Positions 1 through 64,000 of a DNA stretch of 64,000 nucleotides are shown in pieces; the first letter of the stretch is position 1, and each line of letters begins with the position of its first letter. The stretch covers positions 310,001 to 374,000 of the forward strand of contig JAOQAE010000002.1 in NCBI GenBank assembly GCA_025963725.1. Reading direction: 5' to 3'. A program made the translations under genes and the position numbers. This DNA is from Bacteroidota bacterium. GTDB lineage: Bacteria > Bacteroidota > Bacteroidia > 2-12-FULL-35-15. Below the pieces are notes generated by a model. That model had not been told where the DNA came from. It was given only the letters and a program-made list of their open reading frames with translations, and searched no databases.

Positions 1-2
1 CG

Positions 3-737
3 TTTAGAAAAATCTTTTTCTCAGATGTTGATAAGACTGTTGCAATCGACTTTTCTCCCGTACTAGTGCAGCAAGAAAAATGGTTTAGCTTTAAGTACAG
101 TAAATATGCGGAATATTTAACAGCTCTCTATGTAAAGGAAGATGTGGACGATGGTAATTATCCTAAACTCGTTAAAGAATATATTATTCATAAACATGAT
201 TCTGAAGTTCTGGGATACCTTCTCGAAATCGATAAAGAAAGAGTGTGCTGGCTTCTGTTAAAACCACTGATTGAATCTACTTTCCAAAAACTAAATTTTA
301 CAAACGAAGAGACCCTGGCAACATCATTTATCGTCAACACTGGATGGGGCTTTAGTTTTTCATTTAAGCAATATAGGGGAATGATTACTGACGCTGAAGA
401 AGCCGAGGGCAGCGGTGGAGATGAAGTATTAGGATCTTTAATAAAAGTATTGACGGGTAAGGATGAGGATTTTACTTTTTTTGGCAGTCAGCTACTATAT
501 AACGTATGTAATAACAGTGAATTACTTCAAGAATTTGCATCCTATTGCAAGAAGAATGTTCCTGCAACAAAAGGAGTATATCAATACAATGACAATGCAA
601 AGATATATGAACTTGAACTGGCAAAACATATAAATACTCCGCAATTCTATGAGATGGCTGTAAAATCTAATTGGGTAAATGAGTTGAACCAGAATATTCA
701 GGTGATCAATACTTTTTACAAGTCGTTGCAAAAGTAA
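3..737 (+). CDS. C-terminal part of an AT-rich gene cut by the window edge, unknown (possible STAND/NACHT-type protein)
   Basis: The frame is open from the first bases of the window without a start, so this is the 3' end of a larger gene. A GTG at 66 is only an internal codon. About 244 residues are visible. Residues just after that GTG read FKYSKYAEYLTALYV, resembling the [FH]xxxxxxEYxxA pattern that follows the ATPase module of many NACHT/STAND proteins; the rest is a helical, Asn/Lys-rich tail I do not recognise. GC is about 37% in the lines I counted, against roughly 50% in the neighbours, which suggests recent acquisition or an accessory region continuing to the left. The family link is inference only; without the N-terminus it could be any helical repeat protein. 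Confidence 0.6.
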   Translation, partial: FRKIFFSDVDKTVAIDFSPVLVQQEKWFSFKYSKYAEYLTALYVKEDVDDGNYPKLVKEYIIHKHDSEVLGYLLEIDKERVCWLLLKPLIESTFQKLNFTNEETLATSFIVNTGWGFSFSFKQYRGMITDAEEAEGSGGDEVLGSLIKVLTGKDEDFTFFGSQLLYNVCNNSELLQEFASYCKKNVPATKGVYQYNDNAKIYELELAKHINTPQFYEMAVKSNWVNELNQNIQVINTFYKSLQK

Positions 738-755
738 AAGATATAATTACCAAGA

Positions 756-1223
756 TTATAGCTTAAAAACACTCGACTGCTTTCCCAACTCATCACTATC
801 CGGCCGGATGCTCACGATCCAGTAATTAATGATCAGCTCCAGCTGCTTTGCCATATCCTTTACATCCTGGGGCTTTATAAAATAACCCTGCAGCCTGTAG
901 TCGTACGCTTCTTCCAGTTTACGCTTTGTAGCTCCCGAACTCGAAAATATAAACGGAACCGATTTGGTTCTCAACTCTTTATCCCCGTCGATGATCTTTT
1001 TAAGGTCCAGCCCATTCAGTCCCGGCATGTTCATATCAGAAATGATCAGGAAGATCGGATCCTTTGTATGTTTAAGGTATTCCAGCGCAGTTTCCGCGCT
1101 GGTAAAGAATTCCAGTTCCGCTTTAATATCCAGCTCCTCCAGCGCCATTACCAGGAAATCCTTCTCAAAAGGATGATCGTCCACGAGGACTATTTTTCCG
1201 GATAGCTTCTTCATATAATTCAA
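756..1223 (-). CDS. Stand-alone response regulator receiver protein (CheY-like)
   Basis: A single receiver domain of 155 residues without an output domain. The acidic pair D15-D16 (LVDDHP), the phospho-acceptor D63 (ISDMNMPG), the Ser switch at 94-96 (FSSSG), the aromatic Y114 and the invariant K117 (FIKP) are all present, so it should be phosphorylatable. Such proteins pass phosphate from a histidine kinase to a partner protein. No kinase is adjacent; the nearest is at 33057-34301 and any pairing is unproven. The start may be M1 or M4 (1214). A -7 box lies at 1272-1279 on the same strand. It is convergent with the truncated gene on its left. Confidence 0.9.
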   Translation of the reverse strand: MNYMKKLSGKIVLVDDHPFEKDFLVMALEELDIKAELEFFTSAETALEYLKHTKDPIFLIISDMNMPGLNGLDLKKIIDGDKELRTKSVPFIFSSSGATKRKLEEAYDYRLQGYFIKPQDVKDMAKQLELIINYWIVSIRPDSDELGKQSSVFKL

Positions 1224-1271
1224 GTTTAATCCTTCAATAAGGTATTAATTACCAGCATATCAATACCTGTA

Positions 1272-1279
1272 CAAAAATA
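1272..1279 (-). promoter_or_regulatory. -7 promoter box of the response regulator
   Basis: Read on the minus strand this is TATTTTTG, a full match to the Bacteroidetes TAnnTTTG box. It lies about 50 nt upstream of the start at 1223. I see no TTTG at the expected -33 distance. Confidence 0.45.
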
Positions 1280-1391
1280 TACCAATAAAACCTCCCGTTA
1301 GTGCTATTTTGGTTAAAGCACAAAATTCCATAGCCGAACACTTAACACTCTGAATCCTGTACATTCCAGCCCCTGTGAACTTAAAGCCACA

Positions 1392-1425
1392 AAAAAACGG
1401 AGGACATTCCTGTCCTCCGTTTTTT
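1392..1425 (-). terminator. Rho-independent terminator after the TPR gene
   Basis: A 15-bp stem (1392-1406 paired with 1411-1425) with a 4-nt loop and A/T runs on both sides. It sits just past the stop of the gyrA-linked TPR gene and could work in both directions. Confidence 0.85.
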
Positions 1426-1442
1426 GTAATTCTGTGAATTAA

Positions 1443-2693
1443 TTAATTCTTCAGCTTTTCCTTCATTGCATCGCCTTTTTCCTTCATCTGCATGCGGTAA
1501 TAGCAGTTCTTTAAAGCCACCATGGTGCCTTTATCTTTTCCGTTAATGCTCAGGGCTTTTTCCAGGATCGGAATAGCCTTGTTGAACTCATCATTTGCGC
1601 GAACGATCTCTGACTCATATTTTTTCTGGTCGGTGATCGTATTTGCCTTGTTTGCCAAAGCAACCCCGCTGTTGTAATATAATGCCCCTAAATTGTACAA
1701 AGCATCAAAATAATCGGGTTTCAGCTCCAGCGTTTTTTTATAATCCGCTTCCGCCAGCTTCATTTTTTCCTCTGAATCCTTCGGCTTCTCAAGCTCTTTT
1801 CCTTTGGCATCCTTTGGGTTCGACAGGTTATCATACATGTTCCCGCGGGCAAAATACAGGATGTAATCACCCGGTTTTGCAGCAATGGCCTGGTTGAGGT
1901 TAGCGAGCGCTTCAGCGCTTTTGTTGGATTTAATGTAAAAATCCGTTTCGTTCAGCAGCAGGTTGATGTCGTTCGGGAACGCCGCACGGCCTTTTTTCAA
2001 TACTTCCATTGCGCCGGTAGTATCTTTCAGGTTCATGTACACATTCATCATCTGGATGTAGGTGCCGCCGCGGCCTACCTTCATATCCGCCATTTTCTGG
2101 TAATACTGCTTTGCTTTATCAAAGTTCTCCGCGCGCTCTGCTGCAATTGCGATATTGGTGAGTGTCAGGGTATCCTTGGAGCCGCTGATCTCGAACGCCT
2201 TTTCAAATGAAGTTAAGGCTGCCGTGTAATTTTTTGCATTATAATCATGCACGGCTTTGTTGGCTATAAGGGCGCCTATTTCAGCCAATCCATTGCTGAT
2301 CTCGGTTTTATAGTTTCCCTTTGCGTCAAGCGCTTTTGCTTTCGCGAAAGCATCATACGCCGTGTAAAGATCTCCCGGTGCAGCTGCGGCGTAGCCGGCC
2401 GCTTCCTTTTTACCCGGATCGGTTTCCTTGCTCTTGGTTTCCCCGTCGCGGCGGCCTTTGTTGAACAGCGCCAGGTAGATCTGCCCCCTGTACACCTGTG
2501 TTTTTGGCTGCTCCTTGGTATCGGCGTTCTCCGAAGCCAGGTCGATCGCTTCCTTAGCTTTCATAATGTAATCGGGATCCTGCGATTCTGTATAATCCTT
2601 CAGGTATTTCCAGGCTGACACAACTTTCGCCGATTGTGCATTCGCAGTGATGATCGTAACTGATGCAGCGATCATTAAAATGATTCTTTTCAT
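1443..2693 (-). CDS. Periplasmic tetratricopeptide repeat protein
   Basis: 416 residues. I chose the ATG at 2693 because it opens a clean signal peptide (MKRIILMIAASVTIITANAQ); a longer frame runs back into gyrA and has no signal. After the signal come several TPR helical hairpins, for example around SFEKAFEIS, KQYYQKMADMKVG, LNQAIAAKPGDY, KTLELKPDYFDALYNLGALYY and EKALSINGKDKGT. TPRs are protein-binding scaffolds, so an envelope assembly role is likely but unknown. It starts 25 bp after the gyrA stop on the same strand and ends at a strong terminator, so it is very probably co-transcribed with gyrA. Confidence 0.88.
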   Translation of the reverse strand: MKRIILMIAASVTIITANAQSAKVVSAWKYLKDYTESQDPDYIMKAKEAIDLASENADTKEQPKTQVYRGQIYLALFNKGRRDGETKSKETDPGKKEAAGYAAAAPGDLYTAYDAFAKAKALDAKGNYKTEISNGLAEIGALIANKAVHDYNAKNYTAALTSFEKAFEISGSKDTLTLTNIAIAAERAENFDKAKQYYQKMADMKVGRGGTYIQMMNVYMNLKDTTGAMEVLKKGRAAFPNDINLLLNETDFYIKSNKSAEALANLNQAIAAKPGDYILYFARGNMYDNLSNPKDAKGKELEKPKDSEEKMKLAEADYKKTLELKPDYFDALYNLGALYYNSGVALANKANTITDQKKYESEIVRANDEFNKAIPILEKALSINGKDKGTMVALKNCYYRMQMKEKGDAMKEKLKN

Positions 2694-2718
2694 ACGTAAC
2701 GTTTGATTTTGGTTGTTT

Positions 2719-5325
2719 TTAATTTTCCGGTCCGTCAATATCAACATCCTTGCCAGCATTGTCTTCTGTGCTGTCGCCGGCATCTGTATTGCCTGTGGTA
2801 TCAGACGCAGCAGCTTCATCGTTTCCATATTCCACTGCCGGGTTTTCCGTTCCTTCCGCATTTTCGATGTTTTCTACCGTTTCGTCAATATCCACCTTGG
2901 TCACCGCTGCGATCGCATCGGTCTCCTTCAGGTTGATCAGCCGCACACCTTGTGTTGCACGTCCGATCACGCGCAGGTCGGCCACCGATAATCGGATGAT
3001 GATGCCCGACTTATTGATGATCATCAGGTCGTTCTTGTCGGTTACATCCTTGATCGCGATCAGGTCGCCGGTTTTGTCCGTAATGTTGATGGTTTTCACA
3101 CCTTTTCCGCCACGGTTGGTAACGCGGTATTCCTCGATGTCGGAACGCTTTCCGTACCCTTTCTCGGAAACCACCATTACGTTGCTTTCCTTATCAGGCA
3201 TTGCGATCATCCCGATCACCTCGTTGTTCTTTTCATCACCCAGGTTGATCCCGCGTACGCCGGAAGCGTTACGGCCCATCGGGCGTACAGCCGATTCGTT
3301 GAAGCGGACCACTTTCCCCGCTTTGGAAGCGAGCATGATCTCGTTGGTGCCGTTGGTCAGCAATACCTCTAATAATGTATCCCCGTCGCGTACCGTGATG
3401 GCGTTGATTCCGTTCTGGCGCGGACGTGAGTATGCTTCCAGCGTGGTTTTCTTAATGATCCCGTTCTTGGTGCACATGATGATGAAGTTGTTGTTGATGT
3501 ATTCTTCATCAGCAAGGTTCTTCACGTTAATGAATGCTTTTACCTTGTCATCGCTCGGGATGTTGATCAGGTTCTGGATCGCGCGGCCTTTCGACTGGCG
3601 GTTTCCTTCCGGAACTTCAAATGCGCGCATCCAGAAGCAGCGGCCCTGCTCGGTGAAGAGCAGCAGGTAATTGTGCGTGGAGGCCACGAATAAATGCTCG
3701 ATGAAATCCTCATCGCGCGTGTTGCTTCCTTTCGCTCCCTTGCCTCCGCGAGCCTGTGTACGGTATTCGCTCAGCATGGTGCGCTTAATGTAGCCCATGT
3801 GGGAAATGGTGATCACCACTTCCTCATCGGCGATCATATCTTCCACCCTGAAATCGCCGGCGGCATATACGATCTCCGATTTACGCTCGTCGCCGTATTT
3901 GTCTTTTATCTCGTTCAGCTCGTCTTTAATGATCTGCATCCTCAATCCTTCATCATCTAAAACCGCCCTTAAATGCGTGATCAGTTTCATTAATTCATCG
4001 TATTCTTCTTTGATCTTATCTCTCTCAAGGCCAGTAAGTACACGTAACCTCATTTCAAGTATCGCTTTAGACTGAAGCTCACTTAATCCGAAGTTTTTCA
4101 TCAGTCCGTCCTGCGCTTCCTGCGGCGTTGCCGATTCGCGGATGAGCTTGATAACTTCATCCAGGTGATCCAGCGCGATCAGGTAACCTTCGAGGATATG
4201 TGCGCGCTTTTCCGCCTGTGCCAGCTCGTAGCGTGTACGGCGGATCACCACTTCGTGGCGGTGCTCCACAAAATGCACGATCATGTCCTTCAGGTTCAGC
4301 ATCATCGGGCGGCCACCTACCAGCGCAATGTTGTTCACGCTGAAAGAGGTTTGAAGCTCGGTATATTTGAACAGGTTGTTCAGCACCACATTGGTGATCG
4401 CATCCCTTTTAATTTCATAAACAATGCGCATTCCATCACGGTCAGACTCATCCCGGATATCGGAGATCCCCTCGATCTTCTTTTCGTTGATCAGGTCGGC
4501 AGTTTTGCGGATCATTTCCGCTTTATTGATCTGGTAAGGAATAGCATTTACAATGATGCGCTCTTTCCCGTTATCTGCAATTTCCACGTTGGTGGTTGCG
4601 CGCATAACAATCCGTCCGCGTCCTGTATGGAAAGCATCCCTTACGCCGTCATAACCGTAAATTATTCCTCCTGTAGGGAAATCGGGCGCTTTTACATACT
4701 GCATCAGCCCGTTGATATCAATTTCCCTGTTCTCGATGTACGCGATAGTAGCGTTTACGATCTCGGTAAGGTTATGCGGAGGCATATTGGTTGCCATCCC
4801 TACTGCGATCCCGGAAGCTCCGTTCACGAGCAAATTCGGGATCCTTGTCGGTAAAACGGTTGGCTCGGTTAAGCTGTCGTCAAAGTTCGGACGGAAATCA
4901 ACTGTGTCTTTTTCAATATCGGCGAGCATTTCCTCGGCGATCTTCTTTAACCGCGCCTCGGTGTAGCGCATCGCTGCGGGGCTGTCGCCATCCACGGAAC
5001 CAAAGTTACCCTGCCCGTCAACCAGCGGATAACGAAGGCTCCAGTCCTGGGCCATACGCACCATTGTATCGTAAACGGATGAATCGCCATGGGGGTGATA
5101 TTTACCCAATACCTCACCTACGATACGGGCGGACTTTTTATGCGGACGATTTGACATTACACCCAGATCAAGCATCCCGTAAAGCACGCGGCGGTGCACT
5201 GGCTTCAATCCGTCACGCACGTCGGGAAGCGCGCGGGATACGATAACCGACATGGAATAGTCGATATAAGCCGATTTCATTTCCTCTTCAATGTTGATCA
5301 GAATAATTTTTTCTCCGTCTGCCAT
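2719..5325 (-). CDS. gyrA: DNA gyrase subunit A
   Basis: 868 residues, normal length. GyrA forms the breakage-reunion part of the A2B2 enzyme that introduces negative supercoils using ATP. The catalytic tyrosine is Y121 in AAMRYTE. The quinolone-binding segment GDSSVYD (80-86) carries Ser82 and Asp86, equivalent to E. coli Ser83 and Asp87, so no classic resistance substitution is seen. The GyrA box QARGGKG at 524-530 separates gyrase from topoisomerase IV. The C-terminal beta-pinwheel is followed by an acidic tail of about 60 residues, as in many GyrA proteins. It is followed 25 bp later by the TPR gene, and clpC diverges from it. gyrB is not in the window. Confidence 0.98.
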
Positions 5326-5648
5326 AATTTCTATTTCGTTTTATTTTAATTGAATATTGGTGCGATTTCCCGCACAATTGTCATAAATATAATTTAGCAC
5401 AATAGTTGTTGTTCACTGTATAAATTCAGGAGTTCGAAAATACTCATTCGGTTGAAGCCGGGGCTTGTTTTAAACCTTAAATTATCAACATATTAACAGT
5501 TTTTTTGTTGATAAAAAGAAAGCAGGTTATCCCAAGGCATCAAAATCGCTAAGTACTTTTGATTTTGACTTAAAAACCTTATTTTTGTTAGGATTGTAAC
5601 CCTTGAATAACGCAAACGTTATATTATATTAAAAACACAAAGCCCATT
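5326..5648. other. Divergent gyrA/clpC intergenic region with paired TTATCAACA boxes
   Basis: 323 bp without a gene. It holds the clpC promoter (5558-5587) and, at 5482-5490 and 5506-5514, two exact TTATCAACA nonamers in opposite orientation separated by 15 nt containing a T-run. Each is one mismatch from the DnaA box TTATCCACA; together they can also form a 9-bp hairpin. I could not place a clear gyrA promoter. Confidence 0.5.
5558..5587 (+). promoter_or_regulatory. clpC promoter
   Basis: TTTG at 5558-5561, 18 nt, then TATTTTTG at 5580-5587: both elements of the Bacteroidetes primary-sigma promoter with normal spacing. It predicts a 5' leader of about 55 nt before the ATG at 5649. Confidence 0.65.
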
Positions 5649-8186
5649 ATGGAAGCAAAATTTTCACCGAGAGTAAAAGATGTGATCACGTACAGTCGTG
5701 AGGAGGCTTTACGCCTTGGCCACGATTATATCGGCACCGAGCATTTGCTCTTAGGTATTATCCGCGAAGGCGAAGGAACAGCGATCCGCTTGTTAAAAAC
5801 GATCGGCGTTGACCTTATGGAACTTCGCAAAACTGTTGAAGATGCTATCGGAACAGGAAATCACAAGGTGAGCAATCTTGCGAACATCCCCCTGATGAAA
5901 CAGGCTGAGCGCGCCCTCAAAATCACTTACCTGGAGGCAAAGCTTTTCAAAAGCCCTGTGATCGGAACAGAACACCTGATCCTCTCTATATTAAAAGACG
6001 AAGACAATGTGGCGACAAAATCGCTGCACAAGTTTAAAATTGATTACGATGTGATCAAGCGCGAGCTGGAAATGACCAAATCGGACCCTAAAGCGGAATT
6101 CCCCGGAACACCGCCGGATGATGATGCCGATGATGACAGCTTCAGCGCAAGCAGCACTAAAAAACCGGTCGACAGCAAATCAAAAACGCCTGTGCTGGAT
6201 AATTTCGGCCGCGACCTTACAAAAGCTGCCGAAGACGGTAAGCTTGACCCGATCGTTGGACGCGAAAAAGAAATTGAGCGCGTTTCACAAATCCTTTCCC
6301 GCCGTAAAAAGAACAACCCGATCCTTATCGGTGAGCCGGGTGTTGGTAAATCAGCTATTGCTGAAGGACTTGCGCTCCGTATCGTTCAGCGCAAAGTGTC
6401 CCGCGTATTGTTCAACAAACGCGTGGTAACGCTTGACCTTGCTTCACTCGTTGCAGGTACAAAATACCGCGGACAGTTCGAGGAGCGTATGAAAGCCGTG
6501 ATGAACGAGCTCGAAAAATCACCGGATGTGATCCTCTTCATTGATGAGATCCACACTATTATCGGCGCCGGCGGAGCTTCCGGTTCCCTGGATGCTTCCA
6601 ATATGTTCAAGCCTGCGCTTGCACGCGGAGAGATCCAGTGCATCGGTGCTACTACGCTGGATGAGTACCGCCAGTACATTGAAAAGGACGGAGCGCTCGA
6701 AAGACGTTTCCAGAAAGTAATTGTTGAGCCTGCAACACAGGAAGAAACATTGCAGATCCTGAACAACATCAAATCGAAATACGAAGATCACCACAACGTA
6801 ACCTATACCGATGAGGCGATCAAGGCATGTGTTGCCCTCACTTCACGCTATATCACCGACCGTCACCTGCCGGATAAGGCAATTGATGCGCTGGATGAAT
6901 CGGGGTCACGCGTGCACATCACCAATATCAACGTTCCTAAAACGATCGTTGACATTGAGAAAAAGCTCGAGGAGATCAAAGAGGAAAAGAACAAAGTGGT
7001 TCGTTCCCAGAAATACGAAGAAGCGGCACGCCTGCGCGATACCGAGCGTACCTTGTTAGAGCAGCTGGAAATAGCGAAGAAGGCATGGGAAGAAGAAAGC
7101 AAAACGCACCGTGAAACGGTAAGCGAGGATAATGTTGCCGAAGTGGTTGCGATGATGACAGGCGTACCTGTTCAGCGGATCGCGCAAAATGAAGGCGATA
7201 AGCTGATGAAGATGGCTGATGAGCTGAAAGGCAAAGTGATCGGACAGGATGATGCCGTTAAAAAAGTGGTGAAAGCCATCCAGCGTAACCGCGCAGGGTT
7301 AAAGGACCCGAACAAGCCGATCGGCTCGTTCATTTTCCTTGGGCCTACCGGTGTTGGTAAAACACAGCTGGCTAAAATATTATCGAAATACCTGTTCGAC
7401 AATGATGATGCGCTGATCCGCATCGACATGAGCGAATACATGGAGAAATTTGCGGTTTCCCGCCTCGTGGGAGCGCCTCCGGGATATGTTGGCTATGAGG
7501 AAGGCGGACAGCTTACTGAAAAAGTACGCCGCCGTCCATACGCCGTAGTGCTGCTCGATGAGATCGAGAAAGCGCACCCGGATGTATTCAACCTGCTGCT
7601 GCAGGCCCTTGATGATGGACAAATGACAGACAGCCTCGGCCGTAAGATCGACTTCAAGAACACGATCATCATTATGACCTCCAACATTGGCGCACGCCAG
7701 CTGAAGGATTTCGGGCAGGGAGTTGGTTTTACCACTACTGCGAAAAAAGATACGGAGGAAGACCATGCAAAAGGTGTGATCGAAGGCGCGTTGAAAAAAG
7801 CATTCGCCCCTGAGTTCCTCAACAGGATCGATGATGTTGTAATGTTCAACTCACTTTCGCGTGAAGACATTCACAAGATCATTGACATTGAACTGAACAG
7901 CCTCTATGGCCGCATCAATGGCCTTGGCTACCAGATCAAGGTATCGGACGAAGCAAAAGATTTCATCTCGGAGAAAGGATACGATGTACAGTTCGGTGCC
8001 CGTCCGCTGAAGCGTGCCATCCAGAAATACCTGGAGGATCCATTGGCTGAGGAGATCATCAAATCAAGCCTTACCGAAGGAGATGTGATCGAAGTGAACT
8101 TTGATAAAGAGAAGCAGGAGATCCTGATCAAGATCAGCAAGCCGAAAGAACCGAAAGCAAAGAAATCCAAGAAGGAAGATTTGTAA
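5649..8186 (+). CDS. clpC: ATP-dependent Clp protease ATP-binding subunit ClpC
   Basis: 845 residues. Order: Clp N-terminal double repeat (about 1-145), an acidic Ser-rich linker, AAA+ module 1 with Walker A GEPGVGKS near 228 and Walker B FIDEIH near 295, a UVR-type coiled middle domain (about 430-475) that marks ClpC rather than ClpA or ClpB, AAA+ module 2 with GPTGVGKT near 564 and LLDEIEKAH, then a basic Lys-rich tail. It unfolds substrates and feeds them to ClpP in the cytoplasm; in many species it needs adaptor proteins. It is monocistronic: own promoter at 5558-5587 and terminator at 8207-8240. clpP is not in the window. Confidence 0.97.
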
Positions 8187-8206
8187 TCGATAGAATAAAA
8201 ATGAAG

Positions 8207-8240
8207 ACCCCGCCTTTGAAAAAGAGCGGGGTTTTTCTTT
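8207..8240 (+). terminator. clpC terminator
   Basis: ACCCCGC (8207-8213) pairs with GCGGGGT (8226-8232), followed by a T-rich run. Confidence 0.85.
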
Positions 8241-8262
8241 TTATACAAGCAATACTTGGGAA

Positions 8263-8490
8263 GGCCGCTCCTACGGAGCTTAGAGGTGGGTGTTAGCCTT
8301 TATTACAAACAGGCAGCTCCTATGGAGCTATCACAACCTGTTTGCTGAACTTTATAACAGAAGCTATTGAAGATCGCGCATCCAATAAGCCTGTTTACTA
8401 CACTTGCCAATGATTTGTTAGCCCCAGCGGGGTGGCCTGTTTATGGATTCTAAGCAAAAAAGCGAATCCAAGCTCCGTAGGAGCGGCCTG
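8263..8490. repeat. Cluster of REP-like palindromes with 19-bp inverted ends
   Basis: GGCCGCTCCTACGGAGCTT at 8263-8281 recurs as an exact reverse complement at 8470-8488. Between them lie a perfect palindrome AGCTCCTATGGAGCT (8315-8329) and GCCCCAGCGGGGTGGCCTGT (8421-8440), which shares the GGCCTGT tail with the right end. Together with the two flanking terminators this fills the 382-bp gap between clpC and the next gene. No coding frame is supported. The layout resembles dispersed REP/RAYT-type repeats; no REP transposase is present here. Confidence 0.7.
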
Positions 8491-8514
8491 TAGCACGATG
8501 CCACATTCGATCAT

Positions 8515-8549
8515 AAAAAAAGAGAGTACCGCATTATACGGCACTCTCT
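8515..8549 (-). terminator. Terminator of the small secreted protein gene
   Basis: Near-perfect stem 8521-8534 with 8536-8549; on the minus strand it is followed by a run of seven T. Confidence 0.75.
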
Positions 8550-8568
8550 TTATTATTTTCAATAATGC

Positions 8569-9009
8569 TTATTTCTTAGTCTTTTCGCTTCCCGCAAACT
8601 CAAACCTCTTCTTCTCCACTCCGCTCTTTGTTTGCACACAAGTTCCTTCAATATCATAATTGCTTACCGTCACTTCCCATTTGTATTCATTCTTGTCATC
8701 CTTCAGCTCCGCTTCCAGCTTCACCATGTGGATCTCTGTTTCATCCTCGGTATAGGTGGTATCAAGCGTTACTTTATAAGCTGCAGGCCCAAGGGTCATT
8801 TTTTCGAACATCAGGTCGCTTTCCACTTTTCCGCTTTTGATCAGGAAATTGCTCGGAACCGCCTTGCCCCTGCCGGTTGGTTTCATTTCATAGAACTGAA
8901 CATTGTATTTTTTCCCTTCCAGGAATTTGTTCTTTTGTGCCGAAACGGAAGATACGATCAGCAGTGCTGCTGCGAAAACGAATGCTTTAATGGTAGTGAT
9001 ATTTTTCAT
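8569..9009 (-). CDS. Small secreted protein of unknown function
   Basis: 146 residues from the ATG at 9009, chosen because it opens a signal peptide (MKNITTIKAF to VSAQ); a longer frame to 9051 adds 14 residues that would bury it. The mature part is charged and rich in predicted beta strands (KKYNVQFYEM, KYEWEVTVSNYDIEG and similar), with one cysteine near residue 122. I recognise no family. It is divergent from the acyltransferase gene and has its own terminator, so it is probably a single-gene unit. Confidence 0.75.
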   Translation of the reverse strand: MKNITTIKAFVFAAALLIVSSVSAQKNKFLEGKKYNVQFYEMKPTGRGKAVPSNFLIKSGKVESDLMFEKMTLGPAAYKVTLDTTYTEDETEIHMVKLEAELKDDKNEYKWEVTVSNYDIEGTCVQTKSGVEKKRFEFAGSEKTKK

Positions 9010-9079
9010 GTTATTTTTTTGGATGTAAACTAAGCAACTTTTTTGCCACAAATAGAAATGACTTTGTAAAACTATACTT

Positions 9080-9087
9080 TATCTTTG
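9080..9087 (+). promoter_or_regulatory. -7 box upstream of the acyltransferase operon
   Basis: TATCTTTG, a full TAnnTTTG match, about 80 nt before the ATG at 9169. A TTTG at 9063-9066 is too close (13 nt) to be a normal -33 element. Confidence 0.45.
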
Positions 9088-9168
9088 TTTTTTGAAAATA
9101 ATTTACGGAAAACTTAACAATGGCGGGAATTTCATTCTGTTCCGCCGGCCTTCCGCAACACAGATCCT

Positions 9169-10083
9169 ATGAACATTGTGAACCGCCTGCTGTATTATCT
9201 TGTTATCCTGCCCATCTCCTCGCTTCCGTTCCCGGTGCTGTATGCGCTGTCGGATCTCCTGTATGTGATCTTTTATTACGTTACGGGTTACCGGAAGAAG
9301 GTGATCTTCGGCAATATCCAGCGCTCCTTCCCGGAGAAAACAACAGAGGAGCAGGTGGAGATCTGCAAAAAATTCTATCACCACTTTTGTGACCTGATCC
9401 TCGAGAGCCTGAAAACATTCACCATTTCAGAAAAGCAGGTGGCCAGGCGCGTGATCTTCAAAAACCCGGAGCTCATCAATAAATACTATGAGCAGGGCCG
9501 CAGCGTGATCATTGCCGGCGGACATTACAACAACTGGGAGATCTTTGCCGTTGCCGTGGATGCACTGATAAAGCACAAGGCGGTCGGTATCTACAAGCCG
9601 CTTTCCAATAAGTATTTCGATGAAAAAATGCGCAACACCCGCAGCAAATACGGCTTGTACATGATCTCCACGCGCGATGTAAAAAAGGTGTTTGATGAAG
9701 AGCTGAATAACTTAACGGCTACCATTTTCGCGATCGATCAGTCGCCCTCCAACCCCGACAACTGCTATTGGATGGAATTTCTACACCAGGAAACAGGCGT
9801 GCTTTTTGGTGCGGAAAAATATGCGAAGGAATACAACTACCCGGTGGTATACGGCCGCATCAATAAGGAAAAAAGAGGACATTACAGCTTCGAGTTTTTT
9901 GAGGTGACGGACAAGCCGCTTGAAACCGCTTATGGGGAGATCACCGAAAAGGCCACAAAAATGCTCGAGCAGGACATCCGCAATCAGCCCCAGTATTGGC
10001 TCTGGAGCCACAGGAGGTGGAAGCATAAAAAGCCGGCCGGATGGAACAGGGAAACAAAAGCAAAAGAATTACAAATCAAATAA
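9169..10083 (+). CDS. Lipid A biosynthesis acyltransferase (LpxL/HtrB family)
   Basis: 304 residues. An N-terminal membrane segment (about 7-40) is followed by the lysophospholipid-acyltransferase fold. The catalytic HX4E motif is H119-YNNW-E124; a substrate-binding GRSVIIAGGH block precedes it and DQSPSNPDNCYWMEFL follows. The enzyme transfers a secondary acyl chain from acyl-ACP to the lipid A precursor at the inner face of the cytoplasmic membrane. Which acyl chain cannot be told. It leads a tight plus-strand run: the next gene begins 2 bp after its stop. Confidence 0.9.
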   Translation: MNIVNRLLYYLVILPISSLPFPVLYALSDLLYVIFYYVTGYRKKVIFGNIQRSFPEKTTEEQVEICKKFYHHFCDLILESLKTFTISEKQVARRVIFKNPELINKYYEQGRSVIIAGGHYNNWEIFAVAVDALIKHKAVGIYKPLSNKYFDEKMRNTRSKYGLYMISTRDVKKVFDEELNNLTATIFAIDQSPSNPDNCYWMEFLHQETGVLFGAEKYAKEYNYPVVYGRINKEKRGHYSFEFFEVTDKPLETAYGEITEKATKMLEQDIRNQPQYWLWSHRRWKHKKPAGWNRETKAKELQIK

Positions 10084-10085
10084 TT

Positions 10086-10451
10086 ATGAAAAAGATCGTA
10101 TTAATATCGGTAGCATTTGCAACAGTGCTGCTGGCCTGCAAAACCACAAAGGCTCCAACAGCTGCACCCCCTGCTCCTGCCCCGCTTGATTGCGCAGCAA
10201 CGGCTTACACGTACGAGAAGGACATCCGCCCGATCATGGAACAAAATTGCACAGGCTGCCATAATGAGAATATGAAAGCCGGGTATAATTTTTATGATAT
10301 AGGTTCTGTGAAGAAAGCTGCCGTAAACGGTTATTTACTGGGAACCATAAAGCACCAGTCGGGATACGACCAGATGCCTCCTAATGGATGGCCGCTGGAT
10401 CAGCCGACCATTAACAAGATAGAATGCTGGATCAATACCGGCATGAAATAA
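10086..10451 (+). CDS. Small c-type cytochrome-like lipoprotein
   Basis: 121 residues. Start at the ATG 10086, 2 bp after the previous stop, giving a lipoprotein signal with lipobox LLAC (C18). After a Pro/Ala-rich linker there is one haem-c motif CTGCH (55-59) and a later YDQMPPNG with M97 as candidate axial ligand. The layout matches small cytochrome-c domains used for electron transfer on the periplasmic face of the outer or inner membrane. Its redox partner is not evident; neighbours are a lipid A acyltransferase and rarA, so the linkage is probably not functional. Confidence 0.82.
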   Translation: MKKIVLISVAFATVLLACKTTKAPTAAPPAPAPLDCAATAYTYEKDIRPIMEQNCTGCHNENMKAGYNFYDIGSVKKAAVNGYLLGTIKHQSGYDQMPPNGWPLDQPTINKIECWINTGMK

Positions 10452-10454
10452 AAC

Positions 10455-11732
10455 ATGAGCTTAGCACCTTTAGCAGAGAGAATGCGTCCGACCAGCCTGG
10501 ACAACTACATTGGGCAGAAGCACATTGTGGGTGAAGGTGCTATTCTGCGCAATGCCATCGCGTCCAACATCCTGCCCTCCATCATTCTCTGGGGCCCTCC
10601 GGGAGTTGGCAAAACCACGCTGGCCAACATCATCGCGCACCAGTTGAAGCGCCCGTTCTATGCCCTAAGCGCGATCAACTCGGGTGTAAAGGATATCCGC
10701 GATGTGATCGACAAAGCCAAAGGCACCGGGATGTTTGCTCAAGCCAACCCGATCCTCTTCATTGATGAGATCCACCGTTTCAGCAAATCGCAGCAGGATT
10801 CCTTATTAGGCGCCGTTGAAAAAGGCACTGTAACGCTGATCGGCGCAACCACCGAAAATCCTTCTTTCGAAGTGATCTCCGCTTTACTGTCGCGCTGCCA
10901 GGTATACATACTTAAGCATCTCGATAAGGACGACCTGCTTTCCATGCTCGAGCTTGCCATTAAAACCGACAGCGTATTAAAAACAAAAAAGATCACGATC
11001 ACCGAAAATGAAGCCTTGCTAAGGCTTTCAGGCGGCGATGGCAGGAAGCTGCTCAATGTGTTTGAGCTGGTGGTGAATACCCTCGGAGGCGATGAGATCG
11101 AGATCACGAATGAAAAAGTAACAGGCATTGTGCAGCAGAACATTGCCCTTTATGATAAAGCCGGAGAAAATCATTACGATATTATCTCTGCATTCATTAA
11201 ATCCATCCGCGGAAGCGACCCGAATGCCGCCGTTTACTGGCTTGCCCGGATGATCGAAGGCGGCGAAGACCCTTCCTTTATTGCAAGAAGGCTGCTGATC
11301 CTTGCTTCGGAAGATATTGGCAATGCCAATCCTACCGCGCTCGTGATCGCGAACAACTGCTTCCAGGCGGTGAACGTGATCGGCTTCCCCGAATCGAGGA
11401 TCATTTTATCGCAAACGGTGATCTATCTTGCAACGTCTGCAAAAAGCAATGCTTCCTATATGGCTATCAATGAAGCCATGCAGGCGGTGCAGCAGAAGGG
11501 CGACCAGCCTGTTCCCCTGCACCTGCGCAACGCGCCTACCAAGCTCATGAAAGACATTGGCTATGGAAAAGAATACCAGTACAGCCATGGCTATGAGAAT
11601 AATTTCTCCTCGCAGGAATATCTGCCGGATGCGGTAAAGGGAATGAAATTCTACGAGCCCGGCAATAATGCAAGGGAAAAGGAACTGCGGGATTTTCTCA
11701 AAAAGAGATGGGGCGATAAATATAATTATTAA
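10455..11732 (+). CDS. rarA: Replication-associated recombination protein A (RarA/MgsA), AAA+ ATPase
   Basis: 425 residues. Clamp-loader-like AAA+ ATPase that acts at stalled replication forks together with SSB and RecA. The N-terminal [14 protein letters not shown] block is the family signature. Walker [10 protein letters not shown] is near residue 47, Walker [11 protein letters not shown] near 100 and sensor-1 [11 protein letters not shown] near 130. The C-terminal tetramerisation part contains [17 protein letters not shown] and [19 protein letters not shown]. It starts 3 bp after the cytochrome stop and ends at a terminator, closing the three-gene run. Confidence 0.96.
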
Positions 11733-11740
11733 AACAAAAA

Positions 11741-11762
11741 ATCCCGCCGGAGCGGGATTTTC
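11741..11762 (+). terminator. Bidirectional terminator between rarA and the Cys-rich gene
   Basis: ATCCCGC (11741-11747) pairs with GCGGGAT (11752-11758), flanked by an A-run on the left and a short T-run on the right. Confidence 0.8.
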
Positions 11763-11778
11763 CATTCTAAAGAATCTT

Positions 11779-12108
11779 CTATTTACACGTTACGCTGAGG
11801 ATCTGTCCCTCGCAGCCGAAAGTTACCTCCGCTACCGGAACAGCGATTGGCCTTGGGCATGGCTCATCGTGGCAAACCGGAACTTTGTAGAATGTAACGG
11901 TGGTAAGGAAGCCGCCTGCGAAGCAAATGCTGGTGGTTTCGCTTTGGCCCACAAACTCATAACCCGGTTCGCGCGCAGCCTGCAGGCACTCGTGCGCCGC
12001 ACCGCGTGCCCTGCCGATAAGGGCATTCTCATTTTGGGATTGTGCATTGGTTACCTTTGTGGTAAGCAGCATGCAGAAAAGAAAAGCAACTGTCAGTAGT
12101 TTTTTCAT
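11779..12108 (-). CDS. Small secreted cysteine-rich protein, unknown
   Basis: 109 residues with a clear signal peptide (MKKLLTVAFLFCMLL to TNAQ). The mature part of about 86 residues has six cysteines (positions 41, 62, 79, 84, 99, 108), an even number compatible with three disulfide bonds in the periplasm or outside the cell. The motif VPVCHDEPCPRP is distinctive. No family recognised. It is convergent with rarA and lies between rarA and the RNase P RNA. Confidence 0.72.
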   Translation of the reverse strand: MKKLLTVAFLFCMLLTTKVTNAQSQNENALIGRARGAAHECLQAAREPGYEFVGQSETTSICFAGGFLTTVTFYKVPVCHDEPCPRPIAVPVAEVTFGCEGQILSVTCK

Positions 12109-12242
12109 AGTAGATGTTTTTATCTAAAATTCTACTCTGTTAATGGATTTTCGAATTCCTCCAGCTGAATGAATCCGCTCATAAAGCACCACTAATTAAG
12201 AATAAAAAAAACAGGAAAAAATGGGTATAAAAACGGATTTTG

Positions 12243-12265
12243 AAAAAATGGGTATTTTCACCCAA
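12243..12265 (-). terminator. rnpB terminator
   Basis: On the minus strand GGGT (12263-12260) and ACCC (12253-12250) form a short hairpin with an A-rich loop, followed by a T-run (A on the plus strand at 12243-12248), about 20 nt past the RNA end. Confidence 0.55.
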
Positions 12266-12282
12266 GGGAGGAAATAAAAAGC

Positions 12283-12690
12283 AAGTTTGTAAGCCGGGTT
12301 CTGTTCCTTCCCGCAAGCGAAAAGGCTTCTATCATTTATCTAAGCCGGCCGTCACCGGATGGCTTTAGCAATCTACCCGTCACGCCATCCACCTGAGTGA
12401 AATTAAAGCGAGCAGCTTCAAAAGCGTGACTTATTTGATCTTTCAACTCCCAAGGTTTACCCCTAACAACTGTTGCCAGCTGCTACCGTGAGCTCTTACC
12501 TCACGTTTTCACCCTTTCCCGGAAGCAGAACAAGTTCGCTTCCCGGTGGTTATTTTCTGTGGCACTATTCTGTCCCTTCCTTGCGGAAAAGCCTTCCAGT
12601 TAAGAAGTGGGATGCTCTGTGTTGCCCGGACTTTCCTCTCCCCTTCCCTTGCGGGAATGGCAGCGATAGAACAACTTGCGGTGTAAAGGT
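12283..12690 (-). ncRNA. rnpB: RNase P RNA, bacterial type A
   Basis: About 408 nt on the minus strand. Conserved blocks in order: GAGGAAAGTCCGGGC near the 5' end, ACAGAATAGTGCCACAGAAA, the GGGTAAACC block, ATGGCGTGACGGGTAGATTG, and ACAGAACCCGGCTTA at the 3' end. This is the catalytic RNA that trims tRNA 5' leaders. The ends are placed from the P1 region and may be off by a few nucleotides. An open frame on the opposite strand here is a shadow. No rnpA lies nearby. Confidence 0.96.
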
Positions 12691-12741
12691 AATGAAATTT
12701 CAGGTGGTTTTTATGAAATGCGGTTTTACTGAAGTTTTATA

Positions 12742-12978
12742 ACACACCCCTAACCCCTCTCGAGAGGGGAATTGCAAGGGCTCACACGAAAATTATAGTA
12801 TTACCTCATCACATACATAAGAAGTATGTTCACGAGGCTAGCTGCGTGCGTTCCCTCTCGAGAGGGAATGGCAAGTGCTCACATTAAAATCATAGTATAC
12901 CTCATCACATAAATAAGAAGTATGTTCACGAGGCTAGCTGCGTCCATTCCCCTCTTGAGAGGGGTTAGGGGTGTGTTA
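12742..12978. repeat. 97-bp tandem duplication bounded by inverted C-rich repeats
   Basis: The left end (12742-12773) has ACCCCTAACCCCTCTCGAGA followed by GGGGAATT; the right end (about 12949-12978) is its inverted, slightly diverged copy ending GGGGTTAGGGGTGTGT. Between them a unit starting at 12781 repeats at 12878 (period 97) with about ten differences. Both units contain AAGTATGTTCACGAGGCTAG and a CTCTCGAGAG-type palindrome. No gene is supported in 12691-12987. Confidence 0.85.
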
Positions 12979-12987
12979 GCCGGCAGA

Positions 12988-14019
12988 CTACCCGATCAGT
13001 ATCTCCGTTGCGCCAAAGCCGTATTTGGAATAGGATGCATCGTGAAAGCGCAGCTTCATCGACGTAAGAATAGCCCGTACCTCCTGTTTCAGCCGCCCGT
13101 TGCCCACACCATGGATCACCGTAAGGCTCCGGTAATGCTCATTGATGGCTTTATCAAGCGCCTGCTGGAAATGCCGCAGCTGTACGATCACGATCTCCGC
13201 ATTGCTCATGCCGCCGTAATTGTCGATCAGCTCCTCGATGTGCAGGTCGATCTCCATTTCGTACGATGCGTTGTTGATGCGGTGCGGCTTGGAAGTTTTG
13301 CCCGGACTGCCTGTGCTTCTTTTCTGAAAAAGCAGCTTGGAAAGGTCGGCCTCCGAGGCTCCCGGCTTTTGAAAATAAAGATCCTGCTGAAAATCGGTGA
13401 CGTTCACCAGCAGGCATTTTTCAGGAATAAAATCGTTCTCCGTAAATGCATTTTCCTTGTACAGCTTCACCGCTTTGATCTTAATGATCTCGGAAACCGG
13501 CTGCTGATGCTCGAAAGGCTTTGTTTCATCAAACAGCAGCGCATCCACCTTCACGGTTGAAAGCAGGTCGGTGCTCTTCCTGTCGATGGTCTCGATCAGC
13601 TTCGATTCGAATGGCTTCAGCTCGCCTTTGTCCAGCAGCTCGTATCCTTTGCTTTTCAGGAAGGAAGTAACATACATCGCATGAAATGCCGTATGGTTGA
13701 TCAGCCAGAGATTGAAATCGGAATGGCTGATGTCGTTTATTCGTTCGGGAGATAATGCCAGGTAAATCCCCCTTGCCGTCTCCTTCCTCGTTTCGGAAAT
13801 GCTCGTATAGCTTGGTGCAGGCACTTCAGCCGGCTCTTTTATATATACGGGCTTTAGATCCGCCTCGTTAAAAACAGTAACAAGCTCCGAGATCACCACC
13901 GGGATCTCAAAGCCTTCCTCGATGGTGACGCCAACCGTGGTCTTATTAATGATCTTTGTGACCGTGCCCTCCCCTTTTTCATTCAGGAACCTTACTTTAT
14001 CACCTATCTTGAATTTCAT
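12988..14019 (-). CDS. Smr-domain protein with DUF2027-type N-terminus
   Basis: 343 residues. The N-terminus (KIGDKVRFLNEKGEGTVTKI) is a small beta-barrel of the kind found in Bacteroidetes DUF2027 proteins. The C-terminal 85 residues form an Smr domain with its two hallmark motifs, IDLHIEEL and HGVGNGRLK. Smr domains are nucleases or nicking modules also found at the end of MutS2. There is no MutS ATPase here, so the role could be DNA or RNA cleavage. A -7 box lies 4 nt upstream of the ATG. It is divergent from the phosphodiesterase gene. Confidence 0.9.
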   Translation of the reverse strand: MKFKIGDKVRFLNEKGEGTVTKIINKTTVGVTIEEGFEIPVVISELVTVFNEADLKPVYIKEPAEVPAPSYTSISETRKETARGIYLALSPERINDISHSDFNLWLINHTAFHAMYVTSFLKSKGYELLDKGELKPFESKLIETIDRKSTDLLSTVKVDALLFDETKPFEHQQPVSEIIKIKAVKLYKENAFTENDFIPEKCLLVNVTDFQQDLYFQKPGASEADLSKLLFQKRSTGSPGKTSKPHRINNASYEMEIDLHIEELIDNYGGMSNAEIVIVQLRHFQQALDKAINEHYRSLTVIHGVGNGRLKQEVRAILTSMKLRFHDASYSKYGFGATEILIG

Positions 14020-14023
14020 GCTG

Positions 14024-14031
14024 CAAATTTA
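14024..14031 (-). promoter_or_regulatory. -7 box of the Smr gene, adjacent to its start codon
   Basis: TAAATTTG on the minus strand, ending 4 nt before the ATG at 14019. Transcription would begin at or next to the start codon, implying a leaderless mRNA. Confidence 0.45.
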
Positions 14032-14043
14032 AATCTAATTTCT

Positions 14044-14051
14044 TAACTTTG
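14044..14051 (+). promoter_or_regulatory. -7 box of the phosphodiesterase gene, adjacent to its start codon
   Basis: TAACTTTG, ending 5 nt before the ATG at 14057. If the start is instead the second Met (14069), a 12-nt leader remains. Confidence 0.45.
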
Positions 14052-14056
14052 TTAGA

Positions 14057-15016
14057 ATGAAGTTCCAAATGAAAACAGCGCTATTATTACTCTTTACAGG
14101 CTTTGCCTCCATTTATTTCGGCTGCAGCAAAGATCCTGCAATTCCCACCGGCCCTTTTTACAAAACTAAAAATGTGGTCATCATTGTGGTGGATGGCGCA
14201 AGGTATACCGAAACCTGGGGGCTTGAATCGAAGGAATACATTCCGCACCGTTACCAGATGCTGCAGGAAGGCGGCGTGTTCTGCTCAAACTTCTATAATA
14301 ACGGCTATTGCTTCACCAACGCGGGGCATTCCGCAATAACAACCGGCGTGTACCAGAATATCAATAACAGCGGACTGGAATATCCGCAGCATCCATCTAT
14401 CTTTCAATACTGGCTGAAAACCTTTCAGCGCCCCGCTTCGGAGGCCTGGGTGGTGACCACGAAAGACAAGCTGGCGATCCTTTCCGATTGCGTTGATCCT
14501 GCATGGCAGGGACAATACCGCCCGATGACGGATTGCGGCACTGCGGGCCTGGGGACAGGCTACCGTGAAGATTCGACTACATTCATCAAAGCGAAAGCGA
14601 TCTTTTCAAATAGCCATCCGCGGATGATGCTTATTAATTTCAAGCAGCCGGATGCTTCCGGGCATGCCGCTGATTCGGCTGCTTACCTGCAGGGAATCCT
14701 CGATACCGATAATTACATTTACCGCCTCTGGCAGCAGCTGCAGAGCGATCCCTTTTACAAGGACCAGACAACGCTGATCGTGACGAACGACCATGGACGC
14801 CATACGGCAGGACATCTTGATGGCTTTGTTTCTCATACCGATACCTGCGAAGGCTGCAAGCACATCGAATTCTTTGCCATCGGGCCGGATTTTAAAAACA
14901 ATTACGTAAGCACGAAGCCGTACGATCAGATCGACATTACGAATACCGTAGCGGAGCTGATGAGATTTAAAATACCGTCCTCGAACGGAAAGGTGATCTG
15001 GGACGTGTTCAAATAA
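14057..15016 (+). CDS. Lipoprotein of the alkaline phosphatase / phosphodiesterase superfamily
   Basis: 319 residues (or 315 from M5). Signal with lipobox FGC (C23). The metal-binding VVDGAR block has D46, the likely nucleophile is T87 in FTNAGHSAITTG, and the second metal block TNDHGRH lies near 246-252 with a downstream HTDTCEGCKH. This order fits nucleotide pyrophosphatase/phosphodiesterase or sulfatase-like enzymes that hydrolyse phosphate mono- or diesters outside the cytoplasm; the substrate cannot be told. Convergent with comEC with only 4 bp between stops and no terminator visible. Confidence 0.85.
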   Translation: MKFQMKTALLLLFTGFASIYFGCSKDPAIPTGPFYKTKNVVIIVVDGARYTETWGLESKEYIPHRYQMLQEGGVFCSNFYNNGYCFTNAGHSAITTGVYQNINNSGLEYPQHPSIFQYWLKTFQRPASEAWVVTTKDKLAILSDCVDPAWQGQYRPMTDCGTAGLGTGYREDSTTFIKAKAIFSNSHPRMMLINFKQPDASGHAADSAAYLQGILDTDNYIYRLWQQLQSDPFYKDQTTLIVTNDHGRHTAGHLDGFVSHTDTCEGCKHIEFFAIGPDFKNNYVSTKPYDQIDITNTVAELMRFKIPSSNGKVIWDVFK

Positions 15017-15020
15017 CTTT

Positions 15021-17117
15021 TCAAAGCTCGGTTTCAAATGCGCCCGAATCCTTAACGGAATAATAAGTGCGCGCCAATGCTTCACATTCCTTCTTCCATT
15101 TTTCAAGCCGGTAGTTTGAATTCGAGGAATCAAAAATGATCTGCTCCGGATCATAGCTTTTCAACAGCTCTGCGATACCCGTTTCCGCGTTCTTCGAAAC
15201 AATAAGGAAATCAACCTTTACAGGCTGCCTCCATTTTTTTACCGGCGCTGCCCCGCTTACGATCACAATCTTCCTGTTATTGAACAGGATCCAGTTGTTC
15301 TGAATACAGATCTGCTCCGAGCTGAAATCCTTCGTAACGATCACAGGAGCATTAATCCCAAGCTTCCACCAGTTCTGCTTAATGTGAAATGACAATGCCT
15401 TTTCGTTCTGCGCCAGTGAAGGCTCCGTGAGCAGCACATTGCTTTTCGCATCGATAAGATCAACCGCGCTTGTTTTGGCGATATTGTAAACCACCATCCT
15501 GTGCTGCGAGTATTCATGCTGCTGCTCCATCGCCTGCATACACAGGAACAGCAGTATGGCAGACAACCCGGCGAAAAGGTACATAACTTTCGGGCGTACC
15601 AGATAAGCCACAAGGAACAGGATGATTGCATAAAGCATCCACGTTTCTGTTGCCGAAATAGAAATACCTTCCTGCAAAGCATACGGCCAGCCCCCGATCA
15701 TTTTAACGGAAGCATTGAGCAGCCACACGCATTTGCCAAAGCCTGCGGCCAGGTACGTGGAAACCACGGGAACACCCGTTAATGCAAACAAGGCGATCCC
15801 GAGGTAAATGATCAGAGTGGAAACCGGGATCACGATAAAATTCGATAAAAGAAAATAGTTGGGGAACTGGTGAAAATAATACAGTCCGAGCGGGAAGGTT
15901 GCTATCTGCGCGGCGATGGAAACGGCAGTGATGCTCCATGCCTGCTCAATGAGCTTATTCTCCGGCTCGGACAAGGCAGAGATCTTCGGCTGCAGGTACA
16001 CAATGCCGATCACCGCAATGTAGGAAAGCTGGAAACCCACTTCCATGACCAGGAAAGGGTCGATAGCAAGCAGCACAAAAGCAGAAGCCGCAAGTGTATT
16101 GTAAATATTGGTGTAGCGGTTAAAGGCCTTTGCTATGATGATAAAGCTGAACATGGTGGCCGCACGCAACACCGATGGCGAAAGCCCGGTAAGCGCAGAA
16201 TAGAACCATAGCAGCAGGATGAGGATCACAGCCTTTAAGATGTTCCCGCGTTTTACCTTATCGAGAAAGAACAGCAGCCAGTTGAACACCACGTACACAA
16301 TGGCCACATGCAGCCCGGAAACGGAAAGTACATGCAGGGCGCCGGTGCCGGAGTATGCAGAAAGGATCTCCGCATCCAGCTTGTCGGCATAGCCAAGCAT
16401 GAGCGCAGCGCCTACCGCAAATTCATCGCCTTCGATATTGTCTGTTTTCAGAATGTTCAGCAGGCGGTCGCGGAGCGCATACGAGCTGCGCAGGATGCAG
16501 TTCCCTGAATTACGGCCGGCAGGCAGCCAGTGCTGCTTATCAGCGCTGCACTGCTCATACACATTATGAAGGGCAAGAAACTGCCTGTAATTGAATTCTC
16601 CCGGGTTCTGCGGCCCGGCGATCTCATTGAACGTTCCCTGCACAAGGATCTCATCGCCATACTTTAATGCCGCAGCCCGCTGATCCTTCTCAAGGTAAAG
16701 CATTACCTTCCCGCTCAGCTCCTTCCATTCAGCACCATCCTTAAGCAAGGCAAGCTCCACCACCATTTTATAGGAGCGATCTTTTTCCAGCGGCGATTGC
16801 AGCAGCCTTGCAAGAACCACAGACTTTCCGTTGGCCAGCTTCGAAACATGTGAAGCGGAGAATTTTTCGGTATTGCTGACCGTAAGCCTGTATCCCAATG
16901 CAAGTAATAAAATGTTGATCACAAGCCCGAAAACCCAGGAGCGCTTGTAGCTGATCTTCAGGGAAGGAATGAAGGTAACGGCAACGATAAAAACAAAATA
17001 CGGCGCCATGATCCAGCCGAAATTGCCTGCGGTAAGCGGAAAATAAACAGCGGCGATGATCCCGGCAATAAAGGGAAGGATCAATCGTACAAGGGGGGCC
17101 TGGCTCCAGATCTTCAT
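15021..17117 (-). CDS. comEC: ComEC/Rec2-type DNA uptake channel protein
   Basis: 698 residues from the ATG at 17117; a TTG-started extension to 17150 runs into the -7 box and is rejected. Order: N-terminal DUF4131-like segment with two membrane helices and an OB-like soluble part, then the multi-helix Competence domain containing GALHVLSVSGLHVAIVY and LTGLSPSVLRAATMF, then a soluble tail of about 160 residues. ComEC carries single-stranded DNA across the inner membrane in natural transformation. The tail is where the metallo-beta-lactamase domain sits in Bacillus, but I see no HxHxDH motif, so that nuclease-like domain is missing or inactive. Confidence 0.93.
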   Translation of the reverse strand: MKIWSQAPLVRLILPFIAGIIAAVYFPLTAGNFGWIMAPYFVFIVAVTFIPSLKISYKRSWVFGLVINILLLALGYRLTVSNTEKFSASHVSKLANGKSVVLARLLQSPLEKDRSYKMVVELALLKDGAEWKELSGKVMLYLEKDQRAAALKYGDEILVQGTFNEIAGPQNPGEFNYRQFLALHNVYEQCSADKQHWLPAGRNSGNCILRSSYALRDRLLNILKTDNIEGDEFAVGAALMLGYADKLDAEILSAYSGTGALHVLSVSGLHVAIVYVVFNWLLFFLDKVKRGNILKAVILILLLWFYSALTGLSPSVLRAATMFSFIIIAKAFNRYTNIYNTLAASAFVLLAIDPFLVMEVGFQLSYIAVIGIVYLQPKISALSEPENKLIEQAWSITAVSIAAQIATFPLGLYYFHQFPNYFLLSNFIVIPVSTLIIYLGIALFALTGVPVVSTYLAAGFGKCVWLLNASVKMIGGWPYALQEGISISATETWMLYAIILFLVAYLVRPKVMYLFAGLSAILLFLCMQAMEQQHEYSQHRMVVYNIAKTSAVDLIDAKSNVLLTEPSLAQNEKALSFHIKQNWWKLGINAPVIVTKDFSSEQICIQNNWILFNNRKIVIVSGAAPVKKWRQPVKVDFLIVSKNAETGIAELLKSYDPEQIIFDSSNSNYRLEKWKKECEALARTYYSVKDSGAFETEL

Positions 17118-17147
17118 AAAAAACTGCGCTAAAATAAAAGATGTGCG

Positions 17148-17155
17148 CAAATGTA
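17148..17155 (-). promoter_or_regulatory. comEC -7 box
   Basis: TACATTTG on the minus strand, about 30 nt upstream of the ATG at 17117. It supports that start over the TTG at 17150, which it overlaps. Confidence 0.5.
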
Positions 17156-17218
17156 TTTTTTCAAAAATGCAGTCGATCTAAGGTTTCGGGGAATAAGTGG
17201 GAAAAAGGAAAAATATTT

Positions 17219-17226
17219 TATATTTG
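17219..17226 (+). promoter_or_regulatory. -7 box of the YbjN gene
   Basis: TATATTTG, 37 nt before the ATG at 17263. It lies inside a longer open frame starting at 17197 and so argues for the internal start. Confidence 0.5.
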
Positions 17227-17262
17227 TTAGAACGATTTAGTTTAACCCTTAAAACATGTATC

Positions 17263-17694
17263 ATGGAAAATTTACAGTATTATTTTGATATGGTGGAGAA
17301 CTGTATCAGGGACCTTGGCGTGGATCCTGCCATTTGCCGCGGGGAACAGGCCGGACAATGGAGCCTGAAAAAAGGATCTGCATCCGTTTGGATCGATGTA
17401 TGGAACATTGAAAGTGAAGGCCGCGCCTATTTCCAGGTGCTGTCGCCGGTAATGCAGGTGCCTGCCGCAAATACGGAAGCTTTTTACCAGGAGCTGCTGG
17501 AGCTTAACTACACGTTGTACGGTGTGGCGTTTGTAAAATTCAAGGACTGGGTGTATGTGAAGCTGATCCGCGAGGTGGAGGGGCTCGAGCAGAAGGAAGC
17601 TGCCGCCACCATCAACCGCGTGGGCTGGTACGCCGATGAGTATGATGATAAATTGAAAGTGAAATATGGTGTTGTAGTTGGAGGAAGAGGATAA
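17263..17694 (+). CDS. YbjN-domain protein
   Basis: 143 residues, cytoplasmic, from the ATG at 17263. The fold pattern (helix, strands SVWIDVWNIE and RAYFQVLSPVMQVP, then ELLELNYTLYGVAFVKFKDWVYVKL) fits the YbjN/CesT-like type III chaperone superfamily. These small proteins bind partner proteins; the biochemical role here is unknown. It is a single-gene unit with its own -7 box and terminator, divergent from comEC. Confidence 0.78.
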   Translation: MENLQYYFDMVENCIRDLGVDPAICRGEQAGQWSLKKGSASVWIDVWNIESEGRAYFQVLSPVMQVPAANTEAFYQELLELNYTLYGVAFVKFKDWVYVKLIREVEGLEQKEAAATINRVGWYADEYDDKLKVKYGVVVGGRG

Positions 17695-17700
17695 TAAAAA

Positions 17701-17731
17701 AATCCCGGGGTTAAGCCCGGGATTTTTTTTG
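17701..17731 (+). terminator. Terminator after the YbjN gene
   Basis: AATCCCGGG (17701-17709) pairs with CCCGGGATT (17715-17723), followed by a T-run and preceded by an A-run. Confidence 0.88.
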
Positions 17732-17760
17732 TTCATTCTGCTCAATGCCGCCAACGGAGC

Positions 17761-17838
17761 ATTCCCCTCCTCCCAGGAGGGGTTAGGGGTGGTCATACGA
17801 ATGCAAATACCACCCCGACCCTCCTACAAGGAGGGAGC
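17761..17838. repeat. Dispersed C-rich palindrome, two facing copies
   Basis: CCCCTCCTCCCAGGAGGGG followed by TTAGGGGTGGTC at 17764-17794, then an inverted diverged copy at about 17807-17838 (CCACCCCGACCCTCCT ... AGGAGGGAGCC). Same family as 12742-12978, 39432-39461 and 48401-48439. It separates two convergent genes. Confidence 0.75.
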
Positions 17839-17887
17839 CGATCCTGCAAACATCTTAATAGAAATACTAATCTAACATGTCTGCTCA

Positions 17888-18661
17888 TTACCATCTCTTT
17901 TCATGAGGCTTATAATAATCTTTCCCTTCCGAAAATGCTTCGTATTTCCCCTTGATCGCCATTACAAGCTCAAACTGGGATGCTGTTTTAATAAACTCTT
18001 CGCTCAGGTTGCAATACGCGATAAAAGCATCAAACTCCTCTTCGCTCAGGTCGATGATCTCGTTCTTCACATACAGGCGGAACAGGTCTTTAAGAATATC
18101 CCGCTTCAGGTCTTCGTTCTCCCACTCCGCTACCTTCTGCTTCGATTTTCCGAACTTGCTGAAACGCTCGTATAGGTAAGTGATCGGACTTTCAAGCCCG
18201 TTGATGTCCTGGTAATAACGCGATCTTCTTGTCGAGTCAAGCTTCGCGATGTCCTTATCAATGTCGCTCAGGCTCCTTGTCCCGAACACGCTCACCTCTT
18301 TTAATGTGTATTGCAGCTTTTGCATTTCCACCTCTATGTAATATTGCTGCTTCATCACCGAATCCTTCAGGCAAACTTTCTTGGTGTTGTAGCCGATCAC
18401 GGAAAAGAGCAGCGTATCGGACTGAAATGCGCTGATGGAGAACTTGCCATCGGTGCCGGCAAATACGCCCTGGCTGGTGCGTTTGTTAACGACCATCATT
18501 CGCGTAAGCGGTAAAAAAGCATTGTCCTTATCAAAGGCCTGGCCTGAAATGGTGACCGGCGTTTGTGCCTTCAAAAAAAACGGGCTGAGCAACAGGAGCG
18601 CAATCAAAGCTATCCGGCTGAACCGGGAAAAAGGAAAGAAGCTTTTAGTACGGTATTGCAT
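17888..18661 (-). CDS. Exported protein with carboxypeptidase-regulatory-like domain
   Basis: 257 residues from the ATG at 18661, which opens a long signal peptide (hydrophobic core IALIALLLLSPFFL, cleavage after KAQ). An ATG at 18712 is a possible alternative; anything further upstream is shadow. After the signal there is a beta-sandwich of the carboxypeptidase D regulatory-like type (VTISGQAFDKDNAFLPLTRMMVVN ... GVFAGTDGKFSISA), common in Bacteroidetes envelope proteins, then a charged helical part ending EKRW. No TonB channel follows. It may be the last gene of the plsY run. Confidence 0.8.
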   Translation of the reverse strand: MQYRTKSFFPFSRFSRIALIALLLLSPFFLKAQTPVTISGQAFDKDNAFLPLTRMMVVNKRTSQGVFAGTDGKFSISAFQSDTLLFSVIGYNTKKVCLKDSVMKQQYYIEVEMQKLQYTLKEVSVFGTRSLSDIDKDIAKLDSTRRSRYYQDINGLESPITYLYERFSKFGKSKQKVAEWENEDLKRDILKDLFRLYVKNEIIDLSEEEFDAFIAYCNLSEEFIKTASQFELVMAIKGKYEAFSEGKDYYKPHEKRW

Positions 18662-18731
18662 GTATAAAATGAATGACGGGATAATTCCCAATAAATAAAT
18701 GCGCTTTGCCATGAACGTACGCCCGAGCTGA

Positions 18732-19391
18732 TTATTCTGCCGGCGCAGGCTTTTCCGCTTTTTTCTTTTTCTTGATGATCTTCGCCTTTGATTCTTCCCT
18801 CCGCAGCAAGCGCTCAATATTCTTCTGGTGCGTGATGAGCACCATGATGGCAATGAGAATGGAAAAGATGACAAGGGAAGGCACCCGTTCCTTGAACACC
18901 AGGATCACCATCACCGGGAATAAAACCGCGGCGATCATGGAGCTGAGGGAAACATAGCTGGACACCAGCAGCACAATAATGAAAATACACATGGCGCTCA
19001 GCGCCCCGAAAAGGTGCACGGCGAGTACGATCCCCAGCAGCGTTGCAATGCCTTTCCCGCCCCTGAACGAAGCGAAGATCGGGAAAATATGGCCGATGAG
19101 CGATGCGATTCCCAGCACTAATTGCAGGTTGGTGAACTGGTTACTGTGCGGCGTATAATTGCTTATGTACGCAAGGTTCACAGCAGCAAAGCCTTTCAGC
19201 ACATCGATCAGCAATACGGGAATGCCGGCCCTTTTGCCGAGCACGCGGAATGTGTTGGTGGCGCCCGCATTTCCGCTGCCGTATTCACGTACATCGATCT
19301 TATAGAAATACTTTCCTATCCACACGGCCGTTGGAATGGAGCCTAATAAATAGGCTCCGATCAGCAGCATGATATGTAATGAAGTTATCAA
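18732..19391 (-). CDS. plsY: Acyl-phosphate:glycerol-3-phosphate acyltransferase PlsY
   Basis: 219 residues, integral membrane protein with about five to seven helices. It makes lysophosphatidic acid from acyl-phosphate and glycerol-3-phosphate, the first acylation of phospholipid synthesis. Family motifs are GSIPTAVWIGKYFY (motif 1), YGSGNAGATNTFRVLG (motif 2) and FRGGKGIATLLG (motif 3). The Lys-rich C-terminal tail is cytoplasmic. It begins 3 bp after the stop of the giant secreted-protein gene, so the two are co-transcribed. plsX is not in the window. Confidence 0.96.
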   Translation of the reverse strand: MITSLHIMLLIGAYLLGSIPTAVWIGKYFYKIDVREYGSGNAGATNTFRVLGKRAGIPVLLIDVLKGFAAVNLAYISNYTPHSNQFTNLQLVLGIASLIGHIFPIFASFRGGKGIATLLGIVLAVHLFGALSAMCIFIIVLLVSSYVSLSSMIAAVLFPVMVILVFKERVPSLVIFSILIAIMVLITHQKNIERLLRREESKAKIIKKKKKAEKPAPAE

Positions 19392-19394
19392 TTT

Positions 19395-22300
19395 CTATTC
19401 TTCTGCGCTTTGCGTTTTACGTAAGAACTGCACTTTTTTGCTCGGCGGACAAATATTGAAATAGTAATTCGGCTCCTTCTTATCCTTGTCGCCTGCCTTT
19501 TCACGCTTCTCCTGCTTCAGCTCCTTCAAGGCAGTGTTGAATGCTTCGTTCGATGAAACAGCCAGCATGGTTCCTCTTGTGTAATTGAAGTAATACCAGT
19601 TGTTCTCATCCAGCTGGATGTAAATGTTGAGAATGTCGCCGCCGCGTTTTTTCACCAGCTCTACCCTGCCGTCCACATACTTATTGATCTGGGTCTTGCC
19701 CATGCTTCCGATCCCGATCTTACCGTTGGAAGTGTAGGAGCGCGTATCCTTGTTCCATTTCATTTTCAGGTCGGTGAAGAAGATGGTCTTCTTCAGCTCG
19801 TCAGGGAATTTCTTGTAGGAGCCGTAAAGATTCAGCTGGGAGATCAGCTTGTCTGCCTGGTCCTTGCCAAGCATCTCGCGCATTCCTTTTTCAAATACAG
19901 GGCGCGAAAAATCGGTCGGCTTCAGGTCTGCAAAGTTTACGATCGCATCCGACATTTTATCCAGCGCTCCCTCATCGAAGAAGAAATCGGTGGTCATCAG
20001 CATGTCGAATGAAACCGAATCGGGGATCAGGTAATGAATGGCGCTTCCAAAGGATTGCACCTTCACCTGCCCGAAATCGCCGCCCAGGTCGATCTTTCCT
20101 TCACCGTACACTTTGCACTGCGCCGTATTCAGGCTCAGGTAATTGCCCGGCAGCGAGCGTTCCACCAGCTTCTCCTTGTTGGAGATGCGGTACTCGCGCG
20201 TTGCCTTGTCGAAGAACAGGAAGCCTGTTGCCGGCAACACGTAGGGATCATTCGTTGACTCCTTCGGTGAAAGGAATGCCGAATAGAAATGCGTGGAATC
20301 GGTGGTCACCATCAACGACGCTGCAAGCGGCTTGCCTGCGCCGTCTTTCGGAAGGCTGTCGACCGGAATGTAAATGCTGTTCGGGTTGATCTCCGATTCA
20401 AATTTGAACCATACTTTAGGAATACCTGCACAATCGTGCGAGATGCGCGCCGTTCCGTCGAACACAAGGAACTGGTTGGTAGCCTTCAGCTTCACTTTTC
20501 CCTTGTATTCAAAATTAGGGCTCAGGCGGAATTTGCTCGAATCCGCAATGTTGGTTTCAGCGTAGGTCTGGAAGGTTGTATCCACGCTTACATTGCTGAA
20601 GTAGAAGGTTTGCTTTGTTTTGATCTCATCCACGTAATCATAATAGCCGGAGCCTGCATAATTCTTTCTTGCAAACACATTCACCGTGCAATTGTAAAGG
20701 TTGTGATACTTGGTGATGGCATTGGCTATGATCTTGGAATTTGTGAGTGTGTGGATCACAGCATCCTTCTCAATGGTCACATCGCCTTTATCAGGATAAA
20801 TGCGGGCGTCGGCTACGTTAATATATTTTACCTCTTTGGCTGAAATGATATTTTTTTTCAGGTCTACTTTGGCAGCAGGCGAATAGAAGGCTAACGAATC
20901 CTGCTTGGGATGCGTTGAGATCCATTGTGGCCCCGTCAGATCCACGTCATCGTTTGCCGTCTTCTGAGATGCTTTGCTGGCTCCCAGCTCGATGCTGTTC
21001 TCATCCATGAACCACTTGAAATTATCCATATAGCACATGTACTGGTTTACAGGAAATAGTACAGGCGAAGCTTTGCCATTGGCTTTGAATTCGCCGAAGC
21101 GCTTGGAAAAATCGATCTTTGCATTTACATTATTAGTTGCAAGAGCTACGCCGGCCGCATCCATTGCTTTTAAGCTGAAGCTGGCGCTGTCAGACTGCAA
21201 AATATCAGCAGTGAATTTAACCAGTTTAGCATTTAATTTAGCGCCACTAAAATCAGCGCCCCCGCTACCTAATAGTTGTTTTGGAGTTAGCGACAGATGC
21301 CCGTCGAATTGCGCCTGCCCGTTGAACGCCTGGAATTTTTTCACCTTGTTATTATATACCACCATGATATCCTTTTGCGGCATCCAGTGCATTTTTACAC
21401 TATCGCCGTGAACCTGTGGGAATTCAGGCTTGGTCTTCTGCTCCTTCACATCAAATGTTTCCGCTACCGCATTGGTGGAATCGGGGAAGAAGATGAAGTC
21501 CTTCGACTTGGTAACGGAGGTTACAAAATTAATGCTTCCATCCCCGCGCAATCCCTGGTTGCTGAGCTTCACGGCGCTGTTAAAGCTTCCTTTGCCGCCA
21601 TAAACAGGGTAGCCGGCTGCGGGCGACTGCGTTATAAACCCTAAGGAATAATCGTTCTGCAGCGTTAATGATTCCTTGATGGTCGGGAAGATCCCTGCCG
21701 AAACGAACTCTCCCTTAAAGTTCAAACCCTCGTTTGAAAAGTTGTCCAAGCTGTCGATCGTAAAAGGCTCGAGGTGGAAATAGAATTTATCCTTCGGGTA
21801 TTTACCGTTCTGGATGTACTTTTTGTCGTAGTACGCATACGAATCCTTGAAGCTGTTGAAGATCGGGTATTGCGGGAATTGCTTTCGGCCCGACTTATTC
21901 GCGGGATTATCGATCTCAAGGTCGCCATCAATATGCTCCACCACCGTTCTCACTTTCACCAGCGGGTATTCGCCGTAGGCATCGGGCTCACGGGATTTTA
22001 CCATCAGCCTTAGCGAATCCACATTCTTCAGGTTGATGATGAATTTGTTGTAATCGAACGAGAATTCCTTTCCGAAGAAATCGAAGCGGCCTGCATGCAC
22101 CACGCCTGCAAAAGAAAAATCCCGGTTCTTCTTCAGCACGATCTTCTGCTCTTTCGGGTAGATCACCACACTTTGCGAATCGCTCATATATACCTGCTTT
22201 ACGCCGAAAATGGTCATGTCGTAATTCAGCAGGTTGATGCTTGCATTGCTTGCATTCCTCACTACGGAAGGAAACTGGATCACATCATTGTCCACATGCC

Positions 22301-23873
22301 CCGCTTTCGCAGAAATATAAGTGAACAGCTTTTCATTCACGTTCACTTCATCATCCTCTATGTCGTAAGTGATAAAGCCCATTGCGGAAAGACGAACGAG
22401 CATCGGCTGCACATCCTTCAGCGCGAACTTTATATACCTGGCATACTCCGAGCCATAGAACTTCCTGTTCTCCCCGTTCTTTTTCATTACGTACTCGCGC
22501 ATCTGGAACAGCGGGTTGATCGCATCGATACCCTGCACGGCCTCATACCTGTCGCCGCGGAAATAGTTTGCCGACTCGAACATGGCATCTTCCTGCGAGT
22601 TCCCTACAAGCATGCGCAGGTCGATCTTCGGATCATCGATCTTCCAGGCAAGCTCTTCGAAATACATGTCCACCATGTGAAAAGTGTTGAGGAACGGTGA
22701 TCTTGAAACACCATCGTTGGTGCGGATGAGCGACAGGGTGCGCTCCTGTACCATAAATTTCATGTTCACGCTCGGGTGCGTAACGGAATCCTTGTCGAAA
22801 TAAATTTTTATGTTGGCGGTTTCCGCCGTCAGCTTTTCCTTGGTAACCCCAATGAGCTTTGCGCCCACGATCAGCACCACTTTCCCTTCGCGCTTGAAGA
22901 TCAGCTTCGCATCTTCCTCCTTGTTACCGGACCCGAGGAATTTCGGGCCACGCTGGAGAAATCCGCCATCGTAATCCACATCCTTTGCAATGTTGGGGAT
23001 CTGCATCCGCTTGCTGTACGAATCGAAGCGGGGATAAGAAATATTGCCCTCTTTTTCGGAAACCACTTTTTCCGTAAGCTGTCCGACCAATGGCTTCTGG
23101 AAATAATTTTTATTGTAAAAGGTAACGGAATCGGCTGTAAAACCGCTTGTTTTCAATGTGATCTGGTATTTTTTCAGCTCGGCCCACACGGTATTCTCAT
23201 CGAGGCCGGCGCGCTTCCAGTTCACTTTTCCGGTTTCACCGATGAACACTCCTTTGTACGGATAATACACGCCGCGCGTATTATACACGATCCCGCTGTC
23301 GCGCTGGTTGTTATAGCAGCGCAGGTTCAGGCTCGGGAAGATCACTTTCGGAACGCTGTCGTACTCGAAGATGTATTTGTTGTTGTTGGAGGAATACTCC
23401 ACTACCGCCGATTTGTAGAAGGTGTTGGAGGCGAAAAGGTTCTCGCTCATCTGCAGGTAATCGGAATAATTTTTCAGGATCTTTGCATTCAGGATCTTGT
23501 TCACGCATTCCTGCCAGCTGAGGAAGTGATCTTCGCTTTGCTTGGAAGTGGCGAAGTTCATTACCGAATTCAGGTAGCTTTTATATTCGGGAAGAATGCG
23601 GATCTTCCTTTTCACCATGAGGTTAAAGCAGTCGTAAGTGGCTTTTTTCAGGTTGCCGGTATAGTCGGGGCTGTTCCAGATGAGCGTAAAGGCTTCCATG
23701 TATTCCTTCACTTCTTTCTTGTCCATGTTGGTAGCCTCGAACATGGTTTTTACATCATCCAGGAACTTAATAGGGTCTTCGGAGAACTGCTTGATCGGGT
23801 TTAATTGAGCTGCGGCTTTTTGTGTGGGCAGAAGGCTTACAAAAAGTAAAAAAGCAAACGTTATCTTTTTCAT
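19395..23873 (-). CDS. Very large exported protein of unknown function (1492 residues)
   Basis: Start at the ATG 23873, giving a signal peptide (MKKITFAFLLFVSLLPTQKAAAQ); the longer frame to 23939 overlaps prmA. The first 200 residues are helical; the rest is dominated by beta strands with many repeats of the type VDLKKNIISAKEVKYINVAD and KVKLKATNQFLVFDGTARI. This resembles the beta-jellyroll/OstA-like domains that handle lipopolysaccharide in LptA/LptD or the AsmA/TamB type, but there is no beta-barrel signature that I can see. It is predicted periplasmic. It sits between prmA (7 bp) and plsY (3 bp), consistent with an envelope-lipid role. Function is inference. Confidence 0.85.
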   Translation of the reverse strand: MKKITFAFLLFVSLLPTQKAAAQLNPIKQFSEDPIKFLDDVKTMFEATNMDKKEVKEYMEAFTLIWNSPDYTGNLKKATYDCFNLMVKRKIRILPEYKSYLNSVMNFATSKQSEDHFLSWQECVNKILNAKILKNYSDYLQMSENLFASNTFYKSAVVEYSSNNNKYIFEYDSVPKVIFPSLNLRCYNNQRDSGIVYNTRGVYYPYKGVFIGETGKVNWKRAGLDENTVWAELKKYQITLKTSGFTADSVTFYNKNYFQKPLVGQLTEKVVSEKEGNISYPRFDSYSKRMQIPNIAKDVDYDGGFLQRGPKFLGSGNKEEDAKLIFKREGKVVLIVGAKLIGVTKEKLTAETANIKIYFDKDSVTHPSVNMKFMVQERTLSLIRTNDGVSRSPFLNTFHMVDMYFEELAWKIDDPKIDLRMLVGNSQEDAMFESANYFRGDRYEAVQGIDAINPLFQMREYVMKKNGENRKFYGSEYARYIKFALKDVQPMLVRLSAMGFITYDIEDDEVNVNEKLFTYISAKAGHVDNDVIQFPSVVRNASNASINLLNYDMTIFGVKQVYMSDSQSVVIYPKEQKIVLKKNRDFSFAGVVHAGRFDFFGKEFSFDYNKFIINLKNVDSLRLMVKSREPDAYGEYPLVKVRTVVEHIDGDLEIDNPANKSGRKQFPQYPIFNSFKDSYAYYDKKYIQNGKYPKDKFYFHLEPFTIDSLDNFSNEGLNFKGEFVSAGIFPTIKESLTLQNDYSLGFITQSPAAGYPVYGGKGSFNSAVKLSNQGLRGDGSINFVTSVTKSKDFIFFPDSTNAVAETFDVKEQKTKPEFPQVHGDSVKMHWMPQKDIMVVYNNKVKKFQAFNGQAQFDGHLSLTPKQLLGSGGADFSGAKLNAKLVKFTADILQSDSASFSLKAMDAAGVALATNNVNAKIDFSKRFGEFKANGKASPVLFPVNQYMCYMDNFKWFMDENSIELGASKASQKTANDDVDLTGPQWISTHPKQDSLAFYSPAAKVDLKKNIISAKEVKYINVADARIYPDKGDVTIEKDAVIHTLTNSKIIANAITKYHNLYNCTVNVFARKNYAGSGYYDYVDEIKTKQTFYFSNVSVDTTFQTYAETNIADSSKFRLSPNFEYKGKVKLKATNQFLVFDGTARISHDCAGIPKVWFKFESEINPNSIYIPVDSLPKDGAGKPLAASLMVTTDSTHFYSAFLSPKESTNDPYVLPATGFLFFDKATREYRISNKEKLVERSLPGNYLSLNTAQCKVYGEGKIDLGGDFGQVKVQSFGSAIHYLIPDSVSFDMLMTTDFFFDEGALDKMSDAIVNFADLKPTDFSRPVFEKGMREMLGKDQADKLISQLNLYGSYKKFPDELKKTIFFTDLKMKWNKDTRSYTSNGKIGIGSMGKTQINKYVDGRVELVKKRGGDILNIYIQLDENNWYYFNYTRGTMLAVSSNEAFNTALKELKQEKREKAGDKDKKEPNYYFNICPPSKKVQFLRKTQSAEE

Positions 23874-23880
23874 AGTGATA

Positions 23881-24717
23881 TTAAGCGGGTTTGATAAAAT
23901 GCAGCATGGTCCATTGCTCGCTAACAGCCTTGTCTTCAAATTTTAATCCAAGTTCAGTTGCTTTAAGACTTAGTTCTGTGATGTCAGTCTCAAAAAAGCC
24001 GCTTAAAACCAGGTTACCTCCTTTTTCGAGCGACTGAACATACACGGGCAGATCGGCCAGCAGTACATTTTTATTGATATTCGCTAATATAGTATGAAAT
24101 ATTTTTTTCTGCAAAATTTCCGCATTGCCTTTATGAACAAGCGTATTGTTGATATTATTTTTCTCTAAATTCTCAATGGTGTTCTCATAGCTCCATTCAT
24201 CGATGTCCACCGCCATTATGGGGTTAGCGCCCATCATGGAGGCGACGATGGCAAGCACGCCTGTGCCGCAGCCCATATCGAGCAGCGGCCTGCTTTTAAC
24301 ATTTAATAACATTAATTTGCGGATCATCAGCTGCGTGGTATGGTGATGCCCGGTGCCGAACGACATTTTCGGCTCTATGATCACATCGTAAATAAAGCCT
24401 TCTTTTGCTGGATGGAACGGCGCGCGGATGTAGCATTTGCCATCCACCTCTATCGGCTGAAAGCTGCTCTCCCACTCTTTGTTCCAGTTCTGCTGGGGAA
24501 TTATTTTTGAAGTATGGCTTATTTTGAAAAAGTCGGCGTAAAGCGACAAGGCAAGGTTCAGCCTGTTCTCATCGTAATGCTGCTCCTGGATATACGCGCA
24601 GAATCCTTTTTCATTCTCCACGAAGCTTTCATAGTCCAGCTCGGAAAGCTGCGCTATGAGCACATCGCTGCCTTGGTCTTTGGGTTCTACTGTTACACTG
24701 AGTTCTATGTAATTCAT
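23881..24717 (-). CDS. prmA: Ribosomal protein L11 methyltransferase PrmA
   Basis: 278 residues. SAM-dependent enzyme that trimethylates ribosomal protein L11. The N-terminal L11-recognition part is followed by the methyltransferase core with motif I LLDMGCGTGVLAI, the acidic AVDIDEWS loop binding the ribose of SAM, and the catalytic-site motif ILANINKNVLL. SFGTGHHHTTQLM just before motif I is a family hallmark. It lies between tpiA (131-bp gap holding a dispersed repeat) and the giant gene. Confidence 0.95.
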   Translation of the reverse strand: MNYIELSVTVEPKDQGSDVLIAQLSELDYESFVENEKGFCAYIQEQHYDENRLNLALSLYADFFKISHTSKIIPQQNWNKEWESSFQPIEVDGKCYIRAPFHPAKEGFIYDVIIEPKMSFGTGHHHTTQLMIRKLMLLNVKSRPLLDMGCGTGVLAIVASMMGANPIMAVDIDEWSYENTIENLEKNNINNTLVHKGNAEILQKKIFHTILANINKNVLLADLPVYVQSLEKGGNLVLSGFFETDITELSLKATELGLKFEDKAVSEQWTMLHFIKPA

Positions 24718-24782
24718 TTTTTAATTTGTTCGTTTGGGAGGTTGAGGGACTTAAAAGAGATCCATTCGCTTAGGCTACACAC

Positions 24783-24806
24783 GTTCTCGACTTCGCTCGA
24801 ACTGAC
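24783..24806. repeat. 24-bp repeat shared with 53547-53570
   Basis: This 24-mer (starts GTTCTCGACTTCGC, ends GAACTGAC) is the exact reverse complement of 53547-53570. It belongs to the same TCGAG/GAACTGAC family as the long palindromes at 30313-30402 and 48563-48648. Confidence 0.8.
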
Positions 24807-24848
24807 AGGCACACAATTCGTATTATTCGTAAAGATCCGCGATCCGCA

Positions 24849-25601
24849 CTAAAATGAGTTGGCGATCGCCACAAAATCCGCAGCCTTGAGTGATGCGCCT
24901 CCAACAAGTCCGCCATCCACATCCAGGCAGCCGAAGAGTTCCTTTGCATTTTCCGCATTGCAGCTTCCGCCGTAAAGGATGGAAATGTTCTCGGAAATTT
25001 CCTTGCCGTACTTTTTATTGATCTCGGAACGGATGAAATGATGCATGCCCTGCGCCTGGTGGCTGCTGGCCGTTACGCCGGTCCCAATAGCCCATACCGG
25101 TTCGTAGGCGATGATGAGCCTGCTGAAATCGGATGCCGGCAAATGGTACAACGCTTCCTTCAGCTGCTGCCTTACGATCTCGAGGTGCTGGTTGGAATTG
25201 CGGTGCTCGAGGTTTTCGCCCACGCAAAAAATGGGAATTAAGTTATTAGCAAGCGCGATGTTTACTTTCTGGGTAAGGATAGAAGTTGTTTCATTGAAAT
25301 AATTCCTGCGTTCGGAATGCCCGATGATCACGTAACCGGCCCCTGCCGAGCTGATCATTTCCGCCGACACTTCGCCTGTATAGGCGCCGCATTCGAGCTG
25401 GTGGCAGTTTTGTGCCGCAACGGCATAATCGCTTTTGCCATTCAGCTTTTCGATCGCTGATGTGAGGTGGATGAAAGGCGCTGCAAAGATCTTGAGCACA
25501 TCTTCCGGAGATGAAAGTGAAAGTACCTCATCGATCAGGCTCATGCCCTGCTGAAGGTTCTTGTTCATTTTCCAGTTGCCTGCAACGATCTTTCTTCTCA
25601 T
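24849..25601 (-). CDS. tpiA: Triosephosphate isomerase
   Basis: 250 residues, normal length. Interconverts dihydroxyacetone phosphate and glyceraldehyde 3-phosphate in glycolysis and gluconeogenesis. Catalytic residues are all present: N9 and K11 (AGNWKMN), H95 (IIGHSERR) and E167 (AYEPVWAIGTG). The phosphate-binding loops GGSCNAENAKEL and DGGLVGGASL close the barrel. It is preceded 26 bp upstream by the DUF6624 gene. Confidence 0.98.
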   Translation of the reverse strand: MRRKIVAGNWKMNKNLQQGMSLIDEVLSLSSPEDVLKIFAAPFIHLTSAIEKLNGKSDYAVAAQNCHQLECGAYTGEVSAEMISSAGAGYVIIGHSERRNYFNETTSILTQKVNIALANNLIPIFCVGENLEHRNSNQHLEIVRQQLKEALYHLPASDFSRLIIAYEPVWAIGTGVTASSHQAQGMHHFIRSEINKKYGKEISENISILYGGSCNAENAKELFGCLDVDGGLVGGASLKAADFVAIANSF

Positions 25602-25627
25602 GTTTGATGTTTTAAATTAATAATGGA

Positions 25628-26587
25628 TCATTTTCCGTAAAGCTTCAGGTCTTCCTCGTATTTTTTCAAATCCCAGCGGATTCCCCAGTTCCGGAGGTAT
25701 TCATCCAGCGTGCCCAGCCCCAGCTTAGCCCTGCGCTTGTCAACATTCGCCGGATCTTCCATCGGCGAAACATAATATTTGCCCTCCACGCTTACAATGG
25801 AGCTTCCGTACAGTTGTTTTTCCCCCTGCCTTACCAGCACAAGGTCTTCCAGCATGGCCAGGTCGTAAGGGTCGGCCTTTCCCGTTTTAACGGCTTCCCG
25901 CATCACCGGAAGGTATTTCAGCTGGGTGGCAAGCGACGAATGCTGCAGCACAAGGCCGAGTGTTGTATTGCCATTGCTGCCAACCACTTCTTTTCCTATC
26001 CAGCCGTATTTATCCAGGAGGCCGCTTACAATGATCTCGTTGATTGAATCTTTTTCATGGATGACCTTCCTGATATTCTTTCCTTCAGGCGATGAAGCGC
26101 CGAATTCCTTATCCACGCTGATCTGCTGGAAACGGTACGCCTGGTCATCGTGGTAAACGCTGTCCATGAGCTTCAGCAGCGCCTTGTTCAGCTTTGCCTC
26201 ATCCTTGCCGATGTTCTGCTTCACGATGTTGAGCAGCTGATCCCAGCGGGCATCCTTGTTGAGTGATATCAGCACCGAATCGGTGGAGATGCGGTCGTAA
26301 TTATCGTACTTAAAGGCATCCGCCACCTTGAACAGCTGGTAGAATGCCGAATCCTTGTTACCCGCCAGCGTCCATGCGCATGCCGCATTGTACCTGTCGG
26401 CACGGTAGGCTTTCCAGCCGTTTGCACGGAATGCTTTGGTGTATGTTTCAGCGGAGCGCTTGTATTGCTTATTATCGAACAGGCCTTTTGCCTCCCTGGT
26501 AAGCTCTGTATATTTTGCGGAGCTTTGCGCAAAAGCGCTGCACACCACAGTTAACAACACGATGACCGAACTATATAACTTTTTCAT
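25628..26587 (-). CDS. Exported DUF6624-like protein
   Basis: 319 residues with a signal peptide (MKKLYSSVIVLLTVVCSAFAQ). An N-terminal TPR-like segment (about 25-110: KGLFDNKQYKRSAETYTKAF and following) precedes a C-terminal domain with GLVLQHSSLATQLKYLPVM and PYDLAMLEDLVLVRQGEKQLYGS. I recall that pattern (GWxG, LxxQHx, QxYGT) as DUF6624, of unknown function. Tight spacing to the ABC permease (23 bp) and tpiA (26 bp) suggests co-transcription. Confidence 0.78.
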   Translation of the reverse strand: MKKLYSSVIVLLTVVCSAFAQSSAKYTELTREAKGLFDNKQYKRSAETYTKAFRANGWKAYRADRYNAACAWTLAGNKDSAFYQLFKVADAFKYDNYDRISTDSVLISLNKDARWDQLLNIVKQNIGKDEAKLNKALLKLMDSVYHDDQAYRFQQISVDKEFGASSPEGKNIRKVIHEKDSINEIIVSGLLDKYGWIGKEVVGSNGNTTLGLVLQHSSLATQLKYLPVMREAVKTGKADPYDLAMLEDLVLVRQGEKQLYGSSIVSVEGKYYVSPMEDPANVDKRRAKLGLGTLDEYLRNWGIRWDLKKYEEDLKLYGK

Positions 26588-26610
26588 TGAAGAATAATAA
26601 AAGGAATAAA

Positions 26611-27690
26611 TTATTGCACCCTTACGCGCGGATCCAGGATGCCGTACACAATATCAACAGTGATGTTGATGAATACGAACACTACGGCAAACACAAGCGT
26701 GGCGCCCATTACAACCGGAAGGTCGTTTTTCTCGAGGGCATCCACCACTTCATTCCCGATCCCGCGCCAGTTAAATACCCTTTCTACAAAAACGGCGCCA
26801 GCCATAAGGCCTGCAAACCAGCCGGACACGGCTGTGATCACCGGGTTAAGGGCATTTTTGAGCGCATGCTTGAACACCACCTTGTAGAAGCTGAGGCCTT
26901 TGGCGGTGGCGGTGCGGATGTAATCCTGCGAAAGCACATCGAGCAGCGATCCGCGGGTAAGCTGGATGATGATGGCGAGCGGGCGCAGCCCGAGCGTAAG
27001 CGTTGGCAGCAGTAAGTTCTTCAGCACCAGCTTCTGGTCGCCGAAATCGTCGATGTAATACAGCGAGCCCTGGTGGTTAAGGCCTGTATAATCACGAAGG
27101 ATGTAACCGAAGAACCAGGAGATGATAAGCCCGATGAAGAACGAGGGCAGCGCCATTCCGAAGATGGCAAACACGAGGGAGCCTTTGTCGAAAAATGAAT
27201 TTTTCTTGATGGCAGCCCAGATCCCGAGCAGGATCCCGAAAAATGCGCCGAAGGTGATCGCGGAAAAGGCAAGCACCACCGTGGCCGGCATGGTGTCCTT
27301 AATGATGTCGGATACTTTCCGCTTCGTAATGTACGACCTTCGCAGGTACGGGTATTTCAGGATCAGCACCTTCGTGGATGAGATTGAAAACAGCTTTGTG
27401 TAAGATGAATATTTATCAGGATTGAGGTACAGGTAATGCTCCTTGTCAACGGGATCATGCACCGAGACCGGCGAAAGGTCATTCAGGTACATGATGAACT
27501 GCGTGGTGAGGGATTTGTCGCGGCCAAGGTCTTTGTTGATGGCATCGATGGAAGCCTGGTCGGCACGCTGCCCGAGCATCATCCTTGCCGGATCGCCGGG
27601 AAGCACGTTGAACAGCAGGAAAACAACCGTGATCACTCCCAGCAAGACCAGGAATCCGTATATCAATCGCTTAATTATAAATTTTACCAC
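26611..27690 (-). CDS. ABC transporter permease, DppB/OppB type
   Basis: 359 residues with about six membrane helices. The N-terminus (LIYGFLVLLGVITVVFLLFN, then VLPGDPARMM) and the cytoplasmic EAA-type loop RGSLLDVLSQDYIRTATAKG are diagnostic of dipeptide/oligopeptide permeases. Such proteins pair with a DppC-like permease, two ATPases and a binding protein; none of these is in the window, so this is an orphan subunit. Its neighbours 3 bp away on one side (DoxX) and 23 bp on the other (DUF6624) point to a shared transcript rather than a shared transport task. Confidence 0.92.
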   Translation of the reverse strand: MVKFIIKRLIYGFLVLLGVITVVFLLFNVLPGDPARMMLGQRADQASIDAINKDLGRDKSLTTQFIMYLNDLSPVSVHDPVDKEHYLYLNPDKYSSYTKLFSISSTKVLILKYPYLRRSYITKRKVSDIIKDTMPATVVLAFSAITFGAFFGILLGIWAAIKKNSFFDKGSLVFAIFGMALPSFFIGLIISWFFGYILRDYTGLNHQGSLYYIDDFGDQKLVLKNLLLPTLTLGLRPLAIIIQLTRGSLLDVLSQDYIRTATAKGLSFYKVVFKHALKNALNPVITAVSGWFAGLMAGAVFVERVFNWRGIGNEVVDALEKNDLPVVMGATLVFAVVFVFINITVDIVYGILDPRVRVQ

Positions 27691-27693
27691 AGC

Positions 27694-28800
27694 TTACTTC
27701 TTAAAATGTTTTTCCTTCACATCGCTGAAAGAGGGAAAGGAATGATAATGCCACATATCGATCACCACCGGCCCTTTGAACAATACCAGGCCGGGATTTG
27801 AGCGGATCATTGTTTTGAGCGGCACGTCATCCGGATTGGTATAAAACGGGTACTGGACGTTATTCTCTTTTTTAAATGCAAGCTGCGTAAGGCTGTCGGA
27901 TGAAGTAAGCCCTACAAATTCGATCTTGTTCAGCGCACATACGGCGGCAAAATCATTGATTGCGCCCTGCACGCCCTTGTCGGCCTTATTCAGGTCGTAT
28001 TCCACCAGCATGAATTTATAGCCTTCCTTCTGCAGGAACTCATCGGTGTAATTTTCGCCGTATTCATTGGTCATTACAAAGCCTATGATCTCCTTCACAT
28101 CCTTATCCATGTTCTCGGTGCGGTTGCTTACATAATCCCAATCCTTATCCCAGTTCTCCGGCCATCTGTCAAACTCCTTCTGCTCGCCTGTTTTCTTATT
28201 TTTCAGCGTGTAATAGAATTTCACATTCGGGTGCATGGCCTTGTACATATCGGTGCCTATTTTGTAGGCCCTGAAATCCTTTACAGGCATGTAGTTATAA
28301 GTGTAGATCGGGAAAGCGGTGCTTGCAAGGAGAACGATAACAAGCGCAGCATTTTCAAGGCGGGTGTTATTGAACAGCGGGTTGATGTACTGCCTGCCTG
28401 CGAAAAGCACGATGATGAGCACCAGCAGGAACACATCCTTGCCGAAGGATTGCCATGGCGTAAGCGGGATCGCATCGCCGAAGCAGCCGCAGCTGTTCAC
28501 TTTGTTGAAATAAGCCGAGTAGAATGTGAGGAACGTGAAGAACACGATCATGAGCAGCAGCAGCCAGAGCGTAAGCTTTATCCGTGCACCCATCAGCAGC
28601 ATAACGCCAAGCACCACTTCAAAGATGCAGATGAACATGGCAAGCGGAACAGCGGCAGGCACCAGGAAATGCGTGCCGAACACTTCGAAATATTCTGTGA
28701 GCTTGTATGAAAAGCCCATTGTATCATTGGCTTTGATAAGGCCGGAAAAGATGAACAGCAATCCGACTACGATACGGCAAATGGTAGTTATGATCTTCAT
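27694..28800 (-). CDS. DoxX/MauE-type membrane protein (BT_3928-like)
   Basis: 368 residues. Four membrane helices at the N-terminus (about 5-25, 45-70, 75-98 and 115-135) with a Cys pair C104-x-C106 in VNSCGCFGDAIPL, a MauE/DoxX-type redox motif, then a soluble C-terminal domain of about 200 residues (KDWDYVSNRTENMDKDVKE and later, thioredoxin-like in layout). Related proteins are linked to disulfide or quinone redox chemistry in the membrane. In Bacteroidetes this family is commonly found near tpiA, as here. Function otherwise unknown. Confidence 0.83.
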   Translation of the reverse strand: MKIITTICRIVVGLLFIFSGLIKANDTMGFSYKLTEYFEVFGTHFLVPAAVPLAMFICIFEVVLGVMLLMGARIKLTLWLLLLMIVFFTFLTFYSAYFNKVNSCGCFGDAIPLTPWQSFGKDVFLLVLIIVLFAGRQYINPLFNNTRLENAALVIVLLASTAFPIYTYNYMPVKDFRAYKIGTDMYKAMHPNVKFYYTLKNKKTGEQKEFDRWPENWDKDWDYVSNRTENMDKDVKEIIGFVMTNEYGENYTDEFLQKEGYKFMLVEYDLNKADKGVQGAINDFAAVCALNKIEFVGLTSSDSLTQLAFKKENNVQYPFYTNPDDVPLKTMIRSNPGLVLFKGPVVIDMWHYHSFPSFSDVKEKHFKK

Positions 28801-28802
28801 GT

Positions 28803-29339
28803 CTATTCGCTTAATTTTATCAGTGCAAACACGGAATAATTGATCATGTCGTGAAAGTTGGCATCGATCCCTTCGGAAATGATCGTTTCGCCTTTATTAT
28901 CCTCGATCTGCTTGATGCGCAGGATCTTCATGAGGATAAGGTCGGTGAGCGAGCTAACCCTCATATCGCGCCATGCCTCGCCGTAATCGTGGTTCTTATT
29001 TTCCATCAGGCCTTTCGCTTCGCCGGAATGCTTGTCGTACAGCTTGCTCACTTCATCCGCAGGAAGCTCCATGCGGCTGTCGTTCTTTAATGCAAGCTGG
29101 ATAAGGCCAATGATGGAGTAATTGATGATGCCGATGTATTCGGAACGGATATCGTCGATGATTTTTTGAGTACCTTTATCCTCGATGTTCCGGATGCGCT
29201 GTGCTTTGATAAAGATCTGATCGGTAATGGAGCTGGTGCGCAGCACACGCCATGCAGTCCCGTAATCTTTCATTTTTTTAATAAAAATATCTTTGCAGGA
29301 ATTGATTGCTGTATCGTATTGCGTAGATGTCTTATTCAT
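28803..29339 (-). CDS. DUF1599 protein with two repeats of the domain
   Basis: 178 residues, cytoplasmic. Two homologous halves are visible: KDYGTAWR (24-31) with SSITD (36-40) and RIRNIED, and HDYGEAWR (118-125) with SSLTD (129-133) and RIKQIED. DUF1599 has been grouped by domain databases with nucleotide-modification-associated families, but no activity is established that I know of. It opens the minus-strand run; the next gene begins 2 bp after its stop. folP diverges upstream. Confidence 0.85.
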   Translation of the reverse strand: MNKTSTQYDTAINSCKDIFIKKMKDYGTAWRVLRTSSITDQIFIKAQRIRNIEDKGTQKIIDDIRSEYIGIINYSIIGLIQLALKNDSRMELPADEVSKLYDKHSGEAKGLMENKNHDYGEAWRDMRVSSLTDLILMKILRIKQIEDNKGETIISEGIDANFHDMINYSVFALIKLSE

Positions 29340-29432
29340 AATAAAAAATCAGAGAAGTGGAGATCTGGAGAATCTGGGATTTAGCCATTTAATTCAACAA
29401 TTCTCTTTTTCAATAAATCAACAAATCCATTA

Positions 29433-30287
29433 ATGAGCGCACAAGATACATTTTTTTCTCTGAAAACAGAGCGGATTTTTGACCAAAAGCCTAATCCGGT
29501 GATAATGGGTATTTTAAATGTAACGCCCGATTCTTTTTTCGACGGCGGAAAATACACGGAAGAGGCGCAATGGCTGGAACATGCGGGGAAAATGCTGGAG
29601 GAAGGGGCCGGCATTATTGATGTGGGCGCCTGCTCTACCCGTCCGGGCGCAGCGCACATCAGCGAAGAGGCCGAATCGGCGAGGCTGCTCAAAGTGGTGG
29701 CATCGCTCCGGAAGCATTATCCCGGAACCCTGATTTCTGTTGATACTTTCCGGGCGGCGATCGCGGAAAAGGCGGTGGATTGCGGCGCTGGCATGATCAA
29801 CGATATTTCGGGCGGCACGCTGGATGACAGGATGTTTGAAACCGTTGCCCGGCTCGATGTTCCGTATGTACTTATGCACATACAGGGTACGCCCCAGAAC
29901 ATGCAGGAGCAGCCGGTTTACAAGGATGTGGTGAAGGAAGTATATGAATTCCTTGAAACAAGGCTGAACCGGCTGAACGAACTGGGGCTGAAAAAAGTGA
30001 TCCTCGATCCCGGATTCGGCTTCGGGAAAACAACGGAGCACAACCTGGAGCTGTTCCGCAACCTGGAAAAATTCGGGGATTTAAATGCTCCCCTCCTGGT
30101 GGGTATTTCCCGGAAATCAATCGTAAATAAAGTGTTGAATATCAAATCAAAGGATGCGCTTAACGGAACAACTGTTTTAAATACGATCGCGCTGCAGAAA
30201 GGCGCAACGATCATTCGCGTTCACGATGTAAAGGAAGCAAAGGAAGTGGTGACGCTGGTTCAGAAAATAAAAAATGCGGATCATTGA
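29433..30287 (+). CDS. folP: Dihydropteroate synthase
   Basis: 284 residues. Condenses p-aminobenzoate with dihydropterin pyrophosphate in folate synthesis; target of sulfonamides. Motifs: NPVIMGILNVTPDSFFDGGKY near 20-40, DVGACSTRPGA (pterin/pABA loop), SVDTFRAAIAEKA, INDISGG, LDPGFGFGKTTEHN and the C-terminal IRVHDVKEA. The stop codon TGA (30285-30287) lies inside the terminator stem. Confidence 0.97.
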   Translation: MSAQDTFFSLKTERIFDQKPNPVIMGILNVTPDSFFDGGKYTEEAQWLEHAGKMLEEGAGIIDVGACSTRPGAAHISEEAESARLLKVVASLRKHYPGTLISVDTFRAAIAEKAVDCGAGMINDISGGTLDDRMFETVARLDVPYVLMHIQGTPQNMQEQPVYKDVVKEVYEFLETRLNRLNELGLKKVILDPGFGFGKTTEHNLELFRNLEKFGDLNAPLLVGISRKSIVNKVLNIKSKDALNGTTVLNTIALQKGATIIRVHDVKEAKEVVTLVQKIKNADH

Positions 30288-30299
30288 TCCGCATTTTTA
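30271..30299 (+). terminator. folP terminator overlapping the stop codon
   Basis: AAAATGCGGATCA (30271-30283) pairs with TGATCCGCATTTT (30285-30297), followed by T. The left arm codes for the last residues of FolP and the stop codon starts the right arm. Confidence 0.85.
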
Positions 30300-30312
30300 T
30301 TGAAATCATTAT

Positions 30313-30402
30313 AGTCACTTCGAGTTCGACCAAAGGGAGAGTATCGAGAAGTAGACCAGTTCTCGATACTTTCGCCGGAAAGGGTGAAAACTCGAACTGA
30401 CC
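30313..30402. repeat. 90-bp dispersed palindromic repeat
   Basis: Long imperfect hairpin with outer arms GTCACTTCGAGTTCGAC / CTCGAACTGAC and inner arms AGTATCGAGAA / TTCTCGATACT. The reverse complement of 48563-48648 aligns over its full length. It lies between two convergent genes. Confidence 0.85.
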
Positions 30403-30405
30403 GTA

Positions 30406-31242
30406 CTACTGTTTCATAATCTTCTTCACAGCTATACCCTGCTTCGATTCAATCTTCAGAATGTAAAAGCCTTTTGGCAGCTCCTCCACACCGATATAGG
30501 AATTGAGCTGGAAATGCTCCACCATTCTTACAAGCTGTCCCTGCACATTGATGATGCTCACCGTTGCCTCTGTAAGCTCTGCCGATGAGGTGCTGATATT
30601 CAGCCTGTCTTCCACCGGGTTCGGGAAAATGCTGATCTGGTTATCAAGCGAAAGCTGATCCGCAATGCCCGTGGAAAGGTCTTCCGTTACCGCTAAAGTG
30701 GAAAGCTTGATGATATCGCCGCTCACTGTTGTGCTGGCGTTGGTTACATTGAACGCACCGTAGAACGTAAAATCGCCGCTGCCTGCAGCAGGGGCCGTCC
30801 AGTTGAAGGTCCACGTGGCGGTGCCTGATGGGAACGAGGCGCCTGCCGATTTGTGTGTAATGTACTTTCCGCTGCCGATAACCTGTGTGGTAGTGGAGCT
30901 GGTGACAACTATCGTCCCTTTTTTTACGCCGGCCGTAGTTTGCGGTGAAATTTCAAATCCGAACTTGGTTTTTCCCGCCTGCGTGATGCTCGCAGTTACG
31001 GTGTATGTTTGCCCCGGAACATAGCCCGTAGCCGGGATGGTGGAGGTGATGAGGCCTGCGACCGTGGTTGCGGCCGTTCCCGTATGACAGGCGGTGCAAT
31101 TAGCGCCGTCGGCCGGCGAGCCTGTGCGTGAAACAGGTGCGCCGGTAACATTGCCCGTTACATCCGTTGTAAGTGCGTTGCTTGCTATTAATCCTGCCGT
31201 AAGGGCAAAAACAGAGATTACAAATTTGGTAGTTTTTTTCAT
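30406..31242 (-). CDS. Secreted protein with haem-c motif, beta-sandwich and T9SS sorting domain
   Basis: 278 residues from the ATG at 31242 (signal MKKTTKFVISVFALTAGLIA). A single CTACH at 49-53 in GSPADGANCTACHTG, then a Thr/Ser-rich beta-sandwich of the choice-of-anchor V / reelin-like kind, then a C-terminal type A sorting domain (ISIFPNPVEDRLNIS ... GFYILKIESKQGIAVKKIMKQ). The last part directs export by the type IX secretion system and attachment to the surface. A consensus promoter lies at 31262-31292. Haem binding is inferred from the motif alone. Confidence 0.88.
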   Translation of the reverse strand: MKKTTKFVISVFALTAGLIASNALTTDVTGNVTGAPVSRTGSPADGANCTACHTGTAATTVAGLITSTIPATGYVPGQTYTVTASITQAGKTKFGFEISPQTTAGVKKGTIVVTSSTTTQVIGSGKYITHKSAGASFPSGTATWTFNWTAPAAGSGDFTFYGAFNVTNASTTVSGDIIKLSTLAVTEDLSTGIADQLSLDNQISIFPNPVEDRLNISTSSAELTEATVSIINVQGQLVRMVEHFQLNSYIGVEELPKGFYILKIESKQGIAVKKIMKQ

Positions 31243-31261
31243 TCTCAGTGATTTATGCCGA

Positions 31262-31292
31262 CAAAAGTACAGTTTAATTCCTGCACTGCAAA
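31262..31292 (-). promoter_or_regulatory. Promoter of the T9SS haem-motif gene
   Basis: On the minus strand TTTG (31292-31289), 19 nt, TACTTTTG (31269-31262): full consensus with normal spacing. It separates this gene from the AraC gene upstream. Confidence 0.68.
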
Positions 31293-31304
31293 TCACAAAT
31301 TGCG

Positions 31305-32171
31305 TCATTGCTGGTACTTTTCGCGGCTCTGCCTCCTGAATTCCTCGGGTGCCATGCCGGTGTTTGTTTTAAAAAAGCGGCTGAAATAAGAAGGGTCGCT
31401 GAAATGAAGCTGGTAGGCAATTTCCTTTGCAGTGCCGGCCGAATGCAGCAACAGGCGCTTCGCTTCAAGCACAAGCCTGTCCTGGATCTGCTCCCCTGCC
31501 GTTTTACCGGTAAGCTTCTTGATGCTTTCGCTCAGGTGGTTCGGCGACACATTCATCATCTCGGCATACTCGTTCACTTTGTGCAGTGTAATGAATTTCT
31601 CCTCGAGCAGCGCATTGAACCTCAGCAGCAATTGCTGCGCATTGGCATCGGCCTTTCCGCCCGCGCTGCTTTGCATGTGGCTCCGGCATTTCATAAGCAG
31701 GATGGAAATAAAGGCGCCCAGCAGCTTATCGCGGAAGGGACTGCTGCTGGTGAATTCGGCTTCCATGCTTTTCACCAGCGCTTCAACTTCCGAAAATACG
31801 CTTCCCGGTAAGGAAAGCACCGGATGCGCGGTTTTGTTAAAAGCCGGAAAATCGTTCAGCACAGCGGTATCGGTAGAGTTCAGAAACATGAACTCCTTGG
31901 AAAAGGCGATCACATAACCTTTGGTATCCGGGCTTCGCTTGAGCGCGTGCACTTGTCCGGCGGCTACAAAATGAATGCTCTGCGGGCCTATTTCATGCAC
32001 ATCGAAATCGATCATGTGCTTTCCGCCGCCGGCAGTAAAGAGCAGCAGCTCATAATAACTGTGACGGTGCGCCTCGTTGGTGGAATAGTCGGAAGGCGCA
32101 TTCAGCGCAATGATCCTGCAGGAGGTATCATCCGTTTCAACAAGGTCGTGTATCGGGATTTGTGTCGTCAT
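31305..32171 (-). CDS. AraC-family transcriptional regulator
   Basis: 288 residues. The N-terminal cupin-like sensor (HRHSYYELLLFTAGGGKHMIDFDVHEI) would bind a small effector. The C-terminal 100 residues carry the double helix-turn-helix with SPNHLSESIKKLTGKTAGEQIQ and the signature AYQLHFSDPSYFSRFFKTNTGMAPEEFRR. Its start codon overlaps the stop of the upstream metallo-hydrolase (TGATG), so translation is coupled. Target genes are not evident; the metallo-hydrolase or the T9SS gene are candidates. Confidence 0.93.
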   Translation of the reverse strand: MTTQIPIHDLVETDDTSCRIIALNAPSDYSTNEAHRHSYYELLLFTAGGGKHMIDFDVHEIGPQSIHFVAAGQVHALKRSPDTKGYVIAFSKEFMFLNSTDTAVLNDFPAFNKTAHPVLSLPGSVFSEVEALVKSMEAEFTSSSPFRDKLLGAFISILLMKCRSHMQSSAGGKADANAQQLLLRFNALLEEKFITLHKVNEYAEMMNVSPNHLSESIKKLTGKTAGEQIQDRLVLEAKRLLLHSAGTAKEIAYQLHFSDPSYFSRFFKTNTGMAPEEFRRQSREKYQQ

Positions 32172-32932
32172 CAGATTTGTATCTTCAATCCATCGTAAGC
32201 AAGCCGGATGTTATCGGGCAGCTCCTTCTCCACTTCGGCATGCAGCCCAAGCTGGTGGCTGATGTGCGTAAAGTACGCCATTCCCGGCTTCAGCTCCTTC
32301 ACAAGATCGATGGCCTGCTGCAATGTGAAATGGGAAATATGCTCTTCCCTCCTGAGCGCATTCAGCACAAGCACTTTCGAGTTCTTTATCTTTTCCTTTT
32401 CCTTCTCTGAAATGTAATTCGCATCAGTAATGTAAGTAAAATCGCCGCAGCGGAAACCTGTTACGGGCAGCTTGTAATGCATCACATCTACCGGGATGAA
32501 CTCAACGCCTGCAACACGGAACGGATCATTGCCAATGAGGTGCATTTCCACTTCCGGGATCCCGGGATATTTAAAGTCGCTGAAGATATAGGCAAATTCC
32601 CTGCGGATAGCATCCTGCACACGCTGCGAGGCAAACACATCCATTTTCTTTTTCAGGATAAAGTTAAAAGCGCGGATGTCGTCAAAGCCTGCAGTATGGT
32701 CCTTGTGCTCATGTGTGAACAGCACCGCCTCCATCGTCTTCACATTTTCGCGGAGCATCTGCTGCCGGAAATCGGGGCCTGTGTCGATCACGAAATTTTT
32801 GCCCTGCTCCTCGATCAAAACAGAGCTGCGCAGGCGGTTGTCTTTCGGGTTTTGGGAGGTGCACACTTCGCAGGGACAGGCAATGATGGGAATGCCCTGG
32901 GATGTTCCTGTACCTAAGAATGTGACCTGCAT
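32171..32932 (-). CDS. Metallo-beta-lactamase-fold hydrolase, PhnP-like
   Basis: 253 residues from the ATG at 32932; a TTG nine bases upstream is unlikely. Metal ligands HEHKDH at 74-79 (LFTHEHKDHTAGFDD) and later DANYIS and THISHQLGLH. A Cys cluster CPCEVC (19-24) near the N-terminus is the structural zinc site of PhnP-type cyclic phosphodiesterases. This suggests a phosphodiesterase acting on a small cyclic phosphate. No phn genes are nearby. Confidence 0.9.
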   Translation of the reverse strand: MQVTFLGTGTSQGIPIIACPCEVCTSQNPKDNRLRSSVLIEEQGKNFVIDTGPDFRQQMLRENVKTMEAVLFTHEHKDHTAGFDDIRAFNFILKKKMDVFASQRVQDAIRREFAYIFSDFKYPGIPEVEMHLIGNDPFRVAGVEFIPVDVMHYKLPVTGFRCGDFTYITDANYISEKEKEKIKNSKVLVLNALRREEHISHFTLQQAIDLVKELKPGMAYFTHISHQLGLHAEVEKELPDNIRLAYDGLKIQI

Positions 32933-33056
32933 GGTTCGCAATGATTTATTGATAGGGTAAATATAAATCTCATCGGCCTCAATAGCTAATTGTTTTGGAA
33001 AAAAAATGACAGCCTTCTGAAAAAATCATTAAGTTTAAACTTTCTAACAGACATTT

Positions 33057-34301
33057 ATGTTCAGGCGTTTCTGGAACTCATTATCTTTTATTGGGGTGAG
33101 GCCGGCGTATGACGACAAGCTGGTCAGGCGCATTGCGCTCACTAACCAGTTCTGCTTCATTACGCTGTTCATCTGTATTTTCAGCGGCCTCAACAATTAT
33201 CTTCTCGGGGATCCGTATTCGGCGGTCATCATCGAGTTCTACGCCTTTCTGTGCCTGATGGTCTTCTGGATCAACGGTGTGGGTTATCACCGGGTGGCTA
33301 CGTCGTTCCTGCTGATCGCCATCTCCACGATCATCTTTTTTTTCGACTCCTATTCCGGCCGGCTCTCCGGCACTTTCCTGTATCACTTTCCGCTGATCCT
33401 TGCCATTGCCTTTATGCACGACTTCAGGGAGAAGAAGCTGCTCGCCTTTCACCTTGCGCTGCCAATGGCCTACCTCATGATCAACCTATGCACGCATTAC
33501 AGCCTGTTCGCTTCTCCCACGCTTACAGATGAATCGCGTTACCGGATGTTCTTTTTCAACCTGATGTGCAGCGCCGCTGCGATCGGCTTTTTCATGTACC
33601 TCACCATTGCCAACAACATCCGCGAAAGCAAAGTGTTCGAGCAGCGGCTCAACGAGCGAAAAGCAACGGAACAAGCTATCAAGCATGCCCTGTCGGAAAA
33701 AGACATTTTACTGGCGGAGATCCATCACCGGGTGAAGAACAACCTCGCGATCATTGCGAGCCTGTTCAACCTGCAGATCAGCACGGTGGAAAATGAGGAC
33801 GCAAGGAACATCCTGCTTGAAAGCAAGAACAGGGTAAAGTCGATGGCGCTGATCCACGACCGGCTTTACAAAAGCGATAACATGACGGATGTGGATTTTG
33901 CAAAATACACCAAGGAGCTGATCGACGAGATCCAATACTCCTATCCTACCGTTTCCAACGCGGTGATCGTGAACACGCACATCAGCAACATCCAGCTGAA
34001 TGTGAATACGGCCATTCCCTGCGGGCTGATCCTGAACGAGCTGCTGACCAATTGCTACAAATATGCTTTTGAAGGGCGGACCGACGGCGTGATCGACATC
34101 GAGTTCACGAGCATCGGGAACATGCTGCGCTTAATTGTAAAAGATAACGGCGTGGGCTTGAAAACCGGTTACAGGGATAGTGAATCGCTGGGCATGGTGG
34201 TGATCCAGTCGCTCTCGGAGCAGCTGGACGGCGATTTTAAATTCAGCGTGAACAATGGAACAAAGTTCGAACTGAAATTTGAGCAGGTGCTGCCGGCGTA
34301 A
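33057..34301 (+). CDS. Membrane histidine kinase, HisKA_2 type
   Basis: 414 residues. About six N-terminal membrane helices (30-190) with almost no periplasmic loop, then a short linker, the dimerisation/phospho-acceptor motif LAEIHHRVKNNLAIIASL with His at 223/224, and a HATPase_c domain with the N box LILNELLTNCYKYAF and VKDNGVGL. The HisKA_2 form is typical of Bacteroidetes kinases that signal to stand-alone or LytTR regulators. No regulator is adjacent; the receiver at 756-1223 is a possible but unproven partner. Confidence 0.92.
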   Translation: MFRRFWNSLSFIGVRPAYDDKLVRRIALTNQFCFITLFICIFSGLNNYLLGDPYSAVIIEFYAFLCLMVFWINGVGYHRVATSFLLIAISTIIFFFDSYSGRLSGTFLYHFPLILAIAFMHDFREKKLLAFHLALPMAYLMINLCTHYSLFASPTLTDESRYRMFFFNLMCSAAAIGFFMYLTIANNIRESKVFEQRLNERKATEQAIKHALSEKDILLAEIHHRVKNNLAIIASLFNLQISTVENEDARNILLESKNRVKSMALIHDRLYKSDNMTDVDFAKYTKELIDEIQYSYPTVSNAVIVNTHISNIQLNVNTAIPCGLILNELLTNCYKYAFEGRTDGVIDIEFTSIGNMLRLIVKDNGVGLKTGYRDSESLGMVVIQSLSEQLDGDFKFSVNNGTKFELKFEQVLPA

Positions 34302-34306
34302 ATAAG

Positions 34307-35452
34307 CTACTTGCTCACCATCTCCTTCACAGCAAACAGCTCCTTCAGCTTCGAAACCGTATAATCGATCTCCTCTTTGGTATTGTGCTTGCAGAAAGAA
34401 AAACGCACCGAGGGACAGGTCACATCCGAGCCGATGCCTCTCAGCACATGCGATCCCTGCTCGCTGCCGCTGGTGCAGGCGCTGCCGCCGGAAGCCGCAA
34501 TTCCTGCAATATCGAGGTTGAACAGCAGCATTTCAGCATTGCTGGTCTTTGGAAAACGAACGCTTAACACAGTGTACAGGCAGTTATCGAGGCAGGAGCC
34601 GTTGAACTCAACGCCGGGAATGGCTTCCTTCAGCTGCTCCACCATGTATCTCTTCAGCTCCATGATGTGTTGCTGGTGATGCTCCATGTCGCGGTTGGCG
34701 ATCTCCAGCGCTTTTGCAAGCCCGATGATGCCGTATAGGTTTTCGGTGCCGCCGCGCATGTTGCGCTCCTGCGAGCCGCCGTAGATCAGCGGGTTGATGG
34801 TCACCTTCCCGTTCACATATAAAAAGCCAACGCCTTTCGGCCCGTGAAATTTATGGGCAGCGCAGGTAATGAAATGTACTTTCACCTTCTGCAGGTCCAT
34901 CTGGTAATGGCCCATGGTCTGCACTGTATCCGAATGGAACACCGCATTGTATTTTTCGCAGATCTCTCCAACTTCCTTCAAAGGCAGCAGGTTCCCGATC
35001 TCGTTGTTCGCATGCATGAGCGATACCAGCGTACGGCCGTTCTCGCTTAGCAATTGATCGAGGTGTTTCAGGTCCACATGTCCGTTCGGCGTGAGGTTCA
35101 CAAAGCTGAGCTTTATGGTGCCTGCCTCTGCAAGCGCTTCCAGCGTATGCAGCACGGCATGGTGCTCGATGCGGGTGGTGATGGCATGCCTGATGCCCAT
35201 ATCCTGCACGCTGCAGCGGATAGCCTGGTTGTCGGCTTCGGTACCGCCGGAAGTAAAGAATATTTCGGATGGGGAAACGTTCAGCGATTTGGCTACCGAC
35301 TTACGGGCGCCTTCAATGGCCGCACGGGTTTTACGCCCGAAGCCATGTGTGGAGGATGGATTGCCGAAATGCTCGGTCATGTATGGCAGCATAGCCTCTA
35401 ATACTTCTTTGTCGAGGGCGGTGGTTGCTGCGTTGTCTAAATAAACTTTCAT
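34307..35452 (-). CDS. Cysteine desulfurase, NifS/IscS family
   Basis: 381 residues. PLP enzyme taking sulfur from cysteine for Fe-S clusters and thio-modified tRNA. The PLP lysine is K201 in CAAHKFHGPKG; the catalytic cysteine is C326 on the long mobile loop SGGSACTSGSE, which places it in class I (IscS/NifS). ETNN is replaced by HANNEIGN. There is no iscU, iscA or fdx alongside; it follows glmM by 46 bp in the same direction. It could supply tRNA thiolation instead of Fe-S assembly. Confidence 0.94.
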   Translation of the reverse strand: MKVYLDNAATTALDKEVLEAMLPYMTEHFGNPSSTHGFGRKTRAAIEGARKSVAKSLNVSPSEIFFTSGGTEADNQAIRCSVQDMGIRHAITTRIEHHAVLHTLEALAEAGTIKLSFVNLTPNGHVDLKHLDQLLSENGRTLVSLMHANNEIGNLLPLKEVGEICEKYNAVFHSDTVQTMGHYQMDLQKVKVHFITCAAHKFHGPKGVGFLYVNGKVTINPLIYGGSQERNMRGGTENLYGIIGLAKALEIANRDMEHHQQHIMELKRYMVEQLKEAIPGVEFNGSCLDNCLYTVLSVRFPKTSNAEMLLFNLDIAGIAASGGSACTSGSEQGSHVLRGIGSDVTCPSVRFSFCKHNTKEEIDYTVSKLKELFAVKEMVSK

Positions 35453-35498
35453 CTACTAATTACTAATTTGTACTAATTTACTAACCCGTGTCCGGATC

Positions 35499-36935
35499 TT
35501 ATACTGCAATTTGCTGCATTTTTATCAATTCACGGATATCGGCCATGATCTTTTTGGCCAGGTTATCCGCGGTGGTTTCACTTTCGCTTTCCGAATAAAT
35601 GCGGATGATCGGCTCTGTATTGGATTTGCGCAAATGCACCCATTCCTTGTCGAATTCGATCTTCACGCCATCCACAAGGTTGATCGGCTGCTTCTTGTAT
35701 TTCTGCTGAACGCCTTCCAGGATCCTGTCTACGCTGATCTCCGGCGTAAGCTCGATCTTGTTCTTTGAAATGTGATAGTCGGGATATGTGGAACGCAGCA
35801 TCGAGCAGGTTTTTCCGTATTTGGCGAGGTGCGATAAAAATATCGCGATGCCAACGAGCGCATCGCGGCCGTAATGCAATTCCGGGAGAATGATCCCTCC
35901 GTTGCCTTCACCGCCGATGATCGCCTTTGTTTCCTTCATCATCTTCACCACGTTCACTTCACCCACTGCCGACGCATGGTAAGTTCCGCCATGCTTCTCG
36001 GTCACGTCGCGCAAAGCACGGGTTGACGAGAGGTTAGAAACGGTAGCGCCTTTTTTGCCGGCTGCTTTTTCTGCCGGTGTCCGCTTGTTTAAAACGTATT
36101 CTGCAACGGCAACCAGCGTGTACTCCTCCCCGAACATTTCCCCATCCTCGCACACAAGCGCGAGGCGGTCCACATCGGGATCCACCACAATTCCAACATG
36201 CGCTTTTTCCTTTACAACCGCCTTCGAGATGTCGCGCAGGTTTTCCGGCAAGGGCTCGGGGTTATGAGGAAATTCGCCGGTAGGCTCACAATATAATTTC
36301 ACTACGCTGGCTACGCCGAGCGCTTCGAGCAGCTGCGGAAGCACAATGCCGCCGGTAGAGTTCACGCAGTCGATCACCACTCTGAACTTTGCAGCTTTAA
36401 TGGCAGGTATATCCACCAGCTTCAGCGCAAGGATCTTGTCGATGTGCTTTTGAATATAAGTATCGTTCTTCGTGATCTTTCCGAGCGAATTCACATCCGC
36501 AAAGGTGTATCCTTCACTTTCCGCGATCTTCAGCAGGTCCTCACCGTCTTTTTCACTGATGAATTCCCCTTTTTCGTTAAGGAGCTTTAAGGCATTCCAC
36601 TGCTTCGGGTTGTGGCTTGCGGTAAGAATGATGCCGCCATCGGCCTGCTCCTCGGGAACAGCTATTTCCACGGTTGGCGTGGTAGACAATCCAATGTCCA
36701 CAATATTCACTCCCATCCCCTGTAACGTTCCCATTACCAGGTTATTGACCATTTCTCCTGAAATACGGGCATCCCTGCCTACCACTACTTTCAGCTTCTG
36801 GCCCGGGCCTTTTCTTGCCAAAAGCCATGCTGCATAAGCAGATGTGAATTTAACAACATCCAAAGGGCTCAAGCCTTCCCCTGGTTTCCCGCCGATCGTT
36901 CCCCTGATGCCTGATATTGATTTGATTAAGGCCAT
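35499..36935 (-). CDS. glmM: Phosphoglucosamine mutase-type alpha-D-phosphohexomutase
   Basis: 478 residues. The phosphoserine is S107 in LTASHNPKQWNALK, the metal loop is VDPDVDRLALV, the sugar-binding loop GEGNGGIILPE and the phosphate loop RKSNTEPIIRIY. The enzyme family swaps phosphate between C1 and C6 of hexoses; the GEGNGG loop and Bacteroidetes context favour glucosamine (cell-wall UDP-GlcNAc supply), but phosphomannomutase is possible. A -7 box lies about 46 nt upstream. A second family member is at 53603-55009. Confidence 0.85.
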   Translation of the reverse strand: MALIKSISGIRGTIGGKPGEGLSPLDVVKFTSAYAAWLLARKGPGQKLKVVVGRDARISGEMVNNLVMGTLQGMGVNIVDIGLSTTPTVEIAVPEEQADGGIILTASHNPKQWNALKLLNEKGEFISEKDGEDLLKIAESEGYTFADVNSLGKITKNDTYIQKHIDKILALKLVDIPAIKAAKFRVVIDCVNSTGGIVLPQLLEALGVASVVKLYCEPTGEFPHNPEPLPENLRDISKAVVKEKAHVGIVVDPDVDRLALVCEDGEMFGEEYTLVAVAEYVLNKRTPAEKAAGKKGATVSNLSSTRALRDVTEKHGGTYHASAVGEVNVVKMMKETKAIIGGEGNGGIILPELHYGRDALVGIAIFLSHLAKYGKTCSMLRSTYPDYHISKNKIELTPEISVDRILEGVQQKYKKQPINLVDGVKIEFDKEWVHLRKSNTEPIIRIYSESESETTADNLAKKIMADIRELIKMQQIAV

Positions 36936-36980
36936 ACTTCGTTCTTTCCTCCTGTATTTAAGTTTCCAATTTTAAGGTTA

Positions 36981-36988
36981 CAAAGATA
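36981..36988 (-). promoter_or_regulatory. glmM -7 box
   Basis: TATCTTTG on the minus strand, 45 nt upstream of the ATG at 36935. No clear -33 element. Confidence 0.5.
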
Positions 36989-37155
36989 CGGTTTTCGCCG
37001 CTGATTACGTAAAAATAGGCATGAAACAATCAACCAAATACTGTTAAAAATAATATGGGATTTATAGGCCAATTTTTACTACTTTCGCTAAAATTTGAAA
37101 AAAGCAACAATTTATCACCTTGATTGTTGTTTTGTTGTAACTAAATCCAAGAGAG

Positions 37156-38568
37156 ATGAGCGAAGAATTCGGGGAAAATGAACACAAGGGAGCACAGCAT
37201 ATTCTATTGCTTGTTGACCGTTTTGAGGAGATGATCCAGAATAACAAGCAGTATTTTTTTGATTCGGAAGAATTTGAAGACATTATTGATTATTATATCG
37301 ACAAGAACAATCCAAAAAAATCACTGCAGGTAATTGAATACGCGATCGGGCAATACCCTTTCTCCACCGTATTCTTCCTGCGCAAGGCACAGATCCTGGC
37401 GGCGTCCAATCAAAGCCAGAAAGCCCTTGAGATCCTTTCCTTTGTGGAAAGCATGGAACCCTCCAATCCCGAGCTGTACATGACCAAAGGCAGCATTTAC
37501 AGCCAGATGGGGCTTACCGAGCAGGCGATCGAGAATTATAAGAAAGCTGCGGATAATGCGGAAGAGCTGGATGAGATCTACCTCGCCATGGCCTTCGAGT
37601 TTGAGAATACCGCCAAGTTCGACGATGCCATCTACTACCTGAAAAAAGCCATCGAGGAAAACCCGGAGAATGAAGCCGCGCTTTATGAGCTGGCGTTCTG
37701 CTATGAGCTGAACGGCCAATCGGAAGAAAGCGTGAAATACTATAACGATTTCACCGATAGGCACCCCTATACCGCTACCGCCTGGTTTAACCTTGGTGTG
37801 GCCTACAACCGCCTCGGGCTGTTTGAAAAAGCGATCGACGCCTATGATTATGCCATTGCCATCCAGGAGGATTTCGCTTCGGCCTATTTTAACAAGGCAA
37901 ATTCCCTCGCCAACCTGAACCGCCTCGATGAAGCCATTGAAGTGTACAAGGAAACGCTGAAGGTGGAAGAGCCGGATGCGATCACTTTTTACTACATCGG
38001 CGAATGCTATGAAAAAAAGGAAGATTACGACCATGCCCTGATCTATTATAACAAGGCCATCAAGCTGAATCCGCAATTGTCGGATGCATGGCTGGGCATC
38101 GGCATTGTGCTGGATGCGCAGGAAAAGACCCACGAAGGGATGCATTATGTGAAGAAAGCGCTGGATCTGGAAAAGGAAAATGCCGAGTTCTGGTACATTT
38201 ACGGCGAGCTGCAGCAAAAAATGCAGTTTTACGAGGATGCGGAAGAGTCATTTAAAAAAGTGATCGAGCTCGACCCCACCAATGCGGAGATCTGGCTGGA
38301 TTATGCTAATTTATTATTCGAACAGGAAAACAAGAACGGCTCGCTGGAAGTGCTGGCGGAAGGCATCAAGCACCATCCGCAGAACGCAGCGCTGCAATAC
38401 CGCATAGCCGCCTGCCTGATGAGCATCGGGCAAAAGCAGGAAGCCCTCAGCTTTTTGCAGGGAGCGCTTACGCTGGATTATGAAAAGCACAATGAATTAT
38501 TTGAGTATCTTCCCGACCTCAAAGGGAACGCAAGTATCACAGACTTAATTGAATCCTATAAAAAATAG
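37156..38568 (+). CDS. Cytoplasmic tetratricopeptide repeat protein
   Basis: 470 residues, no signal peptide. At least ten TPR hairpins run through most of the length (for example LTEQAIENYKKAADNAE, GLFEKAIDAYDYAIAIQEDF, NRLDEAIEVYKETLKVE, DYDHALIYYNKAIKLNPQ, YEDAEESFKKVIELDPTN). The acidic N-terminus (MSEEFGENEHKG) is separate from the repeats. The ComA homologue starts 1 bp after its stop, so they form an operon. Partner proteins are unknown. Confidence 0.9.
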   Translation: MSEEFGENEHKGAQHILLLVDRFEEMIQNNKQYFFDSEEFEDIIDYYIDKNNPKKSLQVIEYAIGQYPFSTVFFLRKAQILAASNQSQKALEILSFVESMEPSNPELYMTKGSIYSQMGLTEQAIENYKKAADNAEELDEIYLAMAFEFENTAKFDDAIYYLKKAIEENPENEAALYELAFCYELNGQSEESVKYYNDFTDRHPYTATAWFNLGVAYNRLGLFEKAIDAYDYAIAIQEDFASAYFNKANSLANLNRLDEAIEVYKETLKVEEPDAITFYYIGECYEKKEDYDHALIYYNKAIKLNPQLSDAWLGIGIVLDAQEKTHEGMHYVKKALDLEKENAEFWYIYGELQQKMQFYEDAEESFKKVIELDPTNAEIWLDYANLLFEQENKNGSLEVLAEGIKHHPQNAALQYRIAACLMSIGQKQEALSFLQGALTLDYEKHNELFEYLPDLKGNASITDLIESYKK

Positions 38569-38569
38569 T

Positions 38570-39346
38570 ATGAATTATACATTACCTCATATTCCTGAGC
38601 GCCCGGCAAAGCCACGCAACAGTGGGCTTACCATGATGATGGATAAAGGATTAAGCATTCGCCAGGCGGAGGATTTTATTGCAGCCAGCAGCGATTACAC
38701 GGATATCATCAAGCTGGGGTTCGGAACCTCCTACCTTACGAAAGGGCTGGAAGAAAAAATAAAGCTGTACAAGGAAGCAGGAATGAAGATCTACCTTGGA
38801 GGTACGTTGTTCGAAGCGTTCATCGTGCGCAACATGTTCGATGATTACATGAAGCTGATCGACCGCCTGAAGCTCGATTGCGCAGAGGTTTCGGACGGTT
38901 CCATTGTAATGCCGCATGATAAGAAGTGCGAATACATCCACAAGCTTTCTAAAAATTTTACCGTGCTTTCCGAAGTGGGCTCCAAGGAGGCAGGACTGAT
39001 CATTCACCCTGCCATGTGGGTTTCCATGATGAACAAGGAGCTGCAGGCCGGCTCCTGGAAGGTGATCGCGGAAGCGCGCGAAAGCGGGAATGTGGGTATT
39101 TACCGTGCAAACGGCAATGCGCATACCTTGCTGATCAACAAGATCCTTGCAAAAGTGAAGAAGGATGATATCCTCTGGGAAGCGCCGCAGAAATCGCAGC
39201 AGGTATGGTTCCTTAAATTACTGGGGGCAAATGCAAACCTCGGGAACATTGCACATGATGATGTGATCCCGCTGGAAACATTGCGCTTAGGGCTTCGCGG
39301 AGATACATTCTTCAGCTATCTGCCGGCAGAGCTGAAGCAGGAGTAG
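38570..39346 (+). CDS. Phosphosulfolactate synthase (ComA family)
   Basis: 258 residues from the ATG at 38570, immediately after the TPR gene stop. The family joins sulfite to phosphoenolpyruvate to give phosphosulfolactate, the first step of coenzyme M synthesis in methanogens. A TIM barrel is visible: NSGLTMMMDKGLS, DIIKLGFGTSYL, GMKIYLGGTLFEAF, AEVSDGSIVMP, VLSEVGSKEAG, IIHPAMWVSMM, LWEAPQKSQQVWF and GNIAHDDVIPLE. In bacteria without coenzyme M its product is uncertain; a sulfonate metabolite is one idea. comB and comC are not here. Confidence 0.87.
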   Translation: MNYTLPHIPERPAKPRNSGLTMMMDKGLSIRQAEDFIAASSDYTDIIKLGFGTSYLTKGLEEKIKLYKEAGMKIYLGGTLFEAFIVRNMFDDYMKLIDRLKLDCAEVSDGSIVMPHDKKCEYIHKLSKNFTVLSEVGSKEAGLIIHPAMWVSMMNKELQAGSWKVIAEARESGNVGIYRANGNAHTLLINKILAKVKKDDILWEAPQKSQQVWFLKLLGANANLGNIAHDDVIPLETLRLGLRGDTFFSYLPAELKQE

Positions 39347-39431
39347 TTTATAGTTCGTGGTTCGTAGACAGTGAGCCGGAGAATTGAATTTCAATTCAAA
39401 AATTGAAATTCAAAAAGCCGTGCAGGATCAG

Positions 39432-39461
39432 TTCCCCTCTCGAGAGGGGTTAGGGGTGTGT
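39432..39461. repeat. Dispersed CCCCTCTCGAGAGGGG repeat
   Basis: CCCCTCTCGAGAGGGGTTAG followed by GGGTGTGT, nearly identical to the right end of 12742-12978. Next to it, 39487-39512 (GATCC ... CGGAATGACA) belongs to a second family and 39528-39566 holds ATTCGTAATTCG repeats. Together they fill the 224-bp gap before the rhodanese gene. Confidence 0.8.
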
Positions 39462-39570
39462 AAAATTCCTAATTTCCAAGTCGGAATAAGATCCCTCGGG
39501 CAAGCTCGGAATGACAACACACAGATTCGTAATTCGTAGATTTAGTACAAATTCGTAATTCGCATATAAC

Positions 39571-39885
39571 ATGAAAGAGGTAACCGTATCGGAATTAAAA
39601 AAAATGAGAGATGAAAAGGCAGATTTTCAATTGATCGATGTCCGCGAGGAGCACGAGCTCGAGATCTGTGAAATCGGCGGTGAGCATATCCCAATGGGCG
39701 ATGTGATGGACAACCTGGGCAAGATCTCCAAAGACAAGCAGGTGGTGATCCACTGCCGCAGCGGCGCACGTTCGGGCGCTATCTGCCAGGCGCTGGAAAC
39801 ACAGGGCTATAACAATGTTTATAACCTGAAAGGCGGGATCATTGCATGGGCGAACGAGATCGACCCATCACTTACGAAGTACTAA
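39571..39885 (+). CDS. Rhodanese-like sulfurtransferase
   Basis: 104 residues, one rhodanese domain. The active cysteine is C62 in HCRSGARSGA; LIDVREEHELEICEI and GGIIAWANEID are family blocks. It carries sulfur as a persulfide in the cytoplasm, in thiosulfate or tRNA-sulfur pathways. Short single-domain forms like this are common near DedA proteins or desulfurases. It is 43 bp upstream of a DedA gene on the same strand. Confidence 0.93.
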   Translation: MKEVTVSELKKMRDEKADFQLIDVREEHELEICEIGGEHIPMGDVMDNLGKISKDKQVVIHCRSGARSGAICQALETQGYNNVYNLKGGIIAWANEIDPSLTKY

Positions 39886-39928
39886 ACCGCTGCAGTTACC
39901 AATCACTTAATTTTTAATTTACCAATTT

Positions 39929-40588
39929 ATGGTAGAACTTTTCAGGCATATTTTCGAAAGGGATTTCGAATGGCTTATCGCCACTTACGGCACTGCCATT
40001 TACATTGTTCTGTTCATTGTTATTTTCATAGAAACCGGCCTGGTAGCCATGCCCTTCCTCCCCGGCGACTCCCTGCTGTTCACTGCAGGGCTGATCGCCA
40101 ACCCAGGCAATAAGCTCATTCATTCCGACATCGGGCACCTGAATATCTGGTATCTTTTTATCCTCCTCAGCATCGCGGCGATCGTGGGCGACAATTGCAA
40201 CTACTGGATCGGCAGAAAGGTGGGGCTCCGGATCTTCAACCTGCGCTTCCGCGGAAAGCCATTGGTAAAGAAAGAATACCTCGACAAGACTCACGAATTT
40301 TATGCAAAGCATGGCACAAAGGCGATCATAATGGCCCGCTTTGTTCCTTTTGTACGCACGTTCACACCTTTTGCCGCCGGAGTTGGTGAAATGAGCTATA
40401 AAAAATTCCTGCCCTACGATATTTTCGGCGGGCTCCTCTGGATCTTCAGCCTTACCACCGCGGGATATTTACTGGGTGAGGTTGATCTTATCCGTGAGCA
40501 TATCGACCTTGTGTGCCTGCTTATCATCTTCATTTCCGTGCTGCCGATCATCATTGGCGTGTGGAGGTCGAGGAAGGCTAAGGCCTGA
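39929..40588 (+). CDS. DedA-family membrane protein
   Basis: 219 residues with five or so membrane segments. Family motifs: FIETGLVAMPFLPGDSLLF near 35-55 (re-entrant loop), the [FY]xRxxP block ARFVPFVRTFTPFAAGVGEM, and GYLLGEV. DedA/VTT proteins move or flip lipids (such as undecaprenyl phosphate or phosphatidylethanolamine) in the cytoplasmic membrane. The specific lipid cannot be told. Confidence 0.94.
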   Translation: MVELFRHIFERDFEWLIATYGTAIYIVLFIVIFIETGLVAMPFLPGDSLLFTAGLIANPGNKLIHSDIGHLNIWYLFILLSIAAIVGDNCNYWIGRKVGLRIFNLRFRGKPLVKKEYLDKTHEFYAKHGTKAIIMARFVPFVRTFTPFAAGVGEMSYKKFLPYDIFGGLLWIFSLTTAGYLLGEVDLIREHIDLVCLLIIFISVLPIIIGVWRSRKAKA

Positions 40589-40600
40589 TCCTTCTTCAAT

Positions 40601-40608
40601 TATTTTTG
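40601..40608 (+). promoter_or_regulatory. -7 box adjacent to the start codon of the gene at 40612
   Basis: TATTTTTG, ending 3 nt before the ATG at 40612. It overlaps a TTG start candidate at 40606 and suggests a leaderless mRNA. Confidence 0.45.
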
Positions 40609-40611
40609 CAC

Positions 40612-41019
40612 ATGCCCCAGGAAGATTACATAAAGAAAGAGATCGACAAACTGGGCAAGCTGCTTGCAAAGGCGCTGGCCGACCTGGTCCGGCTCAAATC
40701 AAAAGGCCAGCTGAGCGATGCCCTGAATGTGACCGATCAAACCCTGCGCACGGAGTTGGGCATCGACCTTGAAGCGCTGTGCGCCCTTCCTCAAAATGAG
40801 CTCCTTCCCTTTCTTGCAGCTGAGAAAAAGCTCAGCAATGTTCAGATGGAGCTGATCGCAGACCTGCTGTTCGAAAGCGCGGAGAATGATCCCGCTGCTG
40901 TTTCAAAATACACCCGCGCCCTGCGGATCTACGAGGCTGTGACCGAAACCGAGCCGAACTATTCCATTAACCGCCACTTCAAAATTGAGCTGATCCGGCG
41001 GCTGTTGCGGGAAGCATAA
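40612..41019 (+). CDS. Small helical protein (DUF6483-like), unknown
   Basis: 135 residues from the ATG at 40612 (a TTG two codons upstream lies in the -7 box). Entirely helical and charged; no signal or membrane segment. MPQEDYIKKEIDKLGKLLAK at the N-terminus resembles DUF6483 proteins as I remember them, and the C-terminus (SKYTRALRIYEAVTETEPN) looks like one TPR hairpin. No function known. Confidence 0.72.
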   Translation: MPQEDYIKKEIDKLGKLLAKALADLVRLKSKGQLSDALNVTDQTLRTELGIDLEALCALPQNELLPFLAAEKKLSNVQMELIADLLFESAENDPAAVSKYTRALRIYEAVTETEPNYSINRHFKIELIRRLLREA

Positions 41020-41050
41020 AAAATATTTTTTTTCCGAATTAAATATTTTA

Positions 41051-41058
41051 TACCTTTG
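41051..41058 (+). promoter_or_regulatory. -7 box of the AAA ATPase gene
   Basis: TACCTTTG, full TAnnTTTG match, 48 nt before the ATG at 41107 and directly abutting the half-site array that starts at 41059. Confidence 0.55.
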
Positions 41059-41093
41059 GGTATTATACCATGTGGTATAATACCATTTAGTAT
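41059..41093 (+). promoter_or_regulatory. Array of alternating GGTAT/ATACC half-sites (operator-like)
   Basis: GGTAT at 41059-41063, ATACC at 41065-41069, GGTAT at 41074-41078, ATACC at 41080-41084 and GTAT at 41090-41093. The first two and next two form an 11-bp perfect inverted repeat (41059-41069 with 41074-41084); the arrangement also reads as two direct copies of ATACCATnTnGTAT with a 15-bp period. It covers the initial transcribed region just downstream of the -7 box, a good place for a repressor. Confidence 0.6.
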
Positions 41094-41106
41094 AAAATTA
41101 TTAAAC

Positions 41107-42252
41107 ATGAAGGACTCTCCATTTATTTACGGCACCACCGTAAGCACTCATTCCTTCACCAACAGGGAAAAGGAAACCGAAAAGCTGAAGAGCAACCTGC
41201 TCAACGGCATCAACACCATGATCATTTCCCCGCGGCGCTGGGGCAAATCATCGCTCGTGGAAAAAGTGATCCGCGAGATCGGCAGAAAGGAAAAGAAGAC
41301 CAAAACCGTGATCATCGACCTTTTTTCAGTGAGCAGCGAAGAGGAATTCCTCGAATTGTTTGCCCGCGAAGTGCTCAAAGCCTCCTCCACCAAATGGCAG
41401 GAATGGATCAACATGGGAAAGGAATTCTTTAAACAGCTGGTGCCGAAATTCAGCATGGGCTTTGAAGAAACCGATTTCAGCCTGAGCTTCGACTGGAAGG
41501 AATTAAAGAAGCACAGCCAGGAAGTGCTCAACCTGCCTGAATCCATCGCAAAAAAGAAAGGAATCCGCTTCATTATCTGCCTCGACGAATTCCAGAACAT
41601 CTCCAACTTCTCCACTTACACTGCCTTTGAAAAGAAAATGCGTGCCTGCTGGCAGCGCCATCATTCCGTTACCTATTGCCTCTATGGCAGCAAGCGGCAT
41701 ATGATGACGGATATCTTTAACAATGTATCCAAGCCTTTTTACCGCTTTGGCGACATCCTGTTACTGCAGAAGATCGACACCACGAAATGGATCAGCTTCA
41801 TCTGCAAAAGCTTTACCGGCTCCGGTAAGCAGATCCCGGAAGAGGTGGCAGCGCGGATCCCGCAGCTGATGAAGAATCACTCCTGGTATGTGCAGCAGCT
41901 GGCGCATTACACCTGGAACCTCACACAGCGCAAGGCTGGCAATGCCGAAATAGAAGCCGCGCTGAAAGAGCTGATCCAGGCAAACACGCCTTTGTACCAG
42001 AACGAAGTGGAGAACCTTAGCAACACGCAGATCAACCTCCTGAAGGCGGTGGCCAAAGGGGAAACGAAATTCACCAGCACTGCGGTGATGCAGGATTACC
42101 AATTAGGAACGCCCCGGAATGTAAGCAAGAACAGGCTGATCCTCACCAACAGCGACCTCATCCACGAGATGAACGGCGAATACGAATTCCTTGATCCCGC
42201 TTTTGAATTATGGTTTAAAAAGCAGTTCTTTAACAAACCTTACAGCAAATAA
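41107..42252 (+). CDS. AAA+ ATPase of the archaeal-ATPase (ATPase_2/STAND-like) type
   Basis: 381 residues from the ATG at 41107. Order: FTNREKETEKLKS entry motif, Walker A SPRRWGKSS (the usual PRRxGKT variant of this family), Walker B RFIICLDEFQN, sensor-1 CLYGSKRHMM, then a helical lid and a C-terminal winged helix (TQINLLKAVAKGETKFTS ... YEFLDPAFELWFKKQF). Members are found in many copies in archaea and Bacteroidetes and have no settled function; some carry a nuclease domain, this one does not. The promoter region holds an unusual half-site array. aroE starts 2 bp after its stop. Confidence 0.9.
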   Translation: MKDSPFIYGTTVSTHSFTNREKETEKLKSNLLNGINTMIISPRRWGKSSLVEKVIREIGRKEKKTKTVIIDLFSVSSEEEFLELFAREVLKASSTKWQEWINMGKEFFKQLVPKFSMGFEETDFSLSFDWKELKKHSQEVLNLPESIAKKKGIRFIICLDEFQNISNFSTYTAFEKKMRACWQRHHSVTYCLYGSKRHMMTDIFNNVSKPFYRFGDILLLQKIDTTKWISFICKSFTGSGKQIPEEVAARIPQLMKNHSWYVQQLAHYTWNLTQRKAGNAEIEAALKELIQANTPLYQNEVENLSNTQINLLKAVAKGETKFTSTAVMQDYQLGTPRNVSKNRLILTNSDLIHEMNGEYEFLDPAFELWFKKQFFNKPYSK

Positions 42253-42254
42253 AC

Positions 42255-43025
42255 ATGCAGAAAAAATACGGGCTCATCGGCTTTCCCCTCTTCCACTCCT
42301 TTTCCAAAGCTTACTTCACCGAAAAATTTGAAAGGGAGAACAGGGCCGATTGCGAATATGAATTATATCCCATTGACGGGATCGCGCAGCTTCCACAGCT
42401 TATAAAGGACAACCCGGAGCTCTGCGGGCTCAATGTAACGATCCCGTACAAGGAAAGTGTGATCGCTTACCTCGACGAGCTCGATGAAACGGCAAAAGCT
42501 GTCGGAGCCGTCAACTGTATCAAAATTTCTCCGGCTTCCAACCTCGGGCCTCCCCGCTTAAAAGGGTACAATACGGATGTGTTCGGCTTTCGTCAGTCCA
42601 TCAAGCCCTTTCTCGAAACGCAGCATGAGCGGGCGCTGATCCTCGGCACCGGCGGGGCTTCCAAAGCGGTTCATCATGTGCTGAAAGAGATCGGCATCGA
42701 TTGTTATTTTGTAACGAGGGATAAATCTTCCGCAAAAAGCGAAAGGGTATTTTCGTATGAGGAGCTGAACGAATACATTATCAATGCCTTTAAACTCATT
42801 GTAAACACAACATCTGTGGGCATGTTCCCGGAAGTAAATGCAGCACCGGAAATTCCATACCAGTACGTTTCTCCCTCGCATTTGCTGTACGACCTTGTTT
42901 ACAATCCTGCGGAGACCGAATTCATGAAGCGCGGAAAAGCGCAGGGCGCCTCCGTGGTAAACGGGCTGTCGATGCTGAAACAACAGGCGGAAGAAGCCTG
43001 GCGGACCTGGAATAATCCTTCCTGA
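42255..43025 (+). CDS. aroE: Shikimate dehydrogenase
   Basis: 256 residues, slightly short for the family. NADPH-dependent reduction of 3-dehydroshikimate in aromatic amino-acid synthesis. The substrate site is PLFHSFSKAYF; catalytic K66 (NVTIPYKES) and D108 (YNTDVFGF) are present, followed by the nucleotide loop LGTGGASKAVHHVL and the NTTSVGMFP block. It begins 2 bp downstream of the AAA ATPase stop, so it depends on that transcript or on an internal promoter. Confidence 0.95.
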   Translation: MQKKYGLIGFPLFHSFSKAYFTEKFERENRADCEYELYPIDGIAQLPQLIKDNPELCGLNVTIPYKESVIAYLDELDETAKAVGAVNCIKISPASNLGPPRLKGYNTDVFGFRQSIKPFLETQHERALILGTGGASKAVHHVLKEIGIDCYFVTRDKSSAKSERVFSYEELNEYIINAFKLIVNTTSVGMFPEVNAAPEIPYQYVSPSHLLYDLVYNPAETEFMKRGKAQGASVVNGLSMLKQQAEEAWRTWNNPS

Positions 43026-43052
43026 ACACGGGCAATTCTGGTTTTAATTCCG

Positions 43053-43060
43053 TAATTTTG
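43053..43060 (+). promoter_or_regulatory. uvrB -7 box, adjacent to the start codon
   Basis: TAATTTTG, ending 4 nt before the ATG at 43065, again implying a leaderless or near-leaderless mRNA. Confidence 0.45.
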
Positions 43061-43064
43061 CAGT

Positions 43065-45089
43065 ATGGAATTCAAGATCATATCCGACTTTCAGCCCACC
43101 GGCGACCAGCCTTCAGCCATCAAGCAGCTGGTGGAAGGTGTTAACCAGAATCTGCCTGCCCAGACCCTATTAGGTGTAACAGGCTCGGGGAAAACGTTTT
43201 CCATTGCCAATGTGATCCAGCAAACGGGCAAGCCGACACTGATCCTCAGCCACAACAAAACGCTGGCTGCCCAGCTGTACGGAGAGTTCAAGCAATTCTT
43301 CCCGCAAAATTCCGTGGAATATTTTGTCAGCTATTACGATTATTACCAGCCGGAAGCTTTCATTCCGAGCTCCAATACATACATTGAAAAGGATCTCGCG
43401 ATCAATGACGAGATCGAGAAGCTGCGCCTCAGCACCACTTCCGCCCTGCTTTCCGGCAGGCGCGATGTGATCGTAGTGTCTTCCGTATCCTGCATCTACG
43501 GTATCGGAAATCCTACCTCATTCAGGAGCAATGTGTTGCACATCAGTAAAGGCGAGATCATCAGCAGGAACAAATTCCTGCACCGGCTTGTGGAAGGTTT
43601 GTATTCAAGGACCACCGCCGATTTTCTCCGCGGTAACTTCCGCGTAAAAGGCGATGTGGTGGATATTAACCTTGCTTACGCGGATCATTCACTGCGGGTG
43701 ACCTTCTTTGACGATGAGATCGAAGAGATCGAGTATTTTGAGACGGCCACGGGCAAGAAGATCGACAGCCTTGATGCTGTTAATATTTATCCCGCGAACA
43801 TTTTCGTGACCAGCCCGGAAACAATGAAAGGCGCGATCTGGCAGATCCAGGAAGACCTGGTGAAGCAGGTGGATTATTTCAAGGAGCTTGGAAAGCACCT
43901 CGAGGCGAAGCGCTTGGAAGACCGCGTTACATACGACCTCGAGATGATGCGCGAGCTTGGCTATTGCTCGGGGATCGAGAATTATTCACGCTACTTCGAC
44001 GGCAGGCTGCCCGGCTCAAGGCCATTCTGCCTGCTTGATTATTTTCCGGATGACTTTTTAATGGTGATCGATGAGAGCCATGTGACCATCCCGCAGATCC
44101 GCGCCATGTACGGCGGCGACCGCTCCCGCAAGGAAAACCTTGTGGAGTACGGGTTCAGGCTTCCGGCAGCGATGGACAACCGCCCCTTGAAATATGACGA
44201 ATTTGAAACGCTGATCCACCAGGTGATCTATGTGAGCGCGACACCCGCCGAATATGAATTGCAGCGTTCCGAAGGAATTGTGGCCGAGCAGCTGATCCGC
44301 CCGACGGGGCTGCTGGACCCGATCATTGAAGTGCGGCCGAGCATCAACCAGATCGATGACCTGCTGGAGGAAGTGGAGAAAGTTGCCAAGCGTGACGAGC
44401 GCATCCTGGTGACCACGCTGACAAAGCGCATGGCCGAAGAGCTGAACAAATACATGCTGAACATCGGGATCCGCTGCCGCTACATTCACTCCGATGTGGA
44501 TACGCTGGAGCGCGTGGAGATCCTGCGCGACCTTCGGTTAGGGAAATTCGACGTGCTGATCGGGATCAATCTCTTACGCGAAGGACTTGACCTTCCGGAG
44601 GTTTCACTGGTTGCGATCCTCGATGCCGACAAGGAAGGCTTCCTCCGCTCCGACCGCGCGCTGACGCAAACAGCAGGCCGCGCAGCGCGTAACATTAACG
44701 GAAGGGTGATCATGTATGCAGACAAGATCACTGATTCCATGAGGCGCACGATCGACGAGACCGAGCGCAGGAGAAAAAAACAGATCGCGTATAACCTCGA
44801 GCATAACCTCGTACCTACCTCACTCAATAAAACAAAAGCTTCCATCCTTGGACAAACCACCGTGGTGGTGGATGCCAAAGGCGAACTCGCAAGGCCATAC
44901 GTTGAGAACGAGCAGATCAATTACGCTGCCGATCCTGTGGTTCAGTACATGAGCAAGGAAGAGCTGCAGAAGGCCATCACAAAAACACGCAAGGCGATGG
45001 AAGTGGCTGCAAAGGAATTCAACTTTGCGGAAGCGGCACGCCTTCGCGATGAGATGTTCGCACTCGAAAAGCTGTTCGCCGAAAAATAA
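43065..45089 (+). CDS. uvrB: Excinuclease ABC subunit B
   Basis: 674 residues, full length. Damage-verifying helicase of nucleotide excision repair; hands the lesion to UvrC. Walker A GVTGSGKT at 37-44, the damage-probing beta-hairpin SYYDYYQPEAFIPSSNTYIE near 95-115, helicase motif II VIDESH, and the C-terminal UVR domain (KEFNFAEAARLRDEMFALEK) that binds UvrC. uvrA and uvrC are not in the window. Confidence 0.98.
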   Translation: MEFKIISDFQPTGDQPSAIKQLVEGVNQNLPAQTLLGVTGSGKTFSIANVIQQTGKPTLILSHNKTLAAQLYGEFKQFFPQNSVEYFVSYYDYYQPEAFIPSSNTYIEKDLAINDEIEKLRLSTTSALLSGRRDVIVVSSVSCIYGIGNPTSFRSNVLHISKGEIISRNKFLHRLVEGLYSRTTADFLRGNFRVKGDVVDINLAYADHSLRVTFFDDEIEEIEYFETATGKKIDSLDAVNIYPANIFVTSPETMKGAIWQIQEDLVKQVDYFKELGKHLEAKRLEDRVTYDLEMMRELGYCSGIENYSRYFDGRLPGSRPFCLLDYFPDDFLMVIDESHVTIPQIRAMYGGDRSRKENLVEYGFRLPAAMDNRPLKYDEFETLIHQVIYVSATPAEYELQRSEGIVAEQLIRPTGLLDPIIEVRPSINQIDDLLEEVEKVAKRDERILVTTLTKRMAEELNKYMLNIGIRCRYIHSDVDTLERVEILRDLRLGKFDVLIGINLLREGLDLPEVSLVAILDADKEGFLRSDRALTQTAGRAARNINGRVIMYADKITDSMRRTIDETERRRKKQIAYNLEHNLVPTSLNKTKASILGQTTVVVDAKGELARPYVENEQINYAADPVVQYMSKEELQKAITKTRKAMEVAAKEFNFAEAARLRDEMFALEKLFAEK

Positions 45090-45137
45090 TCGGATAAAAT
45101 ACCGTTACAACGTTTGTCCGGCTCGGATAATTCTGCT

Positions 45138-45629
45138 ATGTTCGTTCCCGAAACAACATTAGCTACTCCACTTATGCCTGTTACAATTGTTAAAACGCTT
45201 AACCTGCCGTTTGCCGAGCTTACATTGGATACCTCCGGGATCATCAGGGTCAGCTACTTAAGCGGCTCTATGATCGATGTCCCCGAAAAGAAAGACCTCT
45301 ACAATGCCTACCAGGAGCTTACGAATGATGTAAAAACGCTTTTCATCTTCAAAGCTCAGAACAACGTTAATTTCACAAAAGAAGCAAAAGTATATTCCAT
45401 CCGCGTGGAGCCGCTCCAGCCTTTTATGGCGGTTGCGGTGATCGCAGACAATCTCGCTTACCAGCTCCTGGCGGATTTTTATTTCAAATTCTACAAACCT
45501 CAGGTTGCCTACAAAGTGGTGAAGTCGGATGAGAAGGCGGTGGAATGGCTGCTTGAATACCACAAGGCTGTGAACGAAGGCAGGGTGAAGCCGCCGAAGG
45601 GATTGAAGCTGCCGTTTCTGAGCTTTTGA
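45138..45629 (+). CDS. Conserved hypothetical protein, STAS-like (DUF7793-type) fold
   Basis: 163 residues from the ATG at 45138; a later Met at 45174 is a possible start. The order strand-helix-strand-helix with NVNFTKEAKVYSIRVEPLQP, AVAVIADNLAYQLLADFYFKF and the end KVVKSDEKAVEWLLEYH resembles SpoIIAA/STAS-like proteins grouped as DUF7793. These lack the phosphorylated serine loop of true anti-anti-sigma factors. No function known. It lies 48 bp after uvrB. Confidence 0.7.
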   Translation: MFVPETTLATPLMPVTIVKTLNLPFAELTLDTSGIIRVSYLSGSMIDVPEKKDLYNAYQELTNDVKTLFIFKAQNNVNFTKEAKVYSIRVEPLQPFMAVAVIADNLAYQLLADFYFKFYKPQVAYKVVKSDEKAVEWLLEYHKAVNEGRVKPPKGLKLPFLSF

Positions 45630-45656
45630 ATTGCATCACTCACATCCTTGTAGCTT

Positions 45657-45752
45657 GTCATGCTGACGAAGGAAGCATCTTCTCAATGTTACCGGAATTT
45701 TGCATACGACTAACAAGATCCTTCGACTTCAAGCGTTTCGCTCAGGATGACA
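45657..45752. repeat. Dispersed imperfect inverted repeat upstream of recQ
   Basis: TTGTCATGCTGACGAAGGAA at 45657-45676 faces CGCTCAGGATGACA at about 45739-45752, with GATCCTTCGACTTC in the right arm. The region 45630-45839 contains no supported gene; an open frame across it is an artefact of the repeat. Confidence 0.7.
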
Positions 45753-45839
45753 TACTAAGTTTACGTACTGCTTATCATATTGACAAGGCAGCATCTCTCT
45801 GTATCCTCCTATAATTTTCGTAAATTCGCCTACATCAAC

Positions 45840-47744
45840 ATGGCAGCGATCCACGACATATTAGAAAAATACTGGGGCTTCAAAACCTTCCGCCCCCTGC
45901 AGGAAGAGATCATCACTTCCGTGCTGGCCGGAAAGGATACGCTTGCGCTGCTGCCTACCGGCGGCGGAAAATCGATCTGCTTCCAGGTGCCTGCCCTTGC
46001 AATGGAAGGCATTTGCATTGTGGTGTCGCCGCTCATCGCACTCATGAAAGACCAGGTGGAAAACCTTGTGCGCAGGGACATCAAAGCCATTGCGATCACA
46101 TCAGGCATGCATAAGCGGGAGATCGACATAGCGCTCGACAACTGCGTGCATGGCAAGATCAAATTCCTTTACTTATCGCCGGAAAGGCTGGAAACAGAGA
46201 TCGTGAAGGTGCGCCTGCTGAAAATGAAGGTGAACCTCATCGCGATCGATGAATCGCATTGCATCTCCCAGTGGGGGTATGATTTTCGTCCCAGCTACCT
46301 GAAGATCGCGGAGCTTCGTGAGCTGCTCCCTGGAATCCCCGTGCTTGCCTTAACAGCCACCGCCACACCGGAAGTGGTGAAGGACATCCAGCAAAAGCTG
46401 CTGTTCAAAAAAGAAAATGCCTTACAGAAAAGCTTTGAAAGAAAGAACCTTGCATACGTGGTATTGCCGGAAGAGGACAAGCTGGCAAGGCTTGTAAAGA
46501 TCGCCAACAGCGTGAAAGGAACAGGCATCGTGTATGTGCGGAACCGGAAGAAAACGCAGGAGATCGCTTCGTATCTCATCAGCCATAAGATCTCCGCGGA
46601 TTTTTATCATGCAGGCCTCGATGGAAAAATGCGTGACCAGAAGCAAAGCAACTGGATCCAGAATAAAACAAGAATTATAGTTTGCACCAATGCATTCGGG
46701 ATGGGGATCGACAAGCCCGATGTGCGCTTCGTAGTGCATATCGACCTGCCCGATTCGCTGGAGGCGTATTTCCAGGAAGCCGGACGTGCAGGAAGGGACG
46801 AGCAGAAAGCGTATGCGATCCTTCTTTATAATCCCGGTGATAAGATCGAGCTAAAGCGCAATGTAGAAACGAGCTTTCCGGAGCTGGACGAGATCCGCCA
46901 AACCTACCAGGCGCTTGCAAATTACTACCAGGTGCCGACCGGCTCGGGGGCGGGCAGCACGTACGATTTTAACATCGCAGACCTCTGCGACACATACAAG
47001 CTCCAGGCGATCACCGTGTTCAACAGCCTGAAGTTCATTGAGCGTGAAGGCTATATTTCCCTTACAGATGCCGTATTCCAGCCATCACGGATCAAGCTCG
47101 ACATGAACCGCGAAGACCTTTATAAATTCCAGATCTCCAACCCGAAGCAGGACCTGTTCATCAAGCTCCTGCTCCGCTCCTACTCGGGGCTCTTCGATAA
47201 TTTTGTAAAGATCAGCGAATACGATCTTGCAAAAAAAGCATCTGTAAATAAGGACGAAATCGTGAAGCGCCTGAACTACCTGCAGCAGATAAAGCTCCTC
47301 ACCTATGCGCCGCAAACAGATCTTCCGCAGCTTACCTTCCTCCAGCCCCGCGTGGATGCCAAGGTGCTGAGCCTGTCGAAAGAAAGTTTCTCCATGCTGA
47401 AAAAACGCGCGACCGAACGAATGGAATCGGTGCTGCATTACGCGGAGAGCACACACCGCTGCCGCAGCCAGCTCCTCCTTTCCTATTTCGGTGAAAGCGG
47501 CGCATACCGCTGCAACCATTGTGATGTATGCCTCGAAGAAAACAAAACAGTACTTCATACCGATGAATATGAAAACATCAGCGGGCAGATAAAGCAATTG
47601 CTTGCCGTGCATCCGCTCGACCTGAAACACCTTGTGGATTCGGTCACGGGCAGCAATGAGAACAAGATCATTCATACGGTTCAGCTGATGACGGACAATG
47701 GCGAGCTAAAGCACGATGAGGAAAACCGTCTTTCACTGAGCTGA
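45840..47744 (+). CDS. recQ: ATP-dependent DNA helicase RecQ
   Basis: 634 residues from the ATG at 45840. 3'-5' superfamily 2 helicase for recombination and fork repair. Walker A LPTGGGKS near 39-45, motif II DESHCISQWGYDFRPSY, motif VI FQEAGRAGRDE, then the zinc module with CRSQLL ... CNHCDVC. The tail (LAVHPLDLKHLVDSVTG and following) is winged-helix-like; a C-terminal HRDC domain is absent. The start is supported by MAAIHDILEKYWGFKTFRP matching RecQ N-termini. Confidence 0.95.
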   Translation: MAAIHDILEKYWGFKTFRPLQEEIITSVLAGKDTLALLPTGGGKSICFQVPALAMEGICIVVSPLIALMKDQVENLVRRDIKAIAITSGMHKREIDIALDNCVHGKIKFLYLSPERLETEIVKVRLLKMKVNLIAIDESHCISQWGYDFRPSYLKIAELRELLPGIPVLALTATATPEVVKDIQQKLLFKKENALQKSFERKNLAYVVLPEEDKLARLVKIANSVKGTGIVYVRNRKKTQEIASYLISHKISADFYHAGLDGKMRDQKQSNWIQNKTRIIVCTNAFGMGIDKPDVRFVVHIDLPDSLEAYFQEAGRAGRDEQKAYAILLYNPGDKIELKRNVETSFPELDEIRQTYQALANYYQVPTGSGAGSTYDFNIADLCDTYKLQAITVFNSLKFIEREGYISLTDAVFQPSRIKLDMNREDLYKFQISNPKQDLFIKLLLRSYSGLFDNFVKISEYDLAKKASVNKDEIVKRLNYLQQIKLLTYAPQTDLPQLTFLQPRVDAKVLSLSKESFSMLKKRATERMESVLHYAESTHRCRSQLLLSYFGESGAYRCNHCDVCLEENKTVLHTDEYENISGQIKQLLAVHPLDLKHLVDSVTGSNENKIIHTVQLMTDNGELKHDEENRLSLS

Positions 47745-47776
47745 TCTGGCACAACTCTTTATCTTTTGAAATTCCC

Positions 47777-48385
47777 ATGAAGCTCGAAAAAGAATTTTAT
47801 CTCCGTGAAGATGTGGTGCAGATCGCAAAGGACCTGCTTGGAAAATACCTCTGCACAAAGATCGACGGAAAGCTTACCAGTGGCATCATTACCGAAACGG
47901 AGGCCTATGCCGGCGATATCGACAAGGCTTCACACGCATTCGGCAACCGGCGCACCAGCCGCACAGAGATCATGTTTGCCGATGGCGGCGTAAGCTATGT
48001 ATACCTGTGCTATGGCATTCATCACCTGTTCAACGTGGTGACCAATTTTAAGGATACGCCGCATGCCGTGCTCATCCGCGCAATAAAGCCGGCCGACGGG
48101 CTGCAGACGATCCTTGAGCGCCGCAATATGGCTGATAAAGGAAAGCCTGCCGACCTTCTTCAAAAGGATAAAAAAAATAAAATTGCCGGAGGCCCGGGAA
48201 CAGTATCGCAGGCATTGGGGATCAAAACAAAGCATACCGGGCTCGACCTTACGGGGAAAGTGATCTGGATAGAGGACCGCGGACTGAAGGTGAATAAAAA
48301 GGACATCATAGCCGGCCCCCGTGTGGGCGTTGATTATGCCGGCGACCATGCGCAATGGCCGTACAGGTTTATTATTAAGATCTGA
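47777..48385 (+). CDS. 3-methyladenine DNA glycosylase, MPG/AAG type
   Basis: 202 residues. Removes alkylated and deaminated purines (3-methyladenine, hypoxanthine) as the first step of base excision repair. Family blocks: DLLGKYLCTKIDGKLTSGII, the catalytic TETEAYAGDIDKASHAFGN with E42 region, and FADGGVSYVYLCYGIHHLFNVVT, whose Tyr intercalates into DNA. GGPGTVSQALGI and GPRVGVDYAG complete the fold. It follows recQ by 32 bp. Confidence 0.94.
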   Translation: MKLEKEFYLREDVVQIAKDLLGKYLCTKIDGKLTSGIITETEAYAGDIDKASHAFGNRRTSRTEIMFADGGVSYVYLCYGIHHLFNVVTNFKDTPHAVLIRAIKPADGLQTILERRNMADKGKPADLLQKDKKNKIAGGPGTVSQALGIKTKHTGLDLTGKVIWIEDRGLKVNKKDIIAGPRVGVDYAGDHAQWPYRFIIKI

Positions 48386-48400
48386 GACTTAATATTCGTT

Positions 48401-48439
48401 CACCACCCCTGTCCCCTCCTGCGAGGAGGGGAATTGCCC
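48401..48439. repeat. Dispersed C-rich palindrome (variant)
   Basis: CCCCTGTCCCCTCCTGCGAG followed by GAGGGGAATTG, same family as 12742-12978 and 39432-39461. Confidence 0.75.
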
Positions 48440-48562
48440 CGTAGAATAATAATTGTAAATTCGCCATTCGAACAAAGCTTTGCAAATTAGTATCAATAAT
48501 TCGTAATTTGTAAATTAGTATAGAGTGATAATTAATAGAATGTATAGTTAAATGTCAATAGC

Positions 48563-48648
48563 GTCAGTTCGAGTAGCGAGGAACGAGCATATCGAGAACA
48601 AGCCACCCGCTTTCTCGATACTCTCCCTTCGGTCGAACTCGAAATGAC
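48563..48648. repeat. 86-bp dispersed palindromic repeat
   Basis: Inverted orientation copy of the element at 30313-30402, with arms GTCAGTTCGAG / CTCGAAATGAC and inner TATCGAGAA / TTCTCGATA. Flanked on the left (48452-48521) and right (48650-48675) by ATTCGTAATTTGTAAATTAG-type short repeats. These fill the 295-bp gap; no gene is supported. Confidence 0.85.
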
Positions 48649-48680
48649 CCACACACAAATTCGTTATTAGTAGATCAATT

Positions 48681-49892
48681 ATGCCCGAACACATCAAAGT
48701 TACGCTCCACAGCGGAAAAGACCACAGCTTAAAACGTTTTCATCCCTGGGTGTTTTCCGGCGCGATCAAAAAGATCAGCCTGCCGCCCGATTATGAGGGC
48801 GATGACCTGAAGGAAGGCGATGTGGTGGAAGTGTATAATTCACAGAATGAATTGCTGGGCATGGGACATTATCAGATAGGTTCTATTGCCATCAGGATGT
48901 TTTCGTATACCGAAGTAAATCCCGACCGTGAGTTCTGGAAAAGCAAATTGCAGAGAGCTTACGATTTCAGAAAACAGCTGCACCTTGTAAACAATCCCGC
49001 CACCAACTGTTACCGCCTTTTCTTTGGCGAAGGCGACGGGCTGCCGGGGCTGGTGATCGACTATTACAACGGCACGGCGGTATTCCAGAGCCATTCCATC
49101 GGGATGCACCTGATCAAGCCGCTGCTGGTCGACTGCCTGCGGGAGATCTATGGCGACACCCTTATCGCGGTGTACGACAAAAGCGAGGACACCATGCCGA
49201 AACAGGCTCCTGTTAAAGCGCCAAACGGCTATCTCTGGAAGAACGATCAGGCTACCGTTGAAACCATCGCTCTTGAGAACAACAACAAATTTTACATTGA
49301 TTTTGAAGGCGGGCAAAAAACCGGCTTCTTCCTCGATCAGCGCGAGAACCGTGAGCTGCTGGGCAGCTACTCGAAAGACAAAGTGGTGCTGAACACCTTT
49401 TGCTATTCCGGCGGCTTCTCCGTTTATGCCGCTGCCGAAGGCGCAAAGGAAGTGCACTCTACCGACATCTCCAAAAAGGCGATCGAATTAACAGACCGTA
49501 ACATTGAGCTGAACGGGATTAAAAATCATTCCTCCTTTGCTATGGATACATTCGAGTTCCTGAAGCACCGGGAGAATACCTACGACATCATTGTGCTCGA
49601 TCCGCCTGCATTTGCAAAGCATCAAAACGTGAAGCACAATGCGGTGATGGGATACAAGCGCCTGAATTATGAGGCGATAAAACAGATCAAGCCGGGCGGG
49701 CTGCTGTTCACCTTTTCCTGCTCCCAGGTGGTGGATAAGAACACATTCAACTCCACCGTGATGGCTGCCGCCATTGAAGCAGGCCGTAATGTGCGCGTGC
49801 TCCATCATCTTTCACAGCCCCCCGACCATTGCGTAAATATTTTTCATCCCGAAGGCGAATACCTGAAAGGCCTCGTGGTTCATATTGAATAA
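48681..49892 (+). CDS. 23S rRNA (cytosine-C5) methyltransferase, RlmI-like
   Basis: 403 residues. N-terminal PUA domain (LKRFHPWVFSGAIKKI ... GDVVEVYNSQNELLGMGHY), a central domain, then a Rossmann methyltransferase with motif I LNTFCYSGGFSVYAA, TDISKKAIEL, the catalytic-loop IVLDPPAFAKH and FTFSCSQVV with the nucleophilic cysteine. This order matches RlmI, which methylates C1962 of 23S rRNA; RlmK-type or other relatives are possible. It heads a four-gene plus-strand run with gaps of 7-11 bp. Confidence 0.93.
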   Translation: MPEHIKVTLHSGKDHSLKRFHPWVFSGAIKKISLPPDYEGDDLKEGDVVEVYNSQNELLGMGHYQIGSIAIRMFSYTEVNPDREFWKSKLQRAYDFRKQLHLVNNPATNCYRLFFGEGDGLPGLVIDYYNGTAVFQSHSIGMHLIKPLLVDCLREIYGDTLIAVYDKSEDTMPKQAPVKAPNGYLWKNDQATVETIALENNNKFYIDFEGGQKTGFFLDQRENRELLGSYSKDKVVLNTFCYSGGFSVYAAAEGAKEVHSTDISKKAIELTDRNIELNGIKNHSSFAMDTFEFLKHRENTYDIIVLDPPAFAKHQNVKHNAVMGYKRLNYEAIKQIKPGGLLFTFSCSQVVDKNTFNSTVMAAAIEAGRNVRVLHHLSQPPDHCVNIFHPEGEYLKGLVVHIE

Positions 49893-49903
49893 AAGCTTAT
49901 AAC

Positions 49904-50341
49904 ATGAAAGAGGAACATACAGATTGTGTTTTTTGCAGCATTATCGAAGGCAGGCTTGAATCGAGCACCGTTTACGAAGATGATACGGTTATTGCGATCA
50001 TGGATCTTCAGCCGGTGAACCCGGGCCATGTGCTGGTGATCCCGAAAACGCACCTCCCGTATATCGACCATGCACACGATGATTTAGGAGCGTACATGTT
50101 CAAGATCGGAATTAAGATCAATGAAGCAATAAAGAAAAGCGGCATTCCCTGTGAAGGTGTAAATTACCTGCTGGCAGATGGCGAAGCGGCCGGACAGGAA
50201 GTGTTCCATGTGCACCTGCATGTATTCCCGCGCTTCAAAGCCGACGGATTCGGCTTCCGTTTCAGCGAAAAGTATTATGCGCCCACCGAACGAACGGAGC
50301 TCGATAGGATCGCAGCCGAAATAAAAAAGCAGATCGGTTAA
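49904..50341 (+). CDS. HIT-family nucleotide hydrolase/transferase
   Basis: 145 residues. The histidine triad is H102, H104, H106 in FHVHLHVFPRF; CVFCSIIEG at the N-terminus gives the zinc-type Cys pair C8/C11 seen in Hint-like members. Such enzymes cleave AMP-linked or dinucleoside substrates through an AMP-histidine intermediate. The natural substrate is unknown. Second gene of the RlmI run. Confidence 0.95.
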   Translation: MKEEHTDCVFCSIIEGRLESSTVYEDDTVIAIMDLQPVNPGHVLVIPKTHLPYIDHAHDDLGAYMFKIGIKINEAIKKSGIPCEGVNYLLADGEAAGQEVFHVHLHVFPRFKADGFGFRFSEKYYAPTERTELDRIAAEIKKQIG

Positions 50342-50351
50342 AACCAATTCT

Positions 50352-50846
50352 ATGGAAAAGCAATTAAAAATTGTACGCATCGCCATCTTCGGATTCGGCG
50401 CCATCTTCTTTTGCATAGGCGCTGTAATGGGCTACCAGGCATGGTTTGGCCCGGCCACAGGAAAAACCGACAAGGATTATATACTGCCTCTTGTTTTCAT
50501 GGCCATCGGCCTGATGGATGTACTGATCGTTACAGTATGGTCTGTGATCTCCGCTTCCAAAGCGAAGAAGGAAAAATGGCTGATGGAGAACGGACAATCC
50601 ATTCGCGCGAAGATCATTTCCATCGATAAGAATACAATGATAAATGTCAACTCGAAAAATCCTTATGTGATCGTTTGCGAGTGGAGAGATCCTTTGACTT
50701 CGGAAACCCGTATTTTTAAAAGCAGGAACATCTGGACCGACCCTGCGCCTTTTGTTGATAAAACGAACACAGTAAGCGTGTACTATGATCCCGGTAACAT
50801 AAAAAACTATGCGGTGGATCTGTCTTTCCTGCCTGCCGCCAATTAA
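50352..50846 (+). CDS. Membrane protein, DUF3592-like
   Basis: 164 residues. Two N-terminal membrane helices (about 8-29 and 44-66), then a soluble beta domain that looks like DUF3592: NGQSIRAKIISIDKN, YVIVCEWRDP, and VSVYYDPGNIKNYAVDL. Unknown function, envelope protein. Third gene of the RlmI run. Confidence 0.8.
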   Translation: MEKQLKIVRIAIFGFGAIFFCIGAVMGYQAWFGPATGKTDKDYILPLVFMAIGLMDVLIVTVWSVISASKAKKEKWLMENGQSIRAKIISIDKNTMINVNSKNPYVIVCEWRDPLTSETRIFKSRNIWTDPAPFVDKTNTVSVYYDPGNIKNYAVDLSFLPAAN

Positions 50847-50853
50847 GTAATAC

Positions 50854-51585
50854 ATGCCTTTTCTCCTCTCTCCCCTGCTCGATACCATGATCGGCCTTTA
50901 CGGAAAGCCGCGTTCGATGGAGCGTTTCCATGAGTACCTGAAAATACTCCAGGGCAATTCCAAAGATGATATGTTGGTTCCTGTCGGCAATTTCAACCCG
51001 ATGGGAAAAGAGCATGTGCTCCAAAAGCTGGAAGAATTAAAAAAGCTGGATGCGGAAAAGCTCATGAATGACGCCATTGCAGAAATAAACAGCGAAACCG
51101 GCGGGCAACCTTCTTCCGGATTCAGGGTTTCCATTGCTGTGGCGGACGATCTCCATGGCGCATGGACAAACCGTTACACAACAGATTACGACAGTAAGTT
51201 CAGGCTGAATGCGCTCGTTACGAGGAATTTCTGCACGCCTTTATTTTGGACAAGCGAAGCATTCAGCGGGGAGCTTATTAGATCACGAACACGGGAATAC
51301 TGCTACAGAACGCTGCACTGGCTGACAGCGCCAAAGCCGGAAACGCTTGCGGAACATATCGCACAGGAAAAATTTGTTGCGGGGAAAAACGTTAAAGGGG
51401 AAGCACAGGAATGCGACATTGAAGCGCTTGAATTGTTTTACAAGGAACATAAGGACTCGGACCGTTACGACATCATCTTTAACTTTCTGTATGGCGACAA
51501 AGCCTGCGGGGAGCTTGGCTTTCCGGCTTACGGCATCAGCGATGCGTTTGCCGGATACAAATATGCAAAGCCCAGGCATTCCTGA
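50854..51585 (+). CDS. Conserved hypothetical protein, unknown
   Basis: 243 residues, no signal peptide or membrane segment. Mixed alpha/beta composition with a striking central aromatic block (LHGAWTNRYTTDYDSKFRL, NFCTPLFWTSEAF) and FLYGDKACGELGFPAYGISD near the end. I recognise no family. It is the last gene of the RlmI run and its stop lies between the arms of a terminator-like hairpin. Confidence 0.78.
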   Translation: MPFLLSPLLDTMIGLYGKPRSMERFHEYLKILQGNSKDDMLVPVGNFNPMGKEHVLQKLEELKKLDAEKLMNDAIAEINSETGGQPSSGFRVSIAVADDLHGAWTNRYTTDYDSKFRLNALVTRNFCTPLFWTSEAFSGELIRSRTREYCYRTLHWLTAPKPETLAEHIAQEKFVAGKNVKGEAQECDIEALELFYKEHKDSDRYDIIFNFLYGDKACGELGFPAYGISDAFAGYKYAKPRHS

Positions 51586-51598
51586 GGGCTTTGCATAT
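51561..51598 (+). terminator. Terminator-like hairpin containing the stop of the preceding gene
   Basis: ATATGCAAAGCCC (51561-51573) pairs exactly with GGGCTTTGCATAT (51586-51598). The stop codon (51583-51585) is in the loop. There is no clear T-run, but the hairpin lies between two convergent genes. Confidence 0.65.
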
Positions 51599-51616
51599 CA
51601 TACCTATTAATCCTAA

Positions 51617-51868
51617 CTATTTAATTTCGCATTCCCTGGAATAGCTCCCGCCTGTAATGCTGGTACCTGTGCTTTCCTGGTCGTTGCACTTGCTTTCTGC
51701 ACGCGCCCTTGTATCGCGGAACGTATATACATCATCCTCAGAGGTGCTCGTGGAGCCATTGCTGTATGTATATACTTTCGTGCACTGGCAATAGTAATCC
51801 TTTTTACAGGACATAATAGTAGTTGAGCCAATGGCCACCAACAAACCGATCAATACAGACTTTTTCAT
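51617..51868 (-). CDS. Small lipoprotein, unknown
   Basis: 83 residues. Lipoprotein signal MKKSVLIGLLVAIGSTTIMSC with lipobox MSC (C21). The mature part has three more cysteines (27, 29, 61) and a fourth near the end (C80), and is rich in Ser, Thr and Tyr. Probably anchored in the outer membrane. No family recognised. Convergent with the preceding gene. Confidence 0.72.
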   Translation of the reverse strand: MKKSVLIGLLVAIGSTTIMSCKKDYYCQCTKVYTYSNGSTSTSEDDVYTFRDTRARAESKCNDQESTGTSITGGSYSRECEIK

Positions 51869-51990
51869 TTTTCTTATGGTTTTAATTCGGAGTAAATGTA
51901 CCTGCCTGCATCTCCTCTTTGTTTTATATTCGTTGAGTGGGCGCTTTTGATCGCTGGTTGGACGTTAAACGGCTAAAAGTGGCGTGTTTG

Positions 51991-52020
51991 TTGAAAAACC
52001 GGGGAATTAAGCTATCTTTG
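51991..52020 (+). promoter_or_regulatory. Promoter of the DEAD-box helicase gene
   Basis: TTG at 51991-51993 (within GTTTGTTG), 19 nt, TATCTTTG at 52013-52020. It lies inside a longer frame that opens at 51937 and decides for the ATG at 52039. Confidence 0.62.
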
Positions 52021-52038
52021 CAGGATATACAAGAGAAA

Positions 52039-53373
52039 ATGACCTTCGAAGAACTCAACCTGAACCGGCCTTTAATGAATGCGCTGGACGACCTCCAGTA
52101 CATCAATCCTACTCCCATCCAGGAAAAAGCATTCCCCGTGATCATGTCGGGCCGCGACATGGTAGGCATCGCGCAAACAGGTACAGGTAAAACCTTTGCT
52201 TACCTCCTGCCGATCCTCCGCCAGCTGAGCTATTCGGAGCAAAAGCATCCGCGGGTGCTCATTGTAGTGCCAACGCGTGAGCTTGTATTGCAGATCGTTG
52301 CGGAGATCAAAAAGCTGACGGGCTACTCCAGAATTCGTTATGAAGGCATTTACGGAGGCACGAACATTACCACCCAGAAACAGCTTGTATATGACGGGAT
52401 CGATATTCTTGTCGCCACACCCGGCAGGCTCGTGGATCTTGTGCTTACCGGCATCCTTCGCTTAAAGTCCATCCAGAAGCTGGTGCTTGATGAAGTAGAT
52501 CAGCTCCTCGGGCTGGGCTTCCAGCAGCAGCTGAATACATTTCTTGAAACGCTGCCCGCCAAACGGCAGAACATCCTTTTCTCGGCAACGATGAACGAGG
52601 AGATCGAAAAGCTGCTTGTAAAATATTTTAACGGACCCGAAAAGATCGAGATCGCAGCGCACGGAACGCCGCTGGAGAAGATCGTTCAGAAGGTATACCA
52701 TGTTCCGAATTTCTATTCCAAGGCTGCCCTGCTCGAGCATCTCATCTCAACTGATGCCGACCTGAGCAAGGTGCTGATCTTTACAAATACGATCAAGATC
52801 GCCGACAGGCTGCTCGATCACATGAACTCCAAAATCCCGAATACGTTCGGGATCATCCACTCCGCCAAATCACAGGCGCACAGGATCAGGATCCTGAAGG
52901 AATTCAAGGAAGGCGCCGTACGTGTGCTTATCGCTTCGGATGTGGCGGCGCGCGGACTCGACATTTCCGATGTAACGCACGTTATCAATTTTGAGATGCC
53001 GGAAGTGCCGGAAGATTATATTCACAGGATCGGCCGTACAGGACGCGCCAACAAGGATGGGATCGCCATCTCGTTCGTAAATGAAAGGGAACAGGAGTAC
53101 CAGGATGTGATCGAGAAGATGATGAACAAGGGAATGGATTACGAGCCGTTGCCGGAAGGCGTGAAGATCTCAACAATGCTGATCGAAGAGGAAGAAGCCA
53201 AGCCGAAATTTGACAAGGCCTACCTCAAAGCGCAGAAGCAAAAGGCGGAAGCCGGGCCTGCATTCCATGAGAAAAAACTGAAGAACCAGAAAGTGAACCT
53301 TGGCGGGCCTGCGCAGCGTGAAAAGCTGAAAGGCAAGAATGCGAAGATCAGGACGAGAAGGCACGATTCTTAG
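52039..53373 (+). CDS. DEAD-box ATP-dependent RNA helicase (RhlE-like)
   Basis: 444 residues from the ATG at 52039, downstream of the promoter. Q motif PTPIQEKAF, Walker A AQTGTGKT (45-52), PTRELVLQI, motif Ib ATPGR (126-130), motif II DEVD (151-154, instead of DEAD), SAT (182-184), and HRIGRTGR in the second RecA domain. The C-terminal tail of about 60 residues is very basic (EKLKGKNAKIRTRRHDS), binding RNA nonspecifically. Such helicases remodel rRNA or mRNA, often in the cold. The DEVD variant is conservative. Confidence 0.94.
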   Translation: MTFEELNLNRPLMNALDDLQYINPTPIQEKAFPVIMSGRDMVGIAQTGTGKTFAYLLPILRQLSYSEQKHPRVLIVVPTRELVLQIVAEIKKLTGYSRIRYEGIYGGTNITTQKQLVYDGIDILVATPGRLVDLVLTGILRLKSIQKLVLDEVDQLLGLGFQQQLNTFLETLPAKRQNILFSATMNEEIEKLLVKYFNGPEKIEIAAHGTPLEKIVQKVYHVPNFYSKAALLEHLISTDADLSKVLIFTNTIKIADRLLDHMNSKIPNTFGIIHSAKSQAHRIRILKEFKEGAVRVLIASDVAARGLDISDVTHVINFEMPEVPEDYIHRIGRTGRANKDGIAISFVNEREQEYQDVIEKMMNKGMDYEPLPEGVKISTMLIEEEEAKPKFDKAYLKAQKQKAEAGPAFHEKKLKNQKVNLGGPAQREKLKGKNAKIRTRRHDS

Positions 53374-53393
53374 TACGGATCGCGAATCTGTAC

Positions 53394-53570
53394 GTCATTG
53401 CGAGGAGGTACGACGAAGCAATCTCCTGGTACAGATCGCTAATCATTACGAATGTACGAATTACGAATTTGTGTAGCGTTGTCAGGCCGAGGGTCAAATT
53501 GTCGAAGTCTACTTTTCGACTCCGCTCGAAGTGACTTTAGAGCGATGTCAGTTCGAGCGAAGTCGAGAAC
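53394..53570. repeat. Mosaic of dispersed repeats between the helicase and phosphohexomutase genes
   Basis: Contains GTCATTGCGAGGAGGTACGA (53394-53413, arm of a palindrome-like element to 53425), ATTACGAATTTG short repeats (53450-53475), a TCGAAG/CTTCGA hairpin half (53501-53535), and 53547-53570, exact reverse complement of 24783-24806. No gene is supported in 53374-53602. Confidence 0.8.
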
Positions 53571-53602
53571 GTGCGTTGGCCAAATCCTCAAAACACTCCG
53601 AA

Positions 53603-55009
53603 CTATCCAAGCAACTCCTTCTCCGCAGCTTTCAATATTGCAAAAGCTTTCTCCGTAGTTTCCGATTCCGCATAATTACGCAGTACAGGCTCGGTACCCG
53701 AAGCGCGGATCATCAGCCAGTCGCCATTGCTGAAGAAATATTTCCAGCCATCGATGGTTTCGATACGGTCGATCTTATATGGCCCGAATGCTTTATATTT
53801 ATTGTTTTTACAATTCTCAACGATCGCATTCTTCACTTCCTCTTTCAGGTGCATGTCGCTGCGCTCGAATTTGAACTCACCCACGATCTTATACACTTCC
53901 GCGATCAGCTGGTCAAGCGTTTTGCCCGACTTCACCATGTATTCCCAGATGGTCAATCCCATCCAGATGCCGTCCCGCTCAGGAATATGCCCTTTGATCG
54001 CGATGCCTCCGCTCTCTTCTCCGCCCAGCAATACATCCTCTGAGATCATGATCCCTGCAATGTGCTTGAATCCGATCTGCACCACCTGGTAATCCAGCCC
54101 GTAATGCTCGCACATCTTTTTCACACGCGGTGTAACTGAAAATGCATTCACCACTTTGCCCGTGAATTTTTTCTGGCTCACCAGGTAATTGATCAGCAAC
54201 AGGATGATGTGATGTGAGTCCACAAATTCACCTTTGCCGTTGTAAAGCCCGATCCTGTCGGCATCGCCGTCTGTAGCAAGCCCGCAGTCGATATCACCGC
54301 TTTCACTGATGAGCGAGGAAAATGGCTGTAAGTTCTTATGAATGGGCTCCGGCGCCTGTCCTTCAAAGCCGGGGTTATGCTCGCAATGCATAAAGGTGAT
54401 GTCCGGCAACAGCCTCCGCATCACATTTTGTCCGGCGCCGAACATCGCATCATACGCGAAATTCATATTGGTATTGCGGATCGCTTCCATGTCGAAATTT
54501 TTCTCCACATGCTCCACGTACATTGTTTCAAGGTCAACGTACTCGATCAGCCCTTTTTTCTCAAGCTCGCTGATAGAAAGCTGTTCCACATCGATGCTGT
54601 TTGTGCCGGGGATAATATCTTCTATTTTCTGAATATCGGCAGGCAGCAATGGCCCTCCGAAATGCCCTTTTAATTTATAGCCGTTATACGAAGGCGGATT
54701 GTGTGAAGCCGTAATGATCACGCCGAGCGAGGCGCCCAGGTTCTTGGTGCCGAGGGAGACCATTGGTGTGGAGACAAAATCTTTGGCGAGGAACACTTTA
54801 ATGCCCGCGTTCGCCAGTACCTTTGCAGTGGTTTCGGCAAACAGTTCACCGGCAAAGCGGCAATCGTGGCCTACTACCACAGAGGGCTTTTCAAAATTCT
54901 TTTTCACCCATTCTGCTGTTGCGATCGTAACACGCGCAACATTATCAACTGTAAAATCCTTCGCGATGATGGCTCTCCAGCCGTCTGTTCCAAATTTGAT
55001 CTTTGTCAT
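53603..55009 (-). CDS. Alpha-D-phosphohexomutase (phosphoglucomutase/phosphomannomutase)
   Basis: 468 residues. Phosphoserine S102 in ITASHNPPSYNGYKLKG, metal loop LATDGDADRIGLYN, sugar loop GGEESGGIAI and phosphate loop RASGTEPVLRNYAES. The GEESGG loop points to phosphoglucomutase/phosphomannomutase substrates rather than glucosamine, unlike the paralogue at 35499-36935. It supplies glucose-1-phosphate or mannose-1-phosphate for polysaccharide building. Single gene; -7 box at 55029-55036. Confidence 0.9.
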   Translation of the reverse strand: MTKIKFGTDGWRAIIAKDFTVDNVARVTIATAEWVKKNFEKPSVVVGHDCRFAGELFAETTAKVLANAGIKVFLAKDFVSTPMVSLGTKNLGASLGVIITASHNPPSYNGYKLKGHFGGPLLPADIQKIEDIIPGTNSIDVEQLSISELEKKGLIEYVDLETMYVEHVEKNFDMEAIRNTNMNFAYDAMFGAGQNVMRRLLPDITFMHCEHNPGFEGQAPEPIHKNLQPFSSLISESGDIDCGLATDGDADRIGLYNGKGEFVDSHHIILLLINYLVSQKKFTGKVVNAFSVTPRVKKMCEHYGLDYQVVQIGFKHIAGIMISEDVLLGGEESGGIAIKGHIPERDGIWMGLTIWEYMVKSGKTLDQLIAEVYKIVGEFKFERSDMHLKEEVKNAIVENCKNNKYKAFGPYKIDRIETIDGWKYFFSNGDWLMIRASGTEPVLRNYAESETTEKAFAILKAAEKELLG

Positions 55010-55028
55010 ATCACATTTAATTAGGCTG

Positions 55029-55036
55029 CAAATATA
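55029..55036 (-). promoter_or_regulatory. -7 box of the phosphohexomutase gene
   Basis: TATATTTG on the minus strand, 19 nt upstream of the ATG at 55009. Confidence 0.5.
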
Positions 55037-55081
55037 GTCTTTTTATGATTTTATACTTATTTTGCGGCCTGCAACACAGAT

Positions 55082-55807
55082 ATGGCTCCAATAAAAAACA
55101 ACCTCCCCCGTGCAAATGCAGCACGAATAATTTTTTACCTGCTCACAGGCATGTCCATCATCCTGCTATTTTCCAATATCCTGCAATACCAATTGCTGAG
55201 CGATGTAAAAAACGGCATCGCGGTTTCCCATGAAGCTGCAGCAGCAAACGATCTGAGGCAGGTGATCATCTCCGCTATCAATATTCTGCTGCTGCTTGCA
55301 TCAACTATCTTATTTCTGGTATGGACTTACAGGGCGTATGATAATTTATATATCCTGAAAAAGGATGAAATGAGCACAACGCCGGGATGGGCTGTAGGAT
55401 ATTGGTTTGTACCGGTATTAAGCCTTTTCAAGCCTTACCTTATAATGAAAGAGATCTGGGATGAAACGAAAACTTATCCAATGGATAAAAACGAAAAGTG
55501 GGATACAAGCGGCGGCGGGATTGTAGGGCTTTGGTGGACATGTTCTCTCCTCAGCGTTTTTTCTTCCTATTTTGTAGCGTTCATCTTTACGGACAAAACC
55601 TCCCTGGATGGCTTGCTGAACCTGACCTTTGCATCAATATGCTCAAATATCGTATTGATCATTGCAAAGGTTGTTACACTGGTGATGCTTAATAAAATAG
55701 TCGCCCTTGAAAAAAATCTCTGGGCCTTCGTCAACACCCCGGTTGAACCTGTAAACGTCACAATTCCGGGGGCCGACGGCGACTCAATGAATGTTCCTCG
55801 CGTTTAG
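55082..55807 (+). CDS. DUF4328 membrane protein
   Basis: 241 residues with about five membrane segments (20-40, 65-87, 105-122, 145-170 and 175-205). Family hallmarks are VWTYRAYDNLY after helix 2 and TPGWAVGYWFVPVLSLFKPYLIMKEIW. Function unknown. Its last 24 bp overlap the end of mltG on the opposite strand, a convergent overlap that is real because both stops are fixed. Confidence 0.85.
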   Translation: MAPIKNNLPRANAARIIFYLLTGMSIILLFSNILQYQLLSDVKNGIAVSHEAAAANDLRQVIISAINILLLLASTILFLVWTYRAYDNLYILKKDEMSTTPGWAVGYWFVPVLSLFKPYLIMKEIWDETKTYPMDKNEKWDTSGGGIVGLWWTCSLLSVFSSYFVAFIFTDKTSLDGLLNLTFASICSNIVLIIAKVVTLVMLNKIVALEKNLWAFVNTPVEPVNVTIPGADGDSMNVPRV

Positions 55808-56845
55808 CGCATCGCGGTATTTCTTTGCATATACACAATGCTGGTCGTACGTCTTCGCGAAATAATGTTTCCCAGAAAGATCCTCCTTCGCGCACATATA
55901 GATGTAATCATTGTTGTCGTAATCCAGCACGGCATCAATGGATGATTGCTGCGCAAATGCGATCGGGCCCGGCGGCAGGCCTTTGTTCATATACGTGTTG
56001 TAAGGTGAATCGATGCGTGTTTGCTCGGTGGATACGCGCTGGATCGTAAAATCACCAACGGCATAGATCACTGTCGGGTCCGACTGCAAAGCCATATCCG
56101 CCTTCAGCCGGTTGATGTACAATCCCGCAATGACCTTTTTCTCCTCGTTGTCGCAGCACTGTTCCGACTGCACAATGGAAGCCAGCGTAGCGATCTCCGT
56201 TTGAGAATAGCCGATCTTGTTCGCTTTCTTCTTCCGCTCATCCGTCCAGAATTTTTTATACTCCTTCGCCATGCGGTCGAAGAACTCATCCAGCGAAGTG
56301 TTCCAGTAAAACTCGTACGTATTGGGAATGAACAGCGCCTGTACATTGTCCTCGTTGAACCCGTACTTGTTAAGATAGGCATTGTCATGAACGGCCGCCA
56401 GCAGTTCGGTTGAATCCGCTTCGATCCTTCTTCCCACCCTCAGCATCAATTGGTCAACAGTATGCAGGCCGTTGAAGTTGATCGTTACCGGCTCCTGGAT
56501 GCCCGCCCGCAGCAGGTTCACGAGCGCATTGTTGCTCATCTTCGCAAGGATCCGGTATTTGCCGGGCTTCACGGCATTCTTGTATTTTTTCTTTTCGGCC
56601 AGCCATTCAAACGATGTGCGGTTCTTCAGCACATTGTTCTCGTTCAGGATCCTTACCACATCCTCAAAACCGGAACCGGTAGGTATGTAAATGATCGTCG
56701 ATTTTTTATCGCCAAGGTTCACATTCGGCTGGTACAGGTTGATGTAAGCCCAATACCCGCCAATGCCGCCCACGATCAAAAGTATGAGCAACGATGCGAT
56801 GATGATCTTTTTAAAAAAGGATGATGTTGGTTTTTTCTTTGCCAT
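55784..56845 (-). CDS. mltG: Endolytic transglycosylase MltG (YceG family)
   Basis: 353 residues. One N-terminal membrane anchor (14-36), a LysM-like subdomain, then the YceG catalytic domain with E228 in LASIVQSEQ, followed by INRLKADMALQSDPTVIYA and DSPYNTYMNKGLPPGPI. It cuts nascent peptidoglycan strands in the periplasm and sets glycan length. Last gene of the dapF operon. Confidence 0.95.
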   Translation of the reverse strand: MAKKKPTSSFFKKIIIASLLILLIVGGIGGYWAYINLYQPNVNLGDKKSTIIYIPTGSGFEDVVRILNENNVLKNRTSFEWLAEKKKYKNAVKPGKYRILAKMSNNALVNLLRAGIQEPVTINFNGLHTVDQLMLRVGRRIEADSTELLAAVHDNAYLNKYGFNEDNVQALFIPNTYEFYWNTSLDEFFDRMAKEYKKFWTDERKKKANKIGYSQTEIATLASIVQSEQCCDNEEKKVIAGLYINRLKADMALQSDPTVIYAVGDFTIQRVSTEQTRIDSPYNTYMNKGLPPGPIAFAQQSSIDAVLDYDNNDYIYMCAKEDLSGKHYFAKTYDQHCVYAKKYRDALNARNIH

Positions 56846-56865
56846 ACTCCGAAGCTTCGCTCAGT

Positions 56866-58890
56866 TTAGTTCACAGATTTTAATTTCAGCAATACGCCCT
56901 TCGCCTGTTCATTCCGGGGGTTTTTCTTCAGCACCTGCTCCAGTACTTTCACGGCTTCCTTATAGTCTTGCCGGTAGATCCTCAGCCCTGCCACATTCAT
57001 CAGCAGCGGCTCATAATCGGGATCCAGCGCCAGCGCCTTTTTGTAAAACGCTTCTGCCCGGTCGGGCTTGCCGGCCACGAGGTTGGCATACCCGAGGTTG
57101 GTAAGCGCGGGTACAAATTTAGGATTCTCTTTCAGGATCGACTCAAATACATTCACAGCTTCAGGGATCCTGTTCAGCGCCATCAATGCAGCTCCCAACT
57201 TGTTCCCGAACTCGGGATTGTACGGCGCCAGCTCATCCGCCTTTTTGTAGAACGTATACGCATTCTGAAGATCTGAAGTATTGTAATATGCTTCACCGAT
57301 CCTGTAAAGCGTCCATGCATCGCTGTTGTCCCAGCTCTTTCGGGTAAACGTGCGGCCTGCATAGCCTTCACCCATTTCTTTCAGCGCAGCAATGATCCCC
57401 GCGTAATTCTTTTTCATGAAATACAAATGCACACGCAGCTCAAAGCTTTGCTTCTTATCCGTAATGGCCTTGCTGTTCAGCAGCGCTTCAGCCGAATCAA
57501 GAAAAACGGGATTGTATTCAAACTTGTCGTACTGCTGAATGTATGCTTTTGCCTTGGTGAGCGGCGACGGATCTTTTTCGTTCACGGCATACAGCCCTAT
57601 GAATTTTTTCACCTGCTCCACTTCTTCCTCCTTCATTGGCTTGCGAATGAAATGATCGTGAACACTAACGTGCGGAATATCGATGGAACCGGAGCGCGGC
57701 ATGTGACAGGCAACGCAATTGTCCTGTATCTTATTTCGCTCCTCCTCTTTTTCAGTGCACAATCCGTTATGCGTGCTCGTATTGTGGCAATTTTTGCAGG
57801 CATTGTTAAATACTTCCTTGCCCGTTACTTTCACGCTTACATGCGGGTTGTGGCACGTAACGCAGGTAAGCGCATTCTTGTAAGGGCGCAAGGCCGTAGT
57901 ATCCACTTTGGCTTCCAGCGATTTTATAAAGCATTTGCTTTGCTTCAGCCTGTCGGCATGCGATGCCATAATGAACTGCTTATCGGCGCCCGTATAGCGC
58001 GGCAAAAACACCGTCATGTAATCCGACAGCTTCATGCCCGGCTTAAAATCGAAGAACGATTTTCCTTCCTTGAGCACGGCATTTCCCTGCAGGTGGCAGC
58101 GCTGGCACACGTCGAACTGCCTTTCAATGCTGAGCTTACCGGGATTAACAATTGAATAGTCGATGTACTTCGACGTATCTATCCGGCTTCCCGCAGAGCG
58201 CTGTTCAATATGGATGCTGCCCGGGCCGTGGCAGCGTTCACAATTAACACCTTCCGGAACGCTCGAGAATTTATTTTCGGATCCTTCAACAACCCCCGGC
58301 AATGTATTGTGGCAGCTCATGCACTCCAGCCCGATCTTGCGTGAGAAGCGCGTATTGAACCCGCCTTCAAATCCCGGCGGAAGATCCCACTGCCCTTTCT
58401 GGGTATAAAAGGTCATCGGCATCTGGTTCAGGTAGCCGTTCACACTTTGAATGTGTGAATTGGTATGCTGTCCCGACCCTACAATGTAATCCACCTTTTC
58501 AATGCGCTTGTAAATCGTGTCCTTTCCCTGCCGCCTGAACTCCATGATTTTCAGGCTGTCACCATCCCAGAACGGGTGATAATAAAAATCGGAATACTTA
58601 TCGTAGATCACCGTGTGCGCATCAAACCTGGCGGAGCTCTTCTGTTTACTTGCATGGTCAAAGCTTTGTCCCATGCCTGTTTGTATAAAGGAGTCGTAAA
58701 TGCCCTGGTGGCAAAGCCTGCACTGGCCCATGCCCACATAATGCGCGGAATCGGAATGGTTGAGGTAAGGGTCGGGCGCTTCCGCGGATGTGGACGCAGC
58801 CGGGGGATGATCATTCCCGCAAAAGGTCATTGCCAGCACAAGTGCAGACAACAGCAGGAACAACATCGCTTTTTTTAAACCCGGTCTCAT
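56866..58890 (-). CDS. Multihaem c-type cytochrome with C-terminal TPR domain
   Basis: 674 residues. N-terminal hydrophobic signal (AMLFLLLSALVLAMTFC; possible but atypical lipobox). Seven CxxCH haem motifs follow: CRLCH, CMSCH, CERCH, CQRCH, CVTCH, CKNCH and CVACH, mostly before residue 400. From about 500 on there are four TPR hairpins (LQNAYTFYKKADELAPYN, IPEAVNVFESILKENPKF, PDRAEAFYKKALALDPDY, YKEAVKVLEQVLKKNPRN). It is periplasmic or outer-membrane attached and probably passes electrons, with the TPRs binding a partner. The redox substrate is unknown; no oxidoreductase is nearby. Confidence 0.9.
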   Translation of the reverse strand: MRPGLKKAMLFLLLSALVLAMTFCGNDHPPAASTSAEAPDPYLNHSDSAHYVGMGQCRLCHQGIYDSFIQTGMGQSFDHASKQKSSARFDAHTVIYDKYSDFYYHPFWDGDSLKIMEFRRQGKDTIYKRIEKVDYIVGSGQHTNSHIQSVNGYLNQMPMTFYTQKGQWDLPPGFEGGFNTRFSRKIGLECMSCHNTLPGVVEGSENKFSSVPEGVNCERCHGPGSIHIEQRSAGSRIDTSKYIDYSIVNPGKLSIERQFDVCQRCHLQGNAVLKEGKSFFDFKPGMKLSDYMTVFLPRYTGADKQFIMASHADRLKQSKCFIKSLEAKVDTTALRPYKNALTCVTCHNPHVSVKVTGKEVFNNACKNCHNTSTHNGLCTEKEEERNKIQDNCVACHMPRSGSIDIPHVSVHDHFIRKPMKEEEVEQVKKFIGLYAVNEKDPSPLTKAKAYIQQYDKFEYNPVFLDSAEALLNSKAITDKKQSFELRVHLYFMKKNYAGIIAALKEMGEGYAGRTFTRKSWDNSDAWTLYRIGEAYYNTSDLQNAYTFYKKADELAPYNPEFGNKLGAALMALNRIPEAVNVFESILKENPKFVPALTNLGYANLVAGKPDRAEAFYKKALALDPDYEPLLMNVAGLRIYRQDYKEAVKVLEQVLKKNPRNEQAKGVLLKLKSVN

Positions 58891-58899
58891 GGTGCAGAA

Positions 58900-59418
58900 T
58901 TAGCGGATCAGCTGCAAAAGCAACTCATCCTTATAACCGCTTCCGCTGCGGATCCAGTGCTTTTTGATCCCTGTGATCTGGAAGCCATGCTTTTGAAAGA
59001 GCAGGATGCTCGGTTCGTTGTCGGTCGTAATATTGCAATAGATCTGCTGAAGGTTCAGGATCTCGAAGCAGTAATTCTTCAGCAGCCCGAGCGCTTCAGA
59101 GGCATAGCCTTTCCCCCTGTCGGTTTTATCGGCAATAAGAATGCCCACTCCGGCACGCAGGTTATTCGGATCAAAATCGAACAGGTCGATGCTGCCCACC
59201 GGCTTGCCTTCCTTCTCGCAGATCATCAGCCTCAATTGCTTGGCGGAATAAATATCAACATGGGCTGTGGTAATGTATTGTTCAAGCACAAAGCGTGAAA
59301 AAGGCGTTTGCGTATTGCTTACGGCCCAATGCTCCGGGTCATTTTCCCAGCTGTAAAGCACATCAATATCTTCCGGCTCCAGTGCCCTCAGTGTAACGAG
59401 CTGCCCTTTTAGTTTCAT
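58900..59418 (-). CDS. GNAT-family N-acetyltransferase (RimJ/RimL-like)
   Basis: 172 residues. GNAT fold: LVTLRALEPEDIDVLYSWEN start, IDLFDFDPNNLRAGVGILI beta strands, acetyl-CoA loop DKTDRGKGYASEAL, and NEPSILLFQKHGFQITG. Substrate unknown (protein N-terminus or small amine). Its start overlaps the stop of the preceding gene by 4 bp (ATGA), so translation is coupled. Confidence 0.93.
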   Translation of the reverse strand: MKLKGQLVTLRALEPEDIDVLYSWENDPEHWAVSNTQTPFSRFVLEQYITTAHVDIYSAKQLRLMICEKEGKPVGSIDLFDFDPNNLRAGVGILIADKTDRGKGYASEALGLLKNYCFEILNLQQIYCNITTDNEPSILLFQKHGFQITGIKKHWIRSGSGYKDELLLQLIR

Positions 59419-59993
59419 GCCTGTTGTTTTAATGTGGATTGCTTTATGTGCTTCGCTTCCTGTTCTGCCAGCCTGATCTCCGAATGGATCTGCTTCAGGT
59501 CGTACACAGGAAGATCAAAAGCTCCTTCCTTAATATTTAAAGCAGAAGCCTGTTCAATCATATTATTTTGTTCCAGCACCGGAAGCAATTCGAAAAGATA
59601 ATTCACGTCATCCACCGGAACGCCGTATGTCTTCTCAAAGAATAGCTTCACGGGGCTCAGGCAGGTGGCGCCGCCAACTGATACTTTCGGAAACTGCTGC
59701 ACATCCTGGATAAAATGTTCCTTCAGAAAATCTTCGCTGAATGTGGGATGCGGTTTTATTTTAATGAACAGGGAAGGGATCTTCCGCATCCGGATATTCT
59801 TCAGCAGCGCCTCAATGGAATGATCCGTCTCATGCCCTTTGATCGTAAGTGAATGATAGCTTTTTCCGGCGATCAGGCCGATGTGAGGCGGAATGCGCGA
59901 GGCATGCAGCACTACGAGATGAAGCCCCTTCAGCAATTCATCCTCCTGAAAAGCCTTGCTGATGTTTAACGTATAGGGATTTAGCGTATGCAT
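59415..59993 (-). CDS. Conserved hypothetical protein
   Basis: 192 residues, cytoplasmic. The N-terminus (LLKGLHLVVLHASRIPPHIGLIAG) and the middle (VGGATCLSPVKLFFEKTYG) suggest a mixed alpha/beta fold; the C-terminus is a charged helix (IHSEIRLAEQEAKHIKQ). No family recognised. It lies 7 bp after dapF and overlaps the GNAT gene by 4 bp, so it is part of the dapF-mltG operon. Confidence 0.8.
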   Translation of the reverse strand: MHTLNPYTLNISKAFQEDELLKGLHLVVLHASRIPPHIGLIAGKSYHSLTIKGHETDHSIEALLKNIRMRKIPSLFIKIKPHPTFSEDFLKEHFIQDVQQFPKVSVGGATCLSPVKLFFEKTYGVPVDDVNYLFELLPVLEQNNMIEQASALNIKEGAFDLPVYDLKQIHSEIRLAEQEAKHIKQSTLKQQA

Positions 59994-60000
59994 GCCGGTT

Positions 60001-60786
60001 TCAGGAAATGTTTATTTCGCCTTTAAATACAAAAGTGGCAGGCCCTTCCAGCCAGATGTCGGTAAAGGAATGATCGGAATGCTTCAGGAAGTTGACTTTC
60101 AGCTTTCCGCCCAGCGTAATGATGTCGCAATAGGTATCGGCAGTAGCCACATTTTTCAGCGAAGCCACCAGTGCAGCCGCTGTAACTCCGGTGCCGCAGG
60201 AATAGGTTTCCCCTTCCACGCCGCGCTCGTATGTCCTCACGAAAAGCTCGTTGTATTTTTTCTCCACGAAATTCACATTCGTGCCTTCCGCCTTAAAGCG
60301 GTCGTTATAGCGGATCTCTTTCCCTTTTTCAAACACATTGTAATTCTCCACATCATTCACAAAAGCAACATAATGCGGAGAGCCCGTATTTAAGAAGCAA
60401 TAAGCGGCGTTCATCTCCACTTTGCTCACATTGTTCATCCGGAGGCTGATGGCGTTGGTCCTCAGCAGCGCTTCATGCTCACCGTCGGTAGCAAGGAAAA
60501 GGGCTTTATCCTTTACAAGCCCGATGAGGCGTGCAAATTCAACAATGCACCTTCCGCCGTTCCCGCACATGCTGCTTTCCCTTCCGTCGGAATTGTAATA
60601 CACCATTTCAAAATCGTAGCCCTGCACATTCTGCAGCAGCATCAGTCCGTCGGCGCCGATCCCGAAGCGCCTGTCGCAAAGCTTCGCAACAAGCGCATGA
60701 TCAGCCCGGTTGAATACGGATGCACGGTTGTCGATGATGATAAAATCATTGCCGGTGCCCTGGTATTTGAAAAAGTTGAGTAACAA
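60001..60786 (-). CDS. dapF: Diaminopimelate epimerase
   Basis: 261 residues. Converts LL- to meso-diaminopimelate for peptidoglycan and lysine. Both catalytic cysteines are present: C74 in SSMCGNGGRC and C197 in YSCGTGVTAAAL. YQGTGNDFIIID starts the first repeat. It begins 1 bp after the preceding gene's stop. Together with mltG at the end of the run it gives the operon a peptidoglycan theme. Confidence 0.97.
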   Translation of the reverse strand: MLLNFFKYQGTGNDFIIIDNRASVFNRADHALVAKLCDRRFGIGADGLMLLQNVQGYDFEMVYYNSDGRESSMCGNGGRCIVEFARLIGLVKDKALFLATDGEHEALLRTNAISLRMNNVSKVEMNAAYCFLNTGSPHYVAFVNDVENYNVFEKGKEIRYNDRFKAEGTNVNFVEKKYNELFVRTYERGVEGETYSCGTGVTAAALVASLKNVATADTYCDIITLGGKLKVNFLKHSDHSFTDIWLEGPATFVFKGEINIS

Positions 60787-60787
60787 A

Positions 60788-61513
60788 TTATTTCAGTTTA
60801 TTGGTGATCTGTTCGTCGGTGATGCGCTCATACTGCTTGAAATCACTGGCATAATCAAGGCGGTATACCATTGCGGCGCTTTTCAGGTAGATCACATCGT
60901 CGAGCCTGTACAGCTTTGCATTATCGAGCGATTGAATGCCATACAGCACGATCTTGTATTTGCTCATCTTGTATCCCTTGTAGTTCAGCGGAGATGCCCA
61001 AAGCTCGATGTTGAACATCTGCCTGCTGCCGGGCTTATCATCCTTGATGCCGCTCACTTTCTGCAACAGCGAATCCTTGCTGCCGGGCTTGCTTGCCATA
61101 AGATTAAGGTTGTTTACCTCGAGGGTGCGGGTTAGCAGCAGCTCATCCTTCCTGACAACGATGTCATCTTCCGCTGCCATTATTGCATTTACAGAATCGC
61201 CTCTCATATTCAACGTGTCGGCATCCAGCACAAGGTCGGTTTTTTCCGGTGCGGCAACCGAATCGCCGGCACCTTCGGCTTTGTTCGCAGAAGGCTTCGG
61301 CGTTTGCTTTTTCTCCTGCTTTTCCGGGCTGTCGGCCTTTTCAGTGTTTTCAGGCGGTGGCGCAGGCGATGAAAAGCCCTGGGACACCTTCTTAACAAGG
61401 TTCAGCTCCTTGAAATAATCATCCAGCTTCAGGATAAAAAAAGCTCCCGCCACCAGCAAACCGATCGACAGTCCGATGATAAACACCTGTGCTTTTTCCC
61501 TGAAATTACTCAT
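60788..61513 (-). CDS. Single-pass membrane protein, unknown
   Basis: 241 residues. One N-terminal membrane helix (8-28, IIGLSIGLLVAGAFFIL), a Pro/Glu/Lys-rich linker (about 48-95) and a C-terminal soluble beta domain (NIELWASPLNYKGYKMSKYKIVLYGI and following). The type II layout puts the domain in the periplasm. It leads the dapF operon and has a -7 box 43 nt upstream. Unknown function; an envelope role is inferred from the operon. Confidence 0.82.
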   Translation of the reverse strand: MSNFREKAQVFIIGLSIGLLVAGAFFILKLDDYFKELNLVKKVSQGFSSPAPPPENTEKADSPEKQEKKQTPKPSANKAEGAGDSVAAPEKTDLVLDADTLNMRGDSVNAIMAAEDDIVVRKDELLLTRTLEVNNLNLMASKPGSKDSLLQKVSGIKDDKPGSRQMFNIELWASPLNYKGYKMSKYKIVLYGIQSLDNAKLYRLDDVIYLKSAAMVYRLDYASDFKQYERITDEQITNKLK

Positions 61514-61555
61514 TGATTTTTCCGCGCTTTTTTAGTACTTTTATGCAAGCGGACA

Positions 61556-61563
61556 CAAAGTTA
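61556..61563 (-). promoter_or_regulatory. -7 box of the dapF operon
   Basis: TAACTTTG on the minus strand, 42 nt upstream of the ATG at 61513. No clear -33 element. Confidence 0.5.
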
Positions 61564-61688
61564 AACAACCTTTTAAGACCGCGTTAATTATTGTTAAAAA
61601 TAAGTATTAACAGCAATATGGGAATAAAATTTGTGTTGTTTCAGCATCCAAAATAATTTATTCTTAAAACCTAAAATCAAACTATAAT

Positions 61689-63149
61689 ATGAAAAAGATA
61701 TTGAGTGTATTTGCGATTGCGGGCATCGGCGGCTTAACGTCGCTTGGTGTCAGCCATTTATTGCAGGATGACTCTTCCACACAGGCATCCCTGCTTGGTT
61801 ATAAAGCACCCGTTAGCTATGTGAACATACCGGCCGGCCCTGAAGCTACCATCGATTTTACTGCTGCTGCAGAGCAATCGGTTCATTCGGTGGTGAACGT
61901 AAAAACCACCTACCCGCTACAGACAAGCCAGAGCCCCTATGTATACGACCCTTTCCGTGATTTCTTCGGGCAGCGCGCACCGCAGCACCAGGAAGCACCG
62001 ATGGCCACAGGCTCGGGCGTAATTGTGTCGCAGGACGGCTACATCATCACTAATAATCACGTGGTGGACGGCGCCGATAAGATTGAGATCACGCTCAACG
62101 ATAAAAGAACCTATGTTGCTGACGTGATCGGAAAAGACCCTACAACCGACCTTGCACTGCTGAAGATCAAGGAAACCAACCTTCCGTACATGAGCTACGG
62201 AAATTCCGATAATGTAAAAGTCGGAGAATGGGTATTGGCAGTGGGTAACCCGTTCAATCTCACATCCACGGTTACGGCCGGAATTGTGAGCGCGAAAGGA
62301 CGAAGCATCAACATCCTCGACAATGACCCTGCAAAAGGGCAGTTCCCGGTTGAATCATTTATCCAGACGGATGCTGCCGTAAACCCGGGTAACAGCGGCG
62401 GCGCCCTTGTGAATACAAAAGGCGAGCTGGTGGGGATCAACTCTGCCATTGCTTCCAACACAGGTTCCTATACCGGTTATTCCTTTGCGATCCCTGTAAA
62501 CATGGCGCGTAAAGTGGTTGCCGACCTGCTTGAGTTCGGTGCCGTGCAGCGTGCCTTCATCGGCGTAAGCATCCGCGACCTGGATGCGAAGCTGGCGCAG
62601 GAAAAAAGCATTAACGAGATCAAGGGTGTGTATGTTGAAGGCCTTTCTGCAGGCGGTTCCGGTGAGGAAGCCGGCATTAAGGAAGGCGACGTGATCACGA
62701 AAGTGGGCGAAGTGGATGTGAACAATGTGCCTGAGCTCCAGGAGCAGATCAGCCGCTTCCGTCCGGGAAACAAGATCACCATTACGCTTAAGCGCAATAA
62801 CCAGGAAAAGATCATCCCGCTGGTGCTGAAAAACAAGAACGGCAATACCGATGTGGTTGAAAAGCCCAAGGTGGAAGTTGTAAGTGCGCTGGGGGCAACA
62901 TTCGAAAATATTAATTCAGGCGATATGAAAAAGCTGGGGATCGAGAACGGACTTCGTGTAAATAAGCTTTCCGCCGGTAAATTGCTGAGCGCAGGCATTC
63001 GTGAAGGCTTTATCATCACCAATGTCGACAAGAAAAAGATCACTTCCGTAGAGGATATTAAAGCGGCGCTGGAGACGAAAAAAGGCGGTGTGCTCATCGA
63101 AGGAGTTTACCCGAATGGCATGCGCGCATACTACGGATTCGGGATGTAA
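61689..63149 (+). CDS. degP: Periplasmic serine protease, HtrA/DegP (Do) family
   Basis: 486 residues. N-terminal signal or membrane anchor (MKKILSVFAIAGIGGLTSLG). Trypsin-like triad H124 (TNNHVVDGAD), D154 (TTDLALLKI) and S236 (GNSGGAL). Two PDZ domains follow (about 285-375, with GVYVEGLSAGGSGEEAGIKEGD, and 395-480). It degrades or refolds damaged envelope proteins. Monocistronic with a strong terminator. Confidence 0.95.
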   Translation: MKKILSVFAIAGIGGLTSLGVSHLLQDDSSTQASLLGYKAPVSYVNIPAGPEATIDFTAAAEQSVHSVVNVKTTYPLQTSQSPYVYDPFRDFFGQRAPQHQEAPMATGSGVIVSQDGYIITNNHVVDGADKIEITLNDKRTYVADVIGKDPTTDLALLKIKETNLPYMSYGNSDNVKVGEWVLAVGNPFNLTSTVTAGIVSAKGRSINILDNDPAKGQFPVESFIQTDAAVNPGNSGGALVNTKGELVGINSAIASNTGSYTGYSFAIPVNMARKVVADLLEFGAVQRAFIGVSIRDLDAKLAQEKSINEIKGVYVEGLSAGGSGEEAGIKEGDVITKVGEVDVNNVPELQEQISRFRPGNKITITLKRNNQEKIIPLVLKNKNGNTDVVEKPKVEVVSALGATFENINSGDMKKLGIENGLRVNKLSAGKLLSAGIREGFIITNVDKKKITSVEDIKAALETKKGGVLIEGVYPNGMRAYYGFGM

Positions 63150-63189
63150 AGATTTATGCCAATGGCAAATGGGCCGTTGATCGACAAAA

Positions 63190-63216
63190 AGAGCCTCTTT
63201 ACAGAGGCTTTTTTGT
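63190..63216 (+). terminator. degP terminator
   Basis: AGCCTCT (63192-63198) pairs with AGAGGCT (63203-63209), followed by a run of T. Confidence 0.85.
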
Positions 63217-63307
63217 GCTTGGTCTAATATATTATAATTCACTGAAAATCAATTGCTTATAAAGATTTTTTTATGTAAAATAAATGCCGTGATCCAGCGT
63301 TTTAAAG

Positions 63308-63315
63308 TATCTTTG
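63308..63315 (+). promoter_or_regulatory. rpoD -7 box
   Basis: TATCTTTG, 39 nt before the ATG at 63355. I see no clear -33 element. Confidence 0.5.
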
Positions 63316-63354
63316 TACCGATTTTTAAATCAAATTAAACACTCCAACAAAAAA

Positions 63355-64000
63355 TGAGACAACTCAAAATAACCAAATCAATCACCAACCGCGAAAGTGC
63401 ATCCCTTGATAAATACCTTCAGGAGATAGGGCGGGAGGAATTGATCAATGCAGATGAAGAAGTAATTTTAGCGAAGAAGATCAGAGAAGGTGACCAGGCT
63501 GCTTTGGAAAAACTGACGAAGTCAAATCTTCGTTTCGTTGTATCTGTTGCCAAACAATATCAAAACCAGGGCTTAAGCCTTCCCGATCTGATCAACGAAG
63601 GGAATTTAGGCCTTATCAAAGCCGCCAAGCGTTTCGATGAGACCCGCGGCTTTAAATTCATTTCCTACGCAGTATGGTGGATCCGCCAGTCGATCCTCCA
63701 GGCTTTAGCTGAACAGTCGCGTATCGTACGTTTACCGTTGAACCAGGTTGGTTCACTGAACAAGATCAATAAAGCATTTTCCAAGCTGGAGCAGGAATTT
63801 GAGCGTGAGCCAAGCGCCGAAGAATTATCCGAGCTCCTCGAATTACCGCAGGATAAAGTGGCAGACACGATGCGCGTTTCCGGACGCCACGTATCAATGG
63901 ATGCCCCTTTTGTGAACGGTGAAGAGAACAGCCTGTTGGACGTGCTCGTGAACCACGATTCACCGCGTGCCGATAACGGGCTGCTGAACGAATCCTTACA
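63355..64000 (+). CDS. rpoD: RNA polymerase primary sigma factor, 5' part
   Basis: The frame is open to the window end; about 215 residues are visible and the C-terminus (regions 3-4) is cut off. Region 1.2 is [15 protein letters not shown], region 2 contains [36 protein letters not shown] and [20 protein letters not shown], and region 3 begins near [11 protein letters not shown]. Region 1.1 is absent, as is typical for the Bacteroidetes sigma-ABfr type that reads -33 TTTG / -7 TAnnTTTG promoters. This matches the boxes seen across the window. Confidence 0.96.

Follow-up and report, generated by a model that had tools for sequence, protein, structure and literature searches.

An alternating half-site array over the promoter of a Bacteroidota AAA+ ATPase gene is conserved and tracks the recognition helix of the ATPase itself

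The proteins that most closely resemble the one described here are 2qen (PABY2304, from Pyrococcus abyssi) and 2fna (SSO1545, from Sulfolobus solfataricus), which likewise combine an AAA+ module with a C-terminal winged helix and for which nothing on DNA binding or self-regulation was found. Orc1/Cdc6 proteins use their winged helix together with the AAA+ module to bind inverted-repeat ORB elements, which constitute replication origins; restriction-modification control (C) proteins and phage repressors read paired palindromes in their own promoters, with a specificity that differs from one system to the next. For the ATPase family treated here, a literature search of only partial coverage, which does not exclude prior publication, returned nothing on arrays or self-binding.

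Our analysis concerns an ATPase gene in a 64,000-nucleotide stretch of DNA from a Bacteroidota bacterium, hereafter the window. An earlier note on this DNA had reported the gene, a -7 box (TAnnTTTG, which we take to be the Bacteroidota -7 consensus) and alternating GGTAT and ATACC half-sites, all of which stand; it counted five half-sites where we count six, and it placed the array next to the -7 box, when in fact the two overlap, the first half-site (ATACC, 41050-41054) lying within the box. The promoter features are the following.

41050 to 41093, no strand assigned: operator-like array, with palindromes at 41050-41063, 41065-41078 and 41080-41093 and one-base axes at 41064 and 41079
41051 to 41058, plus strand: -7-type promoter box TACCTTTG (TAnnTTTG), holding most of the first half-site
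41059 to 41084, plus strand: perfect inverted repeat GGTATTATACC-ATGT-GGTATAATACC, for which an 11-bp RNA hairpin is possible if transcribed

The six half-sites form three palindromes of the type ATACC-N4-(G/A)GTAT that repeat every 15 bp, and positions 41048-41092 amount to a 15-bp unit repeated three times head to tail. With at most one mismatch allowed, ATACCNNNNGGTAT is found at five places in the whole window, three of them in the array, against a chance level of 0.77 on average and 3 at most (100 dinucleotide shuffles of the whole window), and the perfect palindrome TATACC-N4-GGTATA occurs a single time in the window's genome, at the ATPase promoter, while a control pattern does not occur at all. 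The gene itself starts at the ATG at 41107 and stops at 42250-42252; a TTG-started open reading frame of 398 amino acids, which would translate part of the array, was rejected as the gene because all close orthologues align at that ATG. Upstream of the array lies a small gene (40606-41019) with a weak likeness to DUF6483 (17.2 bits, under the cut-off). The features of the gene and its product are as follows.

41107 to 42252, plus strand: AAA+ ATPase of the archaeal ATPase_2 type with a C-terminal winged helix, 381 amino acids, assigned from profile matches, an AF2 model and fold neighbours
41227 to 41253, plus strand: Walker A region SPRRWGKSS, residues 41-49, with G46, K47 and S49 invariant in 73 members
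41584 to 41595, plus strand: Walker B region DEFQ, residues 160-163, invariant in 73 members
42112 to 42150, plus strand: recognition helix of the C-terminal winged helix, residues 336-348, from DSSP on the AF2 model; covaries with the half-site
42127 to 42129, plus strand: K341 codon; residue 341 tracks half-site positions 4-5

Judging by its profile scores, the protein is related to ATPase_2 (PF01637), though below Pfam's line (25.7 bits, E 1.2e-5, curated cut-off 33.2 bits); AAA_14 falls slightly under its cut-off (26.6 against 27 bits), the ORC-CDC6-like PF24389 gives a weak match (14.4 bits, E 0.016), and no full-length match to a PADLOC model was found, PDC-S01 covering residues 16-72 only (E 1.6e-5). 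The best sequence matches are 2qen and 2fna (E 4e-13 and 7e-15), which are also the best fold matches (Z 24.3 and 23.5 over 332-334 residues), and the fold match spans the whole length including the winged helix (model residues 2-372 aligned). The AF2 model, for which the input was the window protein and 72 homologues, has a mean pLDDT of 90.9 and was predicted after the covariation scan described below; it places the winged-helix helices at 306-316, 325-331 and 336-348 together with wing strands, the third of these being the recognition helix. The residues K47 (Walker A) and D160 and E161 (Walker B) are unchanged across the 73 members.

Within the genus, an intact ATPase orthologue (77-100% identity) is present in 7 of 36 genomes, the window's own included, and all seven copies sit between dedA and aroE and carry the array; the small DUF6483-like gene at 40606-41019 has a counterpart beside dedA in four of the seven ATPase-bearing genomes. 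When the seven promoters are aligned, the half-sites are conserved, the spacers are variable and the flanks are unrelated, and one genome has an array of four units, not three. A scan of the 36 genomes for the two-unit pattern returned 21 places, 18 of them at the seven ATPase promoters (reversed control, 1); the remaining three comprise one dedA-aroE junction from which the gene has been lost (G002) and two unrelated places. The 30 aroE loci that we read in the genus divide into 7 with the ATPase, 1 with a remnant, 15 gene-less dedA-aroE junctions and 7 other contexts. In G025 a 34-codon ATPase remnant persists with the array, two gene-less junctions keep a two-unit fossil array (G002, locus L052; G019, locus L055), and that of G010 retains a decayed array, judged by eye. 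From this survey of aroE loci it follows that the ATPase gene is old at the dedA-aroE site and has been lost repeatedly. In G019 the solitary array now lies directly 5' of the aroE start codon.

Outside the genus, the ATPase of nine genomes is 44-76% identical (55-76% in eight of them) when AroE is 46-59% identical, the corresponding within-genus ranges being 77-96% and 65-90%; horizontal transfer of the ATPase appears likely from these identities. For locus L168 an empty site was sought through its downstream gene, which is present in 37 of 40 genus genomes; among 30 loci, none but that of L168's own genome had the ATPase or the upstream neighbours, and the comparison yielded no element boundaries.

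The window's own genome holds one copy of the family, and the earlier note's remark that the family is multi-copy in relatives is borne out by 16 genomes of the sampled set that hold two to four distinct members. A second ATPase_2 gene of the window's genome, L285 (472 amino acids, 56.5 bits; about 6200-7030 of G000:C1, outside the window), has TTTCCGCCATAACT three times upstream of it, at intervals of about 27 bp and with the orientation alternating, and no further exact copy genome-wide; this may be a self-site system of a parallel kind, one whose half-sites are long.

The wider family was assembled from named genomes (80 loci), class genomes (30 loci and 60 fetched regions) and relatives, family matches being found in 75 of 395 class genomes and in 43 of 395 phylum genomes sampled. 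The 188 ATPase loci searched were reduced to 167 distinct members by removal of 2 without a match at the cut-off (the remnants L023 and L026), 7 that were short or cut and 12 duplicates. When the 110 bp upstream were tested for direct repeats without any assumed motif, 143 of the 167 scored positive (p<=0.05), with a lag of 14 or 15 bp in 125 of the 128 members at p<=0.01; the controls gave 3/167 in the gene's own coding sequence, 29/165 downstream and 32/166 further upstream. A second fit, which was blind to the protein and laid alternating 5-bp half-sites outward from a one-base axis (score at least 17.5), recovered an array in 141 of the 167 distinct members across Bacteroidota, the controls being 0/167 in the own coding sequence, 2/166 at 110-232 upstream, 2/167 in shuffled sequence, 11/165 downstream and 0-5/167 for other periods; in 14 of the 167 no array was seen even at a score of 15. 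With the array present at 7/7 orthologues in the genus and 141/167 members in the family, it is conserved with the gene, and one of the outcomes that the earlier note had named as refuting its reading, an array both unique and not conserved with the gene, did not materialise.

The arrays comprise 4 to 11 half-sites with a period of 15 (105 arrays) or 14 (36), a period that switched only twice on the tree, and 115 of the 141 overlap a TAnnTT(T/C)G box or stop at most 20 bp before one, compared with 6.7% in shuffled sequences. Half-sites mostly differ between subfamilies (ATACC, TTACC, TAACC, TAACA, TAATA, ATACA, ACACA, ACGCA, AAACA and others). None of 20 within-genome pairs of paralogues has identical half-sites; since 1.1 would be expected, this is not significant (P = 0.29), and we make no claim of insulation between paralogues. 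Among plasmid relatives (six plasmids, 23-28% identity, 6 of 20 matched records) no convincing array was found, L284 perhaps excepted. The remnant L026 (G042:C40) consists of an array and a decayed ATPase of about 42 codons; the genome, which is from another family, has two intact members as well.

The half-site changes with the protein that it precedes. Over the 141 members with an array score of at least 17.5 and 365 protein columns, normalised mutual information places residue 341, within the recognition helix, at the top of all columns for half-site positions 4 (z 6.1) and 5 (z 6.0), while position 1 peaks at P336/R337. Members with R341 have C4 in 49/55 and A5 in 49/55, those with K341 have C4 in 50/52 and C or T at position 5 in 49/52, I341 goes with T4A5 in 9/9, and R337 with A1T2 in 22/22; the resulting table of residues and half-sites is chemically plausible. 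Shared ancestry was addressed in three ways, namely nearest pairs, a tree from which the C-terminal winged helix (residue 303, approximately, onward) was left out, and low-identity representatives. Among 70 disjoint nearest pairs, residue 341 differs in 12 of the 14 in which position 4 has changed and in 5 of the 56 others (Fisher 4.5e-8, the best column). On the tree, changes coincide for position 4 and residue 341 on 13/23 branches (p 9e-9), for 5 and 341 on 12/22 (p 8e-8) and for 1 and 336 on 10/23 (p 6e-7), each pair ranking first of 365 columns. A rule based on residue 341 is right in 67 of 72 representatives below 60% identity, 20,000 label shuffles giving a mean of 25.8 and a maximum of 43. 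For half-site positions 2 and 3 the helix is not the best explanation in the tree or pair tests; in the pair test, moreover, residue 157 ties with 341 for position 5, and D330 ranks first for position 1, both columns lying outside the helix. The rule misses 11 of the 141 in the training set, of which L117, L151 and L225 fit under another axis spacing and the rest do not clearly do so.

The rule was fixed before the phylum-wide search: K341 predicts CC or CT, R341 predicts CA, and any other residue predicts a base other than C. Of 43 new distinct members, 24 carried arrays called with confidence; two of these, L348 and L355, lacked the helix, and in the 22 whose helix could be aligned the rule was correct throughout (K 5, R 2, others 15). 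These 22 share 24-71% identity with their nearest known member; L320 had been seen earlier, and without it the count is 21/21. Related new members are not independent, and for any single case 'other: not C' is a weak claim; the sharp tests are the seven with K or R. The earlier note had left the choice between a dimeric repressor and control of the gene through the C-terminal winged helix of its own product, and our data favour the latter over a separate repressor because the half-site changes with the helix residues and is predicted out of sample. That the window ATPase reads its own array is, in the absence of binding or expression data, strongly supported in silico.

We accordingly assign a probability of roughly 0.8 to autoregulation, whereby an Orc1/Cdc6-like AAA+ ATPase binds along its own promoter array. 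Each half-site would be read by recognition helix 336-348 of the winged helix of one subunit, and the subunits would alternate in orientation along the DNA with a period of 14 or 15 bp; the filled array would cover the -7 box and its surroundings and thereby shut down transcription of the gene until the level of the protein, or its nucleotide or ligand state, changes. Coevolution of recognition helix and array would leave half-sites that differ between members, making each copy private. Physical binding and cooperative assembly are inferred, as are repression over activation, because the array overlaps the -7 box, and ATP as the switch, because the Walker motifs are intact and the fold is of this kind.

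Three other explanations of the array were weighed. The array might be chiefly the working site of the ATPase, of an iteron-like or ORB-like kind serving an origin, segregation or a mobile element, with the overlap with the promoter being secondary. Among the closest folds after 2qen and 2fna are indeed DNA-bound TnsC and Orc1/Cdc6 on origin DNA, the ATPase and AroE identities outside the genus suggest transfer, and 13 of 138 members have, within 400 bp downstream, a further array built of the same half-site (other half-sites, 0/138), in 7 of them before a convergent gene; such a downstream array cannot be the operator of its own gene, a point that also tells against autoregulation. Yet the second array is confined to these 13, and 115 of 141 upstream arrays overlap a -7 box or closely precede one. 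Integrase, relaxase and replication genes do not recur among the neighbours, and in this genus the gene keeps one site, where it has been lost, not moved. We regard this explanation as unlikely.

A separate regulator encoded elsewhere would sit well with the fact that palindrome arrays are typical of many repressors. We nevertheless hold it to be very improbable because residues of the ATPase predict the site, its own recognition helix covarying with the half-site and residue 341 calling 22/22 new members, and because no partner gene recurs: among 533 neighbouring open reading frames none did so, save syntenic groups and cas1 in one clade, and no regulator gene recurs beside the family. Nor is the motif found at other genes, no regulon for TATACC-N4-GGTATA being visible in the 36 genus genomes, where the scattered single palindromes of other genomes are barely above control. 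The inverted repeat could finally act as RNA, whether as a leader hairpin, an attenuator or an RNA antitoxin, and GGUAUUAUACC/GGUAUAAUACC does have a predicted folding energy of -21.7 kcal/mol (z -3.2); this is barely credible, however, because many family arrays precede the -7 box (59 of 141 stop before it and would not be transcribed from that box), and an RNA model would not account for half-sites that covary with a DNA-recognition helix. Autoregulation remains the preferred reading.

The genomic surroundings offer further observations. The 110 immediate neighbours (of 226 passing filters) compared with PADLOC and Pfam are mostly housekeeping genes with few defence matches, so that no defence island was seen, in a comparison without a control set. 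The second downstream arrays belong to loci L019, L087, L098, L105, L127, L134, L161, L168, L171, L177, L202, L207 and L239; at L127 a copy of the promoter box stands between this array and the next gene. One clade has the ATPase immediately upstream of cas1 (L255 and L258-L262, at loci L019, L171, L172, L177, L182 and L186); Cas1 and, upstream, Cas9 were confirmed by Pfam in L258 and L255, they were named by eye from N-termini in the other four, and in three of the six a second array separates ATPase and cas1. In G496, of a genus of another class, a 1,870-amino-acid fusion (L368:1014-6623) begins with the ATPase/winged-helix module and contains TIR_2 (E 1.9e-9), NACHT-like (E 9e-6, just under the cut-off), pentapeptide and WD40 repeat domains; seven sibling genomes have open frames of 1319-1591 amino acids, the fusion domains having been checked in G496 only, and several fusion-type loci have ATTAT-type arrays.

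Because one clade is fused to TIR, NACHT-like and WD40 domains and another lies in cas9-cas1 loci, our present guess is that the protein may be a conditionally expressed sensor or effector. A broader proposal, which we put forward tentatively and consider doubtful, is that array and AAA+/winged-helix protein make up a switch that is complete in itself and transferable, its DNA code resting on little more than one residue: Orc/TnsC-like subunits, assembled along their private array, would hold the gene off until a ligand or invader changed their nucleotide state, upon which the assembly would dissolve and release a linked function (TIR-NACHT-WD40, or acquisition by cas1), the half-site acting as an incompatibility group that lets several copies coexist.

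The array is a real, conserved and mechanistically readable feature. Through it a widespread and functionally blank ATPase family acquires, in silico, a target for binding, a logic of regulation and a code at the level of residues that can be tested. With the residue-341 rule, operators can be predicted for members not yet seen, and repressor-operator pairs insulated from one another might be designed; the TIR/NACHT/WD40 fusions and the cas9-cas1 placement offer a starting point for finding out what the family guards.

Set against the known systems, the window ATPase shares the architecture of 2qen and 2fna at an identity of just 17-18%. It belongs to the same overall fold class as Orc1/Cdc6 on origin DNA (2qby and 2v1u, Z 18.5 and 17.8), from which it differs in that its array overlaps a promoter and has 5-bp half-sites at a 14/15-bp period, and in that the gene is dispensable and patchy. 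STAND/NLR proteins and TnsC are also fold neighbours (NRC4 resistosome, Z 17.2; TnsC, Z 17.0), and one clade resembles STAND/NLR proteins in its fusion to TIR_2, a NACHT-like domain and WD40, whereas most members, unlike STAND/NLR proteins and TnsC, are a lone ATPase and winged helix without sensor or effector domains or transposon genes. C proteins and phage repressors are small helix-turn-helix proteins without an ATPase, whereas here the putative reader is a 381-amino-acid AAA+ ATPase facing, across the family, 4 to 11 half-sites. The logic of self-control is thus ordinary; what is unusual is its carrier, an AAA+ ATPase family with no known role, together with its scale and a code that comes close to a single residue.
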